Positions 1 to 64,000 of a stretch of DNA of 64,000 nucleotides are shown piece after piece (the first letter of the stretch is position 1; each line of letters opens with the position of its first letter). Below the pieces are notes generated by a model. It was given only the letters and a program-made list of their open reading frames with translations. It did not search any database and was not told the DNA's origin. The DNA is from Thermodesulfobacterium hveragerdense DSM 12571 (lineage in GTDB: Bacteria; Desulfobacterota; Thermodesulfobacteria; Thermodesulfobacteriales; Thermodesulfobacteriaceae). Both the position numbers and the translations under genes were made by a program. The stretch is from contig NZ_AUIT01000007.1 in assembly GCF_000423845.1 (NCBI RefSeq), positions 1 through 64,000 on the forward strand. The letters are read 5' to 3'.

Positions 1-54
1 ATTTTACAGACCTCCTGGTTAGTTTAGTCTTTTAGGTTTTATGTTATCATTAAT

Positions 55-1448
55 TTAAAAAATATTAAAAATTTTTATTATGCCTCTAAAATATTTTATT
101 AAAAGACACAATTTATATTCTACTCCCTGTTTCTTTTTAAAAATACTTTTTAATTTATCTGCTAAATTAAAAATAATATTTTCACTAAATTTCTCTCCAA
201 CTTTTGATGCAATCCTTTTATTTATAAATACTTCTCCAAGCCAGTATGTATCTACTATTGTTTTAGGTTCTTCTTCATCTAATAATATTTCAATTAGAAG
301 TTTCTCTTCATCTGTTCTCTGTTCTTCTGGTTTCTCAAAAATATGTTTATGTTTTTCTCTTATTTCTTCTTTTTCCTTTTCTGTATATATAGGAATCCAT
401 TTTATTTGAGTAACAGCATCTACAATTTTTTCTGCTTTTATCCAGTCATTAGGATCATCGCTGTTTAAAAATTTGGGAAGCAGTTTTTCTATAATTTCTG
501 CTGTGGACAGAATATTATCAAATTTTGAATCAAGCCAGATGAGAATTAAGTCAATAATATCAACCGGAATTCTATCATTTGGTATATTACAAAGAATTTT
601 TACAAAGGAATACCAGGTTAGAAAATTGTCTAATATCCTCTCATGTTCAATGTAGTATTTAGTGACCTCTCGGATTATACATAGAAGTTCATCAATATAT
701 TTTTCATTAGTTGGTTCGTTGACCTGTTGAGAAACTTTTTCTAAATATGGTAAGACATCCCAGCATGGAATTGTCCAATAACTTTCTTTATCTGCAGGTT
801 TTGAACCCGGAGCTTTTTCCGCTGAAAAATAACCTTTTTCTTTTAATGATTCAAACCATTCAATATGCTCCAACTTTCTGAAAAAATACTGCTTTCTGAC
901 TTCATTTTTAAGTAAATTTTTTAATGTTCCTAAAATTTACTCTGTTGGTTGTTTAGTTTCTAAGATTTTATCGATTAACCGAGTTATTTTTATATAATCT
1001 TCAACTAAGTGATTTAAAATATTTTCAAACCTTTTCCATAAATTGTCAAATACATCTTTCTCTCTCGGGGTTTTCCATGCGCCATGTCTATGAGCATATT
1101 TATGGAATTCCTTTGCTACATTGTGCCATTCCTGTACAAATTCATCATTTTTGTCTAAGCCAAGGAACTGACATATTTCATCTATATGTGTAGTTGTTTT
1201 TTAGAATAGCATTGTGGGCATATTTGAACTTTTTCTTTAATATTAGAAGCAAATATGTCTCTTATTCCCCCTTCAATTTCCCTTGCTATATGGGCTAGTA
1301 AGTATGGTTTTGAAGTAAAATTACTTTCGAATATCCTCACACCATCGTAATATAAATTTGCAATTTCTTTTCCAATCTCTTTTAATCCATTGAAAATATG
1401 AATCTGGTAATCATCTAATGATGAAGACCTATCTATATTTTCATGCAT
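55..1448 (-). pseudogene. Unrecognised third gene of the degraded defence-like operon
   Basis: I do not recognise this family. Two open segments (1448-1182 and 873-55) belong to one gene. The first frame shifts at a six-T run (1197-1202 on plus). The new frame stays open to a TAA at 937-939 and then continues in frame into the second segment, so the apparent TTG start at 873 is an artefact. Restored, the product is about 465 residues, hydrophilic, mostly helical by composition, and lacks membrane segments. Residues 1-75 (ending CPQCYSKK) contain AHIAREIEGG, vaguely HEPN-like; I would not rely on that. The reading starts 30 nt after the methylase stop, so it was the last gene of the helicase-methylase operon. 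The C-terminal 15 residues (KYFRGIIKIFNIF) look unnatural and may follow another shift. An AGGAGG sequence on the minus strand near positions 9-14 suggests another gene just outside the window. Confidence 0.7.
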
Positions 1449-1478
1449 ATCATTGTTTCATTATTTCATTATCCATCC

Positions 1479-4400
1479 TCATACACTTCTTGCTTTATCT
1501 AATCTTGCTTTTACCAACTCGGCTACTGCCCAGTAGACTTCTTTACGTTCTTCTTCGGTAAGTCCTAAAGCATCAAAAACGATGTCATCTAATTCTTTTC
1601 TGTCTGGTAATGGGTTGGGCTCTTGGTCGCGGATTGGTTTTGTTTTGTCAAAGCCAAGCTCGGTGAAGATGTTGTATATTTCTCTAGTTATTAGTTTCGT
1701 ATAAACTTTTTTACAATGTTCTTTATTCAAAAGTTCTGGATTTAAAATTAATGTATCTTTGAGTTCATAAACTTTTAAATCCAACGATGGAAGACTACCT
1801 GTCATTACTCTTCCAGCAATTTCCCAGTATATCACTAAATATATTGAGTTTAATGAAACAAAAAAATTTTCGCTATTTATATTTTTTAACTTTTTTATTG
1901 CATATAAACGCGCATCAATAAAATAATTCTCTTCGTTTAAAGGAACCAAATATCTATTTCCGGAAGGCATATTAAATAACAATTCTCCAGAAATATCAGG
2001 CAATTCAAAATAGCATCTCCGAGATTTGCATTTTGGTTTAAGATGAAATCTATTTTTTATACCCCAATCAATTTAAGATTTTAAAAACATAGAAGTAGAA
2101 TAATCTTCCTCTTTTGCAATCAATACTAAAAATTCTATGTTTTCTAACTCAACAAAGGGGCTTTTAATATTTTTAAGACTTTTTATCACCAGCTTTAAAA
2201 ACTCTGCTTCAATTTCACCTTCCCAACCAGCACCATTCTTAACCCTAATCAATGCTTTTGAATCTCTTTCGGCAATCTCAACAACTTCTTTGACATTCAT
2301 ACCAACTGGTTTAAGATAAAAGAATTCGTTGGCACCTGTTTTGATTCCAAATCTTACATCTGCAATATCTCCCAATTTTACCAGTTTATCTTTTCCTTTT
2401 TCCAGAATTTTAAAATAAATCTCCGGAGCCCTAAGATACTTTCCGTCCCATTTGTTACCTATATAAGGTAAAGATTCTACAGAATGCTTTAATCCTAATT
2501 CTGTTTCTTCTAGATATTCCACGCCCTCTTCTAAAAGCTCTTTTTTGGTTTTTGGATAAAATCTAAAGAGAAGATGGTCAAAAATAGGTTTGTTTGCTAT
2601 TTCAATTTCTTTAAGAACATCTAGCGATATGGCTTCTTCAAATGGTTTTTTAAAAGCAACAAATTTTATCACATAATCTTCCAGTTTGTTTACTGGCTTC
2701 TGAATTAAAACAATCACTGTATTAACATCTGCCTGCTTGAAAGAACGCTTAGCAATGTTATCAATTATGTAAATAGGTCTCATGTTTTTAAGCAAAAATT
2801 CTTGAAGTCCCGCACCATATCCTACATCAAGCCAGCTGTTGGAGTTTATAAAACAAAAAATTCCGCCATCATTCAACAGGGATAAGCCTTGATAGTAGAA
2901 GTAGACATATAAATCACTCTTTTTGTCTATTTTTTAACATCTTTCCAAACGCTTTGAACCGCTTGAATAAGCTTCTCTTTGTATTGTTTTTTTATATCTC
3001 TCCATTTATCAGGAGTGTAATTCTCTTCTCTTTCAAGTGGTGAAGCTATGAGCTCTTGTCTAACATAGGGTGGATTACCAATTACGATGTCAAAGCCACC
3101 TTTTAAGGCAAAAACTTCTGCAAAATCAATTTCCCAAAGAAAGTAATCCTTCTTTTCACTTTTACCGATTGTATAAAGAACATTTTGGTATTTGTGTATT
3201 TCATTTTCAAATTGTTTTATTTCTTCTTCAAGTTTTTTAGTTCTTTTTCTTGTGATTTATCTTTTCCAAAAAGATCTTTTTGACCTTTTAACATATTTAA
3301 TTCTTTCTCTTTAAGATTTCTTTTTTTCTGTTAATTCATCAATTCTTCTCTGCAAAATCTCCCTAAAAATCTCCATCTCTAAGCTTTTTATCTCATACTT
3401 TTCTTTTAAGTCTGCAATTCTTTTTCCTGAGAAATAATCTGCTTTTCTATCAACCAGTTCAGAAATTTTCTACTGGATTGAATTTGGCAATGTTTTTAAA
3501 GCATCCCCTCTTAGATTTATGAACAACCCTCCTATCTCTTCAACCAATGAGTCGCCCTGGCGAATTTTAAAAGAAAGGTTCGGAAGAAGTGGTTTTGTGT
3601 AAATATCCATATATTTTTCATCGGTTAAGTGAAAGCCAAAGACTAAGTTCACCAACCATAACAGCCCAATCTTTAACGTCAAACCCGTAAAGGTTCTCAA
3701 GGATTATTTTGTTTTTCAGGGCAAACAGATTTTCTTCTCTGCTCTCAATCCTTTTTGTTAATTCAGAGTGAAGATCAACCAGAATATTCATCATTCCAAC
3801 AAGAAAAGACGCTGAACCAACCGTAAGGTCAACAATTTTAACCTCTTCAAGGTATCTGCGGATGAGTTTCAATTTATCAATGTTTTCATATTTGCCGATT
3901 GATGCTGAATTAAAAATAAGGTCTATTAAATCTTGCTTGTCAATGCCTGTTTTTGCATGAAGATATTCAACTAACGACAACCTGCTCATAAAATCTATTT
4001 CATTTCTGGGGGTGTAGAAAATTCCAGAAGTACCACGTTCTTCTTCGTTTATCAAGAATTCATATACTTTACCGAGCATTTCAGGGTCAACCGCAACTTC
4101 CACGTCAAGAGGTGTTGCCTCATCAATGATAAAATTGAAAATTTCAAGAAATCCCTTCTTTTTGTCAGAAGACCCCAAATCAGGCTCAAACAACCATTCA
4201 AAAACTTCATCAGGAACATCAAAGCCAATCTCATCCCATTCATTCTCCGAAAAAAGACCACCATTTAAAAACGGCATCGTGGAGTAAGATTCTCTAATAT
4301 CGTCAGGCAACTCAGAATGGATGCATTGAAATCTTTTATTAAATGCTCCAAAAAATAGGCTTTTTAACCAGATAGAATAAAATTTATTTAAACCATAAAT

Positions 4401-5189
4401 TTTTCAATAACTTTTATCCTGCTCGTAGTTTTTTCCATTTAAGCCATCCTTTCTTTTGAAGGAAGTAAATAAACAGTATTCTTGATAGCATTTATTGTGC
4501 AAAGGAATGTTTTTTCTCATAAGGAATTTCGTTTATATTCTTGTGTTTTAGATTTTTGATAATTACTTCGTGGAGCGCATAGCGGTAGGCATCAAAAAAT
4601 TCTTTAGTGACAGCTTCAACATTAAAAGCCTCTTCTAAATCTTCAAGGCTTGGTGGCTGGTCTCTTTCAAGAAGCGGCAAAACCTGCTTTGGGCAGTGTG
4701 GCTACTTTCGTTCTTTCCAACAAGATATGACCACCTTAGGGCAGAGGTAAACTCTTCTCTAACTTTGACCTTGCCCTCAGGCGTCTCTTCATAGCGATAG
4801 TCCATCTTGACGAGGGAAAACCTCCAGTCTTCACTGTCCGGTGAAACAAAGACAACCAGTGCGGCATCCTTTAACTTTCCTCTTCTGCTCCCCTTCAGAT
4901 ACCAGGCGATGAAGTTCCTCTGCATCGTCCTTGCTCGTTCAAAGTAAGTCTCCTTCTTAAGCTCTACTATAAGAAGATCAATCTCCTTTCCGTCGTGGTT
5001 ATATTTTTCAACTCTTTCCAGAGACCTTACGTATTTTTCAAAGGCGTCTGGGATGTAGTTTCTCTGATAAACAAAGGTGCTTTCCTCAAAGGATTTCAGA
5101 AGGTTTCTCAGGAAATAAACAAAGCGTTCTTTAGCAAAGGGATGTTCAAAAGTGTTGATTATAAGCTCTTTTGTCTGTTCTCTATCCAT
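1479..5189 (-). pseudogene. Degraded large N6-adenine DNA methylase (Eco57I/type IIG-like)
   Basis: Open pieces 5189-4635, 4680-4492, 4310-3618, 3700-3470, 2876-2073 and 2003-1479, plus untracked stretches, join into one protein of about 1,235 residues. That is the size of Eco57I-class methylases paired with helicases. Seen: the N-terminal block with MDREQTKELIINTFEHPF; motif-X-like GIFYTPRNEI; SAM motif I as VDLTVGSASFLVGMM; catalytic NPPY at about 3063-3074; and the C-terminal target-recognition part. Lesions: frameshift at 4679-4682; TAA 4492-4494; at least three shifts between 4450 and 4340; a shift near 3630; TAG 3470-3472; shifts near 3330, 3235 and 2930-2935; TAA 2073-2075. Motif I has GSA where GSG is usual. 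The gene starts 9 nt after the helicase stop with a GGAGGAAGG ribosome site. It probably modified host DNA for a restriction-like system; it is certainly not functional as read. Confidence 0.85.
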
Positions 5190-5198
5190 GCCTTCCTC

Positions 5199-8100
5199 CT
5201 ACTCACCCTTTGCCAAGTATAAGGAGAGTATAACTTTTCTCTTCTCCTCGGTTGCGGTAAATACTTCAGAGTAATGACTTTCAAAAAGTCTGTTTGAGAT
5301 CTCTTTTTGCAAGACTGCAATAACCTTTAAGGGATTCAATTTTTCTCTGCCAAGTTTTTTTTAGCTCAGACAGGACTTTTCTTACAGTTTATTTAGGCAA
5401 GGCCCCACGCTTAAGCTAGGTTATGACTCGTTGAAGATATTCTTCTTGATCTTCAGTGAGCTGTTTGCTGTGACTTTGCATTGCCTTAAGCTCTCTGAAA
5501 AGTCTGTGATAAATATCTCTACTACTGTGCTTGAATGTTACTATCTCTTCCGCTGTTGAGTAAAAAAATGCTGTTTTATTTTTGTTTAGTAATTCGTAGT
5601 AAGTTTCAACGGGAATTTCTACCCTCTCTTCGTCAACTAATGATTCCAAGATTTTAGCCGTAGTCAAAAAAAACAAGCTCAATCGTTCTATTATTATCTG
5701 ATAGAAAAAACTTCATTAGCTTTCCTTTTCTGAAAAATGTAACAAGAGAGCCGGGAGTTGCAATATTTATTAAAGATGGATTGAAAACGTTCCCTGAGCG
5801 GGCTTTTTTTAGGGAGGCGTTTTATTTTCTCAAAGAGGTCTGGATTTTTGTCCCTTACGTCTTCAATAACCCGCAAATACTTGCGCTCGCTTTCTTCTTC
5901 CTCATCTTCTGTGATGGTTTTCTTTGAGAGGAGTTTATCAAACAACTCATGAGAAGATCCAGGCTCACCTTCAGTCAGGATGGCGCTGTCTCCACCGAGC
6001 AAGGTAAGGAAGGCTTCTATCTTTGAACGGGCGATGTTTGTAAGCTCTATCTCAGACTCAGCCTGTTTTATTGAGAAAAAGTTAAAGGTGTAAATTTTGT
6101 CAAAGGGTGTGTCTACACGGTTGACCCTACCCACCCTTTGCATCAGCTTTGTGGGGTTCCAGGGTATATCGTAGTTTATCACTACGTTTGACCTGTGGAG
6201 GTTGACACCTTCAGAAAGAACCTCTGTTGACACAAGAATTCCGTAGTCATCTTTTTTATTCCTTGCCCTTGCGTCAAAGTTTTCTATGACCTTGTCCCTG
6301 TCGGCTTCAGTTGAATTCCCGTGGAAAAGGAGCGCAATTTCTTTTTTGAAATGTTCGTTTATCTTTTCTGTTAAATACTCTGCAGTCTCTTTTGATTCCG
6401 TGAAAATAATTACCTTCTTGTCCTTAAGTATTGGGTTATTTTCAAGGTTTGAGAGTAGGACTTCAATTTTGGGGTCTCTTTTTATTTTGCCCCACATTGA
6501 TTTTATTCTTTTTAAAATTTCAAGGTCTTCTTTCAAATCTCTTCCAAACTCAGGCCTGAAATCTTCTTTGTTATACTTCTCTGCCTTTCCTTCATCAATA
6601 ATTTTCTGAATTTCTTTATCATCCCCCTTTTCTATGAGGTTAAATATTTTATTTATATAGTCCTTACTTACATACACATTCCCTTTTTCAAATTCTTTAA
6701 TGAACATTTCATATGAACGAATAAACCTGTCAATGCTACTTTTGAAAGCGTGGAAGCTACTTTCAAGGCGCTTAACAAGAAGGACTTTCATAAAGCCAGC
6801 CATGTTCCTCTGCGATTGCTCTTCAAGAGGTTTTATTCCTTTTTTTAAATAAAGAAGTGGCGTGTAGCGAGCATATTTAAACTCTTGAGTTATGAGCCTT
6901 ACTGTTTCTGTGAAAATTTCATCTTCTTCATCGTTGAGCTGATAGTAAAGGGGCTTAGGGTCTTCAACCTCTGGAAACTTGACGTTGTTTCGTCCTAAAT
7001 CTTCGGCAAAGTATTTCTCAATCTCGCTTCTTGTTCTCCTGATCATGATATGTTTCAGCACTTTGTTGCGGATTTCTTTGGCGTTCTCTCTTGTTATTTC
7101 AAGGAATTTTTCGTAATCTCTCTGACGATTGACTTTGCTTAGCCTTCTTTCAAGCTCTTTGAAAAACTCTTCAAGATTGCTAACACCTGGTATGGTGCTT
7201 TTTCTAACATTCTGAAAGAGTTTGATTTGAGCAAGAATATCGCTTGGGTAGTTATTATAAGGAGTAGCAGATACCAAAATCACCCTTTTTCCACGGCATA
7301 TCTCTGCAAGCTTCTCATATCTCTTGGTCTCCTCTGTTCTGAAGTAGTGTGCTTCGTCTATCACAACATTTTTATATTCTCTGTTTTCTATCATCTGAAT
7401 GGCATCGTCAAGTTTGCCGATTGATACGAAATCAGCCTGCACGTTAAAATCGGAAAAAACATTAGGCCATGAACCGGGATTATTTTTGGTTAGGAGTGCA
7501 GGAGGGGCCACGACAAGCGTTCTTCCATCAAGCTGTTTTACGAGCATCGCGGTGATATAAGTTTTTCCGAGCCCAACCACATCGGAAATGAATACCCCAC
7601 CATGTTCTTCTAAAATCTTTTTTGCGTTCAACACTGCTTGTTCCTGGTATTCAAACCGTTTAAACCCTTGCGGTAAGTAAACCAAAGAAAGTTTTTCCTT
7701 CAGAGAAAGGTCTTCTTTAAAGTATTCGTAGAGGAATTTCAGATATAATTCGTAAGGGGTTATGTTATCGTTGAGCCAGGTTTTTTCATTGATTGTTTGA
7801 ACATATTTCTCACTGACAGGAACAGCCTCAGACCACAACGCTTCAAATCTCTCTTTGGCAAAAAAATAGTCGGATGGATTTTTCAGTTCAACGTTGAATT
7901 CCAGTTTTTTCTCAAGCCCAGAATAAGTAAGGTTGCTTGAACCTGTAATAACCCTTCCAATGTCTCTGTCCCCCTCTCTAAAAGTCATGATATAGAGCTT
8001 TGCATGAAGTTTCTTTGATGGATATGCTCTTATTTCAAGCTTTCCTTTTTTTATCCATTCGATGAATTTTTTAATCCCAATTTCAACCTTAAGGTCATCT

Positions 8101-8419
8101 TCAGAATCAGCCATTTCTTGCTCAATCAACTCAACCACCTTTTCTTTTGTTTCTGCATGAGAAGGACGTGAAGACGGATTCTGTGCCGACTTTATCAATT
8201 CAAGGGTTTGTCTATCCGTTCCTAAACCTATGAGGATCCTTATCTTTTCTGTTCGTTCTAAGGGTTCAACAATCAGGTAAAAACCACTCAAATAAAAATA
8301 CGCAACCAAACAATCAAAACTCTTACAGTCTTTTATAAGATCTCCAAGTCTATTTTTTAGTTTCTTCCCTGCTCGTTAGTTATGAAGGTTAAATCAAGTG
8401 GCGCTTTTACATTACCCAT
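5199..8419 (-). pseudogene. Degraded PLD-nuclease / SNF2-type helicase
   Basis: An 871-codon open block (8309-5694) lies inside a longer broken gene of about 1,072 codons. The real start is ATG 8419 (MGNVKAPLDLTF). The frame shifts near 8360 and rejoins as LKNRLGDLIKDC before the open block. After the block there are one-base insertions in homopolymers at 5804-5810, 5666-5673 and 5355-5362, and stops TAG 5416-5418 and TAA 5389-5391. The true end reads VILSLYLAKGE, stop at 5199-5201. Domains: an N-terminal phospholipase-D-like nuclease (HAKLYIM, GSSNLTYSGL; HxK kept, but the usual Asp of HKD is Thr), then a superfamily-2 motor with DVVGLGKT, DEAH, SATPYNN and QRVGRVNR, all intact. Known relatives pair with Eco57I-type methylases in defence loci (DISARM class 1 has a comparable helicase-methylase pair). 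No drmABC-like genes are visible. Confidence 0.88.
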
Positions 8420-8605
8420 AGGATTTTTATCTCGATTTAAAAATTTAAAAATTTTTGTCATTCAAAAATTATTAATAAAATTATATAACAAATAAATATC
8501 ATATAAACAAATCTGAGTCAATAATATGTAAATTTTCCCCAAATTTACCAATAGAAATTTATATTCTTTCATGTTTTCCCGTATTTTCCAATCTGTCTAA
8601 ACGAT

Positions 8606-8936
8606 TTATAATATCACCCATTAGGTGAAAAATCCATAAACCTAAGAGGATTTCTTTATGCCGCAGAAATCTCTTGCCTTTAAGATCCTAAAAACTAACC
8701 TGAACTTTCGTTCAGGACTCGTTAATGCCTTCTTAAAAATCTTTAGAATAAAAACCTTAATGGACCAACTTATGCCTTTACCTAGGTCAAACAGAGATTA
8801 CAGCGCTTGGCAATATATTCAACCTATCCTTCTTATCCTTATAGAGGGAGCCCATATCTGGTAGGTTAAAAGAGGATATGGGGTAATAATTTTAAAATCA
8901 GGGGAAATTGAGAGAGAAAGAGTTGTAGGTAGAAAA
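8606..8936 (+). mobile_element. IS1380-like remnant, copy A
   Basis: A 331-bp block that recurs in inverted orientation at 16385-16716 with only scattered differences. It carries the first 68 codons of a transposase and a conserved tail after the stop. Weaker similarity to the other copy continues leftwards to about 8527, so the true left end is uncertain. I could not define terminal inverted repeats or a target duplication. Both copies have the same internal truncation, so the shortened form itself was copied, or the segment was duplicated after truncation. Confidence 0.7.
8658..8864 (+). pseudogene. Truncated IS1380-family transposase N-terminus (copy A)
   Basis: A 68-residue reading frame, MPQKSLAFKILKTN..., ends at IEGAHIW. 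The segment LPRSNRDYSAWQYIQP resembles the N-terminal LPAPGSNRGY region of IS1380-type DDE transposases, which run to about 400-500 residues; the catalytic domain is absent. A ribosome site (AAGAGGA) precedes the ATG. Copy B differs at two residues (Arg/Gly and Asp/Gly), and copy B keeps the canonical GSNRGY. No catalytic function is possible; a regulatory peptide is conceivable but unsupported. Confidence 0.65.
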
Positions 8937-9066
8937 GGGAGTAGAAAATACATAATATTTGGGCAAAAATTAATAAAGTAACTAAGTCATATGATTTTTA
9001 AGTCTAAAAATTACAGGAAATTTTTTGATGTTATTTTCTATTAGCAATTTCGTTATAAAAACCCTC

Positions 9067-9095
9067 TTGATTTATTGAAAGTTTTTTGCTAAATT
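9067..9095 (+). promoter_or_regulatory. Candidate sigma-70 promoter of the FadL-like gene
   Basis: TTGATT (9067-9072), a 17-nt spacer and TAAATT (9090-9095) lie 40 nt before the ATG of the downstream porin gene, followed by an AAAGAGG ribosome site. The match is judged by eye in an AT-rich region. Confidence 0.45.
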
Positions 9096-9134
9096 GATTT
9101 CAATTTTTTATAAACCTAAAAAAGAGGTAGACTT

Positions 9135-10415
9135 ATGTTTTTGAGTTTACTTCTAATTCTTTTAAGTTTTTTTCCGTTATTAGTAGTAAAGTCTTATGGA
9201 GCTGGAATTGCTATTTATGAACAAGGGGTAAGTGGGCTTGGCAATGCCTATGCAGGGGCTGCAGCATCAGCTGAAGACGGAAGTACTATTTTTTACAACC
9301 CTGCAGGCTTGACAAAACTTGATAAATCTGAAGCCTCCTTAGGTACCCATGTAATCATACCTACCGCTCATTTTAAAAACACAGGCTCGATTAAGGCTGA
9401 TAAAACACCTCTTACCGGAAACAACGGAGGAGATGCAGGTGTAATAGGAATAGTTCCTAACCTTTATGTTTCAACCCCGATATCTGAAAAATTTTTTTTA
9501 GGTATAGGGATAAACTCTCCTTTTGGATTACAGATTGAGTATGACAAAAACTGGGTAGGTAGATATCATGCTATAAAGTCAAAGCTTACAACCATAAACT
9601 TAAATCCAGCTATAGCTTATAAACTCAATTCAAAGGTTAGTTTGGGTTTAGGGGCAAACTTTCAACGGGCAGAGGCAGAAATAACCAATGCAATAGATTT
9701 TACCAAATATGGAATTACTCAAGATGGTTTTGCCAGATTAAAAGGAGATGACTGGTCTTTTGGTTGGAATGCAGGCATTCTCTATGAACCCTCAGAAAAT
9801 ACCAGATTGGGTGTTGCTTACAGGTCTAAGATAACCCACCAACTAAAAGGAAAGGTTAAGTTTGAAAATATCTCTTTTCCTTTAAGCAGTATATTTCATA
9901 AAGATAATGTTAAAGCCCGTCTTGACCTTCCTCCAATGCTATCTTTTAGCGGTTTTCATAAGCTAAACTCAAAATGGACCGTTTTGGCAGACATCACCTG
10001 GACTAGTTGGAGCAGGTTTGAAGAATTAAGAATTAAGTATGATACTTTAACCATAGGAGACACAGTGATTACCACCAAGTGGAAAGATTGCTTCCGCTAC
10101 TCTATAGGCTTATCTTATCAACCTACCTATAAATGGGTTTTTCGCTCAGGCATAGCCTATGATGAAACCCCTATTGCTTTTGATAAACATAGAACTCCAA
10201 GGATCCCAGACACAGACAGGTTTTGGATAGCTTTAGGTTTAGGCTATACCTTATCTGAAAAACTGAAGTTTGATTTAGGATATGTGCACATATTTTTTAA
10301 AAAATCTTACATAGATAAAGACCCTGTAGGAGAAGATGAACGAAGAGGTGGTTTAAAAGGTTATTATCGAGGTCATGTAGACATAATAAGCGCTCAGTTG
10401 CGTTATAGTTTTTAA
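9135..10415 (+). CDS. Outer-membrane FadL/OmpP1-family transport protein
   Basis: A 426-residue beta-barrel protein. Residues 1-23 form a signal peptide (hydrophobic MFLSLLLILLSFF, cleavage likely after KSYG). The mature end AGIAIYEQGVSGLGNAYAG, with AASAEDGSTIFYNPAGLTKL, is the FadL plug signature in which AxDxST and FYNPAG are hallmarks. The barrel ends in an aromatic (YSF), as expected of outer-membrane barrels. Family members pass hydrophobic substrates such as long-chain fatty acids or aromatics. The next gene, 20 nt downstream, encodes an acyl-activating enzyme, which supports fatty-acid uptake as the role. The actual substrate is inferred. Confidence 0.88.
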   Translation: MFLSLLLILLSFFPLLVVKSYGAGIAIYEQGVSGLGNAYAGAAASAEDGSTIFYNPAGLTKLDKSEASLGTHVIIPTAHFKNTGSIKADKTPLTGNNGGDAGVIGIVPNLYVSTPISEKFFLGIGINSPFGLQIEYDKNWVGRYHAIKSKLTTINLNPAIAYKLNSKVSLGLGANFQRAEAEITNAIDFTKYGITQDGFARLKGDDWSFGWNAGILYEPSENTRLGVAYRSKITHQLKGKVKFENISFPLSSIFHKDNVKARLDLPPMLSFSGFHKLNSKWTVLADITWTSWSRFEELRIKYDTLTIGDTVITTKWKDCFRYSIGLSYQPTYKWVFRSGIAYDETPIAFDKHRTPRIPDTDRFWIALGLGYTLSEKLKFDLGYVHIFFKKSYIDKDPVGEDERRGGLKGYYRGHVDIISAQLRYSF

Positions 10416-10435
10416 TTTGAAAAGAGGGAAAGAAC

Positions 10436-11962
10436 ATGCAACTTCATGAAAAATTTATTTATACAGCTAAAGCCTATCCTAATAAAATAGCTATTGTTGA
10501 CAGAGCCATTGATAAAAGGTTTACTTATCAACAAGCCTTGATTGCAAGTCTTATTTTTTCCCGAAAAATAAGAAAATTTAGGGATCGATTGGTTGGGGTT
10601 ATGCTTCCTAACTCCTCTGCAGCCGTCTTTACAGTAGTAGGTATTCTTATGGCTGGAAAAATCCCAGTGATGATTAATTATTCTACCGGTCCAGAGTATA
10701 ACATAAGATATGCAAGGGAAAAATGTAGTTTTAAGACGGTGGTGACTTCTAAGAAACTGCTTGAAAGGGTAAACTGTCCAGTTTTGGAAGACATGGCTTT
10801 TGTAGAAGACTGGATAGAGGAGATAGACTTAAAAGAAAAGTTAATCTCGTCAGCCATCTCACGGCTTCCTTTAAAATTTCTTATGACTTATTGTAACATC
10901 GATGAAGATGCAGAAAAAACAGCGGTTATACTTTTTACCAGTGGAAGCGAAAAAGACCCTAAGGCTGTGGAATTAAGTCATAAAAACATTCTTAGCAACA
11001 TAGAAGGTTTTAGTGAGATGGCTAAGCTTACAGAAAAAGACATTATCCTCTCAATTCTACCTTTTTTCCACGTTTTTGGGATAACCGTAAACCTCTGGAC
11101 ACCACTTTATCATGGTATGACGTTTATTACCTATCCAACCCCACTTGATTATCAAAAGATCTGTCAAATTATAAAGGAAGAAAGACCTTCTGTGATGGCT
11201 GCTACTCCAAGTTTTTGGTGGGGATATCTTAAAAAGGCAGAACCAGGAACCTTTGACAGCTTAAGGCTTATGGTAAGTGGAGCAGATAAATGTCCTCAAT
11301 CTCTTAGAGATGCTATGTGGGAAAAGCACAGAAAAATACTTTTAGAAGGCTATGGGACTACTGAGACCTCACCTGCCATCTCAGCTAACATGCCTGATGC
11401 TAACAAACCTGGGAGTGTAGGAAAACCACTCCCTAACGTGGAAGTTATGATAGAGAACTACGAAACAGGAGAAAGGTGTGGGCCTAATGAAATAGGAAGA
11501 ATTTTAGTAAAAGGTCCTAACGTGATGAAAGGTTATTATAACGATTTAGAAGAAACCTCTATGAGGATAAGACATGGATGGTATGATACAGGAGATATGG
11601 GTTATTTAGATGAAGATGGTTATCTCTGGCATGTCGGAAGACTTAAAAGGTTTGTTAAAATAGGTGGAGAAATGATATCTTTGGTTAAAGTAGAAGAGGA
11701 GTTAGAAAAGGTTCTACCTAAGGAGATAGAATGTTGTGTGGTAGAAGTACCTGATGAAATTAAAGGGGCTAAAATCGTTGCAGTGGTAAGCCAAAAGATA
11801 GATGAAAAGTCAGTGGTAAAACAACTTGCTAAGGTGCTCCCAAATTTAGCAATGCCTAAACAATTTTTAATCATCGAAGAACTCCCTAAGATGGGAAGTG
11901 GGAAAATAAACTTTAGTAAAGTACAAGAAATGGTGATAGAAAGGCTGAAGCTTAAAGGTTAA
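10436..11962 (+). CDS. AMP-binding acyl-CoA / acyl-ACP synthetase
   Basis: 508 residues, ANL adenylation superfamily. Visible core motifs: LFTSGSEKDPKAVELSH (phosphate loop), EGYGTTETSP (A5), YDTGDMGYLDEDGYLWHVGR (A7-A8) and the C-terminal MGSGKIN with the A10 lysine. The KRFVKIGGEMISL segment is closest to the synthetase half of Aas (acyl-ACP synthetase). It probably activates exogenous fatty acids to acyl-ACP or acyl-CoA at the inner membrane. It is cotranscribed with the upstream FadL-like porin (20-nt gap, GAGGGAAAG ribosome site). Its end overlaps the convergent cation transporter by 4 nt. Confidence 0.85.
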   Translation: MQLHEKFIYTAKAYPNKIAIVDRAIDKRFTYQQALIASLIFSRKIRKFRDRLVGVMLPNSSAAVFTVVGILMAGKIPVMINYSTGPEYNIRYAREKCSFKTVVTSKKLLERVNCPVLEDMAFVEDWIEEIDLKEKLISSAISRLPLKFLMTYCNIDEDAEKTAVILFTSGSEKDPKAVELSHKNILSNIEGFSEMAKLTEKDIILSILPFFHVFGITVNLWTPLYHGMTFITYPTPLDYQKICQIIKEERPSVMAATPSFWWGYLKKAEPGTFDSLRLMVSGADKCPQSLRDAMWEKHRKILLEGYGTTETSPAISANMPDANKPGSVGKPLPNVEVMIENYETGERCGPNEIGRILVKGPNVMKGYYNDLEETSMRIRHGWYDTGDMGYLDEDGYLWHVGRLKRFVKIGGEMISLVKVEEELEKVLPKEIECCVVEVPDEIKGAKIVAVVSQKIDEKSVVKQLAKVLPNLAMPKQFLIIEELPKMGSGKINFSKVQEMVIERLKLKG

Positions 11963-12858
11963 GGTTTTTTCTTTTCATCGGGTTCTATATGGATGGTTAC
12001 CTTGATGTCTCCATGTTTTTCTGAGATGTTTTTTTCTATTTCATTACAGATATCGTGGGCAGATTTAATAGACATCGTTTCTGAAACGGTTAGATGAAAC
12101 TCTACAAATCCTTTTCTTCCGGCTCTTCGTGTTTTGAACTCATGGATGTCATGAATCTGTTCTTTTTGAGGATGATTTTTGATGGTTTCAGAGATGATGT
12201 TTTTGATAGAATCAACCTTTTCTTTGGGTAAGCTTGCATCAAGAAGAGAATTTATCGATTCTTTGGTAATTTTATAACCCATATAAAGTATATTGACCCC
12301 TAAAACCATAGCTATCAAAGGATCTAAAATCCATATATTAAAAAATTTAGCAACAAAAAGACCAATCATTACCCCTAAAGTAGTTAAAACATCGGTAAAT
12401 ATGTGATGGGCGTGTGCTATTAGTATCGGTGAGTTTTCTTTTTTTCCTTGTAAATAGGCTATAAAAGAAATAAACCCGTTAAGGACTAAAGTTATTCCTA
12501 TTAAAACAAACCCCTGATTAAGATTAGGTGGTGGTTGAGGAGTTTGAAGGTTTTGAAAGGCCTTCCATAAAATAGAGATAGATGCAATAAAAATAAAGGT
12601 AGCTTCGACGATAGAAAAAAGGTATTCTATCTTAGTGTGGCCATAGGGATGTTCAGGGTCAGGCGGTTTAAGAGCTATCTTTAAGCCGATAAAGGCTGTT
12701 AAGGCAGAAAAGATGTTTATGGTTGATTCCATAGCATCCGAATAGATAGCCACAGACTTGGTAATAAGATAAGCAAAAATCTTTATTAAAAAGATTAAGA
12801 CAGCCAGACCTAAGCTTATAAGAGAAACTTTTGTGCCCTGAAAACCTTTAAGTTCCAT
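11959..12858 (-). CDS. Cation diffusion facilitator (CDF) transporter
   Basis: 299 residues with about six hydrophobic segments in the first 210 and a cytoplasmic C-terminal domain. CDF hallmarks: YSDAMESTINIF (metal-site acidic residue in helix 2), HPYGHTKIEY, and HIFTDVLTTLGV in helix 5 with the second metal-binding HxxxD pair. The C-terminal part (residues about 210-295) is the dimerisation domain that senses metal. Members export Zn2+, Fe2+, Mn2+ or similar from the cytoplasm by proton antiport; specificity is not readable here. Divergent from comB across an 83-nt spacer. Confidence 0.88.
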   Translation of the reverse strand: MELKGFQGTKVSLISLGLAVLIFLIKIFAYLITKSVAIYSDAMESTINIFSALTAFIGLKIALKPPDPEHPYGHTKIEYLFSIVEATFIFIASISILWKAFQNLQTPQPPPNLNQGFVLIGITLVLNGFISFIAYLQGKKENSPILIAHAHHIFTDVLTTLGVMIGLFVAKFFNIWILDPLIAMVLGVNILYMGYKITKESINSLLDASLPKEKVDSIKNIISETIKNHPQKEQIHDIHEFKTRRAGRKGFVEFHLTVSETMSIKSAHDICNEIEKNISEKHGDIKVTIHIEPDEKKKP

Positions 12859-12906
12859 CGTTTTCTAATTTTATCACAGCGACAAAAGTTTGAAAAGAAT
12901 TAGGGC

Positions 12907-12933
12907 TTGACAACCGAGGATATCGTTTAAAAA
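12907..12933 (+). promoter_or_regulatory. Candidate promoter giving a nearly leaderless comB mRNA
   Basis: A perfect TTGACA (12907-12912) is followed after 15 nt by TAAAAA (12928-12933). The ATG of the comB-like gene is at 12942, so transcription would start at or within about 2 nt of the start codon. The spacer is short and the -10 box imperfect. Confidence 0.45.
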
Positions 12934-12941
12934 TAAAGGGT

Positions 12942-13679
12942 ATGTTTAAAGTTTTTTTATCTCCAGGCAGCAAGGGTTGTCAAAAGGCAAGAGATCTTAA
13001 GGCTATAGCAGTGGTAGTAGATGCTCTAAGAGCAAGTGCTACTATAGTAACTTTGTTAGAAAAAGGGGTAGAAACTATCTTTGTGGTTTCAGAGGTAGAA
13101 GATGCCTGGGCATTAAAAAGAGAGTTACTCCAGGCTATGTTAGTAGGAGAAAGAAACAACCTTATAATAGAGGGTTTTGACTACAGTAACAGTCCTTCAG
13201 AGATATTTTCTGCTTCTAACTTAAAGGGTAGGTTAGTTATTTTTACCTCAACTTCTGGAGCAAGGAGAATCCTTGCTTGCAAAGGAGCTACCAGGGTATT
13301 TGTGGGAACTACCTTGAACGCAGAAGCCTTATCTGCGGTTTTAAGAGAGGAAAGCCAAAAACATCAAAAAGATATTGTTATAATTCCTGCAGGGGTATAT
13401 GGAAAAGAAGAGTTTTCAGAGGAAGATGTGGTAGCTTCCTGGGAAATAGCTAAAAGGATAGGATTTAAAGTGATAGATGAGACAGGTTTTTTAACAGAAG
13501 AGGTCAAAAACCGTACAGTAGAAGAAAATTTTTATTTATCTAAGCATGCTAAAGAATTAATAGAACTTGGTCTAGAAAAAGATGTTAAATTTTGTGCTCA
13601 AGTAGGAGTAGCTAAAACCATCCCAGAGGTTTTTCAGTTTATAGAAAAAGCAGCATTAGTCAAAAATCGTCTATCATAG
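12942..13679 (+). CDS. comB: 2-phosphosulfolactate phosphatase family protein (ComB-like)
   Basis: 245 residues covering the whole ComB family length. Recognised from VVVDALRASATIVTLLEKG, LVGERNN...GFDYSNSPSE, TSTSGARRI and IIPAGVYGKEEFSEEDVVAS. The family enzyme dephosphorylates 2-phosphosulfolactate, step 2 of coenzyme M synthesis in methanogens, and is Mg-dependent. Bacterial homologues are common in species without coenzyme M, so the physiological substrate here is uncertain, and no comA or comC lies nearby. It overlaps the convergent CBS gene by 6 nt at its 3' end. No usable Shine-Dalgarno is seen (AAAGGG is too close to the ATG), fitting a leaderless message. Confidence 0.8.
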   Translation: MFKVFLSPGSKGCQKARDLKAIAVVVDALRASATIVTLLEKGVETIFVVSEVEDAWALKRELLQAMLVGERNNLIIEGFDYSNSPSEIFSASNLKGRLVIFTSTSGARRILACKGATRVFVGTTLNAEALSAVLREESQKHQKDIVIIPAGVYGKEEFSEEDVVASWEIAKRIGFKVIDETGFLTEEVKNRTVEENFYLSKHAKELIELGLEKDVKFCAQVGVAKTIPEVFQFIEKAALVKNRLS

Positions 13680-14066
13680 AAAAGGCTTGATGATATCTCT
13701 TAGGGTTATGATACCTACAACTTCATCTCCTCTGGTTACAGGAAGTCTGACCAATCCTGTCATTTCCATAAGTTTCGCAGCATATTTGATGTCATAAAAT
13801 TCAGGTACAGTTATACAGGGTTTGGTCATTATTTCTAAAACTTTGACCTTTTCTAAAGGTAACCCTTTAGCTATTACTTTGTAGACTATATCTTTAACTG
13901 TGATGATTCCATAAGCATCTTCTTCGTCTGTTTTTTCTACCACCAATCCTCTACAACCATTTTTTATCATAAAATCTGCCGCTTCTTTAACTGTGGCATT
14001 TCCGTTGATGGTAAACACAGGGGTACTCATAACATCTTTAACCCTAATTTTTTCAATCTCTATCAT
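13674..14066 (-). CDS. CBS-domain pair protein
   Basis: 130 residues made almost entirely of two tandem CBS motifs: residues about 8-62 (VKDVMSTPVFTINGNATVKEA...) and about 72-128 (VLEIMTKPCITVPEFYDIKY...). CBS pairs bind adenine nucleotides or similar ligands and regulate a partner. No effector domain is fused, so this is a free-standing regulatory module of unknown partner. ATG start with AAGGGCT upstream. The flanking 139 nt before the next gene hold no feature I can identify. Confidence 0.85.
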   Translation of the reverse strand: MIEIEKIRVKDVMSTPVFTINGNATVKEAADFMIKNGCRGLVVEKTDEEDAYGIITVKDIVYKVIAKGLPLEKVKVLEIMTKPCITVPEFYDIKYAAKLMEMTGLVRLPVTRGDEVVGIITLRDIIKPFL

Positions 14067-14205
14067 AGCCCTTCACCCTTTAATTTTTTGCCTCTATTAT
14101 AATAAAAAATTAAAGCACAGTCAAGGTAACCTGCTTTTTTAAGTTTAATAATCTTCAAATTAAACCCATAGAGGCTGAATTAGGTTGTCAGATATTATAT
14201 AAAAA

Positions 14206-14754
14206 TTATTTTAGGATTTCGTTAGCCATAGCATTCCCAAGTTTCTCAGCTGCTTTTAAATAACACTCTTCAATAATAGATTTGTATATCTCAGGAGAAA
14301 TATAATTGACAGATTTCACCGTGCCTTCACCAAGGATTAATTTTTCTTGCACTCCACCCTTTAAAACTCCCTCGATTTTACACTCCCATATAATTGTGTT
14401 TTTAGAAAAAGTAAGAAGTTCTCTCCAAAAAGATTGCCCTATGGTCGGTTTTTTAGGTATAAACTCATATGTAATCTCCTTTTCTGCGGTTTGAGCCGCG
14501 TTGTTTACTACTAAATATCCAGGGACCCTTTTTTGAAGTTCTGGTACTATAAACTCACTGATTTCTCCTTTATAGATATTTCTGCCTCGACTATGTTCTA
14601 TAAGGATTGGATAAACAATTATAACCTTTATTGCCCGTTCTGGATTGACAATTTTTACCTGCTCCCCAAGGTAATTAAGCTTAAATTCCTTAGGGGTACA
14701 AGCAAATAAGAAAACTGAGAAAAGAAGAAGGCCTATTTTTACAGATTTTTTCAT
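14206..14754 (-). CDS. Hypothetical lipoprotein
   Basis: 182 residues. An N-terminal lipoprotein signal with a cysteine at residue 19 (LLFSVFLFACTPKEF) predicts lipid attachment and, because the next residue is Thr, outer-membrane sorting. The remainder is soluble, with no domain I recognise; a short charged C-terminus ends in KAAEKLGNAMANEILK. It lies upstream of the convergent-side CBS gene and downstream of the TraT-like gene on the same strand with a 130-nt gap, so cotranscription is uncertain. GGAGGGATATT precedes the ATG. Confidence 0.7.
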   Translation of the reverse strand: MKKSVKIGLLLFSVFLFACTPKEFKLNYLGEQVKIVNPERAIKVIIVYPILIEHSRGRNIYKGEISEFIVPELQKRVPGYLVVNNAAQTAEKEITYEFIPKKPTIGQSFWRELLTFSKNTIIWECKIEGVLKGGVQEKLILGEGTVKSVNYISPEIYKSIIEECYLKAAEKLGNAMANEILK

Positions 14755-14884
14755 AATATCCCTCCAACCAAATTTTATACATAAAACTCAAGCTTTTTAT
14801 CCATCAATACGTTTATTTTAAATAATTGCAACTCATAGTAATAAACAGGATAAATGTTACTCACTTGTTCAATGATATATTTTT

Positions 14885-15652
14885 TTAGAAAAAGTTAGCT
14901 ATTAAAACAGAGGTTTTATCTACTACTTCTTTAGCAGCTATCTCTTTTTTAAGGTTGGTTTGGGTAGCTGTTACCGCTAACTTAGTTCTATAGGTTTGAT
15001 AGTTGGTAGTGATAGCTTGTTCTGTCTTGATAGTGGTAGATGTTCCTTGTTTAAGGTTAGAGGTTATTACACCTACAACCGGGTTTTCTGTTTTTTCCAT
15101 GATTTGGATTTCCACAACTCCAGCAAAGGTTTCTATTTTGAGAGCTGAACCTATTAAAGCACCGCCAACATATCCAACTCCTGCACCGATGGCTGCTAAT
15201 ATCAAAGCATCAACGTCTCTTCCACCTGCAAGACCACCTGCTAATCCACCAGCAACAGCGCCACTCAGAGCCCCATCTTGAGCTGCTGTTTTTCTGTAAT
15301 AATCAAAATAAACTACGTTTACCTGAAGTATGTAATCAGCAATGCTTGGATCCTGAACTACATTATACCCTTTGGCTTGAAGTTTATGCTCTATCGCATT
15401 TTTATATAAGCTTGTGTCTATCTCTTGAAGTTGAGAGGTATTTCTGACATCTACAAAAATATTTTTATATTTAGCTCTTTTGGTTACATCAAGAAAAATG
15501 GTGTCTGTCATTTTGTAGTTAGTGTATAGTTCACGATACTCAATAGCTTCAGGCAAAGTAGCACAACCAAAGAGTTGAAAAGAAAGTGCACCAATTGTGA
15601 CAAAAGTTGCGACTCTTTTGGTGATTTTGCTTTTAAACACTGACATATACAC
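14885..15652 (-). CDS. traT: TraT-like outer-membrane lipoprotein
   Basis: 255 residues. The signal ends in a lipobox, FQLFGCATL (Cys about 29). MTDTIFLDVTKRAKYKNIF, FVDVRNTSQL, AKGYNVVQDPSIADYILQVN and a long Gly/Ala-rich stretch (SGAVAGGLAGGLAGG) match TraT of conjugative plasmids, which causes surface exclusion and serum resistance. Chromosomal homologues in free-living bacteria are probably general surface lipoproteins. No conjugation genes are nearby, so a transfer role is not implied. GAGGGGTG ribosome site before ATG. Confidence 0.82.
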   Translation of the reverse strand: MYMSVFKSKITKRVATFVTIGALSFQLFGCATLPEAIEYRELYTNYKMTDTIFLDVTKRAKYKNIFVDVRNTSQLQEIDTSLYKNAIEHKLQAKGYNVVQDPSIADYILQVNVVYFDYYRKTAAQDGALSGAVAGGLAGGLAGGRDVDALILAAIGAGVGYVGGALIGSALKIETFAGVVEIQIMEKTENPVVGVITSNLKQGTSTTIKTEQAITTNYQTYRTKLAVTATQTNLKKEIAAKEVVDKTSVLIANFF

Positions 15653-16010
15653 CCCTCTTTATTATTTTTAAATAAAGAATATTAAAATATTTTTTTATAA
15701 ATGCAAACATAATTTTTGAATTTAAATGACCTATAGAGGATAAAATTTAAAATTTTATGCAATTTTTAAACTAAAAATATATTTTTAATTAATTTTTATA
15801 ATATTATATGTATAAAATTTTGCTAAATTAATATCAACGCGGAAGGTTTGAAATGAGGGATTTTTGTAGTTTTATTTATGATACCCTCTTATGTTTTGAG
15901 ATTTTCTCCAGGGTGACATTATAAATTTTTGCAGACAAAATAGGGAAGGTTTGGTCAATTGAAAAAATCGTAATATGTTTTATAATTTATTTAAAGTTCT
16001 TTGAAAATAT
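15653..16010. other. AT-rich spacer upstream of ssrA
   Basis: 358 bp between the TraT-like gene (minus) and tmRNA (plus). It contains the tmRNA promoter (15959-15986) and presumably the traT promoter. A 23-codon frame at 15853-15924 with GGAAGG before its ATG is the only coding candidate and is too weak to call. Confidence 0.6.
15959..15986 (+). promoter_or_regulatory. Promoter of the tmRNA gene
   Basis: TTGAAA (15959-15964), 16-nt spacer and a perfect TATAAT (15981-15986), 24 nt before the mature tmRNA 5' end. This implies a short leader that would be removed by RNase P. Confidence 0.7.
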
Positions 16011-16366
16011 GGGGGCGAAAAGGGCTCGACGGGGATAGGTAGGGTTAAACAGCAGGCCGTGGTCGCACCCAACCACGTTAAATAGGGTGCAAAAACACAA
16101 CTGCCGACGAATACTCCTACGCTTTGGCAGCCTAAGAGTTGCTGCCACGCACCTTTAGACCTTGCCTGTGGGTCTAAAGGTGTGTGACCTAACAGGCTTT
16201 GAGAGGTTTAATTGGTGGGGTTAAGCCTCTCGAGAAAACCTCCCACCTGGTAGGGTTGCTTGGTGCTTGTGACAAGCACCCTACAAGATTGCCCCACAAG
16301 CTAAGCCTGTAGCGGTTTAATCTGAACTATCTCCGGACGCGGGTTCAATTCCCGCCGCCTCCACCA
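16011..16366 (+). ncRNA. ssrA: Transfer-messenger RNA (tmRNA)
   Basis: The 5' end GGGGGCG pairs with CGCCTCC before the encoded ACCA end, giving the tRNA-like acceptor; a T-arm (CGCGGGTTCAATTCCCGCC) sits near the 3' end. GGGCTCGACGGGG is the conserved 5' segment. A first pseudoknot is readable (CGTGGT/ACCACG with GCACCC/GGGTGC). Twelve nt after it an open frame starts at GCC 16103 and ends at TAA 16133-16135, encoding ADEYSYALAA. The tag therefore ends in the ALAA protease-recognition motif. Together with SmpB (not in this window) it rescues stalled ribosomes and marks products for ClpXP. One-piece form, 356 nt, CCA encoded. Confidence 0.97.
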
Positions 16367-16384
16367 AATTTTCTTTTTGATACT

Positions 16385-16716
16385 TTTTCTACCTACAACT
16401 CTTTCTCTCTCAATTTCCCCTGATTTTAAAATTATTACCCCATATCCTCTTTTAACCTACCAGATATGGGCTCCCTCTATAAGGATAAGAAGGATAGGTT
16501 GAATATATTGCCAAGCGCTATAACCTCTGTTTGACCCAGGTAAAGGCATAAGTTGGTCCATTAAGGTTTTTATTCTAAAGATTTTTAAGAAGGCATTAAC
16601 GAGTCCTGAACGAAAGTTCAGGTTAGTTTTTAGGATCTTAAAGGCAAGAGATTTCTGCGGCATAAAGAAATCCTCTTAGGTTTAGGAAATTTTTAACCCG
16701 ATGGGTGATATTATAA
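16385..16716 (-). mobile_element. IS1380-like remnant, copy B
   Basis: Inverted copy of the block at 8606-8936, starting 19 bp after the 3' end of ssrA. Similarity to copy A fades gradually out to about 16775. The two copies bracket 7.4 kb in opposite orientation and could recombine to invert it. Confidence 0.7.
16457..16663 (-). pseudogene. Truncated IS1380-family transposase N-terminus (copy B)
   Basis: 68 residues, identical to copy A except for two substitutions; here the family-typical LPGSNRGY is retained. It stops at the same codon as copy A after GAHIW, leaving no catalytic domain. Confidence 0.65.
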
Positions 16717-16860
16717 GAGCAGGTGGAGAAAGGGGAAAATCATGAATGATTGTAAGTTTCTGTCGGAAAATTTAGGGTTATAAAAAATTTAAAATAAAAA
16801 TAAAAAAGGAAATTAAAACTCAAAGAAAGGGGCATAAAAATCAGAAGTTTTGAGAAAAAC

Positions 16861-18543
16861 TTAAAACACTGGATAAATTCTGTCTGCAACCATAGAGGTT
16901 TTTGTTACCTTAGGACCAAAAGGAGCTTGTTTCCTTTTAAACTCTGCCTTTTTCACCATAGATAAAACCTTTTCTACCACTGATTTCTCAAAACCTTTTT
17001 CTATGATAGAGTTAACAGAGGCTTTTTTTTCAAAGTATAGCTCTAAAATTTGATCAAGTATTTCATAAGGTGGTAAAACTTCATAGTCTGTTTGGCCAGG
17101 ACGTAGTTCAGCAGAAGGAACTTTTAACAAAACCCTTTCTGGGATGTCAGGCTTTAAACCGTTCCTGTATTTAGCAAGTCTGTAAACCATCGTCTTATAA
17201 ACGTCTACTATAGGAGCAAACCCTCCGGCTATATCTCCATAAAGCGTCCCATACCCAACCGCTGCCTCGCTTTTGTTTGAGGTACAAAGAACTAAGTATC
17301 CTTTCTTGTTAGAAAGATAAAAAAGGATATTAGCTCGCAAACGAGCCTGAAGGTTTTCGTCTGCCACGTCAAACTCAGGATAACCAAAGGTTTTCCTAAA
17401 GGTTTCAAAGACCTCATCTATAGGATATTCTAAAAGCTCTATTCCTAAATTTTGAGCTAATTTCGTGGCGTCTTCTCTACTTTCTTTAGAGGTAAAAGAA
17501 GAAGGCATAAAAACTCCAACCACCCTGTCTTTACCTAAGGCATCAACCGCTATACAAGCTACCAGAGAAGAATCTATACCTCCAGAAAGTCCTAAAACAA
17601 CCTTTTTGAAACCTCTTTTTTCTACATAATCTCTTAAAGCTAAAACTAAAGCTTTATAAACTTCCTCTTCTTCAGAAAACTTAGCCTCTATTTTCCCTGT
17701 AAAACTTAAAGGCCTTCTTCCGTCTTCCAAAAAAACCTCATCAAAAAAACAACACATACAAGGTTCTTTTTCCTTTTTAAGTTGAATATTAGATAATTTC
17801 TTTCTCAAGATTGTTTCACAATCTATTGATAAAATGCAGAAATCTTCTTTAAATCCAGAAAGAAGGGTTACTATTTCTTCGTAAGGGTCTATTACCAAAC
17901 TTCTTCCGTCAAAAACCCAACGTTCATGTCCACCTATTAGATTTACACAAGCCACATAAGCATTAAACCTTTGAGTTAAGGCTTGGAATACCTTTTCTCT
18001 TTCTTTAAAAGACCCTTGATAGTAAGGAAAAACCCCTAAGTTTATCAAAAGGTCTACATCCATCTGGTTGTAGAAATGAAACCATCCGTTATCTTTCCAG
18101 CAATCCCAACCTATACTAACTCCTATTTTAAATGTATTAAAGTTTATGATCAAAGGTTTAACCCCTGGATGAAAATACCTTCCTTCATTGAAGGCTTCAT
18201 CTAAACAGCGTTTATGATATTCTGCCAATATCGTCCCTTTTTTTATTACCAAAGCACTGTTAAACAGTCCTCGGTTAAAGTAAGGGGTACCTATAATAAG
18301 GGTAGAATTGAAGTTTTCTGAGGCCTTTACCAACCTTTGTATGGTTTGTTTTAAGTTTAGTAAAAAATCTGTTTCAAAAAAAAGATCTGCTGGGAAAAAA
18401 CCAGAAAGGGCAAGTTCTGGGAAAATTACTATGTGGGAATACCCGTCAACTTGCCCCCAAAATTCTAAAACTCTATTCAAGTTGTAATCAAAATTTCCTA
18501 AAACTGGGTCTATTTGGACCAAAGCTATGTTTAGCTTATCCAT
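16861..18543 (-). CDS. nadE: NAD+ synthetase, glutamine-type with altered glutaminase site
   Basis: 560 residues. Residues 1-265 are a nitrilase-fold glutaminase; 280-560 are the ATP-pyrophosphatase synthetase with LGLSGGIDSSLVACIAVDALG and the adenylate/PPi site. The synthetase forms NAD+ from deamido-NAD+, ATP and ammonia. The glutaminase triad should be Glu-Lys-Cys. Glu43 (FPELALSG) and Lys111 (AEYHKRC) are present, but the usual ICEDxW reads IGWDCW, so the nucleophile position (145) is Gly and the only nearby Cys is 148. Flanking motifs (INLGVFPYYQG, VNLIGGHERWVFDG) anchor the alignment. The enzyme may use free ammonia. Located 16 nt after glnA on the same strand, so likely cotranscribed. 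Confidence 0.9.
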   Translation of the reverse strand: MDKLNIALVQIDPVLGNFDYNLNRVLEFWGQVDGYSHIVIFPELALSGFFPADLFFETDFLLNLKQTIQRLVKASENFNSTLIIGTPYFNRGLFNSALVIKKGTILAEYHKRCLDEAFNEGRYFHPGVKPLIINFNTFKIGVSIGWDCWKDNGWFHFYNQMDVDLLINLGVFPYYQGSFKEREKVFQALTQRFNAYVACVNLIGGHERWVFDGRSLVIDPYEEIVTLLSGFKEDFCILSIDCETILRKKLSNIQLKKEKEPCMCCFFDEVFLEDGRRPLSFTGKIEAKFSEEEEVYKALVLALRDYVEKRGFKKVVLGLSGGIDSSLVACIAVDALGKDRVVGVFMPSSFTSKESREDATKLAQNLGIELLEYPIDEVFETFRKTFGYPEFDVADENLQARLRANILFYLSNKKGYLVLCTSNKSEAAVGYGTLYGDIAGGFAPIVDVYKTMVYRLAKYRNGLKPDIPERVLLKVPSAELRPGQTDYEVLPPYEILDQILELYFEKKASVNSIIEKGFEKSVVEKVLSMVKKAEFKRKQAPFGPKVTKTSMVADRIYPVF

Positions 18544-18559
18544 TTTAAGCTCCTCTCTT

Positions 18560-19894
18560 CTAAAGGATAGGTAAATACCTCTCTAACTCGTAGGGGAACA
18601 CCTGTATTCTATATTCGTCCCATTCCTTCTTTTTACTTTCTATAAGATTATAAAAAGTATGTTCTCCCAAGGTCTCCCTAAGAAGCTCGCTTTTTTCAGC
18701 ATATTCTATCGCTTCTATTAAACTTCCAGGAAGGTTGTCTATCCCTAAAGAAGCCCTTTCTTCTGGGTCTAAGTGATACACATCAACCTCTACCGGTTGA
18801 GGCAACTCATATTTTTCGTTAATCCCTTTTAGACCAGCATTTAACATACAAGCAAATGCCAGATAAGGATTACAAGCTGGGTCAGGAGACCTAAGCTCAA
18901 TCCTGGTTGCTTTTTCTTTTCCGGGTTTGTAAAGTGGTATCCTTATTAGTGCTGAACGATTTCTTCTTGCCCAACAGATGTAGACCGGAGCCTCATAACC
19001 AGGCACAAGCCTTTTATAAGAATTTATCCACTGGTTAAGAACTAAGGTAATCTCTTTTATATGTTTTAAAAGGCCTGCGGTATAATGTTTGGCCACATCA
19101 GACAGATAAAAAGGATCTTTAGGATCAAAAAAGGCGTTTTTATTTCCTACAAAAAGAGATTGGTGGGTATGCATTCCACTTCCACATTTTCCGAAAAGAG
19201 GTTTAGGCATAAAGGTGGCGTAGACACCATATCTTTTAGCTATTTCCTTAACCACCACCCTATAGGTCATCACTATGTCTGCCATCGTCAAAGCTTCTGC
19301 ATATCTTAAATCGATTTCATGCTGAGAAGGAGCTACTTCATGATGGGAATACTCAACCTTTATACCCATCTTTTCTAAGGTTAGGATAGTGTCTCTTCTG
19401 ATATTTTCTGCGGCATCTAAAGAATAGTCAAAATAGCCTGCCTCGTCTAAAGGCTCAGGATATTTATCTGACTTAAAATAAAAGAACTCAAGCTCAGGAC
19501 CGATGTAAAAGGTATAACCAAGTTTTGCAGCTTTTTCAAGGTTTATTTTTAGGATATATCTTGGGTCACCTTTGTATGGGGTTCCACCTGGCTCATAGAT
19601 ATCACAAAACATTCTGGCGGTGGTTTTCTCAGCAGGGGTCCAAGGTAAAAGGGTAAAAGTTGAAGGGTCAGGTATAGCTATCATGTCTGATTCATCAATC
19701 CTTGCAAAGCCATGAATGGAAGAACCATCAAATCCCATACCCTCTTCAAAGGCTGCGTCTAACTCCTCTACTGCCACCGTAAAACTTTTTAGCTGACCTA
19801 AAATATCTGTAAACCATAGACTAACAAACTTAACGTTGTGTTTTTTAATAAGCTCTTGCACATCCTTTTTATCCCTGGGCTTATCGAGTAACAT
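18560..19894 (-). CDS. glnA: Glutamine synthetase type I
   Basis: 444 residues from ATG 19894, chosen because CAGGAGG lies about 10 nt upstream; the open frame extends to 19942 without a ribosome site. GSI motifs in order: GMGFDGSSIHGF, the Mg/ammonia region GPELEFFYF, EVAPSQHEIDLRYAEAL, KPLFGKCGSGMHTHQSL (ATP/glutamate), and RSALIRIPLYKPGKEKATRIELRSPDPACNPYLAF. Forms glutamine from glutamate, ammonia and ATP as a dodecamer in the cytosol. The adenylylation tyrosine motif (NLYDLP) of GSI-beta is absent, so this is the GSI-alpha type, controlled by feedback rather than adenylylation. Preceded by the terminator of the upstream glutamate synthase gene, so it likely has its own promoter. Confidence 0.96.
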   Translation of the reverse strand: MLLDKPRDKKDVQELIKKHNVKFVSLWFTDILGQLKSFTVAVEELDAAFEEGMGFDGSSIHGFARIDESDMIAIPDPSTFTLLPWTPAEKTTARMFCDIYEPGGTPYKGDPRYILKINLEKAAKLGYTFYIGPELEFFYFKSDKYPEPLDEAGYFDYSLDAAENIRRDTILTLEKMGIKVEYSHHEVAPSQHEIDLRYAEALTMADIVMTYRVVVKEIAKRYGVYATFMPKPLFGKCGSGMHTHQSLFVGNKNAFFDPKDPFYLSDVAKHYTAGLLKHIKEITLVLNQWINSYKRLVPGYEAPVYICWARRNRSALIRIPLYKPGKEKATRIELRSPDPACNPYLAFACMLNAGLKGINEKYELPQPVEVDVYHLDPEERASLGIDNLPGSLIEAIEYAEKSELLRETLGEHTFYNLIESKKKEWDEYRIQVFPYELERYLPIL

Positions 19895-19966
19895 CTCCAA
19901 GAGCCTCCTGAAGATTAATGTTTTTCTATAATTAAACCGCAAAATAAAAAAAAGTAAACCTTTAAC

Positions 19967-20007
19967 AAAAAAAGGGAGGCAGACAAAATGATTTGCCTAC
20001 CTCCCTT
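19967..20007 (-). terminator. Rho-independent terminator after glutamate synthase gene
   Basis: On the minus strand AAGGGAGG/CCTCCCTT arms (20007-20000 with 19979-19972) enclose a partly paired loop (CAAA/TTTG) and are followed by a seven-T run (19973-19967). Reading the plus strand gives no T tract, so it serves the minus-strand gene. Confidence 0.85.
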
Positions 20008-20046
20008 AAAAAATTTAGACTCCTAAAGGATTAATCAGTCTTTAAC

Positions 20047-21627
20047 CTATCCTAAAAGGATTTCATAAGCTTTTTCCATATCTGCTTCCATCACATAAGG
20101 AATACCAGTAACTTCGGCAGCTTCTTTGGTAAGGGCTACCAAATCGTTTCTGTCAAGATATTCGATAGAGAATTTTCTCGCTCCAGCCATAAGCTGCTTC
20201 AACCCGATGGTAAGTCTTTCTATAAAAGTATACATAGCTACAGCGCCCCAAGGTATTTTTTCAAAATCTTTTCCATATTTGTTTTTAAGCACCTCTGTGT
20301 TGATAAAAATCTGTTCTAAGGACTCACCATACTTTTTAATCTCAGGAGGAAGTTTTCCTTCTTTATACCAGTTAGCGATGTTTTTACCTACAAAGGCTGG
20401 GATCATTAAAGCTCTTCCCATACAAACTGCCTTAAAGAAAGGAGCTCCAAGAGCCAAGGCTTTAAAAATGTGGTCTTCCAAAGAAAAACCACCTGCTATC
20501 GCTAAATCAGGGACATATTTTCCTCTGGCTGCAAGTTCTTTAGCAAAGTTGTAAGCTATAGCCTGTAAGTAAATAGTAGGAATACCCCACTCGTTCATCA
20601 TTCTCCAAGGGCTCATACCAGTCCCACCACCAGCTCCGTCTATCGTAACAAGGTCGATACCAGCATCAGAAGCAAACCTTAAAGCTCTGGCAAGGTCTGT
20701 AATCTTGTAGGCACCTGTTTTTAAAGAAACAAACTTAGCTCCAGCCTTTCTGTAGTGTTCTACAGTCTTCATAAAATCGTCATAATCTACCATCCCAAGC
20801 CTTGAGTGTCTTTCAAACTCCTTGATTTCACCTTTTTTAAAGGCTTCTTGAATAACAGGGTTTTCTGGGTCAGGAACAACGATATAACCTCTTTTTTTAA
20901 GCTCTAAAGCTCTTTCCAAGGTTTTTAACTTAACCTCTCCTCCGATGTCTTTAGCTCCCTGTCCCCATTTTATTTCAATACAGTTAACCCCTAACTTTTC
21001 TATGGCATATTCAGCAGAACCAAGCCTTGAGTCCTCTACGTTCTGTTGCAAAATGACCTCTCCATAACCATCATACCAATTCTTGAAAGCCTTTACCCTT
21101 CTTTCAAGCTCTGGAGACTTAGTAACTTTTCCGCTTTTAAACTTGGCTTCTGGGTCCATACCTACCACGTTTTCTCCGATAACTACCATAATACCAGAAA
21201 TAGCAGCGCCGATGGCTAATTCATCCCAGTTGTTCTTAGCTATATCAGTAGAACCTAAAGCACCGGTAAAAATAGGAATACGAAGTTTGATTTTGTAATT
21301 TCTACCTATCTCTCTTTCTGTGTTAACTGCAGGGAAGGTAGCTTTGTCTGGATCTGGATCAACACCTACAGCCCCTACACAAGTACCTTGGATGTTAAGA
21401 TGAGAGTAATCTACAGGATATTTTTTAGTAGCACCAGCGATAACCTTTCCAAAAGGTTGAGGATAAAGGACCTCTCTTCCTCTAAAAGAGGACTTACCTA
21501 TTTCACAAAAACCCGGACAGCCATCTAAACAAACAGAACAAATCCCAGAGTATGGTGCCGGGTCAGAAACCCTATTACGAGTACCTGTAGCAGAACTAGC
21601 ATTAGGTTGACCTGGATAAATGCTCAT
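20047..21627 (-). CDS. FMN-dependent glutamate synthase-type protein
   Basis: 526 residues. An N-terminal cysteine cluster (CSVCLDGCPGFCEIG, residues about 30-44) probably binds an Fe-S centre. Residues about 85-500 are the glutamate synthase alpha-subunit central domain: FTGALGSTDIA, EIKWGQGAKDIGGE, VSLKTGAYKITDLA, TIDGAGGGTGMSPWRMMNEWG (FMN barrel) and AIAGGFSLEDHIFKALALGA. The amidotransferase (N-terminal Cys) domain is missing, as in archaeal-type split enzymes. It reduces 2-oxoglutarate plus glutamine nitrogen to glutamate, working with the adjacent glutamine synthetase. A sigma-54-like site lies upstream, and a NifA-type activator is the next gene upstream on the same strand. GGAGGAGGG ribosome site. 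Confidence 0.88.
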   Translation of the reverse strand: MSIYPGQPNASSATGTRNRVSDPAPYSGICSVCLDGCPGFCEIGKSSFRGREVLYPQPFGKVIAGATKKYPVDYSHLNIQGTCVGAVGVDPDPDKATFPAVNTEREIGRNYKIKLRIPIFTGALGSTDIAKNNWDELAIGAAISGIMVVIGENVVGMDPEAKFKSGKVTKSPELERRVKAFKNWYDGYGEVILQQNVEDSRLGSAEYAIEKLGVNCIEIKWGQGAKDIGGEVKLKTLERALELKKRGYIVVPDPENPVIQEAFKKGEIKEFERHSRLGMVDYDDFMKTVEHYRKAGAKFVSLKTGAYKITDLARALRFASDAGIDLVTIDGAGGGTGMSPWRMMNEWGIPTIYLQAIAYNFAKELAARGKYVPDLAIAGGFSLEDHIFKALALGAPFFKAVCMGRALMIPAFVGKNIANWYKEGKLPPEIKKYGESLEQIFINTEVLKNKYGKDFEKIPWGAVAMYTFIERLTIGLKQLMAGARKFSIEYLDRNDLVALTKEAAEVTGIPYVMEADMEKAYEILLG

Positions 21628-21666
21628 AATTCACCCTCCTCCAATTAAATTTTATTCTTTTTAAAA

Positions 21667-21682
21667 TACAAAAAGCATGCCA
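21667..21682 (-). promoter_or_regulatory. Candidate sigma-54 (-24/-12) promoter
   Basis: On the minus strand TGGCATG, four bases and TTGTA (21682-21667) match the consensus TGGCACG-N4-TTGCA with two differences and correct GG-to-TG spacing. Transcription would begin near 21655, about 28 nt before the glutamate synthase ATG. Confidence 0.6.
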
Positions 21683-21777
21683 TTACAAAACCTATGAAAA
21701 TCAAGAAAAAAATTTAAAAATTAATGACAAAGTTGTTACAAAAATACAAAAATGTTTAATTAGAACAAAAAGATAAA

Positions 21778-23319
21778 CTACTTTGTGAGTATACCATATT
21801 TTTTTATCCTATAGCTTATTTGTCTTTTGGTAAGCCCAAGCATCTTAGCGGCTTTAGTCTGGTTATATCTACACGCTTTAAGTGCCTCCTCTATAGCCTT
21901 CTTTTCTATGAGCTCTATATGATTAGGTAAAAGTCTTTCTTTAAAACCCTTTTCTTTTTTTATTTGATCTTCTAAAGAAGCTTGCCTTATATAAAAAGGA
22001 AGCTCTTCTAAAGTAATAAAATCTTTTTCTGCCAAAACTACCAACCTCTCCAACGTATTCTCAAGCTCCCTTACGTTTCCAGGCCAATGGTAAGCCATAA
22101 ACTTTTCCATTATCTCTGAAGAAATCTGTACGTTCTTGTTATACTCTTGATTAAATTTTTTAAGAAAATGGTCTACTAAAAGAGGGATGTCTTCTTTTCT
22201 TTCTCTTAGAGGAGGTAAATAAATAGGTATTACATTTAATCTAAAGTATAGGTCATCTCTGAAATTCCCTTCTCTTACCATTTCTTCTAAATCTCTGTTA
22301 GTTGCCGCTATAATCCTTACGTCAACCTTTATCGATTTAGTATCTCCTATCCTTTCAAAGGTCTTTTCTTGTATAACCCTTAAAATTTTAGCCTGTAAAG
22401 AAAGAGGTAAATCTCCTATTTCATCTAAGAAGATGGTTCCACCGTTAGCAAGTTCAAATTTACCTGGTTTTGAGATAAGAGCACCGGTAAAGGCTCCTTT
22501 TTTATAACCAAAAAGTTCCGCTTCAAGAAGGGTTTCAGGGATGGCAGCACAGTTAATAGCTATAAAAGGTCCATTAGCCCGATCGCTTTCAAAATGAATG
22601 GCCTTAGCTATAAGTTCTTTCCCTGTTCCACTCTCTCCTATAACTAAAATATTAGCTTTACACTTAGCAGCTTTAATGGCAAGCTTAAACACCTGCTGCA
22701 TCTTATCAGAAATACCGATAAGATTCCTAAATTGATACTTACCCTTAAGTTCTAAAGATAAGCTCTCTTTTTCTTCTTTCTCCTTTTTAAACATCTGATA
22801 GAGCTTTAAATATTGTGAAAATAGAGTAGCTACTATGTTTAAAAACCTGATATCCTCTTTAAGGTCTATTTCTTCGTTAAATATTCTATCTACTGAAAGA
22901 ACACCTAATACCTCGCCTTCTATCTTGAGAGGAACACACAAAAAAGAAATATTTTCTTTGGTTAATCTCGCTCCGGTTTTATTTAAAAACATTGGCTCCT
23001 TTCCGATGTTAGGTATAATTATAGGCTCTCCTGTATCAAAAACCTTTCCCACTATACCTTCACCCTTTTTATAAATACCTTTTTTAACCTGCTCTGGGGT
23101 AAGTCCATAAGCTACTGAGATATGTAAAGTGTTAGTTTCACTGTCATAAAGTGTTATGGTTGCTCTTTGCATGTCCAAAATGTCTGAAAGAACTTTTAAG
23201 CTTTTATAAAGATTATGCTGCATATTAAAAGAAGAACTTAAAATTTTACTGATCTCAAGTAAAGCTAAAAGTTCTTTATTTTTTCTTTCAAGCTGGTCTA
23301 ATACTTCCTGCTGAGGCAT
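21778..23319 (-). CDS. nifA: NifA-like sigma-54-dependent transcriptional activator
   Basis: 513 residues. GAF sensor domain at about 25-175 (VAYGLTPEQVKKGIYKKGEGIVGKV...GEVLGVLSVDRI). Central AAA+ domain at about 200-430 with Walker A GESGTGKE, the sigma-54 contact loop GAFTGA, Walker B TIFLDEIGDLP and the arginine finger region. C-terminal Fis-type helix-turn-helix (NQTKAAKMLGLTKRQISYRI), closest to NifA. It opens sigma-54 holoenzyme promoters in response to a small-molecule signal. No nif structural genes are in the window; the best target is the neighbouring glutamate synthase promoter, which is inference. Start overlaps the preceding gene by 32 nt. Confidence 0.88.
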   Translation of the reverse strand: MPQQEVLDQLERKNKELLALLEISKILSSSFNMQHNLYKSLKVLSDILDMQRATITLYDSETNTLHISVAYGLTPEQVKKGIYKKGEGIVGKVFDTGEPIIIPNIGKEPMFLNKTGARLTKENISFLCVPLKIEGEVLGVLSVDRIFNEEIDLKEDIRFLNIVATLFSQYLKLYQMFKKEKEEKESLSLELKGKYQFRNLIGISDKMQQVFKLAIKAAKCKANILVIGESGTGKELIAKAIHFESDRANGPFIAINCAAIPETLLEAELFGYKKGAFTGALISKPGKFELANGGTIFLDEIGDLPLSLQAKILRVIQEKTFERIGDTKSIKVDVRIIAATNRDLEEMVREGNFRDDLYFRLNVIPIYLPPLRERKEDIPLLVDHFLKKFNQEYNKNVQISSEIMEKFMAYHWPGNVRELENTLERLVVLAEKDFITLEELPFYIRQASLEDQIKKEKGFKERLLPNHIELIEKKAIEEALKACRYNQTKAAKMLGLTKRQISYRIKKYGILTK

Positions 23320-23749
23320 ACCCTTCTCCCTTAAATACAGCTATAATTTTCGATAAATCTCTTTGCCAATTCTTTTTCTTTATAAAGAAAATTTCTACGC
23401 TTTCTGAATTTGTTAAACCTAAAGATCTATAAATTTTTTTATAATGTTTTTCCCCCCACCCTTTATAACAAACCACCAAAAACAGGTGTTTACACCTTAT
23501 TTTTTTTAAAAAATAAGTTACTGGAGGACAGTTAAAAGTCCATTTAGGAAAACAAACTATTATTTTTTCTTCTTTAGGTGGTTCAAACCAACTTTTAACA
23601 GGAAAATATGGAATAAAAGACAGAAAAAGCCAAAAAAAATAAGGTAATCTATAAGTTTCTATTTTTTTAGGGTTTACCCTTAAAAAAGAAGAAATCTCCC
23701 TTGCTACAACTTCCGAAAACCCAGTATAAGTAAAATAAAAAACTTCCAC
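23288..23749 (-). CDS. Flavodoxin-fold-like hypothetical protein
   Basis: 153 residues, GTG start two nt after the Mrp stop. The N-terminus FYFTYTGFSEVVAREI resembles a flavodoxin phosphate-binding loop after the first strand, and alternating hydrophobic strands (EKIIVCFPKWTF, HLFLVVCYKGWG) fit a flavodoxin-like fold. FMN binding is not certain. Sandwiched between the Mrp-NifX gene and the NifA-like gene with overlaps on both sides, so it is translated from the same message and may be an electron carrier or partner of that module. Otherwise unrecognised. Confidence 0.6.
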   Translation of the reverse strand: MEVFYFTYTGFSEVVAREISSFLRVNPKKIETYRLPYFFWLFLSFIPYFPVKSWFEPPKEEKIIVCFPKWTFNCPPVTYFLKKIRCKHLFLVVCYKGWGEKHYKKIYRSLGLTNSESVEIFFIKKKNWQRDLSKIIAVFKGEGYASAGSIRPA

Positions 23750-23751
23750 CT

Positions 23752-24921
23752 TTAATGTAAGCTTTTTTGATTGATGTATTCTTCTATCAAACTATCAGGG
23801 TTTTCTTCCAAAGTTTCAGCCACCAAAACTCTTATTCCTTGTTTGACTAAATCATCGGCAAGCTCCTTAGGTGGAGCATAGAGTAAAATGTGGGTAGCCA
23901 CCTGTTCTGCCAAAAATGAAAAAAGGTCTTGATTTTTAGGCTTTTTTACTAAATCTTTGACCAAGATTTTATTGTTTTCTATATCATAAACTAAAAACAT
24001 GTCAAAATTTTCCAGAGAAGTTTCTATCTTATTAGGTGGTGTAGTCACCGGCACTGCAATCCTCATAAACCTTTCTTCTAAGACATCTGCTCGCATCTCT
24101 TCAGTAGCAGCTATAATATTTCTAACCAGTTCTTCAAAGGCTTTGGCAGTAACACTTTCTGGATAAGCAGCAACAACCGGTCTTCCTGTATCTCCAGTGT
24201 CAACTACCCTTGGATCAACAGGTATCCTACCTAAAAACCTTATCCCTAATTCATCTGCTAATTTTTGCCCCCCTCCTCTTTTAAAAAGATCGATGGGTTT
24301 TCCACAGTGGGGACAGATAAACCCACTCATGTTTTCTACTATCCCTAAAATCCTCATCTTTATCTTCTGACAGAACCTTATAGACTTCTTAACATCTATC
24401 AACGAAACCTCCTGAGGGGTGGTCACGATTAAAGCATAAGCATCAGGGATGGTTTTTGCGACAGTTAATGGCTCGTCTCCGGTACCCGGAGGAGCGTCTA
24501 TCACTAAATAATCAAGCTCTCCCCAGTCTATATCTCCTATAAATTGTTTGATAGCCGAATGTTTGATAGGACCTCTCCAGATAATAGCTGTATCTTCGGA
24601 AGGTAAAAGAGGTTCGATGGAAAGAAACTTTAAATTAGGAGAATATTTGATAGCTCCCATCCTTCCGTCTGGTTTTCGAGAGATTCTCAGATCTCTTGCA
24701 CCTAACATTTTAGGGATACTTGGTCCATGAAGGTCTACATCTAAAAGACCTACCATAAAATCTTGTAAGGATAATCCCACAGCTACGTTAACCGAAATGG
24801 TGCTTTTACCTACTCCACCTTTACCAGACATTACCATAATTTTATGCTTTATTTTAGCTAATTGTTCTCTTACTTTTTTGTCCTGCTGATCCATCAAAAA
24901 ACCCTTTTCTTTTCCAACCAT
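23752..24921 (-). CDS. mrp: Mrp/NBP35-type Fe-S carrier ATPase fused to a NifX-like domain
   Basis: 389 residues. MSGKGGVGKSTISVNVA (residues about 32-48) is the deviant Walker A of MinD/Mrp ATPases; LLDVDLHGPS and VIDAPPGTGDE follow; CPHCGKPIDLF supplies the CxxC that holds a bridging [4Fe-4S] cluster. Residues about 285-385 (RIAVPVTTPPNKIETSLENFD..., THILLYAPPKELADDLVKQGIRVLV) form a dinitrogenase iron-molybdenum-cofactor-like (NifX/NifB tail) domain, a fusion common in anaerobes. It probably builds or carries Fe-S clusters in the cytosol. A sigma-70 promoter lies at 24992-25019. Alternative start at MDQQDKKV, 9 codons in; GGGGG ribosome-like run supports the first. Confidence 0.92.
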   Translation of the reverse strand: MVGKEKGFLMDQQDKKVREQLAKIKHKIMVMSGKGGVGKSTISVNVAVGLSLQDFMVGLLDVDLHGPSIPKMLGARDLRISRKPDGRMGAIKYSPNLKFLSIEPLLPSEDTAIIWRGPIKHSAIKQFIGDIDWGELDYLVIDAPPGTGDEPLTVAKTIPDAYALIVTTPQEVSLIDVKKSIRFCQKIKMRILGIVENMSGFICPHCGKPIDLFKRGGGQKLADELGIRFLGRIPVDPRVVDTGDTGRPVVAAYPESVTAKAFEELVRNIIAATEEMRADVLEERFMRIAVPVTTPPNKIETSLENFDMFLVYDIENNKILVKDLVKKPKNQDLFSFLAEQVATHILLYAPPKELADDLVKQGIRVLVAETLEENPDSLIEEYINQKSLH

Positions 24922-24991
24922 AAAATCCCCCTCTTTTTAGAAAAAAAAACTTATTAAAATATTAATTTTTTATATTTTCGCTCGCCGTTCT

Positions 24992-25019
24992 ATTTTAATC
25001 TTAACTCGCATTTTGTCAA
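24992..25019 (-). promoter_or_regulatory. Sigma-70 promoter of the mrp operon
   Basis: On the minus strand TTGACA (25019-25014), 16-nt spacer, TAAAAT (24997-24992), about 70 nt before the mrp start. Confidence 0.65.
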
Positions 25020-25020
25020 A

Positions 25021-25056
25021 CCAAAATTAAAAATGTAAGTCCAAAATTAAAAATGT
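25021..25056. repeat. Two direct 16-bp repeats, 20-bp period
   Basis: CCAAAATTAAAAATGT occurs at 25021-25036 and again at 25041-25056, separated by AAGT. They sit just upstream of the mrp promoter -35 box and could be tandem sites for a regulator. Confidence 0.8.
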
Positions 25057-25123
25057 TTCTTAAAACCATTTTTTAAAAGACTTTAGCTTTAAAAAGTTTG
25101 AAACATAGGGAACTTACTAGGAA

Positions 25124-25197
25124 CGCCCCCGGCAGGATTCGAACCTGCGACACCGAGATTAGGAATCTCGTGCTCTATCCTCCTGAGCTACGGGGGC
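25124..25197 (-). tRNA. tRNA-Arg (anticodon CCT)
   Basis: The minus-strand sequence folds as a 74-nt cloverleaf: acceptor GCCCCCG/CGGGGGC, D-arm GCTC...GAGC, anticodon stem CGAGA/TCTCG with loop TTCCTAA (anticodon CCT), and T-arm GCAGG-TTCGAAT-CCTGC. Discriminator G; CCA is not encoded. Reads AGG codons. Confidence 0.97.
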
Positions 25198-25320
25198 AAA
25201 ACTGAAACTGCTTATTGATTAAATATAATAGCCTCTAAACCAATTTTTGCAAGATAGCACCTATAAAATTTCTACCCTTTTATTCAGCCTAAAAAATTAA
25301 AAAAATTTTTTATTTAGGCC

Positions 25321-25347
25321 TTAAGTTTTTTTAAATTTATCCGATAA
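25321..25347 (+). promoter_or_regulatory. Sigma-28 (FliA) flagellar promoter
   Basis: TTAAGTTT, 11 nt, TCCGATAA matches the consensus TAAAGTTT-N11-GCCGATAA at 14 of 16 positions. It ends 30 nt before the flaG ATG. Confidence 0.85.
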
Positions 25348-25377
25348 TATTATTTGAGAAAATAAAGGAGCGTGCCT

Positions 25378-25812
25378 ATGAACATAAAAAAGATAGATAG
25401 TCAATCCTTTGATGTTTTTTTATCCTCGCAAGAGGTTACCATAAAACCTCGAGACCAAACCTCTTCTCCTGAAAAATCCTATGATACGACCTTTTCTTCT
25501 AAAGGCAGTTCTACCCAAGAATCCTTAACTATGAACCAAAAGCAACTCAAAGAAACGTTGAAAAATTTTAACAAATTTATCGAAGCTTTAAACAAAAGAT
25601 TGGACCCATTAAGTAAAGAATTAAAGGTAGAGATAGACCACGAGTTAAATTTGCCTATTTTTAAAATTTTAGACAAAGAAACCAAGGAAGTTTTACGTCA
25701 AATTCCATGGGAAGAAAGCTTAAAACTTCTCAAATACTTTCGAGAAATGAATTTTTCTGATAATCTAAAATTAGAAGAACTAAAAGGTTTGTTACTACAA
25801 AAAGAGGTATAA
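25378..25812 (+). CDS. flaG: Flagellar protein FlaG
   Basis: 144 residues. ATG 25378 is chosen over an in-frame GTG six nt earlier because AAAGGAG lies at proper spacing from it. The N-terminal 60 residues are polar and low-complexity (TSSPEKSYD...). The C-terminal half carries the FlaG signature: FIEALNKRLDPLSKELKVEIDHELNLPIFKILDKETKEVLRQIP, in two shorter recognisable blocks (FKILDKETKEVLRQIPWEE). FlaG influences filament length in polar flagellates and habitually precedes fliD. It is first in a four-gene sigma-28 operon. Confidence 0.85.
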   Translation: MNIKKIDSQSFDVFLSSQEVTIKPRDQTSSPEKSYDTTFSSKGSSTQESLTMNQKQLKETLKNFNKFIEALNKRLDPLSKELKVEIDHELNLPIFKILDKETKEVLRQIPWEESLKLLKYFREMNFSDNLKLEELKGLLLQKEV

Positions 25813-25815
25813 ACC

Positions 25816-27114
25816 ATGGCAGACAACCCTTTGTATTTAAACAACGTAACAGGACTGCTTGACATAGATTCGATGGTTCAAGGTATATTACAACCTAAAT
25901 TAAAAACCCTTAATAAACTTCAACAGGATAAAGCTACTCTTCAAATTAAAAATACTGCTATAGCCAATTTGCTTGGGGCTATAAAAAGTGCTCAATCTTC
26001 GATAGACAGCTTAAACGTAGAAAATTTGTTTAAAAACAAGACTGCTGTGGTAGGTGATAGTTCAATCCTTTCGGCTTCAGCTACCAAGGATACCCCTAAC
26101 GTTTTATTAAATCTTAATGTTACTCAACTTTCTCAGACAGAAACCAGGATTTCCACCCAAGGGGTAGAAAGCTTATCCAGTTCCATAGACGCAACAACTT
26201 TTGATTTAAAATACTATACTTCTAACACCGATTATCAAACCTTTACCATTAACTTTGGTGGTGGAAACCTTCAAAATTTAGTAGACACCATAAATCAATC
26301 CCAAGACAAGGTCACAGCTTCAGTGTTTTATGACGGTACTTCTTATAAACTCATGCTTGCTGAAAAAAACGCAGAGGCCTCTACCAAAGAAACCCAAGAC
26401 CAAGATACAGTCATCCAGGTAGAGGGGAACTTTCCTGCTGTATTAGGTGGACTTACCACCTTACAAGAAGCTAAAAATACAAAAATCCAAATAGGAACAA
26501 ACACCATAGAAAGTGCTGGGACAACCGTGAATAATCTCCTACCTGGTTTAACCGTAAATGTAAAAAAAACAGGTAGCACCTCTATAACCATAAAAGATGA
26601 TTATTCAGCGGTTTCATCTGGGTTGTCTAAAGTTTTAGACAACCTAAACTCTGTGCTTAGCTTAGTAAAAGCTAACACCGACAAAGGCCAACTTTTTCAA
26701 GGTAATGCTATGCTTACCCAGGTTAAAACCCAATTTTTAACTAACTTTCAACCACTTATAAAATTGGGGATTATCAACGTAGATGATGATGGAAATTTTT
26801 CTATCAATACCTCAACCCTAAACAACCTTTTGGAAAAAAACCCTGATCAAGTAAAACAAGCTATTTATGAATTCAAAAATAACTTCTCTAAAACTTTAAC
26901 CAATCTTAACTCTGCTTTTAATATCTATCAAAGTAGACAAAACCTTCAAACAACCCTTATAGATAAAAAAATTTCTTCCTTACAAGAATCTATAGCCAAA
27001 GAAGAAAGCAAATTAAGGCTAACTTTTAGTAAAATAGAAGCCCTTATGTATAGAAATGATCAGTTAAAATCTAAGCTACAAAGTTTTGCCACACCTCTGT
27101 CTGAATCAAAATAA
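25816..27114 (+). CDS. fliD: Flagellar filament cap protein FliD
   Basis: 432 residues. The N-terminal FliD domain (VTGLLDIDSMVQGILQPKLKTLNKL, residues about 8-100) precedes a flagellin-hook-like central part (VNNLLPGLTVNVKKTGSTSITIKDD) and the C-terminal FliD domain rich in coiled-coil heptads (KKISSLQESIAKEESKLRLTF...MYRNDQLKSKLQSF). It caps the growing filament and folds exported flagellin outside the cell. Follows flaG by 3 nt; GAGGTA ribosome site. Slightly shorter than enterobacterial FliD (about 470). Confidence 0.92.
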   Translation: MADNPLYLNNVTGLLDIDSMVQGILQPKLKTLNKLQQDKATLQIKNTAIANLLGAIKSAQSSIDSLNVENLFKNKTAVVGDSSILSASATKDTPNVLLNLNVTQLSQTETRISTQGVESLSSSIDATTFDLKYYTSNTDYQTFTINFGGGNLQNLVDTINQSQDKVTASVFYDGTSYKLMLAEKNAEASTKETQDQDTVIQVEGNFPAVLGGLTTLQEAKNTKIQIGTNTIESAGTTVNNLLPGLTVNVKKTGSTSITIKDDYSAVSSGLSKVLDNLNSVLSLVKANTDKGQLFQGNAMLTQVKTQFLTNFQPLIKLGIINVDDDGNFSINTSTLNNLLEKNPDQVKQAIYEFKNNFSKTLTNLNSAFNIYQSRQNLQTTLIDKKISSLQESIAKEESKLRLTFSKIEALMYRNDQLKSKLQSFATPLSESK

Positions 27115-27135
27115 ACTAAATCTTTAGGAGGATTT

Positions 27136-27537
27136 ATGGTTAAAACGGTTTATAACTACCTGGAAAATCAGGTTAAAAATGCCGATCCTTTAGACTTAGT
27201 AGTTATGCTTTATGCTAAGGCTATTTCCTGTCTAAAAATTTCTAAAAACGTTATAGAATCTGGATTAAACAAACCTGAAGATATAAAAAAGAAGGCAGAA
27301 AACTTAGGAAAGGCTACTGATATCATAGCCTACCTGCAAGGGTCTCTTAACCTCGAAAAAGGAGGAGATATCGCCAGAAACCTGAATGAAGTATATCAAA
27401 CTCTTTTAAACGAGTTGATTGTGGCAAACTCTCAAAACGATGCAAAGAAAATCGCAGACAGCATAGAGATTTTAGAAAAACTCAAAAAAGCCTGGGAAGA
27501 AATTAAATGTCAATCTCAAAACTCAAAGAAAGACTAA
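27136..27537 (+). CDS. fliS: Flagellin-specific export chaperone FliS
   Basis: 133 residues, all-helical. NYLENQVKNADPLDLVVMLYAKAISCLKISK is the FliS N-terminal helix pattern (DPLxLVxMLYxxAI), and KATDIIAYLQGSLNLEKGGDIARNL with LYxxLL-like YQTLLNELIVAN follows. It binds the flagellin C-terminus in the cytosol and prevents premature polymerisation. AGGAGG ribosome site; 21 nt after fliD. Confidence 0.92.
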   Translation: MVKTVYNYLENQVKNADPLDLVVMLYAKAISCLKISKNVIESGLNKPEDIKKKAENLGKATDIIAYLQGSLNLEKGGDIARNLNEVYQTLLNELIVANSQNDAKKIADSIEILEKLKKAWEEIKCQSQNSKKD

Positions 27538-27764
27538 TTGAAATAGAACTTGCTATAAAGAATCAAAATTTAGATAGAGCTTTAACAATCTATGAAGAAA
27601 TAGACCTAAACTGGGAACAATATTTAAAAGACATAAAACAAGAAGAGCTAAAATCTATCTTTAACCTGGTGGAATTTTTAGAAAAATTACTTAAAGAAAA
27701 ACAGGCAGAGCTTATAGAGTCTAAAAAATTACTTAACCTTAAGAAGGCCTATACAAGGTTTTAA
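27507..27764 (+). CDS. FliT-like small flagellar protein
   Basis: 85 residues, strongly helical and charged (KLKERLIEIELAIKNQNLDRALTIYEEIDL...). Overlaps the fliS 3' end by 31 nt and occupies the place where fliT commonly follows fliS. FliT binds FliD and keeps it soluble. Sequence similarity is too weak to prove the assignment; position and size carry it. Converges with a coiled-coil gene with a 4-nt overlap. Confidence 0.6.
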   Translation: MSISKLKERLIEIELAIKNQNLDRALTIYEEIDLNWEQYLKDIKQEELKSIFNLVEFLEKLLKEKQAELIESKKLLNLKKAYTRF

Positions 27765-28009
27765 CTTTTTTCCATAAAGGCTTTTAGCCCTGCTAACCTT
27801 TGCTTTTCTGACTCTAAAGCTTTATAGGTTTGCCATAACTTCTTAAGTTTAGGGTTATCTTTAATCTGTTGCTCCTCTAATTCAGAAACTTTAACGTTTA
27901 ACTCCTTTTCTAAAGCTTCAAGCTTTTTTGTCAAACTCTTAATATTGTCCTCGCAAACCTTTATCTCTCGAGAAGTAGTAAACCAGACCTCGTCATAAAC
28001 TATTCCCAT
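27761..28009 (-). CDS. Small coiled-coil hypothetical protein
   Basis: 82 residues. After MGIVYDEVWFTTSREIK the rest shows heptad-like spacing (IKSLTKKLEALEKELNVKVSELEEQQIKDN...), indicating a helical hairpin or coiled coil. No family recognised. GGGGAGAGC precedes the ATG; 24 nt downstream of the GGDEF gene on the same strand, so probably the last gene of that signalling operon. Confidence 0.65.
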   Translation of the reverse strand: MGIVYDEVWFTTSREIKVCEDNIKSLTKKLEALEKELNVKVSELEEQQIKDNPKLKKLWQTYKALESEKQRLAGLKAFMEKS

Positions 28010-28033
28010 AGCTCTCCCCTTTTATAAAATTTT

Positions 28034-28963
28034 TTATTTTCTCCTGTCCATAAAATAGTTACTTCCTGGCATCTTCTTTACCAAGGCTTTTACTTCAGCT
28101 GCTCTCTGTGAAATCTCACCTAAGTATTTAAACCTATTAGGATAAATCGGTACTAAAGCTATAGAAACCGAAGGCAAAGGAATTTGTCCTAACCGTCCTT
28201 GTCTGTCTTTGGTTATAAAATATCCTCTTTTTAAATCTTCTTCTTCTAAAAATATAGAAAGGGTTGTTTCAAATTTTTTGATGATTTCTTTAGCAACCTC
28301 TTCCCCTTTTTCGATGGGAACCACAAAAACAAAATCATCTCCTCCTATGTGCCCCAGAAAATACCCTTGGCCTACCTTTTCATTTAAGGTTGTGGCTAAA
28401 ATCCTTGCTAAATTTTTGATAAGCTCATCCCCTCTTGAAAAACCATACACATCGTTATACACTTTGAAATTGTCTAAATCTACATACCCTATGGCTACCT
28501 TTTGTTTTTCTTTAAGAATCTTTTCTAAATATTTAGAAATAGAAGTATTCCCAGGTAACCCGGTGAGAGGGTTGGTGTCAGAAATCCTCTCTATTCGTTT
28601 AAAAGCATATTCTATTCTAAGGATAACTTCTTTTAAATCTTCATGAATGATTACAAAATCGTCTACCACCTCAGCTTTATTTATCAAAAACTCAAAGTCT
28701 AAACCATTAACTACCAATATAACAGGAATACCGGTGAGATTAAAATTTTTCTTAAGACTTATTATTTGTTCAAAGGCTAAAGGGTCCTTTTCGTAGTTAA
28801 AAAGAACCATATCTGGTGGCTTAAATAAAAAATTTTCTAACAAAAACTTAGAAGAATAAAAAAACTTAAGAAAATATCTCTCTTTAAGCTCGAAAAAAAG
28901 CTGTTCTTTCCATTTTTTAAAGATTTTATCTCTTTTCAAAAACAGATAGATGGTCTTAGACAT
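28034..28963 (-). CDS. Diguanylate cyclase with receiver-like N-terminal domain
   Basis: 309 residues. Residues 1-125 have alternating strands (PPDMVLFNYEKDPLAFEQIISLKKN, IPVILVVNG) like a response-regulator receiver. The usual phospho-Asp position reads Asn/Tyr, so it may be a degenerate receiver. Residues about 135-305 are a GGDEF domain: SDTNPLTGLPGN, VAIGYVDLDNFKVYND and active-site HIGGDDFVFVV (GGDDF variant, still compatible with activity). Makes c-di-GMP from GTP. Downstream of the HDOD gene by 5 nt, forming a signalling operon next to flagellar genes. Confidence 0.88.
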   Translation of the reverse strand: MSKTIYLFLKRDKIFKKWKEQLFFELKERYFLKFFYSSKFLLENFLFKPPDMVLFNYEKDPLAFEQIISLKKNFNLTGIPVILVVNGLDFEFLINKAEVVDDFVIIHEDLKEVILRIEYAFKRIERISDTNPLTGLPGNTSISKYLEKILKEKQKVAIGYVDLDNFKVYNDVYGFSRGDELIKNLARILATTLNEKVGQGYFLGHIGGDDFVFVVPIEKGEEVAKEIIKKFETTLSIFLEEEDLKRGYFITKDRQGRLGQIPLPSVSIALVPIYPNRFKYLGEISQRAAEVKALVKKMPGSNYFMDRRK

Positions 28964-28968
28964 CCACC

Positions 28969-29835
28969 CTACATACCTTCTGTTTCTTTTTTAAGTTCTT
29001 CAGTAAAAAATTTAAGCTCATAAAGTTTAGGCTCAAGTTTAAAAAACAATTCTTTGATAAAAGAAAAATCAAGCTTAAGGATTTTAAAAGCTTTTTCGTC
29101 AAGAGGAGGTACTTTCTTGTAAAGGCTTTCACCATAACCTCTTGCATGAATTAAGACATCAGCAAGATGGATTACCGCAGCCTCCTTTTTAAACTCTTTA
29201 GCCTTAGAAAGGTCGTGATGAGCCTCTACTGCCTCTATCAATCTTTCTGGTAAATTCCATTGTCTCATCAAAAAAGCCCCAATCTCTGCATGGTTTATTC
29301 CTAAAACCTCTTCTTCTGCTTTCAAAGGATCTTTTTTTTCTTTTTTGATAAATTCTATTATCTGGTTGTATTCCTGTAAAAAGGCTACCTTTTCTATCAC
29401 CCTTCCCAGGTCATGTAAAAGCCCTGCTGTAGCTATTTCTTGAGGTTCTTTTAGTTCTACCTTTTCTGCAAGAATTTTAGCACAGGCAGCCACCCCAACA
29501 GAATGTTCCCACAATCCTACATCTTCTTTATGTAAAATCTCAAAAATAGATGAGGTGGTGATCAAAATCTTGATCACGTTGATACCGAGTAACATCAGAG
29601 CATTTTGAACCGTACTCACTCTCCTTGGAAAACCATAGAAAGCTGAGTTAGCAAGCCTTAGGATTTTAGAGGTTATTACCTGGTCTTTTTCTATCAACTC
29701 TGCTATCTGTCCTATAGAAACCCTTTCGTCCTCTACCATGGTATTTAGTCTTTGCACGATAGGAGGTAGGGTAGGCAATCCTTCTAGTTTACGAAGCTTT
29801 CTCCTTACTTCTTTTCTCTTTTCATAGGGATCCAT
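28969..29835 (-). CDS. HDOD-domain signalling protein
   Basis: 288 residues. The HDOD domain spans about 15-215: LPTLPPIVQRLNTMVEDERVS, KDQVITSKILRLANSAFYG, AGLLHDLGRVIEK (HD dyad) and AVEAHHDLSK. HDOD proteins lack proven enzymatic activity in general and act in bacterial signalling, often with motility or c-di-GMP systems. The C-terminal 70 residues are helical. It precedes the GGDEF gene and follows a small protein by 8 nt, all on one transcript. Confidence 0.88.
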   Translation of the reverse strand: MDPYEKRKEVRRKLRKLEGLPTLPPIVQRLNTMVEDERVSIGQIAELIEKDQVITSKILRLANSAFYGFPRRVSTVQNALMLLGINVIKILITTSSIFEILHKEDVGLWEHSVGVAACAKILAEKVELKEPQEIATAGLLHDLGRVIEKVAFLQEYNQIIEFIKKEKKDPLKAEEEVLGINHAEIGAFLMRQWNLPERLIEAVEAHHDLSKAKEFKKEAAVIHLADVLIHARGYGESLYKKVPPLDEKAFKILKLDFSFIKELFFKLEPKLYELKFFTEELKKETEGM

Positions 29836-29843
29836 AAAATCTC

Positions 29844-30152
29844 CTAAGTTTCTTTATATTTTTCCAGCAAAAACTCCTTTAACACTTCTTTTATGTTAAG
29901 TAGAACAGGGTCAGAAATCCCTTCAAACCTCTTTTCTAAACCTTCTAACTCTTCTTCTAAAGTCTTTTCCCAAGGAAGCCTTACTTTAAGCCCTTCAACC
30001 GTAATAAACTGTACCCCAAACTCTTGAAACCTTTTTAAATGTTCTTCGGTAAGCTCTACCCCTTTGCCACAAAGGGTTCTTCCGTTTGCATCTACTACCT
30101 CTTCGTAAGTTTTCATACCAGGAATTATATAAGCTAAAGGAAGTCTCTGCAT
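29844..30152 (-). CDS. Small protein resembling the N-terminal segment of HD-type regulators
   Basis: 102 residues. IIPGMKTYEEVVDANGRTLCGKGVELTEEHLKRFQEFGVQFITVEG resembles the short beta-rich lead module (xGMxLAxDVxDxxGxxLLxxGxxLTxxxIxxLxxxGV) found before HD-GYP or HDOD domains. Here it is a free-standing gene directly upstream of the HDOD protein, suggesting a split or partner arrangement. The C-terminal 40 residues are an acidic helix. First gene of the signalling operon; preceded by AAGAGGTG. Confidence 0.6.
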   Translation of the reverse strand: MQRLPLAYIIPGMKTYEEVVDANGRTLCGKGVELTEEHLKRFQEFGVQFITVEGLKVRLPWEKTLEEELEGLEKRFEGISDPVLLNIKEVLKEFLLEKYKET

Positions 30153-30182
30153 GTTGCACCTCTTTTTAAAATCACCTTTTGT

Positions 30183-31058
30183 TTAGATAACTTTGTTTAA
30201 GCTATATTCTATGATTCCTTCAGCCCCTAACTCTAAAAGTTTAGGTACAAGGTCTCTCACCTCTTTTTCTGACACAATCACCTCTAACGCATACCAGTCT
30301 TTGTTATAGAGCTGGGCAATGGTTGGAGAGGTAATACTTGGTAATACCGCAATAATTTTTTCAAGATTAGAAGCAGGCACGTTCATCTTTAGTCCTACTT
30401 TCTTATGAGAGTTAAGGGCACCTTTAAGTAAAACTGAAATTTGGTTTATCTTTTTTCTTTTCCATGGATCTTCCCAGGCTTTTTCGTTGGCTATTAGCTG
30501 TGGATAGGTAATCAACATTTCATAAATAATCTTTAAACCGTGAGCTCTGATGGTAGTACCTGTCTCTGTAACCTCAACGATGGCATCACAAAGACCTTGT
30601 ACAACCTTAGCCTCTGTAGCACCCCAAGAATAGCTTACTTCAACGGGAATGCCTCTTTCTTCAAAAAACCTCCTTGTAAACTGGACAAGCTCTGTGCTGA
30701 TCTTTTTTCCTGCTAAGTCTTCAAGCTTTTCTATTCCTGATCCTTCTTTTACTGCCAAAACCCATCTCGCAGGTTTCTTGCTTACTTTAGAGTAAATCAG
30801 GTCTTCTACCACCACGACCTTTGAATTATTTTCTAAAATCCAGTCTTTTCCGGTAATTCCTGCATCAAGTATACCTAATTCTACATATCTACTCATCTCT
30901 TGAGGTCTACATATCACCATCTCTAACTCACAATCATCAACCTCGGGAAAATAGTTTCTGTGATGAACATCTATCGTCCACCCCGCCTTTTCAAAAAGAT
31001 CGATGGTTGCCTTTTCTAAACTTCCCTTAGGAATGCCAAACTTAAGCTTTTTTTCCAT
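30183..31058 (-). CDS. hisG: ATP phosphoribosyltransferase, long form
   Basis: 291 residues. FGIPKGSLEKATIDLFEKAGW, GITGKDWI and AIVEVTETGTTIRAHGL are HisG signatures; the last is the PRPP-binding loop. Residues about 215-291 form the ACT-like C-terminal domain typical of the long, hexameric, histidine-inhibited form, so HisZ is not needed. First step of histidine synthesis: ATP plus PRPP gives phosphoribosyl-ATP. Start overlaps the hisI end by 17 nt, so translation is coupled. Confidence 0.95.
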   Translation of the reverse strand: MEKKLKFGIPKGSLEKATIDLFEKAGWTIDVHHRNYFPEVDDCELEMVICRPQEMSRYVELGILDAGITGKDWILENNSKVVVVEDLIYSKVSKKPARWVLAVKEGSGIEKLEDLAGKKISTELVQFTRRFFEERGIPVEVSYSWGATEAKVVQGLCDAIVEVTETGTTIRAHGLKIIYEMLITYPQLIANEKAWEDPWKRKKINQISVLLKGALNSHKKVGLKMNVPASNLEKIIAVLPSITSPTIAQLYNKDWYALEVIVSEKEVRDLVPKLLELGAEGIIEYSLNKVI

Positions 31059-31425
31059 AAACCTCCTCCGGATTAAATAGTTTCTCTTCTATGATTTCTA
31101 AACCCTTTTCTCCAAGTTTTCTATAAAAACAACTACCATATCCTTCATGGCATACAGGACCCTTAGGGTCTACCTTAAAAAGTAAGGTATCTTCGTCACA
31201 ATCAACCAATACCTCTTTTACCACCAGATAATGTTTTGAAGTTTCTCCTTTTAGCCATATTTTATTTCTCGTTCTACTATAAAAGTGCATCAAACCTGTC
31301 TCTAAAGTTTTCCTCAAAGCTTCTTCGTTTAAAAAACCCACCATCAGAACTTTAGAAGTTTTAAAGTCCTGAATAACCGCTGGCAAAAGACCTCCCAATT
31401 TTTCAAAATTAAGTTTTAGCTCCAT
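31042..31425 (-). CDS. hisI: Phosphoribosyl-AMP cyclohydrolase
   Basis: 127 residues, the size of free-standing HisI without the HisE pyrophosphohydrolase. MVGFLNEEALRKTLETGLMHFYSRTRNKIWLKGETSKH is diagnostic, with metal ligands in VDCDEDTLLFKVDPKGPVCHEG. Third step of histidine synthesis. Overlaps trpC by 17 nt upstream and hisG by 17 nt downstream; hisE is not in the window. Confidence 0.95.
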   Translation of the reverse strand: MELKLNFEKLGGLLPAVIQDFKTSKVLMVGFLNEEALRKTLETGLMHFYSRTRNKIWLKGETSKHYLVVKEVLVDCDEDTLLFKVDPKGPVCHEGYGSCFYRKLGEKGLEIIEEKLFNPEEVYGKKA

Positions 31426-32209
31426 CTACTACCTCCTTAAAGGCTCTAAGTTTTTTCTCAGGATTTTTGGCCTTAACCAAAGAAGTCCCTATCAATACCC
31501 CTTTAAAACCTTTCTTTATCAAAGGCTTTAAATCTTCAGGCCTGTGATAGCCACTTTCAGCTATTACTTGACATCTCGAAGGAATCTTTTCAAAAAGAGC
31601 TAAGCTTTGGTTTTGGTCAACCTTTAGAGTTTTTAAGTTTCTGTTGTTAATCCCAATAAGAGTTGCCCCTACAGAAAGGGCCTTCTCTAAATCCTCTTCG
31701 TCATGGACCTCAACCAAAGGAGTTAACCCTAATTTTTTGGTATGTTTAAAAAGTTCCTTAAGGTCTTCTTGGTTTAAAATAGTACTTATCAAAAGAACAA
31801 GGTCTGCCCCAAAAGCTCTTGCCTCTTCTATCTGTATGGGATCTAAGACGAAGTCTTTTCTTAAAAGTGGCAGGTCTGTTATAGTCCTTATGGCAGCAAG
31901 ATATTCTAAAGAACCTCTGAAAAAAATCTCTTCGGTAATAACTGAGATGGCTTTAGCCCCTCCTTTAACATAACTTTTGGCAAGCTCTAAGGGATCAAAA
32001 TCCTCTCTAAAATTATCTTTTAACGGGCTTGTCTTTTTAATTTCAGCGATGATAACAAAACCTTCCTTTTCCAAGTATTTTTCAAAATCAATAGGGGTTC
32101 TATCCTTAAAAGGCCTAAAATAAAGGCCTCTTTCTTTTCGTTTTAAAACTTCGTAGTATTTTTCCAAAAGAATGCTGGATAAAACTGGGTTGATTTTATG
32201 TTTTTCCAT
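31409..32209 (-). CDS. trpC: Indole-3-glycerol phosphate synthase
   Basis: 266 residues, TIM barrel. Key segments: VIIAEIKKTSPLKDN (catalytic Lys), AISVITEEIFFRGSLEYL, PLLRKDFVLDPIQIEEARAFGAD, LVEVHDEEDLEKAL, GINNRNLKTLKVD and VIAESGYHRPEDL. It closes the indole ring in tryptophan synthesis. Unusually it leads a his-gene operon (trpC-hisI-hisG) instead of a trp operon. Divergent from rpmH across 96 nt. Confidence 0.95.
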   Translation of the reverse strand: MEKHKINPVLSSILLEKYYEVLKRKERGLYFRPFKDRTPIDFEKYLEKEGFVIIAEIKKTSPLKDNFREDFDPLELAKSYVKGGAKAISVITEEIFFRGSLEYLAAIRTITDLPLLRKDFVLDPIQIEEARAFGADLVLLISTILNQEDLKELFKHTKKLGLTPLVEVHDEEDLEKALSVGATLIGINNRNLKTLKVDQNQSLALFEKIPSRCQVIAESGYHRPEDLKPLIKKGFKGVLIGTSLVKAKNPEKKLRAFKEVVDGAKT

Positions 32210-32305
32210 ATTATCTTTATAGGAAATTTTTCTTTTATTTTATCCTGTAGAAAAATTTTTAAAAGATGTTAATATCATAATTTTTAGAAATATGGAGGTA
32301 AGGAG

Positions 32306-32440
32306 ATGAAGAGGACTTACCAACCAAGTCGTTTGAAGATGAAAAGAAGACATGGATTTAGAGCCAGGATGAAAACCCGTTCTGGCAGAAGGATCCTTAA
32401 AAACAGAAGAAGAAAAGGCCGTTGGCGTTTAACTGTTTAA
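32306..32440 (+). CDS. rpmH: 50S ribosomal protein L34
   Basis: 44 residues, extremely basic: [20 protein letters not shown] and a second [17 protein letters not shown] block, which is the complete bL34. Binds 23S rRNA. Strong ribosome site (GGAGGTAAGGAG). It starts the conserved rpmH-rnpA-yidD-yidC string. No dnaA lies upstream. Confidence 0.97.
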
Positions 32441-32463
32441 AATTTGCTTAAACTTAAAAAAAT

Positions 32464-32817
32464 TTGAAAAAAGAGGGCCTTTCTAAAAAGGAACGTTTAA
32501 ACAAAAACTTAGAGTTTCTGAAGGTTTTTAAGTATGGGAAAAAAGTATGGGTTGAATCTATACTGCTAATGCTTTATGCACCTAACGAATTAGGAATAAG
32601 AAGGTTAGGGATAGTAGTTTCTAAAAAAATTAGAAAGGCTACTAAAAGAAACAAGGTAAAACGCTGGATTAGAGAAATTTTTAGAAAAAATAAAGAACTG
32701 TTTCCTGAAGGATGTGATTTTATAATTATACCTCATCCCAGAATAGGGGAGTTAAGTTTTTCTGAGGTTAGGGCTAAGGTTTTAGAAAAACTGGTTGAAC
32801 TAAAAAAGTTAAGATGA
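32464..32817 (+). CDS. rnpA: Ribonuclease P protein component
   Basis: 117 residues. The signature [30 protein letters not shown] carries the basic RNR-type motif that binds pre-tRNA. Together with RNase P RNA it trims tRNA 5' ends. No ATG is available upstream; TTG 32464 gives the usual MKKxxLSKKERL N-terminus but lacks a Shine-Dalgarno, suggesting coupling to rpmH. Its last 4 nt overlap yidD (ATGA). Confidence 0.93.
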
Positions 32818-33056
32818 AAGCTTTGATTGTTTTTTTGATAGACTTGTATAAAAAAATCATTTCACCTATATTTTCAGTGTATTTTAACATAAACTGCAGG
32901 TTTTATCCTTCCTGTAGTGATTATACCAAAGAAGCAATCTTAGAGTTTGGCCTTTTAAAAGGGACTTTTTTAGGGATTAAAAGAATCCTTAGATGTCATC
33001 CCTTCTGTAAAGGTGGATACGACCCTGTACCGAAAAATCCTGCAAGGAGGATTTAA
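32814..33056 (+). CDS. yidD: Membrane protein insertion efficiency factor YidD
   Basis: 80 residues. [35 protein letters not shown] and [17 protein letters not shown] contain the invariant Cys and PSCSDY / GGxDPVP motifs. A membrane-associated amphipathic protein that assists YidC. Located between rnpA and yidC as in most bacteria. Confidence 0.95.
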
Positions 33057-33061
33057 TTTAA

Positions 33062-34705
33062 ATGGATAATAGGATTTTGATTGCTTTAGGACTTTCTTTT
33101 TTGGTGATAGTTTTCTTCCATTATATCTATCTCAAGCTTTTCCCAGCTCCTTCTATTGAACCAACGACATTTAACTCAACCTTATCTAATTCAACGGTTA
33201 GTCAGAACAACGCCTCAACCACTCAAGCCTTATCTTCAAACTCAACCCTACTTAATAATTCTACCTTTTCTGAAAGATCCAATCTACCTTCTTATGTCAT
33301 CGTTTCTCCGAAATACAACGCTACCCTTACCACCTCTGGGGTAAGGTTTAACGAGTTTTTTTTAAAAGAATTTTTTAAAGACAGAATCAAAAAGGATCCG
33401 GTAAACCTCATAACCGCGGGATCCTACTCTTTACCCCTTGAGGTCTACTTAGAAACCAAACCAGAGCTTGCGGTTTTAGGTTACAATTCCAATTCTTCTT
33501 CTAAAGTAGTTTTATTAGAAAAAGATGGAGAAAAAGAGCTATCCTTTTACACATCCTATCAAGGGATAGCTTTAGAAAAAACTCTAAAATTTAAACCTCA
33601 ATCCTATTTTATCGACCTTAAAATCAAAATTACCAACCAAAGTAACCAAACCCTTACAGATAAACTTCTTCTCAGAGGTGCCTTTGCCCCCTTTGTGGAT
33701 GGAACAAAATATGTATTTACAGGTCCTTTTTATTACACCAATCATCTAAACGAGGTTAAACTCAAAAATTCTAAGGTTGAAGAATACGTAGGAAATTTAA
33801 AATACTTGGGATATGAAGACAACTATTTTATGGTAGCTGTTATTCCTGAGGGATTTAGTAACTCCTCTCTAAAAGCTACTTTTAGAAACCTGACTGACAC
33901 AGTGCAGGAGTTTATCCTCTGGGTTCCGGTTGAAAACCTTAAACCAGGTGAAGTGGCTTCTTATCAGTTTAAGCTGTATATGGGGCCTAAAAAGTTAGAA
34001 GAAATGCAAAAGGAGTTTCCTTTACTTACCAAAGCCTTATACTTTGGAATTTTTGATTTTATCGCTAAACCTTTACTTTATGTGTTAAAATTTACCCATC
34101 AGTTTACCCACAATTTTGGATGGGATATCATAATTATGACCTTGCTTTTAAGGGTCCTTTTCTTTCCCTTAAATCACATAAGCTATAAAAGTATGAAAAA
34201 AATGCAAGAACTACAGCCTGTGATCCAGAGGCTAAGAGAAAAATATAAAGATGACCCACAAGGTCTAAATCGTGAAGTGATGAACCTTTATAGAACTCAA
34301 AAGATAAACCCTTTTTCAGGATGTCTTCCGATTCTTATTCAGATACCTGTTTTTATCGCCTTTTATAAAGTGTTATTAATGGCGATAGAATTAAGACATG
34401 CACCTTTTATGCTTTGGATAACCGACCTTAGTGCTCCTGAAAGGCTTTACATAGGGAACTTGGTTATACCTTACTTAGGTGGTATACCTGTGCTTACGAT
34501 TTTGATGGGAATTTCGATGTATTTACAACAAAAGTTGACTCCTTCCTCTCCTGATCCTATGCAAGCCAAAATTATGCTTTTTATGCCTATATTTTTTACC
34601 ATCCTTTTTATAAACTTTCCTTCAGGGCTTGTTTTATACTGGTTTGTAAACAATGTTTTATCGATCGTTCAACAATATTTTACTCTTAAATTAACCAAAA
34701 AATAA
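33062..34705 (+). CDS. yidC: Membrane protein insertase YidC (Oxa1 family)
   Basis: 547 residues. First transmembrane helix at about 6-25, then a large periplasmic domain (about 70-340) that begins with a Ser/Thr/Asn-rich linker (about 35-75). The Oxa1 core of about five helices follows from about 350: WGWDIIIMTLLLRVLFFPL, with LPILIQIPVFIAFYKVL and FPSGLVLYWFVNNVLSIVQQ. Inserts and folds inner-membrane proteins alone or with SecYEG. Gram-negative-type architecture. 5 nt after yidD. Confidence 0.96.
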   Translation: MDNRILIALGLSFLVIVFFHYIYLKLFPAPSIEPTTFNSTLSNSTVSQNNASTTQALSSNSTLLNNSTFSERSNLPSYVIVSPKYNATLTTSGVRFNEFFLKEFFKDRIKKDPVNLITAGSYSLPLEVYLETKPELAVLGYNSNSSSKVVLLEKDGEKELSFYTSYQGIALEKTLKFKPQSYFIDLKIKITNQSNQTLTDKLLLRGAFAPFVDGTKYVFTGPFYYTNHLNEVKLKNSKVEEYVGNLKYLGYEDNYFMVAVIPEGFSNSSLKATFRNLTDTVQEFILWVPVENLKPGEVASYQFKLYMGPKKLEEMQKEFPLLTKALYFGIFDFIAKPLLYVLKFTHQFTHNFGWDIIIMTLLLRVLFFPLNHISYKSMKKMQELQPVIQRLREKYKDDPQGLNREVMNLYRTQKINPFSGCLPILIQIPVFIAFYKVLLMAIELRHAPFMLWITDLSAPERLYIGNLVIPYLGGIPVLTILMGISMYLQQKLTPSSPDPMQAKIMLFMPIFFTILFINFPSGLVLYWFVNNVLSIVQQYFTLKLTKK

Positions 34706-34722
34706 TCTGAGAGGTGGGAACT

Positions 34723-35373
34723 ATGGTTTTAGAGAAGGAACTTGAGGGAAAAAGTTTAGACCAGCTTTTGGAGGTTGCTTGCCAAGAATTAGGGTGTATG
34801 CCAGAAGATTTGGAGTTGGAAATTTTAGAGGTCACCTCTTCTTCCGGACTTTTAGGAATGCCCAGCAAAAAAATTAAAATCAAAGCTAAGCTTAAACCAG
34901 ACAAGATGCTCTCCGAAAGAGCCAACAAAGCCTTAACTTTTCTAAAAGACCTTTTTTACTACACCGATTTTCAAATAGAAACCCAAACCAACCTTTTAAA
35001 AGACAAACTCCAGATAGAAATTTTGTTAAAAGGTGAAGACCTTAAGTATCTTGTGCAAAACGGAGGAGAGGTACTCTCTGCTTTAGAGTTTCTTACTAAT
35101 AAAATCGTAGCCAAATCCTTAGGGGTGGGGCCTAAGATTGTGTTAAAACCTGAGGGAATTAACTTAGAGAGAGAAAAAAGACTTGTTTCTGCGGTGAAAA
35201 GAGCCTTAGAAAAAGTAAAAACCACCAAAGAGCCTCAGGTAATTAAGGTTGGGTCTCAAAGGGAGCAAAGGATTGTAATTAACTTGGTTAAAACTGAGGA
35301 AAACATAGACGCTACGATAGAAGGTGAAGGCAAACAGAAAAAGGTTATCCTGCAATGGAGTAACTCTCAATAA
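34723..35373 (+). CDS. khpB: KhpB/Jag RNA-binding protein with degenerate R3H
   Basis: 216 residues from ATG 34723 (GAGGTGGG upstream; an in-frame GTG lies 9 nt earlier). Order: Jag-N domain (about 1-50, KELEGKSLDQLLEVACQELG...SSSGLLGMPSKK), a KH-II domain (about 75-150, with ...GEVLSALEFLTNKIV), then an R3H-like domain (about 150-215). The R3H core RxxxH reads QRIVI here (SQREQRIVINLVK), so both signature residues are lost. It probably binds small RNAs or mRNAs as a KhpA partner. Between yidC and mnmE as usual. Confidence 0.88.
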   Translation: MVLEKELEGKSLDQLLEVACQELGCMPEDLELEILEVTSSSGLLGMPSKKIKIKAKLKPDKMLSERANKALTFLKDLFYYTDFQIETQTNLLKDKLQIEILLKGEDLKYLVQNGGEVLSALEFLTNKIVAKSLGVGPKIVLKPEGINLEREKRLVSAVKRALEKVKTTKEPQVIKVGSQREQRIVINLVKTEENIDATIEGEGKQKKVILQWSNSQ

Positions 35374-35382
35374 GCCTTGAAT

Positions 35383-35401
35383 AAGGGGGGATTCCCCCCT
35401 T
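35383..35401 (+). promoter_or_regulatory. Perfect GC hairpin just before mnmE
   Basis: AAGGGGGG (35383-35390), 3-nt loop ATT, CCCCCCTT (35394-35401), ending 8 nt before the mnmE ATG at 35410. No T tract follows, so it is a poor terminator. The only purine-rich ribosome-binding candidate lies inside the stem. Confidence 0.75.
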
Positions 35402-35409
35402 GATGTTTT

Positions 35410-36810
35410 ATGCAACTTAAACTTTATCCTGAAGATACCATTGCTGCTATTTCTACACCCTTAGGGCGTGGAGCTATAGGTGTCATCAAAATAAGCGGTG
35501 AGTCTGCTTTATCTATTTTAAAACAAATATTTAAAACTAAAAAACCTCAACCTTCCTTTCAGTCTCATCGACTTTACTATGGTTTTATCGTGGACCCAGA
35601 AACAGAAAGAGTAGTAGACGAGGTTATGGCAGTTTACATGCAAAAACCTAAGACATATACAAGAGAAGATGTGGTAGAGATTTATGCTCATAGTGGGACT
35701 CTTATTTTAAAAAAGATCTTAGAACTTGTTTTAAAAGCAGGGGCAAGGCTTGCTCAACCAGGAGAGTTTACTTTAAGGGCTTACCTCAACGGAAGGATTG
35801 ACCTTTCTCAAGCAGAAGCCATTCAAGAGTTGATCTCAGCCAAAACAGAAAAGGCTCTCCAACTCTCCTTAAATACCCTTTTAGGCAGGCTTTCAGAAAA
35901 GATAAACCAGATAAGACAAAATCTCTTAGACCTTCTAGCTCAGGTAGAAAGCGCCATAGACTTTCCAGAAGAAAACCTTGAGATACTTGAACCACCTCAA
36001 CTTATCGAAAAAATAAGCTCTCAAATTATCCCTCAATTACAACAGCTTATCAAAAATTATCAAGAAGGAAAGATATATAAAGAAGGTATCAGTTTAGTGA
36101 TAGCCGGAAAACCTAACGTAGGCAAATCCTCTCTAATGAACGCCCTTTTAAAAGAAGAACGAGCTATCGTTACCCCTATCCCTGGGACTACCAGGGACTT
36201 TTTAGAAGAAGAGGCAACCATCGAGGGACTTCCGGTTAAACTTATAGACACTGCCGGGATAAGGGCTACAGAAGATCCTATAGAAAAAATAGGGGTAGAA
36301 AGGGCTAAACACAAGTTTAAAGAGGCAGACCTTATCTTGTTTTTGGTAGACGTAAGTTCTCCTCCTTCTGAAGAAGAAAAAAACCTTTTTGAAGAGGTAA
36401 AAATCTACCCCCACTTGGTTTTAATCAACAAGATAGACTTAATACCAAACTATTTAGAAGCATGGGAGAAAGAACTGGAAAAATGGGGGGTCAAAGACTA
36501 CTTACCTATTTCTGTAAAAGAAGGAAAAAACTTAGACCTTTTAGGTAAAAAAATCTTTGAAAAAATCACCGGAGGTAAAGAACCAGAGATACCTGATTTA
36601 GTACCTAACTTAAGACAAAAAATTTCTTTAGAAAAGGCGATAAGGTATCTAAAAAACGCTTTAGAAGAGCTTAAAAAACCTAATCCCCTTCCTGAGATCA
36701 TCTCTATAGAAATAAGAGAGGCGATTTCTGCTCTTTCTGAAATCATAGGAGAGGTTACCACCGAAGACCTTTTGACTCAAATCTTTTCGACTTTTTGTAT
36801 AGGAAAATAA
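35410..36810 (+). CDS. mnmE: tRNA uridine-5-carboxymethylaminomethyl GTPase MnmE
   Basis: 466 residues. N-terminal folate-binding domain (DTIAAISTPLGRGAIGVIKISG), helical middle, and an inserted G domain: GKPNVGKSSLMNALL (P-loop), TPGTT-type switch (PIPGTTRDFLEE), DTAGIR and NKID. C-terminal FCIGK with the invariant Cys. With MnmG it modifies wobble uridine-34 of several tRNAs. The start ATG fits the family N-terminus but has a GC hairpin immediately upstream. Confidence 0.96.
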   Translation: MQLKLYPEDTIAAISTPLGRGAIGVIKISGESALSILKQIFKTKKPQPSFQSHRLYYGFIVDPETERVVDEVMAVYMQKPKTYTREDVVEIYAHSGTLILKKILELVLKAGARLAQPGEFTLRAYLNGRIDLSQAEAIQELISAKTEKALQLSLNTLLGRLSEKINQIRQNLLDLLAQVESAIDFPEENLEILEPPQLIEKISSQIIPQLQQLIKNYQEGKIYKEGISLVIAGKPNVGKSSLMNALLKEERAIVTPIPGTTRDFLEEEATIEGLPVKLIDTAGIRATEDPIEKIGVERAKHKFKEADLILFLVDVSSPPSEEEKNLFEEVKIYPHLVLINKIDLIPNYLEAWEKELEKWGVKDYLPISVKEGKNLDLLGKKIFEKITGGKEPEIPDLVPNLRQKISLEKAIRYLKNALEELKKPNPLPEIISIEIREAISALSEIIGEVTTEDLLTQIFSTFCIGK

Positions 36811-36824
36811 TTGCAGAGGGATAG

Positions 36825-37598
36825 ATGTACGTCCTTTCTTTAGCAGGGTTTGACCCTTCAGGAGGAGCAGGAATTTTAGTAGATGTTAAGGTCTTTTCTC
36901 TGTTAGGTTTAAAAGGAGGTGGTATACCTACTGCCCTTACCCTGCAAAACACCTCTGTTTTCAAAGGCTGGGTCCCTATAGATTTAGATTACTTTAAAGA
37001 AGCTTTACAGATGGTGTTTTCTGACCTAACTGTAACCGGCGTAAAAATAGGTATGGTTGGGTCTTGCGAGGTGTTAGAAATACTTGTCTTTTACCTTAGA
37101 AAATATCGGCAGCAACTTTCAGCAGTAGTTTATGACCCTGTGCTTAAGGCTACCCTAAATCATCCTCTTTTTTCTTCTGAAGAATTTTTAGACTTGGTCA
37201 AAAGGGAGCTACTACCTCTTTTAGACTTTATTACCCCTAATCTTTATGAAGCTTCTTTGCTAACCGGTAAACATATAAACACTGCAGAAGATTTAGAGGA
37301 GGCAGCCAAAAACCTTTTGGAATATGGATGCAGGCAGGTGGTGATTACAGGTTATCAAAGGAAGAATAAAATTTACGACTATTTCTTTTCAAAAGAAAAT
37401 AAAGTGTCCTTAGGGAAAAAAAAGTTAAACCTTGAGTTTCATGGGACTGGGTGTGCTTTTTCTTCAAGTCTTTTGAGTTTTTTAGTTAAAGGTTTTCCTC
37501 CTTTTTTTGCCTTTAAAAAAGCCAAAAATTGGTTATACTTATACCTCAAAAAAGCAAGCGTTCAACCTTTAGGAGGGAAAATATGCCTATTTCTTTAG
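36825..37598 (+). CDS. thiD: Hydroxymethylpyrimidine (phosphate) kinase
   Basis: 257 residues, ribokinase fold. LSLAGFDPSGGAGILVDVKVF is the ThiD signature, GIPTALTLQNTSVF follows, TPNLYEASLLTG lies near the ATP site and HGTGCAFSSSLLSFLVKG is the anion hole/catalytic region (C in place of the usual Asp-flanked motif GTGC is normal for ThiD). Phosphorylates HMP and HMP-P in thiamine synthesis. Overlaps gatC by 16 nt; no thiamine riboswitch is seen upstream. Confidence 0.9.
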   Translation: MYVLSLAGFDPSGGAGILVDVKVFSLLGLKGGGIPTALTLQNTSVFKGWVPIDLDYFKEALQMVFSDLTVTGVKIGMVGSCEVLEILVFYLRKYRQQLSAVVYDPVLKATLNHPLFSSEEFLDLVKRELLPLLDFITPNLYEASLLTGKHINTAEDLEEAAKNLLEYGCRQVVITGYQRKNKIYDYFFSKENKVSLGKKKLNLEFHGTGCAFSSSLLSFLVKGFPPFFAFKKAKNWLYLYLKKASVQPLGGKICLFL

Positions 37599-37879
37599 AA
37601 GAAGTACTTAAGATCGCCCACTTATGCAGGCTTGAATTTGACGAAGAGGAGGCTAAAAAGTTTTCTGAAGAGCTTTCTAAAATTTTAGACTATTTTGAAA
37701 CCTTACAAACCTTAGACACTCAAGATGTACCACCTACCTTTCATGCCGTAAAACTCCCTACCCCTTACAGAGAAGATGAAGTTAAATCTTTTGATAACAT
37801 AGAAGGGTTGCTTGCTAACTCTCCTAAGGTGAAAGATAACATGATAGTGGTTCCTAAAGTAGTGAAATCTCCTGCATAA
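37583..37879 (+). CDS. gatC: Glu-tRNA(Gln)/Asp-tRNA(Asn) amidotransferase subunit C
   Basis: 98 residues from ATG 37583, chosen because AGGAGGG sits 9 nt upstream; a longer frame begins at 37529. ISLEEVLKIAHLCRLEFDEEEAKKFSEELSKILDYFETLQTLDT is diagnostic; the C-terminus wraps around GatA (YREDEVKSFDNIEGLLANSPKV). Stabilises the GatCAB complex that makes Gln-tRNA and/or Asn-tRNA. gatB is elsewhere. Confidence 0.95.
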   Translation: MPISLEEVLKIAHLCRLEFDEEEAKKFSEELSKILDYFETLQTLDTQDVPPTFHAVKLPTPYREDEVKSFDNIEGLLANSPKVKDNMIVVPKVVKSPA

Positions 37880-37897
37880 ACTCAAGAGAGGTGAGTA

Positions 37898-39367
37898 ATG
37901 AAAGGCACAACAATAACAGAGTTTACCATAAAAATTGCTTTGGAGATGCTTGAAAAAGGAGAGATAAGCTCTGTTGAGCTTGTGGAAGAAACGTTTAACC
38001 AAATTAAAAGGTTTGATCCTGAGGTCAAGGCCTTTTTACATCTGTTTGAAGAAGAAGCCCTTTTAAAAGCCAAGGAAGCTGATGAAAAACGAAAAAAAGG
38101 TGAAAAAGGAAGCCTTTTAGGAATTCCCCTTTCTATTAAAGACAACATCTGTGTCAAAGGACATCCTACTACCTGTGGTTCCAAAATTTTAGAAAACTTT
38201 ATCGCCCCTTATGAAGCTACGGTGGTTGAAAAACTAAAGGCTGAAGGGGCTGTGTTGATAGGAAAGACAAACTTAGATGAGTTTGCCATGGGATCTTCTA
38301 CAGAAAATTCTGCCTTTTTTACCACAAAAAATCCCTGGGATTTAGAAAGGGTTCCTGGAGGCTCATCTGGTGGTTCTGCCGCGGCTGTAGCTGTAAGGAT
38401 GGGGATTGGGTCTTTAGGCTCTGATACCGGAGGGTCAATCAGACAACCTGCCGCTTTTTGTGGAGTAGTGGGATTAAAACCTACCTATGGCCTGGTCTCT
38501 CGTTATGGTTTGGTAGCCTTTGCCTCTTCTTTAGATCAGATCGGACCTTTCGGATTAACTGTAGAAGATATTGCTATACTTTTAAAAGCCATCGCAGGAA
38601 AGGATGAAAAAGACTCTACCTCTGCCGCGGTTAGCATACCAGACTACTTACAAGTGATAAATCAAAACGAAAAAACTAAATTTACCATAGGCCTTCCTAA
38701 GGAATATCTCCAAACCGAAATGGACCCAGAAATAAAACAAAAGATCGAAGAGGTAGTAAACCTACTCAGGAAAACCCATGATATTAAAGAAGTGTCTTTA
38801 CCTCATACCCCCTATGCAGTAGCTACTTATTACATTATCGCTCCTGCTGAGGCTTCATCAAATCTGGCACGTTACGACGGTGTTAAATATGGATTAAGAG
38901 TAGAAAGCTCTAATCTAATCGACATGTATAAAAAAACCAGAGCCAAAGGGTTTGGGAAAGAAGTAAAAAGAAGGATCATGATAGGGACTTATGCCCTTTC
39001 TGCCGGATACTATGATGCCTTTTATCTCAAGGCCTCTAAGGTGAGAACCCTGATTTTAAGGGACTTTTTAGAGGCTTTTAAACAGGTTGACCTCTTAATC
39101 ACCCCTGTAACCCCTACCCCACCTTTTAAAATAGGAGAAAAGATTACTGACCCCTTGCAGATGTATCTTTCTGACATCTTCACCATCCCGGTTAATCTGG
39201 CAGGACTTCCTGGTCTTAGCCTACCAGTAGGTCTTAACTCAGAGGGTCTTCCTATAGGTTTACAGATAATAGGACCTCATTTTAGAGAAGATTTACTCCT
39301 TAGCTTGGCCTATCAAATAGAAAAAATGATAGACCAAAGGTTTGTACCTCCTCTGTTAAAAAGTTAA
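37898..39367 (+). CDS. gatA: Glu-tRNA(Gln)/Asp-tRNA(Asn) amidotransferase subunit A
   Basis: 489 residues, amidase-signature family. The Ser-cisSer-Lys triad is visible: Lys in IPLSIKDNICVKG, cis-Ser in VPGGSSGGSAAAVA, and nucleophile Ser in SLGSDTGGSIRQPAAFCG. Releases ammonia from glutamine and channels it to GatB. GAGAGGTG ribosome site, 18 nt after gatC. Confidence 0.96.
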   Translation: MKGTTITEFTIKIALEMLEKGEISSVELVEETFNQIKRFDPEVKAFLHLFEEEALLKAKEADEKRKKGEKGSLLGIPLSIKDNICVKGHPTTCGSKILENFIAPYEATVVEKLKAEGAVLIGKTNLDEFAMGSSTENSAFFTTKNPWDLERVPGGSSGGSAAAVAVRMGIGSLGSDTGGSIRQPAAFCGVVGLKPTYGLVSRYGLVAFASSLDQIGPFGLTVEDIAILLKAIAGKDEKDSTSAAVSIPDYLQVINQNEKTKFTIGLPKEYLQTEMDPEIKQKIEEVVNLLRKTHDIKEVSLPHTPYAVATYYIIAPAEASSNLARYDGVKYGLRVESSNLIDMYKKTRAKGFGKEVKRRIMIGTYALSAGYYDAFYLKASKVRTLILRDFLEAFKQVDLLITPVTPTPPFKIGEKITDPLQMYLSDIFTIPVNLAGLPGLSLPVGLNSEGLPIGLQIIGPHFREDLLLSLAYQIEKMIDQRFVPPLLKS

Positions 39368-39385
39368 CATCCAAGGATAAGGCCC

Positions 39386-40261
39386 ATGAAAAAAAAGGCA
39401 CTTGGCAAAGGGCTTTCTGAACTAATCCCTGACATAGACCAGGAGATCTCTTTACAAGAAAAAGCTGACCATAAAGGCATAAGGTTTATTCCTGTAGATT
39501 ACATACTTTTTTCTCCACTACAACCCAGATTAGTGTACAAAGAAGATGAAGAGTTTGAAGAGCTGGTTAAGTCCATAAAAGAGACAGGGATTTTGCAACC
39601 TATTTTAGTACGAGAAAAAGGAGAAGGGTTGTTTGAGTGTATTGCAGGAGAACGCAGGCTTAGAGCTTGTAAAAAAGCTGGAATCTCTGAAGTCCCTGCC
39701 ATCATCAAAAACCTTTCTGATGAAGAGGTCTTAGTAGTTGCGTTGATAGAAAACTTGCAGAGGAAAAATCTAAATCCTTTAGAAGAGGCGATAGCTTATA
39801 AAAACCTTGCAGAAAAGTTCGGTTATACTCAAGAAGAGATTGCAGCCAAAGTAGGTAAAGACCGTGCCACTGTAGCTAATCTTCTCAGGCTTTTAAACCT
39901 TCCTCAAGAAATTCAGCAAGACCTTATGGAGGAAAAGCTTACGGTAGGTCATGCTAAGGCCCTTCTATCCCTAATTTCTAAAGAAAAACAATTAGAGGTA
40001 AGAAACCTTATCCTGCAAAAAGGACTTTCAGTAAGAGAAACTGAAAGGCTGGTTAACAAGCTTTTAGCAGGAGATAAATCAAAAAAAATAAAACAACCTG
40101 ACCCTAATCTTTTATATTTGTCTGAAGAAATAAGTAAACTGGTTGGCACAAAGGTTAACGTAAAAGTACAAAACAAAAAAACCTATTTTATCTTTGAGTT
40201 TGAAGAAACAGAAAGGGTAGAAGATTTTTTGGAAACTCTTAAAAAAGCCTTTGGTATTTAG
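39386..40261 (+). CDS. parB: Chromosome partitioning protein ParB
   Basis: 291 residues. N-terminal ParA-stimulating motif (KKALGKGLSELIPD), ParB/Srx CTPase domain with ILVREKGEGLFECIAGERRLRACKKAG (GERRxRA is the CTP-binding box), helix-turn-helix DNA-binding region (FGYTQEEIAAKVGKDRATVANLLRLLNLP) and a C-terminal dimerisation end. Loads at parS and spreads as a CTP clamp. Usually paired with parA, but none is adjacent, and I saw no parS (TGTTTCACGTGAAACA) in the window. Confidence 0.95.
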   Translation: MKKKALGKGLSELIPDIDQEISLQEKADHKGIRFIPVDYILFSPLQPRLVYKEDEEFEELVKSIKETGILQPILVREKGEGLFECIAGERRLRACKKAGISEVPAIIKNLSDEEVLVVALIENLQRKNLNPLEEAIAYKNLAEKFGYTQEEIAAKVGKDRATVANLLRLLNLPQEIQQDLMEEKLTVGHAKALLSLISKEKQLEVRNLILQKGLSVRETERLVNKLLAGDKSKKIKQPDPNLLYLSEEISKLVGTKVNVKVQNKKTYFIFEFEETERVEDFLETLKKAFGI

Positions 40262-40277
40262 AACTATTTTCTAACAT

Positions 40278-40619
40278 TTAGGCCCTTACATAGGCATATC
40301 CTTCCTGTTGCAGCTCTACTAAAGCTTTAATACCAGCAGGAACGGTCTTACCTCCTTTAGGCACTGCCTCAAAAGGTATGTTAAATCCTTTTAAAGCGTT
40401 TTCACAAAAATAAACCTCTCCTCCTAAAGCAAGTAGCTCGTTAAAAAGGTCTGTATAAGAAGTAAAATCTTTTAAAACGGTTATTCCTTCAAAGTTAACG
40501 ATTATTTTAACCAAAGGTTGTTCTTCAGACCTACAAGCATTAAGAAAATTTTTCGCCATCTTTAAAGCTGGTACAAACCTATCAGATTGAGGAACATGTA
40601 ATAAAAGCTTTAACCCCAT
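40278..40619 (-). CDS. DsrE-family hypothetical protein
   Basis: 113 residues from ATG 40619 (GAGGAGGG upstream; an in-frame GTG is 15 nt earlier). Rossmann-like layout (LKLLLHVPQSDRFVPALKMAKNFL, VKIIVNFEGITVLKD, GGEVYFCENALKGF...VPAGIKALVELQQEGYAYVRA) typical of DsrE/YchN-like proteins. A Cys in YFCENALKG corresponds to the variable cysteine position of the family. Some DsrE relatives carry sulfur; function here is unknown. Immediately downstream of gpsA (15 nt), convergent with parB. Confidence 0.75.
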   Translation of the reverse strand: MGLKLLLHVPQSDRFVPALKMAKNFLNACRSEEQPLVKIIVNFEGITVLKDFTSYTDLFNELLALGGEVYFCENALKGFNIPFEAVPKGGKTVPAGIKALVELQQEGYAYVRA

Positions 40620-40634
40620 ACTTACCCTCCTCAC

Positions 40635-41651
40635 CTATGATAATATATCCAAGCTTTCAAACTCTTTTTTAAGCCTCCTTGAAAGGAGCCTTTTTAAACA
40701 TTTTTGAGGGTTTTCCTTTTCAAAAAGGACATGGTAAACCTCTTCACAGATAGGCATCTCTATCTTAAAATGACGGGCTAAACTTCTTACTACCTTAGCA
40801 GTTTTAACTCCTTCAGCTACCTCTCTCAAGTTTTGCAGGATATCTTCTAATTTTTCTCCCTTCCCTATTCGGTATCCTACTTGATAATTCCGAGAAAGGG
40901 CACCTGTACAGGTTAAAACAAGATCTCCAAGGCCTGCAAGACCATAAAAAGTAGAAGGCTGTCCACCCATCTTGATACCTAAACGTATCATCTCTATAAG
41001 ACCACGGGTTATCAAAGAAGCCCTGGCATTAAGTCCTAATTGAAGTCCGTCGCAAATCCCAGAAGCTATGGCTATCACGTTTTTTATGGCACCAGCAATC
41101 TCAACCCCAAGGGGATCATCACTTCTGTAAACCCTAAAATAAGGCTGAGCTATTAGTTCTTGGATCCTTTTGGTTTCTTCTTCTTTTTTACCTGCCAAAA
41201 CCACCGCTGTAGGAAGCTCCTTAGCCACCTCTTTAGCAAAAGAAGGTCCTCCCAACACCATCACTTCGCAACCCTCAGGCAACAACTCCGTTAATATATT
41301 ATAAGGAGTCTTTCCTGTTTCTAAGTCTATCCCCTTGATAGCAGAAACATGATATTTTATCCGTTCAGCCAAAGATTTTAACCCTTCTAACAGATGTCTT
41401 AAGGCATAGGAAGGCACCACCCAAAAAATTGCCTCAGAGTTACCAAAAGCTTCTTCCGGGTCTAAGGTAGCTTTTAATTTTTTAGGAAGCTTAATTCCGG
41501 GAAGGTAAAAAGGATTTTCTTTTTCCTTATTGATGCTATCACAAACGACTTCCCTTCTAACTAAAAGAGAAACCTCGATGTCTTTTGAGGCTAATACCCT
41601 ACCTAAGGCTGTTCCCCAACTTCCTCCTCCTATTACCGTTATCTTCTTCAT
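40635..41651 (-). CDS. gpsA: Glycerol-3-phosphate dehydrogenase [NAD(P)+]
   Basis: 338 residues. ITVIGGGSWGTALGRVLASK is the NAD-binding loop; VSAIKGIDLETG, GGPSFAKEVA, EIAGAIKNVIAIASGICDGLQLGLNARASLITRGL (catalytic Lys in GAIKN) and GLGDLVLTCTGALSRNYQVG complete the family set. Makes sn-glycerol-3-phosphate for phospholipids. Starts 19 nt after the upstream peptide-binding gene. Confidence 0.95.
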   Translation of the reverse strand: MKKITVIGGGSWGTALGRVLASKDIEVSLLVRREVVCDSINKEKENPFYLPGIKLPKKLKATLDPEEAFGNSEAIFWVVPSYALRHLLEGLKSLAERIKYHVSAIKGIDLETGKTPYNILTELLPEGCEVMVLGGPSFAKEVAKELPTAVVLAGKKEEETKRIQELIAQPYFRVYRSDDPLGVEIAGAIKNVIAIASGICDGLQLGLNARASLITRGLIEMIRLGIKMGGQPSTFYGLAGLGDLVLTCTGALSRNYQVGYRIGKGEKLEDILQNLREVAEGVKTAKVVRSLARHFKIEMPICEEVYHVLFEKENPQKCLKRLLSRRLKKEFESLDILS

Positions 41652-41670
41652 ATACTCATGCCTCTTTTTT

Positions 41671-43305
41671 TTATGGTATCAAGTATTTTTGTTTTTCTTT
41701 AGGAACCCACCATTCTTCTAAGTTATACCCTACCCCTATGGCTGAGGTTTTCACCTCCTGAACCCTTGAGCTGATAGCTTCTAAACTCATAGGTATATAA
41801 AGAAACGTATATGGTTGGTCTTCAGCCAAGATCTCTTGCACTTTAAAATAGATTTTTTTTCTTTTTTTAACGTCTAAAGTATATCTTCCTTGTTCTAAAA
41901 GACGATCAAGTTCAAGATTAGCATATCCCACAAAATTTAACCCAGGAGAGACCGTTTTAGAAGAATGGAAAATGTCGTAAAGGTCTGGGTCTGGGCCAGT
42001 AGACCAACCCAAGATAACTGCTTCAAACCTTCTTTTATCTATAAACTGATGGATAAGGGTTGTCCATTCTAAGGTTCGTATCTTTACCTTTATCCCTATT
42101 TTTGAAAGCTCTTGCTGGACAATCTGAGCGGCAAGAAGCCTTGGAAGATTACCTTGATTAACCAATAGGGTAAACTCAAAGGGTTTACCGTCCTTTTCTA
42201 ACCAACCTTTTTCGTTTTTCTTAAAACCTGCTTCTAAAAGTAGATTTAAAGCCTTTTGAGGATCATAAGGACAACTTTTTTCTATCGTTGGGTTGTAAAA
42301 CCAAGCATCAGGTTTATAAGGACCATAAGCCGGTATCCCCTGACCTAAAAGCGCCCCCTTTACTATCTTTTGTTTATCTATCGCATAACACAAAGCCTTT
42401 CTTACCCTTTTGTCTCTAAAAATCGGATGAGCCAAGTTATACCCTATGTAAGTAAAGGAAAAAGCAGGATATTTATAGATATGGAAATATTTTTCTATTT
42501 TTTCCCTCTGAAGTTTTAAGTATTGAAGAGGGGTCATAGAAATCCAGTCTATACCTCCAGAACGGAGCTCCATAAAAAGGGTTGTAGGGTCAAGGATGAT
42601 ACGATAGATAAGATAGTTTAAATAAGGTCTACCTTTATAGTAAAGAGGATTAGCTTTTAAAACAATTTCCTGCTGAGTCTTCCATCGTACCAACGTAAAA
42701 GGGCCATTACCGATGGGATTTCTTCCAAAAACATTTTTTAAATAATCAAGGTCCTTTCCCTCAAGCAGATGTTTCGGAAGAACCACCAAGTTACCCCAAG
42801 AAGAAAGAGCTAAAGCAAAAGGCCTTTTATAGGTAACCCTAAAGGTATAACGATCAAGCACCTCAAACTTTTCTACCTCAAGAAAATCGCTGGCATAGGG
42901 AGTAGGTATCTTAGGGTCAGTAATCAACCGGTAACCAAAAGCTACATCCTCTGCTGTAACCTCAACCCCATCACTCCACTTAACCCCTTTTTTTAAATAG
43001 AAGGTAAAAGTTTTTTGATCCTCCGATATTTCATACCTTTCAGCCAGGTCACCTACAAGATTAAGGTCAGGTCCGTATTTAACCACTCCCAAAAATAGAT
43101 GCCCCCCTATCGTATGACTCATAACATCTGTGGCTATCATAGGCACCATCACGCTGGCATCAGCTATAGCTCCTATAACCAGGGCATCTCCATAATCTTT
43201 AGAAAGACGCTGTTTTGAAGAAGTTCCATATAATGAAATCACCACTCCAAAGCTCAAGGTTAAACATAAAACTAATAAAACTAAAACCTTTGGTTTCAAC
43301 GACAT
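41671..43305 (-). CDS. Extracellular solute-binding protein (oligopeptide type)
   Basis: 544 residues, cluster-5 (SBP_bac_5) family. N-terminal hydrophobic segment (VLVLLVLCLTLSFGVVISLYG, residues about 8-28) exports it; it may be cleaved or anchored. Domain signatures: DLAERYEISEDQKTFTFYLKKGVKWSDGVEVTAEDVAFGY, and VRKALCYAIDKQKIVKGALLGQG. Members deliver peptides, nickel or sugars to ABC importers. No permease or ATPase gene is adjacent, so its partner is elsewhere. The next gene upstream, a small membrane protein, ends 2 nt before its start. Confidence 0.88.
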   Translation of the reverse strand: MSLKPKVLVLLVLCLTLSFGVVISLYGTSSKQRLSKDYGDALVIGAIADASVMVPMIATDVMSHTIGGHLFLGVVKYGPDLNLVGDLAERYEISEDQKTFTFYLKKGVKWSDGVEVTAEDVAFGYRLITDPKIPTPYASDFLEVEKFEVLDRYTFRVTYKRPFALALSSWGNLVVLPKHLLEGKDLDYLKNVFGRNPIGNGPFTLVRWKTQQEIVLKANPLYYKGRPYLNYLIYRIILDPTTLFMELRSGGIDWISMTPLQYLKLQREKIEKYFHIYKYPAFSFTYIGYNLAHPIFRDKRVRKALCYAIDKQKIVKGALLGQGIPAYGPYKPDAWFYNPTIEKSCPYDPQKALNLLLEAGFKKNEKGWLEKDGKPFEFTLLVNQGNLPRLLAAQIVQQELSKIGIKVKIRTLEWTTLIHQFIDKRRFEAVILGWSTGPDPDLYDIFHSSKTVSPGLNFVGYANLELDRLLEQGRYTLDVKKRKKIYFKVQEILAEDQPYTFLYIPMSLEAISSRVQEVKTSAIGVGYNLEEWWVPKEKQKYLIP

Positions 43306-43307
43306 GC

Positions 43308-43799
43308 TTATTCCTGTAAAGAGCTAATCCGAGGTTTTTTAAAAATTTTTATTCCCTTATATATTATTAAAATAAACCTGCTCACTACCACCAAAACGAT
43401 GGCAAAAGCCCACCAAAAAACCTCAAACCCTGTGGCCTTCCCTTCAAAAAGATGTATCATAAATTCTCTTATCAAGAAGGCTATCAAAACCTCTATCAGG
43501 ATTTCCATACTCACTGCCTCGTGTTCAAAATAATCTACAAAAGCCCTTATCAATTCGAGTACAACTATCAAACTCAATACGTTGGTTACCAGATCTTTAA
43601 AACTTGCCCTAACGGTAGGTTCAGTAAAAACAAAGGTAAGGTCTTTAACGGTCTTTAAAATTCCTATACCTAAACTTATGATCAAAATGATGATGGCTAA
43701 ATTAAAAGCAAGCTTAATGATACCTTTATAGACACAAAGGATGACATTTTGTAAAGCCTCTAACTGGGAAGGTGGACTACAGGGAAGGTCTTTTTTCAT
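43308..43799 (-). CDS. PsiE-like small membrane protein
   Basis: 163 residues with four probable membrane helices (about 28-50, 70-90, 95-110 and 125-150; e.g. LAIIILIISLGIGILKTV, FEVFWWAFAIVLVVVSRFILII). LVVLELIRAFVDYFEHEAVSMEILIEVLIAFLIREFMI resembles the phosphate-starvation-inducible PsiE family, function unknown. Overlaps thpR by 4 nt (ATGA) upstream. Confidence 0.72.
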   Translation of the reverse strand: MKKDLPCSPPSQLEALQNVILCVYKGIIKLAFNLAIIILIISLGIGILKTVKDLTFVFTEPTVRASFKDLVTNVLSLIVVLELIRAFVDYFEHEAVSMEILIEVLIAFLIREFMIHLFEGKATGFEVFWWAFAIVLVVVSRFILIIYKGIKIFKKPRISSLQE

Positions 43800-44368
43800 A
43801 CCTTTAGTCCTACCTCCTTAAAGATTTTATAGACAGGACCTTTAGGGGTTAGGTTGCTCTCAAAAAAATCAATCTTTCTTACAGGGAACCTTATACCTTC
43901 AAGCTTTTCAGCCTGTTTGTAAAGGTTCTTAAAGTAGTCTTCAAAGACTGCCTTATCTTTTATTTCTTTTATCCTAAATAGGGTGATATGGGGATGAAAC
44001 CTTTGATCAAGGCCTAACTTAAATTTTTTAAAGGCTTTATGTAAATCTTCTACCAGTTTAAACAAAGTCCCTGAATCTTCTTTAACCCCTATCCAAACCA
44101 CCCTGGGATTGCCTTTTTCAGGGAAAAACCCAAGTTTATCTATGGATAAAACAAAACTTTGATGTTGGGTAGCCACCTTTTCTACAGACTTAACCAACCT
44201 TTCCAAAAGGTTAGCCCCTATTTCTCCGAAAAAAACTAAGGTAAGATGAAAATTTTCCAGTTCTACCCATTTAGTCCTAAGACCCTCTGGTTGTTTAACT
44301 TTTTCTAAATCAGCAAGACCTTTCTTCAACTCCGAGGGCAAATCTATACCTAAGAAAACTCTCATCAT
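43796..44368 (-). CDS. thpR: RNA 2',3'-cyclic phosphodiesterase
   Basis: 190 residues. The two HxTx motifs of the 2H family are visible: FHLTLVFFGEI (residues about 43-53) and HPHITLFRI (about 127-135). Opens 2',3'-cyclic phosphates of RNA ends. The gene overlaps cinA by 59 nt and follows pgpA-cinA as in many bacteria; recA, often next, is replaced here by a PsiE-like gene. Two tandem ATG codons begin the frame. Confidence 0.92.
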   Translation of the reverse strand: MMRVFLGIDLPSELKKGLADLEKVKQPEGLRTKWVELENFHLTLVFFGEIGANLLERLVKSVEKVATQHQSFVLSIDKLGFFPEKGNPRVVWIGVKEDSGTLFKLVEDLHKAFKKFKLGLDQRFHPHITLFRIKEIKDKAVFEDYFKNLYKQAEKLEGIRFPVRKIDFFESNLTPKGPVYKIFKEVGLKV

Positions 44369-45590
44369 ATAGGATAAGCCTCCTTAACATATCTAAAGCA
44401 GTATAACTACTTATCAACTGAACCTCTCTTCTTCCTAAACCATAAAATCCAAAATTAAAAGCCTTAACCTTGTTTTGATAAGCAAGTCCTATGTAGACTG
44501 TTCCCACCGGGTTTTCAGAAGTACCTCCTCCAGGGCCTGCATAACCTGTAATTCCGATAGCAAAGTCTACCTTTACCTGTCTTCTCACTCCCTCTGCCAT
44601 ATCTAAGGCCACTTGATAACTAACCATCCCAAACTGTTCTATATGCTCCTTTTTTACCCCAAGTAGGTCCATTTTACTCTCAGGACTATAGGTCACCCAA
44701 CCTCTTTCAAAATAATTAGAACTCCCTGCAACTGAGGTTAAAAGAGAAGCCAACATACCTCCTGTACAGGATTCGGCAACCGCTACCTTTTTTCCTCGTT
44801 CTATCAAAAGACTCCCAACCACTTCTACCAAAGACAAATCTTCCTCACTTACTAAGGAAACCCTAAACTTTTTTTTTAGCTCAGATATTACCTCTGACAA
44901 TAGGCCTTGATTTTTACTCCTAACCACCAACTTAACCTCAGGCCAAAGGGGATAGTATCCTATCTTTAAGTCTTGAGCATTTAAAGTATAATCTTTTAAA
45001 AATAAATTTAAAAATAAATTAAGGTCTGTTTCATTTAGGTCAAAAAATCGCAAAGATTTAGATAACTCTAAACCTTCCGCCTTAAACCTCTGAGATAAAA
45101 GTGGTAGCACCTTTTGGGTTAAAAGATATTCAAACTGATGAGGTACTCCAGGCAAAACAAAAATAAGTTTTTCTTTAAAGTCTAAAAGATATCCTGCCAT
45201 CGTTAAGTTATCTGCTAAAGGCACCGCACCCTCAGGAAGCAGAGACATTTTTCTGGCTATTTCTTGAGAACTGGCATATTCTTTAGAATCTGTTATAGCC
45301 TTAGAAATTTCCTGATTTTCAATTAAATTAAGCCCTAAAGCATCAGCCACAGCCTGGTTAGTCAGGTCATCATCTGTAGGTCCAAGCCCACCAGACAAAA
45401 CCAAAAAAGAATACTTAACAGCCAGATCCTGTAAATAAGATTTCACCAGAGATAGATCGTCAGGGATGGTTACTATTTCTCTAACCTGAAAGCCATGAGA
45501 AGAAAGTTCCCTGGTAGCAACGATAATATTGGTGTTTACCACCACCCCAGAAACCAGCTCATCTCCGATAAAGACTAAGGCACCTTTCAT
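44310..45590 (-). CDS. cinA: CinA: ADP-ribose pyrophosphatase / NMN deamidase
   Basis: 426 residues. N-terminal MoCF-like (COG1058) domain: IGDELVSGVVVNTN, LSGGLGPTDDDLTNQAVADALG and VLPGVPHQFEYL. C-terminal PncC amidase domain (about 255-410): VAVAESCTGGMLASLLTSVAGSS and AIGITGYAGPGGGTSENPVGTVYIGL. Recycles nicotinamide mononucleotide in the pyridine-nucleotide cycle. The N-terminal glycine-rich GDEL/T start differs slightly from GxELLxG of the family (DELVSG). 14 nt after pgpA. Confidence 0.93.
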   Translation of the reverse strand: MKGALVFIGDELVSGVVVNTNIIVATRELSSHGFQVREIVTIPDDLSLVKSYLQDLAVKYSFLVLSGGLGPTDDDLTNQAVADALGLNLIENQEISKAITDSKEYASSQEIARKMSLLPEGAVPLADNLTMAGYLLDFKEKLIFVLPGVPHQFEYLLTQKVLPLLSQRFKAEGLELSKSLRFFDLNETDLNLFLNLFLKDYTLNAQDLKIGYYPLWPEVKLVVRSKNQGLLSEVISELKKKFRVSLVSEEDLSLVEVVGSLLIERGKKVAVAESCTGGMLASLLTSVAGSSNYFERGWVTYSPESKMDLLGVKKEHIEQFGMVSYQVALDMAEGVRRQVKVDFAIGITGYAGPGGGTSENPVGTVYIGLAYQNKVKAFNFGFYGLGRREVQLISSYTALDMLRRLILYDESFLRYRFALGVEERSC

Positions 45591-45603
45591 CTTAGAGATA
45601 AGT

Positions 45604-46095
45604 TTATATCAAACCAGAAAATTTGACAACATAGATTAACAAAGTTACGATAACATTGGTAAGGATCCCTGCCAACAGATCGTCTAACATAATACCCCAT
45701 CCTCCAGGAAAAGCCTCTAATCTGCCGATAAAGAATGGTTTTTTGATGTCTAAAACCCTGAAAATCACAAAGGCTAAAATAAACTCAAACAAGCTATGTT
45801 TGCCGATCAAGGAAAACCACATACCTGCTATCTCGTCTATCACCACAAATTCTGGGTCTTTCTGTCTAACGATTTTACTTGATAAATGACTGGATAAAAC
45901 CCCTAAGATTGTAAGACTCAAAGTTAAGAAAATTTGAGTTAACCGGTCAGCCTGTTTGATCAACCAAAAATATATAAGCCCGGTTAAAGCTCCCAAAGTC
46001 CCAGGACAAACAGGTAAAAACCCTACAAAACCACCTGAGGCAATAAAAATCCATAAAAGATTCTTTAAAAAGTTAGGCTGTTTAGAAAGGGGCAT
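45604..46095 (-). CDS. pgpA: Phosphatidylglycerophosphatase A
   Basis: 163 residues with three or four membrane segments. Family motifs: PVCPGTLGALTGLIYFWL, VIDEIAGMWFSLI and GGWGIMLDDLLAGILTN (acidic metal ligands). Converts phosphatidylglycerophosphate to phosphatidylglycerol in the inner membrane. Overlaps the upstream lipoprotein gene by 14 nt. Confidence 0.93.
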   Translation of the reverse strand: MPLSKQPNFLKNLLWIFIASGGFVGFLPVCPGTLGALTGLIYFWLIKQADRLTQIFLTLSLTILGVLSSHLSSKIVRQKDPEFVVIDEIAGMWFSLIGKHSLFEFILAFVIFRVLDIKKPFFIGRLEAFPGGWGIMLDDLLAGILTNVIVTLLIYVVKFSGLI

Positions 46096-46660
46096 GTTCT
46101 ATCTCTTGGTAAAACTTTTCATAATCTTCTAAAGCCATCAAAGACCTTAGTTTCCACAAATAAAGCTCTATCCTTAACCTCTCTTCTCCTTTTTTACTTT
46201 TTAATATCTCTTTAGCCTTTTGTTCCACAGCTTGATATCGTTGCATCGCCTCTCTTTTCAAAGTTTCTCGGTAGGTTTCAAGCTTGTTTTTTAAGGTTTC
46301 TACCTTAGGTTTAAATCTTTTCAATTCTCTTCCACATCTTTTATAATACTTCTTTTTGTAATATTCTTCTATCCTTTCCCACTCTTTTAAAACAGTCTTC
46401 TGCTCTTCTTTGTAAAGGTCAGGCACTTTGGCCCCTTTTATCCATTCTACCATCCCTTTTATCTCTTGATAAAGCTCTTTGGGAGGAGGATAAAGAGAGA
46501 CATATTTTCTTACCAAAGGAAGGTTTGAAAGAAGTACCTTAACACGTTCTACGTTGTCTTCCTTAAACTCCTGAAAACGTTCTTTCAGGGTACAAGAAGA
46601 CAAAAAGAAGGTTAAAGTTAAAATCACAACCAAATTTTTAATCAACTCCTTTCTACCCAT
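46082..46660 (-). CDS. Hypothetical helical lipoprotein
   Basis: 192 residues. Signal with lipobox LTFFLSSC (Cys about 23), Thr following, suggesting outer-membrane lipidation. The mature part is highly charged and helical (ETLKNKLETYRETLKREAMQRY...), probably a coiled coil. No family recognised; a YfiO/BamD-like or DUF lipoprotein is possible but I see no TPR. Overlaps the K+ channel gene by 8 nt and pgpA by 14 nt. Confidence 0.68.
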   Translation of the reverse strand: MGRKELIKNLVVILTLTFFLSSCTLKERFQEFKEDNVERVKVLLSNLPLVRKYVSLYPPPKELYQEIKGMVEWIKGAKVPDLYKEEQKTVLKEWERIEEYYKKKYYKRCGRELKRFKPKVETLKNKLETYRETLKREAMQRYQAVEQKAKEILKSKKGEERLRIELYLWKLRSLMALEDYEKFYQEIEHAPF

Positions 46661-47663
46661 TAGTCATCTCTCTCTCAAGCAATTCAAGTTTCTCTGGAGG
46701 TCCTATGGCTAAAAGAATGTCTCCAGGCAGGATGTAGCTTTCTGCAGAAGGATTAAACTCTATCTTTCCTTCTCCTCTTTTTATCCCTACGATCATCACT
46801 CCAAAAATCTTGCCTATTTCCGCTTCCTTCAGTGTCTTACCTGCATAAGAAGATTTTTCTGATACATAAATCTCTTCTATGTCAATCTTTAGATATTCTG
46901 AGCTTGTTATAAACTCCCAGAAATCAACCACGTTAGGCTTTAAGAGTGTGTGTGCCATCCTTAAACCGCCTATATGATAAGGACATACCACTTTGTTTGC
47001 CCCTGCTATCTTTAGTTTCTTTCTGGCTGACTCTTCTGCAGCCCTGGCTATGATAAAAAGGTCAGGGTTTAAAGCCCTGGCACTTAACACCACATAAAGA
47101 TTATCGGCATCTGAAGAAAGGACTGATACAAGCCCCTTAGCCTTCTCAATACCCGCTTCTTTAAGTATCTCATCCTTGGTGGCATCTCCTATCACGAATA
47201 AAAACCCTTCTTCCCTTGGGTCAAGATGTTTTTCTATCACCACCACTTCCTGCCCATTAGCCTTAAGTTCTTTTGCAATAATCCTTCCCATCCTTCCATA
47301 ACCACAGATGATGTAATGACCCTTAAGTTTTTCTAACATCTTTCTTCTTCTCCTTTCGTTAAAAACATCTTTTAGCTCTCCCTCTATCAAAATTTGTGCA
47401 ACGGATGTGGCTGCATAGGTAAAAACTCCAAAACCCATGACAATAAGAACGATGGTGAAAACTTTACCTACTTCACTAAGCTCTTTGACCTCTCTAAAAC
47501 CCACGGTAGCTAAGGTTATAACCGTCATGTATAAAGCATCCAAAAAATACATCTCCTCGATTACCATATAACCAGCAGTTCCTAAACTTAACACCACCAA
47601 AAGTAATGTTAAAATAAAAAAAAGACGTTTACCTATCGAATATGAATACTTTGTAGACATCAA
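46653..47663 (-). CDS. Two-TM potassium channel with RCK (TrkA-N/TrkA-C) domains
   Basis: 336 residues. TM1 about 11-31, pore loop and TM2 about 35-95 with filter-region sequence TLATVGFREV in place of the TVGYGD seen in most K+ channels, then an RCK/TrkA-N domain (about 110-230: IICGYGRMGRIIAKELKANG, Rossmann GxGxxG, FVIGDATKDEIL) and TrkA-C (about 250-335, SSYAGKTLKEAEIG). A ligand-gated cation channel architecture like MthK. It probably balances K+ or related cations; selectivity with this filter is uncertain. Overlaps the GGDEF gene by 4 nt (ATGA). Confidence 0.87.
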   Translation of the reverse strand: MMSTKYSYSIGKRLFFILTLLLVVLSLGTAGYMVIEEMYFLDALYMTVITLATVGFREVKELSEVGKVFTIVLIVMGFGVFTYAATSVAQILIEGELKDVFNERRRRKMLEKLKGHYIICGYGRMGRIIAKELKANGQEVVVIEKHLDPREEGFLFVIGDATKDEILKEAGIEKAKGLVSVLSSDADNLYVVLSARALNPDLFIIARAAEESARKKLKIAGANKVVCPYHIGGLRMAHTLLKPNVVDFWEFITSSEYLKIDIEEIYVSEKSSYAGKTLKEAEIGKIFGVMIVGIKRGEGKIEFNPSAESYILPGDILLAIGPPEKLELLEREMTNG

Positions 47664-49471
47664 CTCAATACCTTAATAACCCCTCTTCCTTCAAACTTGG
47701 CTTTGTAAAGTGCCTGGTCTACTTTAAGCAACAACTCCTCTAACTCCCTATCTGGCTCTATCTTAATAATCCCTATACTAACAGACCCTACCACCTCTTT
47801 TCCGTTTGCTTTGATGCGGATTTTTTTTACCTCCTGTAAAATTCTTTCAGCTAATTTTTTTACCCCTTCAAGGTCTGCTCTAAGAATTAAAAGAAATTCG
47901 TCCCCTCCCCATCTAACAGCAATGTCCTCTGCCCGAGTATTTTTCTTTATTACCTCAGCTATAACTTTTAAATATTCATCTCCTACCAAGTGACCAAACT
48001 GATCGTTTATCTCCTTTAGATAATTTACATCCATAAAAAGTAAACAGTAGTTTTGCCCTCTCTTTACCAACTCGAAAATCCGTTTGCTAACATCCTTTAA
48101 ATATACCCTGTTATAAAGTCCTGTAAGTTGATCTTTGGTTGCTATATCAAAAAGTTGTTCCACCCTTTCTTTAAAGTAAGAGACATCATGTCCTATCACT
48201 AAGTAATACAGACTGTATTCTTTAATAGGAATTATCTCAAAGCTGAAACATACCTCTTTTCCACTTTTTGCTTTTAAACAAAACTCAAAACTCTCACCCC
48301 TCTCTAAATCCTTTGAATCCATCAAAAATATAAAAGAAGATAAAGATTTATCGTCCATCAAGTTTTTCCACAAACTGTTTGCATATATCAAATTTTTTTC
48401 TTCATCAAATACCGCAACCACTAAGTTAGACCGTTCTGCTATCAGCTGATAGATCTTTGTAGCTTGGTTTATCTCTTCAAGCTGACGTTTTAAAAGCAAA
48501 TAAACTTCGTTAAAATGTGCTACCAGCTCAACAAGCTCATCTTCTCCTTTTAAAGTAACCTTTTCTTTTCTACCCTCCACAAGCTGTTCTATTTCCTCTT
48601 TTACATAATGTATTCTTTTTAACACTCTCATCATATGAAAATAGTATATTCCGAAAATAAGTGCTAAAAACAAGGCTTGTATCAGGATAAACTCCCAAAG
48701 ATATTTTTCAAACATCAACTTTCTTGGAGCAGTAAAACTCATAGCCAGAGGATTACCAAAGAAATCTCTAAGTGTGGTGACAACCTCATAAAACCCTCTT
48801 TCATCGAATTTAATGCTATTCTCGACCTTTCTACCCTTAGAAGGGACAAAACGTAGTTCACTAAGCACAAAAATGTTTTTAATCAAATCTACCTTCTCTT
48901 CGTCTAAAGGATAAACCATAACCAAAATCCCTACAGGTGGCTTTATGCCCTCTGAGTCACTTACAGGATAAAAACTGACTATAGATGGAACGTTTTTATA
49001 AAAAGAAAACGCGTTATAAACAGAAGTTAAGGTTATCTCTTTGTAAAGAGAACGATAATAGCGATAGTGTTCCTCTAACCATAAAGGGTCTATAGGTATG
49101 ATCTGTTTGATTTTCTTATCAAAAAAGCCTCCTGCCTTTACCCTTCCGTCAGGATAAAGATAGACGATCACAGAAAGTTTGTTGTTTTCATAGGATTCTA
49201 TGTTTAGGTTTGACTTGACAAAAGCAGTGGTTTCACCCTGTAAAAATTTATATGCCTCATCCCAAACCGCCCAATCTCTGGTTAAAAGTTCAACTCTCTT
49301 TTTCTCTGCTTCAAGGTATCTTATTACTTCTATACTTGTTGAAGCAATCCAGTTTTTTTCTATTTCAAATAAAACTTTTTTAAAAAAACCCGAATAAATC
49401 CCCCAACTTAAAACTAAGAACAAAAAAAGTTGAATAAAAAGCCAGATCAAAATCTTCTTTTTAAGCCTCAT
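47660..49471 (-). CDS. Membrane diguanylate cyclase with CHASE4-like sensor
   Basis: 603 residues. TM1 about 6-29, an extracytoplasmic CHASE4-like sensor (about 30-255, with LTRDWAVWDEAYKFLQG typical), TM2 about 257-280, a HAMP-like linker (about 280-335), a PAS-like part (about 340-430) and a GGDEF domain (about 435-600): DQLTGLYNRVYLKD, FMDVNYLKEINDQFGHLVGD and the catalytic RWGGDEFLLILR. The intact GGDEF predicts c-di-GMP synthesis in response to an external cue. First gene of a run continuing into the channel gene. Confidence 0.9.
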   Translation of the reverse strand: MRLKKKILIWLFIQLFLFLVLSWGIYSGFFKKVLFEIEKNWIASTSIEVIRYLEAEKKRVELLTRDWAVWDEAYKFLQGETTAFVKSNLNIESYENNKLSVIVYLYPDGRVKAGGFFDKKIKQIIPIDPLWLEEHYRYYRSLYKEITLTSVYNAFSFYKNVPSIVSFYPVSDSEGIKPPVGILVMVYPLDEEKVDLIKNIFVLSELRFVPSKGRKVENSIKFDERGFYEVVTTLRDFFGNPLAMSFTAPRKLMFEKYLWEFILIQALFLALIFGIYYFHMMRVLKRIHYVKEEIEQLVEGRKEKVTLKGEDELVELVAHFNEVYLLLKRQLEEINQATKIYQLIAERSNLVVAVFDEEKNLIYANSLWKNLMDDKSLSSFIFLMDSKDLERGESFEFCLKAKSGKEVCFSFEIIPIKEYSLYYLVIGHDVSYFKERVEQLFDIATKDQLTGLYNRVYLKDVSKRIFELVKRGQNYCLLFMDVNYLKEINDQFGHLVGDEYLKVIAEVIKKNTRAEDIAVRWGGDEFLLILRADLEGVKKLAERILQEVKKIRIKANGKEVVGSVSIGIIKIEPDRELEELLLKVDQALYKAKFEGRGVIKVLS

Positions 49472-49526
49472 ATAAACCTTAGTTTTTTAATCTATACGAT
49501 AATTTTAATAAAAAAAACAAAATTTA

Positions 49527-50837
49527 CTACTCATTTTTAACCAAAAACTTTCTTAAAAACTCTATTTCATCTTCTTTAGTTTTAACCGTTCCTTCTACCC
49601 TCTTTAAACGAAGGATTTTTAAAAGTTCTCCTATCTCTTTTCCTGGTTTAAACCCCAATTTTTTCAAATCTTCACCGTTTAACTCTGGTCTAACCTTAGA
49701 ATAAATCTTTAAATACCGAAGGATTTCTTCTTTAAGTTCAGGGAAAATAACAGCAAAGGCACAAAGATACTCCCTCCGAACTTTATCAAACCACTCTAAC
49801 CTTTCTTTTAAGCTCAATCGGTTTATTTTATGATAAAATCCTCTAAAGTTATGTAGAAGACTTTCAATCCTTGTAATCTCAACCTCACTAAAACCTAATC
49901 TCTCTAAACCACTTAAGCTTTCAACCATCCCTAAAAAATAAACCTTTTCCCTTTCTTTAGGACTAAACTCTTCTTTTACCTCTTTTAACACCTCACAAAA
50001 CAACGGAAAATTTTCCCTGGCTACCTCAAGCCCTGCCTTTTCAAAAACCCCAAGCTGATAAGTAGTTTCAAGGAGCTCTAACAGAATATCTTCCCCTTCT
50101 TTAAACAAATAAAGTCTCAGCTCATTTGCCAACCTTGCAGAAGAAAGCTTTTTTAGACCCTCCTTTTGATAACAAGCCTCTAAAGCCTGATAAAACTCCT
50201 CAGAAAAATCAAATCCAAGCCTTACTTTGTACCTTATCCCCCTAAAAATACGGGTAGGATCTTCCACAAACGAGTCGTGGTGCAAAGGTTTAACAAGAGA
50301 AGCTTCAAGATCATTTTTACCGTCTAATGGGTCAAGCAAAAGCCCTTCATAAGGAGCAGAAAGCCCTATGGCTAAAGCATTTATCGTAAAATCCCTTCTT
50401 AAAAGGTCGTCCATAAAATTAGAAGGAAAAACCTTAGGAAGCTGGGCAATTTCTTCATAAACCTCTCTTCTTGCTGTGATAAAGTCCACCTCCAGAGGTT
50501 CTCCGTCTAAAAAAAACCTTACTTTGTAGGTAAAAAATTGAGACTTTAACAGAATTTCTTTTTTTAGGTCTCCGTTTAGTTCCTGTAAAAACTCCTCTAA
50601 GTTTCCCTCTAAAACGATATCAAAATCTTTAGAACTTTGAGGGTTTAGTTTACCTTTTTTAGAAAGGAGGTAATCCCTTACCACCCCTCCTGCAAAATAC
50701 AAAAATTCCCCTCTTTTTTTGGCTAATTCCCTGAGTCTATCCAAAAATTCTTTGGTTTCCCTTTCCTTAGCCACAAAATCTAAAAAATCTTCGAAATCAA
50801 CAGGATAAACCTTAGGCCCTTGGGTGATGTTTGTCAT
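49527..50837 (-). CDS. Class II tRNA nucleotidyltransferase / poly(A) polymerase family
   Basis: 436 residues. Head domain: YFAGGVVRDYLLSKKG and SKDFDIVLEG (the two catalytic aspartates), LEVDFITARREVY, and DLLRRDFTINALAIGL; the RNA-binding region follows with PTRIFRGIRYKVRLGF. The long C-terminus (about 230-436) is helical. Adds CCA or A residues to RNA 3' ends. Important here because tRNA-Arg(CCT) lacks an encoded CCA. Which of the A- or CC-adding specificities it has cannot be read. Overlaps the recombinase gene by 26 nt. Confidence 0.9.
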   Translation of the reverse strand: MTNITQGPKVYPVDFEDFLDFVAKERETKEFLDRLRELAKKRGEFLYFAGGVVRDYLLSKKGKLNPQSSKDFDIVLEGNLEEFLQELNGDLKKEILLKSQFFTYKVRFFLDGEPLEVDFITARREVYEEIAQLPKVFPSNFMDDLLRRDFTINALAIGLSAPYEGLLLDPLDGKNDLEASLVKPLHHDSFVEDPTRIFRGIRYKVRLGFDFSEEFYQALEACYQKEGLKKLSSARLANELRLYLFKEGEDILLELLETTYQLGVFEKAGLEVARENFPLFCEVLKEVKEEFSPKEREKVYFLGMVESLSGLERLGFSEVEITRIESLLHNFRGFYHKINRLSLKERLEWFDKVRREYLCAFAVIFPELKEEILRYLKIYSKVRPELNGEDLKKLGFKPGKEIGELLKILRLKRVEGTVKTKEDEIEFLRKFLVKNE

Positions 50838-51696
50838 AAACCTCTTTAAGCCTATTGTAGTCTAAGTGAGTATAAATCTGGGTAGTAGCTAAGCTACTAT
50901 GTCCAAGCATAAGTTGAAGGGCTCTTAAATCTGCTCCTCCTTGCAGGAGATGAGAAGCAAAGGAATGTCTTAACACATGAGGAGAAACCTTTTCAGGGTC
51001 TATCCCGGCTTTTAAGGCATATTCCTTAATTATCTGCCAAAACCTTTGTCTGGTAAGAGGACCTCCCCTTCGGTTTAAGAACACATAGTCTTTACTTTTA
51101 GGGTTGGCAAACAAAGGCCTTATGTTATAAAGATAGCTTTTTAAAAACTCAAGGGCATAATCTCCCATCGGAACAAGCCTCTCTTTTCCACCCTTACCCA
51201 TAACCCTTAAAAAACCTAACTCAAGGTTGAAATCCTTGATCTTTAGTTCTACCAATTCAGAAACTCTGATGCCTGTGGCATACATTACCTCAAGCATCGT
51301 CCTATCCCTATATCCTAACGGATGGGTCAGGTCTGGTTGAAACAACAACCTTTCTGTCTCGTCAATACTTAATACCTTAGGGAGTCTCATCGGAAGTTTA
51401 GGATTTTCAAACCAATCCGAACCTACGTTAAGTCCCTTTTCTACCTGTAGAAATTTTAAAAAACTCCTAAGGCTTGAAAGCTTTCTTGCCACGGTAAAAG
51501 GATTATAACCTTTGGTCTTCAAATACTCTAAGTATTCGTTAAGATTGCCTATGTTTTTTACATTTAACCCGCCTTTTTTTTGTAAAAACTCTTCTAAGTC
51601 TTTCAGATCATACCCATATGAAACAACCGTGTTGAAAGAAGCGTTTTTTACTGCCAAAAGGTAAGACAAAAATTCTTCGATGTATTCCTTAATCAA
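50812..51696 (-). CDS. xerC: Tyrosine recombinase XerC/XerD
   Basis: 294 residues. SAM-like N-terminal domain (about 1-90). Catalytic residues: Arg in ATGIRVSELVEL, Lys in VMGKGGKERLVP, His-Arg in SPHVLRHSFASHLLQGG, His in MLGHSSLATTQIYTH with the nucleophile Tyr in the same block. Resolves chromosome dimers at dif, or acts as a single-recombinase Xer. No dif site was found in this window. Overlaps the preceding gene (ATGA, 4 nt). Confidence 0.92.
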   Translation of the reverse strand: MIKEYIEEFLSYLLAVKNASFNTVVSYGYDLKDLEEFLQKKGGLNVKNIGNLNEYLEYLKTKGYNPFTVARKLSSLRSFLKFLQVEKGLNVGSDWFENPKLPMRLPKVLSIDETERLLFQPDLTHPLGYRDRTMLEVMYATGIRVSELVELKIKDFNLELGFLRVMGKGGKERLVPMGDYALEFLKSYLYNIRPLFANPKSKDYVFLNRRGGPLTRQRFWQIIKEYALKAGIDPEKVSPHVLRHSFASHLLQGGADLRALQLMLGHSSLATTQIYTHLDYNRLKEVYDKHHPRA

Positions 51697-52187
51697 AGAG
51701 AAAGCTCCTTTAAAAGAGCTTCTATCTTAAAACTTATGGTTTCATCCTTAGAAGTAAGCACCAACGTTTTAAGCTTAGAAAGCATACCCTGTTTTTCTGT
51801 GGTAGTCCTTTGAGGAAAAAGTTCCTTTATTTTTTCTAAGGTTTTGATTACCAAATTTTTGTCGTCCAGGTCTAAAAAAAGCATAAGGGTCCGCCAATCT
51901 TCAGGCAACCCATATCTTTCCACAAACTCTTTGGCTAATTTTTTGAAATTCTTGTTTCCATATTGCTGGTGTAAACGGTCTAAAAAACTCTGTTTTTCCA
52001 GCTCTTCTTTATCTACAAAAAGTTTATCAAGCTCTTTCAAGTATTTTTGCTTGTTTTTATTGTCTATCCCAGAGGAAGCCTTATCTTTTCTTTCCAGTTT
52101 TTTTCTGATTTTACTTAAACCACTTTGAGATTTTAGTTTGTCTATCTCTCGCCAAGAAAGTTTTCTGTCTCCATCGTCTTTCGACAT
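51693..52187 (-). CDS. Hypothetical protein upstream of xerC
   Basis: 164 residues, highly charged and helical (MSKDDGDRKLSWREIDKLKSQ..., HQQYGNKNFKKLAKEFVERYGLP). The N-terminal third is lysine-rich and likely disordered. No family recognised. GGAGGTAGCC ribosome site; sits 2 nt after the phosphatase stop and overlaps xerC by 4 nt. Confidence 0.7.
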   Translation of the reverse strand: MSKDDGDRKLSWREIDKLKSQSGLSKIRKKLERKDKASSGIDNKNKQKYLKELDKLFVDKEELEKQSFLDRLHQQYGNKNFKKLAKEFVERYGLPEDWRTLMLFLDLDDKNLVIKTLEKIKELFPQRTTTEKQGMLSKLKTLVLTSKDETISFKIEALLKELSL

Positions 52188-52189
52188 GG

Positions 52190-52849
52190 CTACCTCCTAC
52201 TTTTACATTTTACCTGAAAAAATTGTATGTCTGGTAACATAACCGCCGTTAGAAAACCTCCATACACACAACCTGTGTCTATACCTATTCTTTTAGGACC
52301 TAAAAATGGAGTTGAAAAAGGGGTATGACCAAAAACTACTGTTTGAGGTAGAACCTTTTTTGACTCATAAAAAATCCCTCTTATCCATAAAAAATCTTCT
52401 TCTGTTTGATCTTTTAAACTCTTATAAGGATTTATCCCTGCATGCACAAACAAGTAATCTCCAGCCTCAAAAAACAACCTTAATTCCTGAAAAAAAATCT
52501 GATGTTCTAAAGGAAGCTCAACCATTCGTTTTTCTGAATTATAATACTGACTAACGGTGGTATCTCCTCCGTTATAGAGAAAAAGTTCCACGTTTTTCCC
52601 CTCTAAAAACCATTCAAACATCAACTCGTGGTTTCCTTTAAGGGCGATTACATGCTCTGGATACTTCTTTTTTAAGGTTATAATTTTTTCCACCACCCCT
52701 CTCGGATTCTCTCCTCGGTCTATGTAATCACCTAAGAAAATCAACAGATCCTTTCCCCAGTTAATCGGCAATATTTCCAGCAAGGCTTCTAAACTTTCCA
52801 GACACCCGTGAATGTCTCCAACAGCAAAAATCTTTAAACCCTCAGACAT
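52190..52849 (-). CDS. Metallophosphoesterase, bacterial PP2A-like protein phosphatase
   Basis: 219 residues from ATG 52849; a TTG extension to 52870 would overlap the upstream gene. AVGDIHGCLESLEALLE, FLGDYIDRGENPRGV and ALKGNHELM are the GDxHG, GDxxDRG and GNHE signatures that bind two metals. HAGINPYKSL and FGHTPFSTP complete the site. Probably a Ser/Thr protein phosphatase or dinucleoside polyphosphatase. Confidence 0.9.
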   Translation of the reverse strand: MSEGLKIFAVGDIHGCLESLEALLEILPINWGKDLLIFLGDYIDRGENPRGVVEKIITLKKKYPEHVIALKGNHELMFEWFLEGKNVELFLYNGGDTTVSQYYNSEKRMVELPLEHQIFFQELRLFFEAGDYLFVHAGINPYKSLKDQTEEDFLWIRGIFYESKKVLPQTVVFGHTPFSTPFLGPKRIGIDTGCVYGGFLTAVMLPDIQFFQVKCKSRR

Positions 52850-52857
52850 ATACAACC

Positions 52858-53787
52858 TTACAGATCCCAAAACCTTGCCCTGCGATCATCAAGACGCTTA
52901 AGCCCATACTTTTTTGCCCAACTTAAGGCTCTTTTCCATTCCTCTTGGGTAATCTTTCTATCAAGGGGAGGATATTTCCAGGCATCTCCACAAGGTCTGT
53001 ACTGATCCATAAGGTTAAAGTAAGTATCCTTTGAAACCTCTTCAGCGATAAACTTAATCACCTCTTCTGTTTGAGAGACATCTTCAGGTAAAACTAAGTG
53101 CCTTACGATCAAACCTCTCTTTGCTATACTCCCTTCTATCACCAAGTCTCCTACCTGTCTATGCATCTCTTTTACAGCTTCCCTTACCACAGAAGAGTAG
53201 TTTTTTACTTTAGAAAGTTTTAAAGCAATTTTATCATCCAGATATTTGATATCAGGCATGTAAATATCTACTATGTCTTCCAATAATCTTAAAGTCTCTA
53301 AGGATTCATAACCTCCGCAGTTATAGACTATCGGAAGCTGTAAACCCATTTCTGCTGCTAACTTTATAGCCTTTACGATAAAAGGGACTTGATGGGTAGG
53401 TGTAACCAAGTTGATGTTATGACAGCCCCAGACCTGAAGGATAATCATGATCTTTGCTAAATCCTCTACTCCTAATACGTCCCCTTCTCCTAAATGACTG
53501 ATTTCCCAGTTCTGGCAATAAACACAAGCCATATTGCAGTAAGTAAAAAAGATAGCTCCTGAACCGTTTTCCCCTACCAGAGGTCTTTCTTCTCCAAAAT
53601 GAGGGCCATAACTTGAAATCATAGGCTTATCTAAAACCTTGCAAAAACCTCTTTCTCCCTTGAGCCTGTTAACCCCACACCGATTGGGACAAAGGTCACA
53701 ACTTTCAAGCTTGGCATAAAGAATTTCTATCCTTTTATCTATCTCTCCGGTTTCCATCAGTTTAAGGTAAGAGGGATAGACACTCAT
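52858..53787 (-). CDS. Radical SAM protein (PflA-like activase family)
   Basis: 309 residues from ATG 53787, which overlaps the upstream stop (ATGA). An N-terminal cysteine set (CDLCPNRCGVNR...GFCKV) precedes the radical SAM cluster TYCNMACVYCQNWEI (CxxxCxxC). PIVYNCGGYESLETLRLLEDIVDIYMPDIKYLDDK is typical of the COG1313 putative glycyl-radical-activase group. It reductively cleaves SAM; the substrate is unknown. Located in a run with an Fe-S CCG protein, so a small redox module is plausible. Confidence 0.88.
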   Translation of the reverse strand: MSVYPSYLKLMETGEIDKRIEILYAKLESCDLCPNRCGVNRLKGERGFCKVLDKPMISSYGPHFGEERPLVGENGSGAIFFTYCNMACVYCQNWEISHLGEGDVLGVEDLAKIMIILQVWGCHNINLVTPTHQVPFIVKAIKLAAEMGLQLPIVYNCGGYESLETLRLLEDIVDIYMPDIKYLDDKIALKLSKVKNYSSVVREAVKEMHRQVGDLVIEGSIAKRGLIVRHLVLPEDVSQTEEVIKFIAEEVSKDTYFNLMDQYRPCGDAWKYPPLDRKITQEEWKRALSWAKKYGLKRLDDRRARFWDL

Positions 53788-54851
53788 AACAACTCTAACC
53801 AATGCTTTATCTGAGGAGGTGAGCTTAATACCATGTTAAAATTAAGAAAACAACCGGCACAAAATGTGGCAACAACCTTTACCTTTGTTAGTTTCTGAAT
53901 CCAAACCCGTTTATATTTTTCCGGAAAACCTTCCCAATAAAGAGAAATCTTTGGGGAACCACAACAAAACTCACTTACCCTTATTTTATTTTTTACCAAA
54001 GAAAACTCTTCTGTCAAGTGGCAAGGAAGATGAAAAAGAACGGAACTATCCTTTGATCTCTCAGCTAAAACCTTTAACTCTTCTTCTCCCAAGAAAGAAA
54101 GAGCTTTATAGGCAGAAATTCCTCTTTTAGCTAAGTCTAAAAAATCCTTTTCATAAGAGGTGCCTTCGAAAAACTTAGGATAGACCTTTTTAAACATCCA
54201 GAGACAGGTAGCACAGAAAAAAACCACAGGAGAAGTTACTTCTTGCAAAACCTTAAGGTTTTTTAATGCCCTTTGTTTTACCAAAGAGGGGAATCCCAAG
54301 CTAAAAAAGTGAGCCCCACAACATTCAGATTCTTCAACTACCCAAACATTTACTCCTTTCTTCATTAGCAAACTTAAAAATTTTTCTAAAACCTGAGGAT
54401 AAAAATGCTTTAAGTCACAAGAAAAATAAACCAATAAATCTGGCTTTCCCTGATTTTCTTTAAAAGAATAGATCTTGTTAGGGCTAACTTTACCTTTTTC
54501 TGATAATATCTTGTCAAACCTGTCTAAAAACCGAAGTTTAGAGAGGGTTTGCAGGGGATGACCCCCTATAAGGCCAAAGGCTTCTTTCAAAATTATGGGT
54601 TCTTTTTTATCCTTTATAAGCTCAAGGCCTGATTCTACAAAACCAACCCTGTTAGGGCACACCCTTTCACATTTTCCACAGAACAAACAAACCTCAAGAG
54701 ATTGATGAGGTATTCTTTTTTGAAAAAGAAATAACCTACCTCGCGGAGAATAAGCCTCAGACCTAAAAACCCTGTAAGTTGGGCAATGAGGAACACATTT
54801 GCCACAACGAGTGCAGAGGTTATCGTTGGTGTTTTTTACGGTAGAGGTCAT
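53784..54851 (-). CDS. Fe-S oxidoreductase with two CCG domains (GlcF/GlpC-like)
   Basis: 355 residues. Two ferredoxin-type clusters near the N-terminus: CTRCGKCVPHCPTYRV and CLFCGKCERVCPN. Two CCG cysteine-rich domains follow (ECCGAHFFSLGFPSLV... and SEFCCGSPKISLYWEG...CAGCFLN), which hold unusual Fe-S centres in heterodisulfide-reductase-like subunits. It resembles glycolate oxidase GlcF, but no flavin partner (GlcD) is adjacent. Likely membrane-periphery electron transfer. Overlaps the HD gene by 32 nt and radical SAM by 4 nt. Confidence 0.88.
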   Translation of the reverse strand: MTSTVKNTNDNLCTRCGKCVPHCPTYRVFRSEAYSPRGRLFLFQKRIPHQSLEVCLFCGKCERVCPNRVGFVESGLELIKDKKEPIILKEAFGLIGGHPLQTLSKLRFLDRFDKILSEKGKVSPNKIYSFKENQGKPDLLVYFSCDLKHFYPQVLEKFLSLLMKKGVNVWVVEESECCGAHFFSLGFPSLVKQRALKNLKVLQEVTSPVVFFCATCLWMFKKVYPKFFEGTSYEKDFLDLAKRGISAYKALSFLGEEELKVLAERSKDSSVLFHLPCHLTEEFSLVKNKIRVSEFCCGSPKISLYWEGFPEKYKRVWIQKLTKVKVVATFCAGCFLNFNMVLSSPPQIKHWLELL

Positions 54852-55419
54852 TGTTTTTTATCAAAAAGTTATACCACCAGCTACACCAATCAGTTTCTAA
54901 AATAGTTTCAACCAGAGTTTTAGCCACCTCGGTGATTAACTTTGGTTTAGCATAATCGATCCATTTTTGAGCATAAGGGTTATTAAGGTCTCTTTGTTCT
55001 TTAAGCTGTATAATAAGGTCGATTATGTCTGCGTCATGAACCAGTCTTGCCTCTAAAGAGGCTAAGCTTCTATATTCCTTCCATAGATTAAGAACTTCCT
55101 CACTTAAAGGGATACCCTGAAAGGCGTCTGCAAGCGCCTTTTTTTCGTCAGTTTGGTTGTAAAGCTTATTTAAAGCATTAAAATCTCCGGTCCTTGTCTC
55201 TGGAAGGTCATGTAGTAAGGCCATTTTAAAAAGTTTTTCTTTATCTACTTTTTCTTCCACAAGCTCTGAAAGTATCCAGGCAATAAAAGCCACCCCGAAG
55301 GAGTGAGAGGCTACATTTTCATGCCCTGTACCAAGATAGGGATATCCTGTCCTTTCTACTCTTTTGAGAAAGGCTACCTCAAAAAGAAAGTTAGCATATC
55401 TACTATAAAAGTCCTTCAT
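54820..55419 (-). CDS. HD-domain hydrolase, YfbR/5'-nucleotidase-like
   Basis: 199 residues. ENVASHSFGVAFIAWILSE carries the first His, LLHDLPETRTGDFNALNK holds the HD dyad and LVHDADIIDLIIQLKEQ the final Asp. This is the HD_3/YfbR layout of dNMP 5'-nucleotidases. A substrate cannot be fixed from sequence. Overlaps speB by 17 nt upstream, and its 3' end overlaps the CCG gene. Confidence 0.82.
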   Translation of the reverse strand: MKDFYSRYANFLFEVAFLKRVERTGYPYLGTGHENVASHSFGVAFIAWILSELVEEKVDKEKLFKMALLHDLPETRTGDFNALNKLYNQTDEKKALADAFQGIPLSEEVLNLWKEYRSLASLEARLVHDADIIDLIIQLKEQRDLNNPYAQKWIDYAKPKLITEVAKTLVETILETDWCSWWYNFLIKNNDLYRKKHQR

Positions 55420-56269
55420 TTTTAGCGGCTAAATACACAGCTACCTTAAAAATAAGTTTAGCTGCTAAATATTCTGTAACAGGATTTACAGGGTCTGGCT
55501 TTACCTCAACCAAATCCATACCTATCAACCGATGTTTTACCAGGGTTTTAAGGATGGTTAACGCTTCCCACCAATCAATCCCTCCTGGCTCAGGGGTTCC
55601 AACCCCAGGAGCAAACGCAGGGTCAAACACATCCATATCAAAACTAAGAAAAATATAACTATCTTTAACAAAATTTTCTACCTTTCTAAGGCCTTCTTTA
55701 AAATCAACCTTTATATCTTTAGCCCAAATGATAGGATAGTTTTCCTGTTTTATAAACTCATACTCTTCTTTACATAGGGTACGAATTCCTATGCTCAAAA
55801 CAGGAACGCCAAGTTCATAAATCTTTCTCATAACTGTAGCATGGGTGAATGAACTCTGGTTATATCGGTCTCTAAGGTCTAAATGAGCGTCAAGATGAAC
55901 CACCTTTAACCCGGGAAAACTCTCTTTTAAAACCCTTATACTTCCTAAAGTAACCGTATGTTCTCCTCCGATAACAATCGGAAATCTGTTAAAGCTAAGG
56001 GTTTCTTCTACTTTTTGGGATATCTCTTTTAGCGCCTCTTCAGGGTCAAAGGATAACTCCTCTACCGGATAGGTAAAAAAACCTATCTTTTCTGAAGGGT
56101 CTAAAAAATATTCTTCGTCAAAAAACTCCATGTTAGGACTTACTTTAAGGATTTCTAAAGGAGCTTCTTTTGTGCCCTTTTTCCAAGAGGTAGAATACTC
56201 GAGAGGAGCTGGGATAAGGGCTACCTTGGCCTGAGGATGGTCAGGTAGCCCTAAAAAAGAAATTTTCAT
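55403..56269 (-). CDS. speB: Agmatinase / arginase-family ureohydrolase
   Basis: 288 residues. GGEHTVTLGSI, HLDAHLDLRDRY, SFDMDVFDPAFAPGVGTPEPGG provide the Mn-binding His and Asp residues. Most likely cleaves agmatine to putrescine and urea, since S-adenosylmethionine decarboxylase is next door. In some thermophiles the same family removes urea from N1-aminopropylagmatine; the adjacency with speD fits either route. 4 nt after speD. Confidence 0.9.
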   Translation of the reverse strand: MKISFLGLPDHPQAKVALIPAPLEYSTSWKKGTKEAPLEILKVSPNMEFFDEEYFLDPSEKIGFFTYPVEELSFDPEEALKEISQKVEETLSFNRFPIVIGGEHTVTLGSIRVLKESFPGLKVVHLDAHLDLRDRYNQSSFTHATVMRKIYELGVPVLSIGIRTLCKEEYEFIKQENYPIIWAKDIKVDFKEGLRKVENFVKDSYIFLSFDMDVFDPAFAPGVGTPEPGGIDWWEALTILKTLVKHRLIGMDLVEVKPDPVNPVTEYLAAKLIFKVAVYLAAKNEGLL

Positions 56270-56273
56270 AAAC

Positions 56274-56720
56274 CTATATTATAAGGTCCTTTCTTTCCAT
56301 CTTGATAAATTTTTCTACTGCCCTGATAGAACGAGGGAACTCAAGCCCTCTGTCAAAGAACTTTATCTCACTCTTTTGGATTTCAAAAATTTGGGTAACA
56401 TCACTGATAACCTTGTCAGCATCAAAAGGTTTACAGGAAAATACATCGATACTGAGATAAAGCTTCTCTGGAAAGGTATGGATGCTTATATGACTTTCTG
56501 CGATGATAACAAACCCAGAAATACCCCAGTCCTCAGGCACAGGAGCATAATATTTAAACACATAGGGAGGCATAATCTTGGTCATTTCTATCTCTTCAGG
56601 ATATTTACTAAGGAAATTATATATAAAATCTAAATTCATAAGCTTATCTCTATTAGCACCATAACCATCTATCACCAGATGCTGCCCAAAACCATACTCA
56701 AACTTTTCCATTTCTTTCAT
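56274..56720 (-). CDS. speD: S-adenosylmethionine decarboxylase proenzyme
   Basis: 148 residues. The self-cleavage site is IIAESHISIHTFPEKL, where the Ser becomes the pyruvoyl group after cleavage of the Glu-Ser bond; CKPFDADKVIS holds the catalytic Cys. Makes decarboxylated SAM for spermidine. The homodimeric prokaryotic class is about 115-130 residues, so the N-terminus is a little long. GGGGGGATATAAAG precedes ATG. Pairs with speB in an operon. Confidence 0.92.
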   Translation of the reverse strand: MKEMEKFEYGFGQHLVIDGYGANRDKLMNLDFIYNFLSKYPEEIEMTKIMPPYVFKYYAPVPEDWGISGFVIIAESHISIHTFPEKLYLSIDVFSCKPFDADKVISDVTQIFEIQKSEIKFFDRGLEFPRSIRAVEKFIKMERKDLII

Positions 56721-57020
56721 CTTTATATCCCCCCTAACCTAAGTTATATTAAACCTTAAGTCGGCTTTTAAAATATATCAGAAAAAAATTTTGTCAAGAT
56801 TTTTCCTGTAAAATTTTGAAAAATTTTTAATTATCTAATAATAACCTGATTAAAACCCTAAAAGCTTTAAATTTTTTTGTTTATTCTTTATTTTTTAGTA
56901 AAATTTGTCGTTGACTTATCAAACTTTAATTTTTATAATATGTTTATTAGTAATTAACTTTTTGAGTTGTGCCTTGTTTCGAAGTTTTTTTAAAAGTTTT
57001 TAATTTTAAACCAATTTTTT
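56721..57020. other. AT-rich divergent spacer
   Basis: 300 bp between speD (minus) and the M48 gene (plus). Very AT-rich with poly-A/T runs; it must contain both promoters, but no box stands out above background. No ORF, RNA or repeat seen. Confidence 0.6.
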
Positions 57021-58322
57021 ATGATTAAAAGTACAAAAGACATGTTTTTAAAAAAATTTTTAACAACCATTTACCTGTTTTTGGTGCTTTTTGTTTCTGG
57101 TTGTGCCAACTCTAACGGACCTTTTTTAAACTTAATTCCTGAAGAAAAAGAGATAGAATTAGGGAACCTATATGTCTATCCTGCTATAAATGAATATGAT
57201 GGGCTTTATCCTGAGAAAATGGTGCAAGAGTATATATCAGGTTTAGGACAAAGGCTTGCCAGGTTTTCTGAAAGAAAGCTCCCTTATAAATTCTATGTAG
57301 TAAACTCTGACGTGGTAAATGCCTTTGCTCTACCAGGAGGTCCGGTGATAGTTACCAGAGGTCTACTTTTAACCTTAGACAAAGAAAGTCAGCTTGCAGG
57401 AGTTTTAGCACATGAAATAGGACATATAACCGCTAAACATCATGTAAAAATGTTGGAAAAACAGCTGGCCCTAAACTTTCTTCTTCAAATAGGAAGCCTG
57501 TTAGTCCCACAAGACCTTACAGGAGAAATCTTGTTAAGATTGGGGGCTGTGTCTGCTTCACTACTCCAGCTTAAGTTTAGTAGAGATCAAGAAAAAGAGG
57601 CAGACTACTATGGTTTTCTCTTTGCCTATAAAGCAGGATTTTCTCCGCAAGGCATGATAGAGGTCTTTGAAAAGTTTAAGCAGATGCAAAAAGAACGCCC
57701 TCCGGAATGGCTTTCTACCCACCCCTTACCTGAAACGAGAATTAAAGAAGCTCAAAACTATATCAACACCTTTAAACCCTCTGGTGCCTTTATCTCTGAC
57801 ACCGAAAAATTTCAAAAAATAAAAAACTTGTTGGTTACCACTAAACCTTCTTACCAACAAGTATCCAAAGGTAAGGCTGAGTACAAGAAAAAGAACCTCA
57901 ATTCAGCAGAAGCTTATTTTAAAGAAGCCTTAAGTTTATATCCTCAAAACACTGTAGCTTTAGTTTATTTAGCTTCTATCAGGTTAGAAAAGAAAGATTT
58001 TGAGAGTGCAAAAAACTATGCCATAAAAGCTGTAGAAATAGACCCTAACTTTTTCTCAGCTCAGCTAATCGCAGGTATTTCCTGCTTCAAGATAGGGGAA
58101 TTAAGTAATTCCCTTGTTTACTTAGAAAAGGCCTCCCAGCTTATTCCTTTTAACGGGATTTCTTATTATTATAAAGGCAGGGTTTATGAAACTCAAAAAC
58201 AATCTTCTTTAGCCTTAAAAAACTATCAAAAAGCTTTAGAATTAGGACCACAACAAGCCTCTTGGTATTCTGACTGTAAAGCAAGATATCAACGATTGAG
58301 GTTTTATTATGAAAATGGATAA
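57021..58322 (+). CDS. M48-family metalloprotease lipoprotein with TPRs (BepA-like)
   Basis: 433 residues. Signal with lipobox FLVLFVSGCANSNG (Cys about 28); start could be ATG 57021 or 57042. Catalytic motif VLAHEIGHITAKHHVKM (HExxH) and the distant Glu in FSRDQEKEADYYGFLFAYKAG (ExxxD). The C-terminal half (about 280-425) carries tetratricopeptide-like repeats (NSAEAYFKEALSLYPQNTVALVYLA...). BepA-type enzymes assist outer-membrane protein assembly in the periplasm. Overlaps the downstream TSUP gene by 14 nt. Confidence 0.9.
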   Translation: MIKSTKDMFLKKFLTTIYLFLVLFVSGCANSNGPFLNLIPEEKEIELGNLYVYPAINEYDGLYPEKMVQEYISGLGQRLARFSERKLPYKFYVVNSDVVNAFALPGGPVIVTRGLLLTLDKESQLAGVLAHEIGHITAKHHVKMLEKQLALNFLLQIGSLLVPQDLTGEILLRLGAVSASLLQLKFSRDQEKEADYYGFLFAYKAGFSPQGMIEVFEKFKQMQKERPPEWLSTHPLPETRIKEAQNYINTFKPSGAFISDTEKFQKIKNLLVTTKPSYQQVSKGKAEYKKKNLNSAEAYFKEALSLYPQNTVALVYLASIRLEKKDFESAKNYAIKAVEIDPNFFSAQLIAGISCFKIGELSNSLVYLEKASQLIPFNGISYYYKGRVYETQKQSSLALKNYQKALELGPQQASWYSDCKARYQRLRFYYENG

Positions 58323-59220
58323 CTTCTTAGACCTTTTGTTGACCTCTTTACCTTGGGTTGTAACCTTTAAGACTTCAGGGGTAACCACCTCTATTCTAAT
58401 ACCTCCCTTAGTAGCTTTTGTTATCTCTTTTTTCTCTGCCTCTGGAGGAATAAGCGGTGCTTTTTTACTTTTACCTTTTCAGATAAGTATCCTTAGGTTT
58501 ACCACTCCTGCGGTTAGTGCAACCAACCATCTTTTTAACGTGTTTGCCATTCCCTTCAGGGTCTATAGGTACTGGAAAGAAAGACGTTTTTTCTATCCTT
58601 TAACCTTAATAATTTCCATAGGCACCTTACCTGGTGTGATTATAGGATATTTTTTAAGAATAGCCTTTTTTCAGGAGCTATTAAGATTTAAGCTTTTGGT
58701 TGGAGCTGTACTTTTGGTAATAAGCTTAAAGCTTCTTTATGATATCATATTTCCTCCTAAAAAAGATGCCTCTTTTTCTCCAGAACCTCCAAAACTTCTC
58801 CAGTTTAACTGGAAAACCTTAGCATTCATCTATGACCATAAAACCTACCAAGTAAGTTCTTTAGCTATATCTCTGGTTGCTTTTTTTATAGGGATTATAG
58901 GTGGTATTTATGGGATAGGAGGAGGGGCGTTGATGGCCCCTATCTTGCTTGGGTTTTTTCACCTACCTCCTTACGTGTTTGCTGGGGCCACTCTTTTTGG
59001 AACTTGTTTAACCTCAGTCGTGGGAGTATTGGTTTTTACCTTTGGAGGGAATCCACCAGACTGGGCGCTTGGAGCTCTTTTAGGTTTAGGAGGAGCAGCT
59101 GGACTATATTTAGGAGCTAAAGCCCAAAAAAGAATGCCTCAAAAGCTTATAAGGGTTATCATAACAGCGTTGGTACTTTTTATAAGCTTAAGATATCTCT
59201 ATTCTTACTTTATGCGGTAA
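58309..59220 (+). CDS. TSUP/TauE-SafE family sulfite/sulfonate transporter
   Basis: 303 residues with about eight hydrophobic segments; PLVAFVISFFSASGGISGAFLLLPF and FFIGIIGGIYGIGGGALMAPILLGF are the two TauE signature repeats. Exports or imports organosulfonates, sulfite or related anions; the substrate is not fixed by sequence. It overlaps the M48 gene by 14 nt and converges with the siroheme decarboxylase gene (11-nt overlap). Confidence 0.87.
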   Translation: MKMDNFLDLLLTSLPWVVTFKTSGVTTSILIPPLVAFVISFFSASGGISGAFLLLPFQISILRFTTPAVSATNHLFNVFAIPFRVYRYWKERRFFYPLTLIISIGTLPGVIIGYFLRIAFFQELLRFKLLVGAVLLVISLKLLYDIIFPPKKDASFSPEPPKLLQFNWKTLAFIYDHKTYQVSSLAISLVAFFIGIIGGIYGIGGGALMAPILLGFFHLPPYVFAGATLFGTCLTSVVGVLVFTFGGNPPDWALGALLGLGGAAGLYLGAKAQKRMPQKLIRVIITALVLFISLRYLYSYFMR

Positions 59221-60190
59221 AAACATCGTCATAAAAAAGTTTTAACCTAACCTTTTTTAATTCTTTTAGTGTAGTAAGCATAAGATATTCGGTGATATCT
59301 ATCTTTTGAGCCAGTTCTTCTATCAACCTTCTTTCCTCCTCGTTCTTAAAATGACACATCGTATACAGGTTATAATCCCAAAAAGGATAGGTCTTTCTTT
59401 CATAACAATGTGTGATAAAGGTTTTGTTGGTAACTTCCTTAACAAAACTTTCTATCTTCTTTTGAGGTACCTTCCAGGCTACCATGACGTTGGTTTTATA
59501 TCCTAAACGGTCATGTTTTACCAAAGCCCCAAACCTTCTTAAACCACCTTGTTTTTGGACTTCCATCAACCAAGAAAAAATCTCTTCTTCTCTAACACCA
59601 AGTTTTTCAGCTATAGGTTTAAAAGGCTCTTTTATCAAAGGAAGAGGCTCTTGAAGATGTTTGACAAACCAAACATCTTTTTCTGAAAAACTTTCCTCTG
59701 TTTGCTTTTGAAACCCTATCTCTTCGTTTTTTTCGTTTTCGTAACCTTCTACCTCTAAAACCGTAGATATTTTAAAAACCCTTAAAGCAGGTAAAAACAA
59801 AAAATCTTCTATTTGGCATCGCTTACAAAGGTTGTCTGCTTCAGTCAAAAGGTCTTTTCCTGGGGGCACTACCAGAATAAACCAAAGGTTGTAATCATGA
59901 GATCTTAAGTAGTTATGACTTACCCCTTGATGGCTGTTTATGATCTCTATTGTCTGAATAAGGTTTTCTTCCTTAGCCCTTAAGGCAAAAAGCCCAGACC
60001 TATGTCCAAAAAAAGAAGGGTTAAAAACTGCAGAAACCTGTCTTATTATTCTCTTTTCTTGCAACTCTCTAACTTTTTCTAAAAAAAAATCTTCTTCTAA
60101 ACCAACCTTTTCAGCTAAACGTAAAAAGGGCCTATTTTCTAAGGGAAAATCTTTTTGGATAACAGAAAGAATCTTTTTCTCAACATCCAT
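59210..60190 (-). CDS. Siroheme decarboxylase, fused AhbA-AhbB
   Basis: 326 residues containing two Lrp/AsnC-like modules. Module 1 (about 1-150): winged helix, then GVSHNYLRSHDYNLWFILVV, the AhbA-type substrate region. Module 2 (about 170-320): GLRRFGALVKHDRLGY and FITHCYERKTYPFWDYNLYTM, the AhbB-type region with conserved His/Tyr/Arg. In Desulfovibrio AhbA and AhbB are separate proteins that decarboxylate siroheme to 12,18-didecarboxysiroheme in the alternative heme route; the related NirDLGH proteins do so for heme d1. Here both subunits are in one chain. It follows rpoD by 3 nt, so it shares the dnaG-rpoD transcript. Confidence 0.9.
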   Translation of the reverse strand: MDVEKKILSVIQKDFPLENRPFLRLAEKVGLEEDFFLEKVRELQEKRIIRQVSAVFNPSFFGHRSGLFALRAKEENLIQTIEIINSHQGVSHNYLRSHDYNLWFILVVPPGKDLLTEADNLCKRCQIEDFLFLPALRVFKISTVLEVEGYENEKNEEIGFQKQTEESFSEKDVWFVKHLQEPLPLIKEPFKPIAEKLGVREEEIFSWLMEVQKQGGLRRFGALVKHDRLGYKTNVMVAWKVPQKKIESFVKEVTNKTFITHCYERKTYPFWDYNLYTMCHFKNEEERRLIEELAQKIDITEYLMLTTLKELKKVRLKLFYDDVFTA

Positions 60191-60193
60191 ACG

Positions 60194-61738
60194 TTAAGAA
60201 CTATAAATAAGAAAATTCTTTAAAAACTTTATCCTTTGAGGATGTTTAAGTTTACGCAGGGCGATGTTTTCTATCTGTCTGATCCTTTCTTTAGTAACCC
60301 CAAACTTGTTTCCAACCTCCTCTAAAGTGTAGGATTCTCTTTCACCTATTCCAAACCTTAGCCTTATAATTTTTTCCTCCCTGGGGGACAAACTCTTTAG
60401 AAGTTCTCTTACTTTTTCTGATAGAGCTTGGTTAAAGGTAATTTCATCAGGTTTTAAAGCTTTCTGGTCTTCTATGAAATCTCTTAGTGTAGAATCGTCT
60501 TCTTCTCCTATGTTAGTTTCCAGAGAAATAGGTTGTTTCATAATTTTGAAGATGTAGTTAAGTTTTTCTATAGAAAGGCCTGTCTCCTTAGAAAGTTCTT
60601 CTAAAGTTGGATCTCTACCATATTCTTGATAAAACTTGTTAGAAATAAGCTTACTTATTTTGTATATAGTTTCTATTATATGAAGGGGGATCCTTATGGT
60701 CCTGGTATTTTCTGCCAGATACCTGGTGATAGACTGTCTTATCCACCAGGTTGCATAGGTGCTAAACTTAAATCCTTTTCGGTAATCAAATTTTTCTATG
60801 GCTTTAAGAAGACCTATGTTTCCTTCCTGGATTAAATCAGAAAGAAACATCCCTTTAGGAGAATACTTGCGGGCTATAGAAATGATAAGCCTAAGATTAG
60901 ATTTTACCAACTCCTCTTTGCAGGCCTTTATAACTTGACAGGCTTTAAAAATCTTTTCTCCACTTTGGTATACCTTCTCTAAGGGCTCTCCAAAGAATTC
61001 ATCAAAATGCTTCATAAACTTACAATGTTCGTTTACTTCTTTTACCAGCTTGTCTAAATCTATCTTATCGATGGAAAATCTTTTTGCTAAACGGAGAAAA
61101 TTAATCTGTCTTCCGTTAACTGAAAAAATTTTTTCTATCGTGATAGGCTTGATCTCGTATTTAGTTTGCAGTTTGTTTTTTAATCTGTTTAGGTTGTTAG
61201 TCCTGTGATAGGTTTCCAAAATCTCACAACAAAGCTCATCTAACAGCAGTTTGCTTGGCCTTACTTGATAAACAAGTTCTATGGTCTTTTCCAAAAGCTC
61301 AGGTTTAACACCATGAGAGTTAAAAGACTCTAAAATGTCACTTAAGTTTTGTTTTAAACTTTGTATCCAATGTTCAAAATTTTCTTTATGTTTTTGTAAT
61401 TCATCACAGTCCTTAAAAAGCAGTCCTAACTTGCCATGTCTTTCTGATTGAATAACCAGATGAAAAAACTTGGCAGTAGTAGCATAATAACTGAGGACCT
61501 CACTCAATATCTCCCTTTCCTTTTCTTCTATAGTCCTTCCTATCCTTATTTCATCTTCTTTGGTAAGAAGTTTATGAGAAAAAACTTCCTTAAAATAAAT
61601 CTTTATAGGGTCTTCGTCTTTAACTCCAGACCTTTTTTCCTCTTCTTCAGGTAGCCAGAAATTTTCTGAAGAAACCTCCTCTAAGAGCATTTCCTCTTCT
61701 TCAAAAAGACAAAAGGTTTTTTTGTTTCGGAGGCTCAT
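60194..61738 (-). CDS. rpoD: Primary sigma factor RpoD
   Basis: 514 residues. Short acidic N-terminus (little region 1.1), region 1.2 DPIKIYFKEVF, region 2 DLIQEGNIGLLKAIEKFDYRKGFKFSTYATWWIRQSITRYLAENTRTIRIPLH in consecutive recognisable blocks (e.g. FSTYATWWIRQSI, -10 melting), region 3, and region 4 LSPREEKIIRLRFGIGE with the helix-turn-helix TLEEVGNKFGVTKERIRQIE. Directs transcription of housekeeping genes. In the dnaG-rpoD order of the macromolecular-synthesis operon. AGGAGGATTG ribosome site. Confidence 0.96.
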   Translation of the reverse strand: MSLRNKKTFCLFEEEEMLLEEVSSENFWLPEEEEKRSGVKDEDPIKIYFKEVFSHKLLTKEDEIRIGRTIEEKEREILSEVLSYYATTAKFFHLVIQSERHGKLGLLFKDCDELQKHKENFEHWIQSLKQNLSDILESFNSHGVKPELLEKTIELVYQVRPSKLLLDELCCEILETYHRTNNLNRLKNKLQTKYEIKPITIEKIFSVNGRQINFLRLAKRFSIDKIDLDKLVKEVNEHCKFMKHFDEFFGEPLEKVYQSGEKIFKACQVIKACKEELVKSNLRLIISIARKYSPKGMFLSDLIQEGNIGLLKAIEKFDYRKGFKFSTYATWWIRQSITRYLAENTRTIRIPLHIIETIYKISKLISNKFYQEYGRDPTLEELSKETGLSIEKLNYIFKIMKQPISLETNIGEEDDSTLRDFIEDQKALKPDEITFNQALSEKVRELLKSLSPREEKIIRLRFGIGERESYTLEEVGNKFGVTKERIRQIENIALRKLKHPQRIKFLKNFLIYSS

Positions 61739-61780
61739 TCAATCCTCCTTTGTTTAAAAATTTTTATGCAAACTTTTATT

Positions 61781-63535
61781 TTAACTCTCTACTTTGTCTA
61801 AACCACAAACTTTATTGATCAAGGTGGCTTTTAAAAGACAAAGATATTGATTTTTTTCTTCTTTTGCCCCTACATTTTCTAAATTTTTTATGCTCTCTGC
61901 AAGTTTTTTTAACTCCAGCTTGATTAAAGACTTTTGGAGAAAGGATTTTATGTCTTTGAGAACCTCCTCTCGACTTTCAAAAGGAGGGCTAAAAAGAAGG
62001 TCGCTTAGAATAGACTGAAATTCAGGATCAGAGACACAAGAAAGCTCTCCCAGCCCTTTTTTCAAACTCTCGATTAACATTTTTAAAAAAACCGTATACT
62101 TAGAACCACAAGCTTCTAAATACTTAGAAAGTCCTGACTCCTCTAAAATTTCTAAATCTTCAGGATAACTTACTAAGTATTGAGCAATCATCCTTAAACA
62201 ACTATCTTCCTTAGGTTCAACCAAACTCTTTTCAGAAGATGAAATAAATATAGCAGGTTTTTTAGATACTTCCTTTTTAGATAAACTTTTTAAAATCTCT
62301 GTTTCAGACAAATCCAGTTTAAAGCTCAATTCCTTAGCTACTTTTTTCTTTAAAAACGGGTCTTCTATACCCTGAAAAACCTCAATCAATTCTTGATAGG
62401 CCTTAGAAGGATTTTGTTTGAATTTGTCTTGGTAAAAAGAAACTACAAAAGAAATTCCGTCCTGGGTTAAGTCCTTTATCTTTTCCTTAACCTCTGATGC
62501 ATCTACCTTTATTTTTTGGACGAAAGAATCTGGATCCTCCCCTTCAGGTAAAACAACACATTTAGGTAAAATCCCTTCTTTTACAAACAAAGACACGGCC
62601 CTTACCGTAGCCTTTTTCCCAGCTTCATCGCTGTCATAACATACCAATATCTCCTCAGATAATCCTTTAAGGATTTTTACATGAGTAGGGGTAAGGGCTG
62701 TACCACAAGTAGCAACCGTATTTCTTATCCCAGCCTCCCAGAAAGAAAGGAAATCAAAGTATCCCTCTACCAAAAAACAGGTTTTTCCTTTCTTGATATA
62801 TTCTTTAGCCTGATAAAGACCATAAAGGATTTCTGATTTTTTATAAATTTTAGACTCAGAGGTATTTAAATACTTGGGCTCGTCTTCTTTAAGAAGAGCT
62901 CTTCCTCCAAAACCAACACACTCCCCTTTGGAATTAAAAACAGGAAAGATCACCCTAAACTTAAAAAGGTCTACAAAAGAACCGTCTTGTACTTGTTTGA
63001 TCAAACCAAGCTCTTCTGCATGTTTAAACTCTTCTTTTGAGGTTCTCAAATAACCGGTTAATACCCTACCTTCTTGAGGGGCAAAACCTAAAAGAAAATG
63101 CTTTATAGTTTCTTCAGAAAGGCCTCTTTCTAAGAGATATTCTCTTCCTTCTTTAGCCCCAGGATGAAAAAACAGCAAATGATGGTAAAACTTGGCTACT
63201 TTATAAGCCAGGCTAACAAGCTCGTTTTCTTTTGTCTTCTCTAAAAAAACTTTTTCTTCTACATAAATTCCTGCTTTCTCTGCTAATTCTAAGATAGCCT
63301 CTTTAAAGGATAACCCCTTTATCTTCATGTAAAAAGTTACCACATCACCAGACTCACCACATCCAAAACACTTGAAAATCTGTTTCTCAGGACTGACCAC
63401 AAAAGAAGGGGTTTTTTCTGAATGAAAAGGACAAAGTCCTACAAGATTTTTGCCTATCCTTTTTAACCTTACATAGTTAGAAACTACCTCTACAAGGTTA
63501 TAAATCTCTTTTATTTTCTCAAAAAGTTCCTCCAA
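61781..63535 (-). CDS. dnaG: DNA primase
   Basis: 584 residues. CHC2 zinc finger (CPFHSEKTPSFVVSPEKQIF, KCFGCGESGD; residues about 37-62). TOPRIM catalytic core: LVEGYFDFLSFWEAGI, ATCGTALT and LVCYDSDEAGKKA (metal ligands). The C-terminal helicase-binding part (about 430-584) is helical and divergent. Makes RNA primers for replication. Upstream of rpoD by 42 nt. The 130-nt gap from mutS2 is AT-rich. Confidence 0.96.
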   Translation of the reverse strand: MEELFEKIKEIYNLVEVVSNYVRLKRIGKNLVGLCPFHSEKTPSFVVSPEKQIFKCFGCGESGDVVTFYMKIKGLSFKEAILELAEKAGIYVEEKVFLEKTKENELVSLAYKVAKFYHHLLFFHPGAKEGREYLLERGLSEETIKHFLLGFAPQEGRVLTGYLRTSKEEFKHAEELGLIKQVQDGSFVDLFKFRVIFPVFNSKGECVGFGGRALLKEDEPKYLNTSESKIYKKSEILYGLYQAKEYIKKGKTCFLVEGYFDFLSFWEAGIRNTVATCGTALTPTHVKILKGLSEEILVCYDSDEAGKKATVRAVSLFVKEGILPKCVVLPEGEDPDSFVQKIKVDASEVKEKIKDLTQDGISFVVSFYQDKFKQNPSKAYQELIEVFQGIEDPFLKKKVAKELSFKLDLSETEILKSLSKKEVSKKPAIFISSSEKSLVEPKEDSCLRMIAQYLVSYPEDLEILEESGLSKYLEACGSKYTVFLKMLIESLKKGLGELSCVSDPEFQSILSDLLFSPPFESREEVLKDIKSFLQKSLIKLELKKLAESIKNLENVGAKEEKNQYLCLLKATLINKVCGLDKVES

Positions 63536-63665
63536 GGGTTACCTCTATGAACTCTATTTGGTCTTAAAATTTAAAGTATTATGGATCAAGATTAAAAGAA
63601 TTCTTTCCATCAGAAATTTTATAATACACTTTTTTAAATATGCAATAGTGAAATAAAAAACCTCC

Positions 63666-64000
63666 TTAATGTTTTTTTTCCAAAAAAACTACAGTAACCC
63701 CTGTCCCTCCCTTACTTTGTTCTGCAAACCTAAACTCTTTTACCAGAGGATGGTCTTTTAGATGTTTCTGAATAGCCTCTCTTAACCTTCCTGACCCATG
63801 CCCATGAACAAGATAAACCTCAGCCACCCCTTCTAAAAAACCCCTGTTAAGTTCTTTTTCTACCGCTTCCAAAGCCTCATCTACTGTCAAACCCAAAAGA
63901 TTAACCCTTCTCCTATTTTCTTTAGAGGTTTGAGAAGTAGAAGAAGGTCTTAGAGAAAAGCCATGAGAGTGTTTTGATTTGAGTTTTTGAGCCTCTAAAA
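63666..64000 (-). CDS. MutS2 / Smr-domain protein, C-terminal part (window edge)
   Basis: The frame is open to the window edge. The last about 110 residues contain the Smr domain: NLLGLTVDEALEAVEKELNRG, then YLVHGHGSGRLREAIQKHL (HGxG nuclease motif) and FAEQSKGGTGVTVVFL. This is how MutS2 ends; a free Smr protein is the alternative, and the basic linker before the domain (KSKHSHGFSL...) favours a MutS2 tail. MutS2 acts on recombination intermediates and stalled ribosomes. The N-terminal part is outside the window. Confidence 0.75.
   Translation of the reverse strand, partial: LEAQKLKSKHSHGFSLRPSSTSQTSKENRRRVNLLGLTVDEALEAVEKELNRGFLEGVAEVYLVHGHGSGRLREAIQKHLKDHPLVKEFRFAEQSKGGTGVTVVFLEKKH

Follow-up and report, generated by a model that had tools for sequence, protein, structure and literature searches.

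A NadE protein encoded in the 64,000-nucleotide stretch of DNA analysed here (the window), from the thermophilic sulfate reducer Thermodesulfobacterium, is very probably an ammonia-dependent NAD synthetase, derived from a glutamine-dependent ancestor and carrying a dead nitrilase domain with a putative structural or tunnel role. The nitrilase domain has lost active-site residues, the synthetase motifs are intact, nadE is present once in the genome, and the dead domain is under purifying selection. From these observations we infer the loss of glutaminase activity, the use of ammonia as nitrogen donor, and a scaffold or tunnel role of the nitrilase domain.

The nadE gene and its neighbourhood

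The source genome (G000) comprises 1.73 Mb in 42 contigs. The nadE gene belongs to a cluster encoded on one strand:

16861..18543, minus strand, nadE, a fusion of nitrilase and NAD synthetase, open reading frame of 560 amino acids
18560..19942, minus strand, glnA, glutamine synthetase, 16 bases upstream of nadE
20047..21627, minus strand, glutamate-synthase-type protein (PF01645), upstream of glnA
21778..23319, minus strand, GAF and sigma-54 activator (NifA/NtrC-like regulator), upstream, within the nadE cluster

The window NadE is 97% identical to the protein of T. thermophilum DSM 1276 (L001). The Pfam domains are CN_hydrolase (residues 6-245) and NAD_synthase (296-540), and the NCBIfam model PRK13981.1 matches with 580.6 bits at a cut-off of 479. 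The predicted fold, from an AlphaFold2 model, resembles that of 3n05 (TM 0.81, E 3.5e-46). The Pfam, NCBIfam and structure matches all give an N-terminal nitrilase fold followed by a C-terminal synthetase, as expected for descent from a fused NadE. The best sequence and fold matches are glutamine-dependent NAD synthetases.

The order of regulator, glutamate-synthase-type gene, glnA and nadE on one strand is common to the window, T. thermophilum, and the genomes G010 and G013. The sequence-only reading had linked ammonia dependence to the position beside glnA. The two genes do adjoin, but their adjacency is not diagnostic of ammonia use, because glnA also lies next to nadE genes whose motif is intact (G002, G024, G026) and to short ammonia-type nadE genes (G005, G008). 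The adjacency was therefore rejected as evidence for ammonia use. The short nadE genes near glnA in G005 (L068) and G008 (L069) lie on the opposite strand, where relatives have the fused gene, and look like gene replacements in place.

Loss of the nucleophile and of much of the glutamine site

The nitrilase motif and the glutamine-site residues of the window NadE are encoded as follows:

18097..18114, minus strand, IGWDCW (residues 144-149) instead of ICEDxW, codons read directly: Ile144 18112-18114, Gly145 18109-18111, Trp146 18106-18108, Asp147 18103-18105, Cys148 18100-18102, Trp149 18097-18099
18415..18417, minus strand, Glu43, the acid/base Glu, kept (sequence comparison)
18211..18213, minus strand, Lys111, the catalytic Lys, kept (sequence comparison)
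18184..18207, minus strand, glutamine-contacting YRE loop region, residues 113-120 (alignments)
18397..18399, minus strand, Phe49 instead of the Tyr of 96% of Cys-bearing sequences (conservation comparison)
18028..18030, minus strand, Phe172 instead of a 98% conserved Ser (conservation comparison)
18010..18012, minus strand, Ser178 instead of a 97% conserved Lys (conservation comparison), at a position that we take to be equivalent to M. tuberculosis Arg209, which contacts the glutamine carboxylate

In HMMER alignments with the NadE chains 5kha, 3n05 and 4f4h, the motif region is ungapped: Gly145 lies under the nucleophile Cys, Trp146 under the adjacent Glu, Asp147 under the Asp and Trp149 under the Trp. 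The codons and the alignment agree with the sequence-only reading that the nucleophile is replaced by Gly145, and that Cys148 lies three residues from it on the far side of the conserved Asp147; Glu43 and Lys111 remain, as had also been noted. The same motif is present in four Thermodesulfobacterium species, namely that of the window, T. thermophilum (L001/L015, 97% identity), G013 (92%) and G010 (81%), and is therefore not due to chance or sequencing error. Of 141 distinct NadE nitrilase domains, mostly from Thermodesulfobacteriota, 130 have Cys at the nucleophile position; the eleven without Cys include these four.

The changes go further than was noticed before and affect the Glu beside the nucleophile, the loop and other residues of the pocket. 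Cys, Glu and Lys have catalytic roles in the family, and the loop Tyr and YRE loop contact glutamine (PMC6946656). The acid/base Glu and catalytic Lys correspond to Glu45 and Lys114 of the human enzyme, and the gating Glu next to the nucleophile to human Glu176 and M. tuberculosis Glu177 (PMC6946656). The residue at position 49 corresponds to Tyr51 in human and Tyr58 in M. tuberculosis, at constriction 1, and that at position 172, counted from the Cys, to human Ser202 beside the glutaminase site (PMC6946656). Of the catalytic triad, the window NadE retains Glu and Lys, together with the second catalytic Glu (Glu120) of the YRE loop and the Trp149 of the motif. The glutamine contacts made by the loop Tyr and the Glu beside the Cys are absent: the loop in the four-species clade has two residues fewer than that of Cys-bearing relatives and lacks Pro115 and the Tyr, and the Glu is replaced by Trp146.

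A conservation of 85% or more among the 130 Cys-bearing sequences is reached at 55 positions of the nitrilase half and 85 of the synthetase half. The window NadE keeps 37 of the former against 77 of the latter; its synthetase half thus looks normal. Cys-bearing sequences keep a median of 53 nitrilase positions (5th percentile 49, lowest 36; 128 rows, two dropped for gaps) and 83 synthetase positions (5th percentile 78, lowest 73; 123 rows, seven dropped for gaps). The changes at such nitrilase positions common to all four species are Tyr49 to Phe, Pro50 to Phe, loss of Pro115, Asp119 to Asn, Ser172 to Phe, Lys178 to Ser, Asp207 to Glu and Leu209 to Trp. Judged from its sequence, the nitrilase half is most likely catalytically dead and has lost its glutaminase activity. 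A point against this reading is the retention of Glu43, Lys111, Glu120 and Trp149, since a site in free decay would have no need of them.

Cys148 as a hypothetical shifted nucleophile

The sequence-only reading offered a shifted cysteine as the alternative to a dead domain. Cys148, or else Cys113 or Cys199, would then still hydrolyze glutamine together with Glu43 and Lys111. This is very unlikely, even though Glu120 is retained as well and the three cysteines are new in the clade, being invariant in the four species and found at those positions in none of the 130 Cys-bearing rows. Asp147 and Trp149 fix the register without a gap, and position 148 is normally hydrophobic, with Ile, Leu, Ala, Val or Ser in almost every Cys-bearing row. 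Three of the 59 readable Aquificota sequences, the subunits L225, L230 and L236, have ICEDCW with both cysteines, so a Cys at position 148 is tolerated there and is not a substitute. Moreover, the adjacent Glu, the loop Tyr, Tyr49, Ser172 and Lys178 have disappeared together with the nucleophile.

AlphaFold2 models were used for secondary structure and confidence; the window loop 114-126 has a pLDDT below 50. The window model has a strand at residues 138-144 and a helix at 145-148; residue 148 lies one turn into the helix, a point in favor of the shifted nucleophile. In the control model of the Cys-bearing L003, the strand spans residues 137-143 and the helix, which begins at its Cys, residues 144-148. 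The matching positions indicate that Gly145 occupies the nucleophile elbow. Alignment with NadE structures and orthologues does not bring Cys148 to the canonical nucleophile position; a placement there was rejected, as it needs compensating indels and the alignments contain none. Cys148 is thus probably not a relocated nucleophile.

Selection, NAD pathway and other nitrilase genes

The probability that nadE is a pseudogene in decay, or that its motif is an assembly error, is close to negligible. Strongly eroded nitrilase halves do occur in other members of the family (L035, L065), but the four independently assembled species have identical residues and an open frame; agreement of the four led us to discard an assembly error. 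Furthermore, the gene is the sole nadE of its genome, and dN/dS is well below 1 in both halves. It was calculated for five of the six pairs within the clade and for six chosen Cys-bearing pairs; the synonymous distance of L129/L131 is saturated in the synthetase half. The clade values are 0.15-0.20 for the nitrilase half and 0.06-0.09 for the synthetase half, and those of the Cys-bearing pairs, where the synonymous distance was computable, 0.05-0.13 and 0.04-0.07. Amino-acid distance in the nitrilase half, divided by that in the synthetase half, is 1.88-2.46 for the six clade pairs and has a median of 1.62 (5-95% range 0.88-2.21) for 94 Cys-bearing pairs. Both measures describe a nitrilase half that is somewhat relaxed yet clearly maintained. 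Its dN/dS exceeds that of most Cys-bearing pairs tested, a sign of partly relaxed constraint that counts against a maintained domain, but it is still under purifying selection.

A search of the genome gave only one full NadE match. NadA is present, and the genome has no match to PF04095, a family that we take to include both nicotinate and nicotinamide phosphoribosyltransferases. Amidation of nicotinic acid adenine dinucleotide (NaAD) should therefore be needed. Ammonia could also reach NadE from a separate glutaminase subunit that either passes it via the dead domain or replaces that domain. NadE enzymes made of two subunits have been described (PMC3376133), and the genome contains two other nitrilase-domain genes, one of which (L173; G000:C10:35229-35858, minus strand) has an intact ICFE motif. 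This arrangement is nonetheless extremely unlikely. In L173 the nitrilase is joined to a cytidylyltransferase-like domain. Open frames of about the same length that match nitrilase are spread across the family, also in relatives whose NadE motif is intact (G003, G007, G018), so that L173 is no evident substitute for the NadE glutaminase. The other gene, L175, looks by its sequence like the membrane apolipoprotein N-acyltransferase Lnt. A remote glutaminase was rejected since the genome has only these two candidates, neither of which is NadE-like or adjoins nadE.

Proposed mechanism of ammonia-dependent NAD synthesis

We propose that the nitrilase half, having lost the nucleophile and much of the glutamine site, would no longer hydrolyze glutamine. 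The C-terminal domain would adenylate NaAD, and free cellular ammonia would attack the adenylated intermediate. The dead domain may be retained to support the folded or assembled enzyme and the mouth of the ammonia tunnel. Known enzymes of the family also accept free ammonia (PMC6946656), and the C175Y variant of human NADSYN1 has nearly lost its glutamine activity while its ammonia activity is near that of the wild type (PMC10866660), which suggests direct use of ammonia by the window NadE. The idea of a dead fused domain in an ammonia-dependent enzyme, raised by the sequence-only reading, gains support from the pocket losses, the intact synthetase half, the sole NadE and the NADSYN1 precedent. 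A point against ammonia as donor is that glutamine is made next door, by the product of glnA.

The reason for keeping the domain is less certain than the use of ammonia. The second Glu and the YRE loop take part in the tunnel mouth (PMC6946656), and the interface between the NadE domains is extensive (PMC3376133); loss of the domain may therefore harm the synthetase. It is also conceivable, but unlikely, that the pocket has been rebuilt to control NAD synthesis, as a sensor or intake gate that responds to ammonium or a nitrogen metabolite, and that the glutamine-to-ammonia switch was repeated in this family of thermophiles. In that proposal Glu43, Lys111 and Glu120 are retained, Trp146 and Phe172 would occupy the glutamine site, and the gate or sensor would lie at the mouth of the old ammonia tunnel.

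Relation to known systems

Glutamine-dependent NadE enzymes (PRK13981; 5kha, 4f4h, 3n05) have the same domain order, fold and synthetase motifs as the window NadE, which however lacks their nucleophile Cys and adjacent Glu, has a shortened loop and further changes in the glutamine site, and is not expected to use glutamine. The single-domain NadE-NH3 enzymes share the expected nitrogen donor and, in G005 and G008, the proximity to glnA. This class needs no glutaminase domain, and the representatives from G005 and G008 (about 256-266 amino acids, 37-39% identical to the window synthetase half) have no nitrilase domain, which is present in the window NadE. The nucleophile position is changed, as in the window, in human NADSYN1 C175Y and M. 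tuberculosis NadE C176A; structures of the latter have been solved. However, C175Y is a disease allele and C176A a laboratory variant, whereas the state in the window is naturally fixed. Vertebrate CPS I is an amidotransferase without the catalytic Cys that uses free ammonia and has kept its dead domain (PMC7657897). Unlike NadE, it belongs to an unrelated family with a different, triad glutaminase.

Classification and annotation treat fused NadE proteins as glutamine users on the basis of their architecture (PMC3376133). The PRK13981 annotation is above its cut-off here despite the loss of the Cys, and the rule is broken by the clade and by six further sequence types of the same phylum; fusion to a nitrilase domain is thus no guarantee of glutamine use. 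In nature, these Cys-less NadE proteins stand midway between glutamine- and ammonia-dependent NAD synthesis, a position comparable to that of CPS I, and allow one to ask what a glutaminase domain does once it is unable to cut glutamine. That a glutamine amidotransferase can become ammonia-dependent is already known. For a fused NadE that lacks the Cys by nature, and hence for a naturally fixed and repeated case in NadE, our literature search, limited to sources outside subscription journals, returned no report, which is not proof of absence.

Distribution and number of Cys losses

The 141 distinct nitrilase sequences remain after removal of identical or contained ones. Rows without a nitrilase match (L036/L082, L066, L076, L103, L165, L169, L170) were omitted, and the short NadE loci L068-L071, which have no nitrilase domain, are outside the count. 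L040 and L139 were flagged for a missing or odd Glu43 region; both have the Cys. The eleven Cys-less sequences are the four of the clade, L020 (G022, with FWEDLW), L035 (G014), L065 (G029), L107 (G162), L125 (G101), L126 (G064) and L163 (G154). L035 and L065 have also lost the triad Glu and Lys from their nitrilase halves and have normal synthetase halves. L163 (G154:C33) has Ser for the nucleophile Cys and keeps 49 of the 55 conserved nitrilase positions. The fused L126 (G064:C4:63490-65103) is accompanied by a Cys-bearing second copy on G064:C7, and L107 (G162:C20:20604-22244) by a Cys-bearing copy on G162:C28 that is cut by the contig end. The Cys-less copies in these two genomes are thus paralogues, which may have another substrate. 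G101 has one NadE copy only.

Among 30 genomes of the family searched, the motif is readable in 23, and the Cys is missing in seven of these. The 14 genomes of the genus include four with a fused Cys-less NadE, four with a fused Cys-bearing one (G002, G003, G006, G007), three with the short form (G005, G008, G009), and one with a fragment of it (G012). G004 (93% complete) and G011 (70% complete) gave weak partial NadE matches and no strong one, which may reflect an assembly gap or another NAD route.

A synthetase tree built from 35 rows places the window clade together with the Cys-bearing G002 (support 84/86), and parsimony on this tree gives six changes. A tree that joins L020, L035 and L065 is not rejected by the AU test (p 0.40); one that joins every one of the seven family rows is rejected by a narrow margin (p 0.0465). 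On a safe estimate the Cys was lost separately between three and six times, the exact number being uncertain.

The Cys is kept in all 59 readable Aquificota sequences, whether fused or in separate subunits; the sample comprised 60 loci, of which L237 has no nitrilase match, and G242 was left out. One Aquificota sequence, L192 (G203:C19), has the Cys, a glutamine-contacting loop four residues shorter, and Gln in place of the loop Glu. It possibly represents an early stage in the loss of glutamine use.
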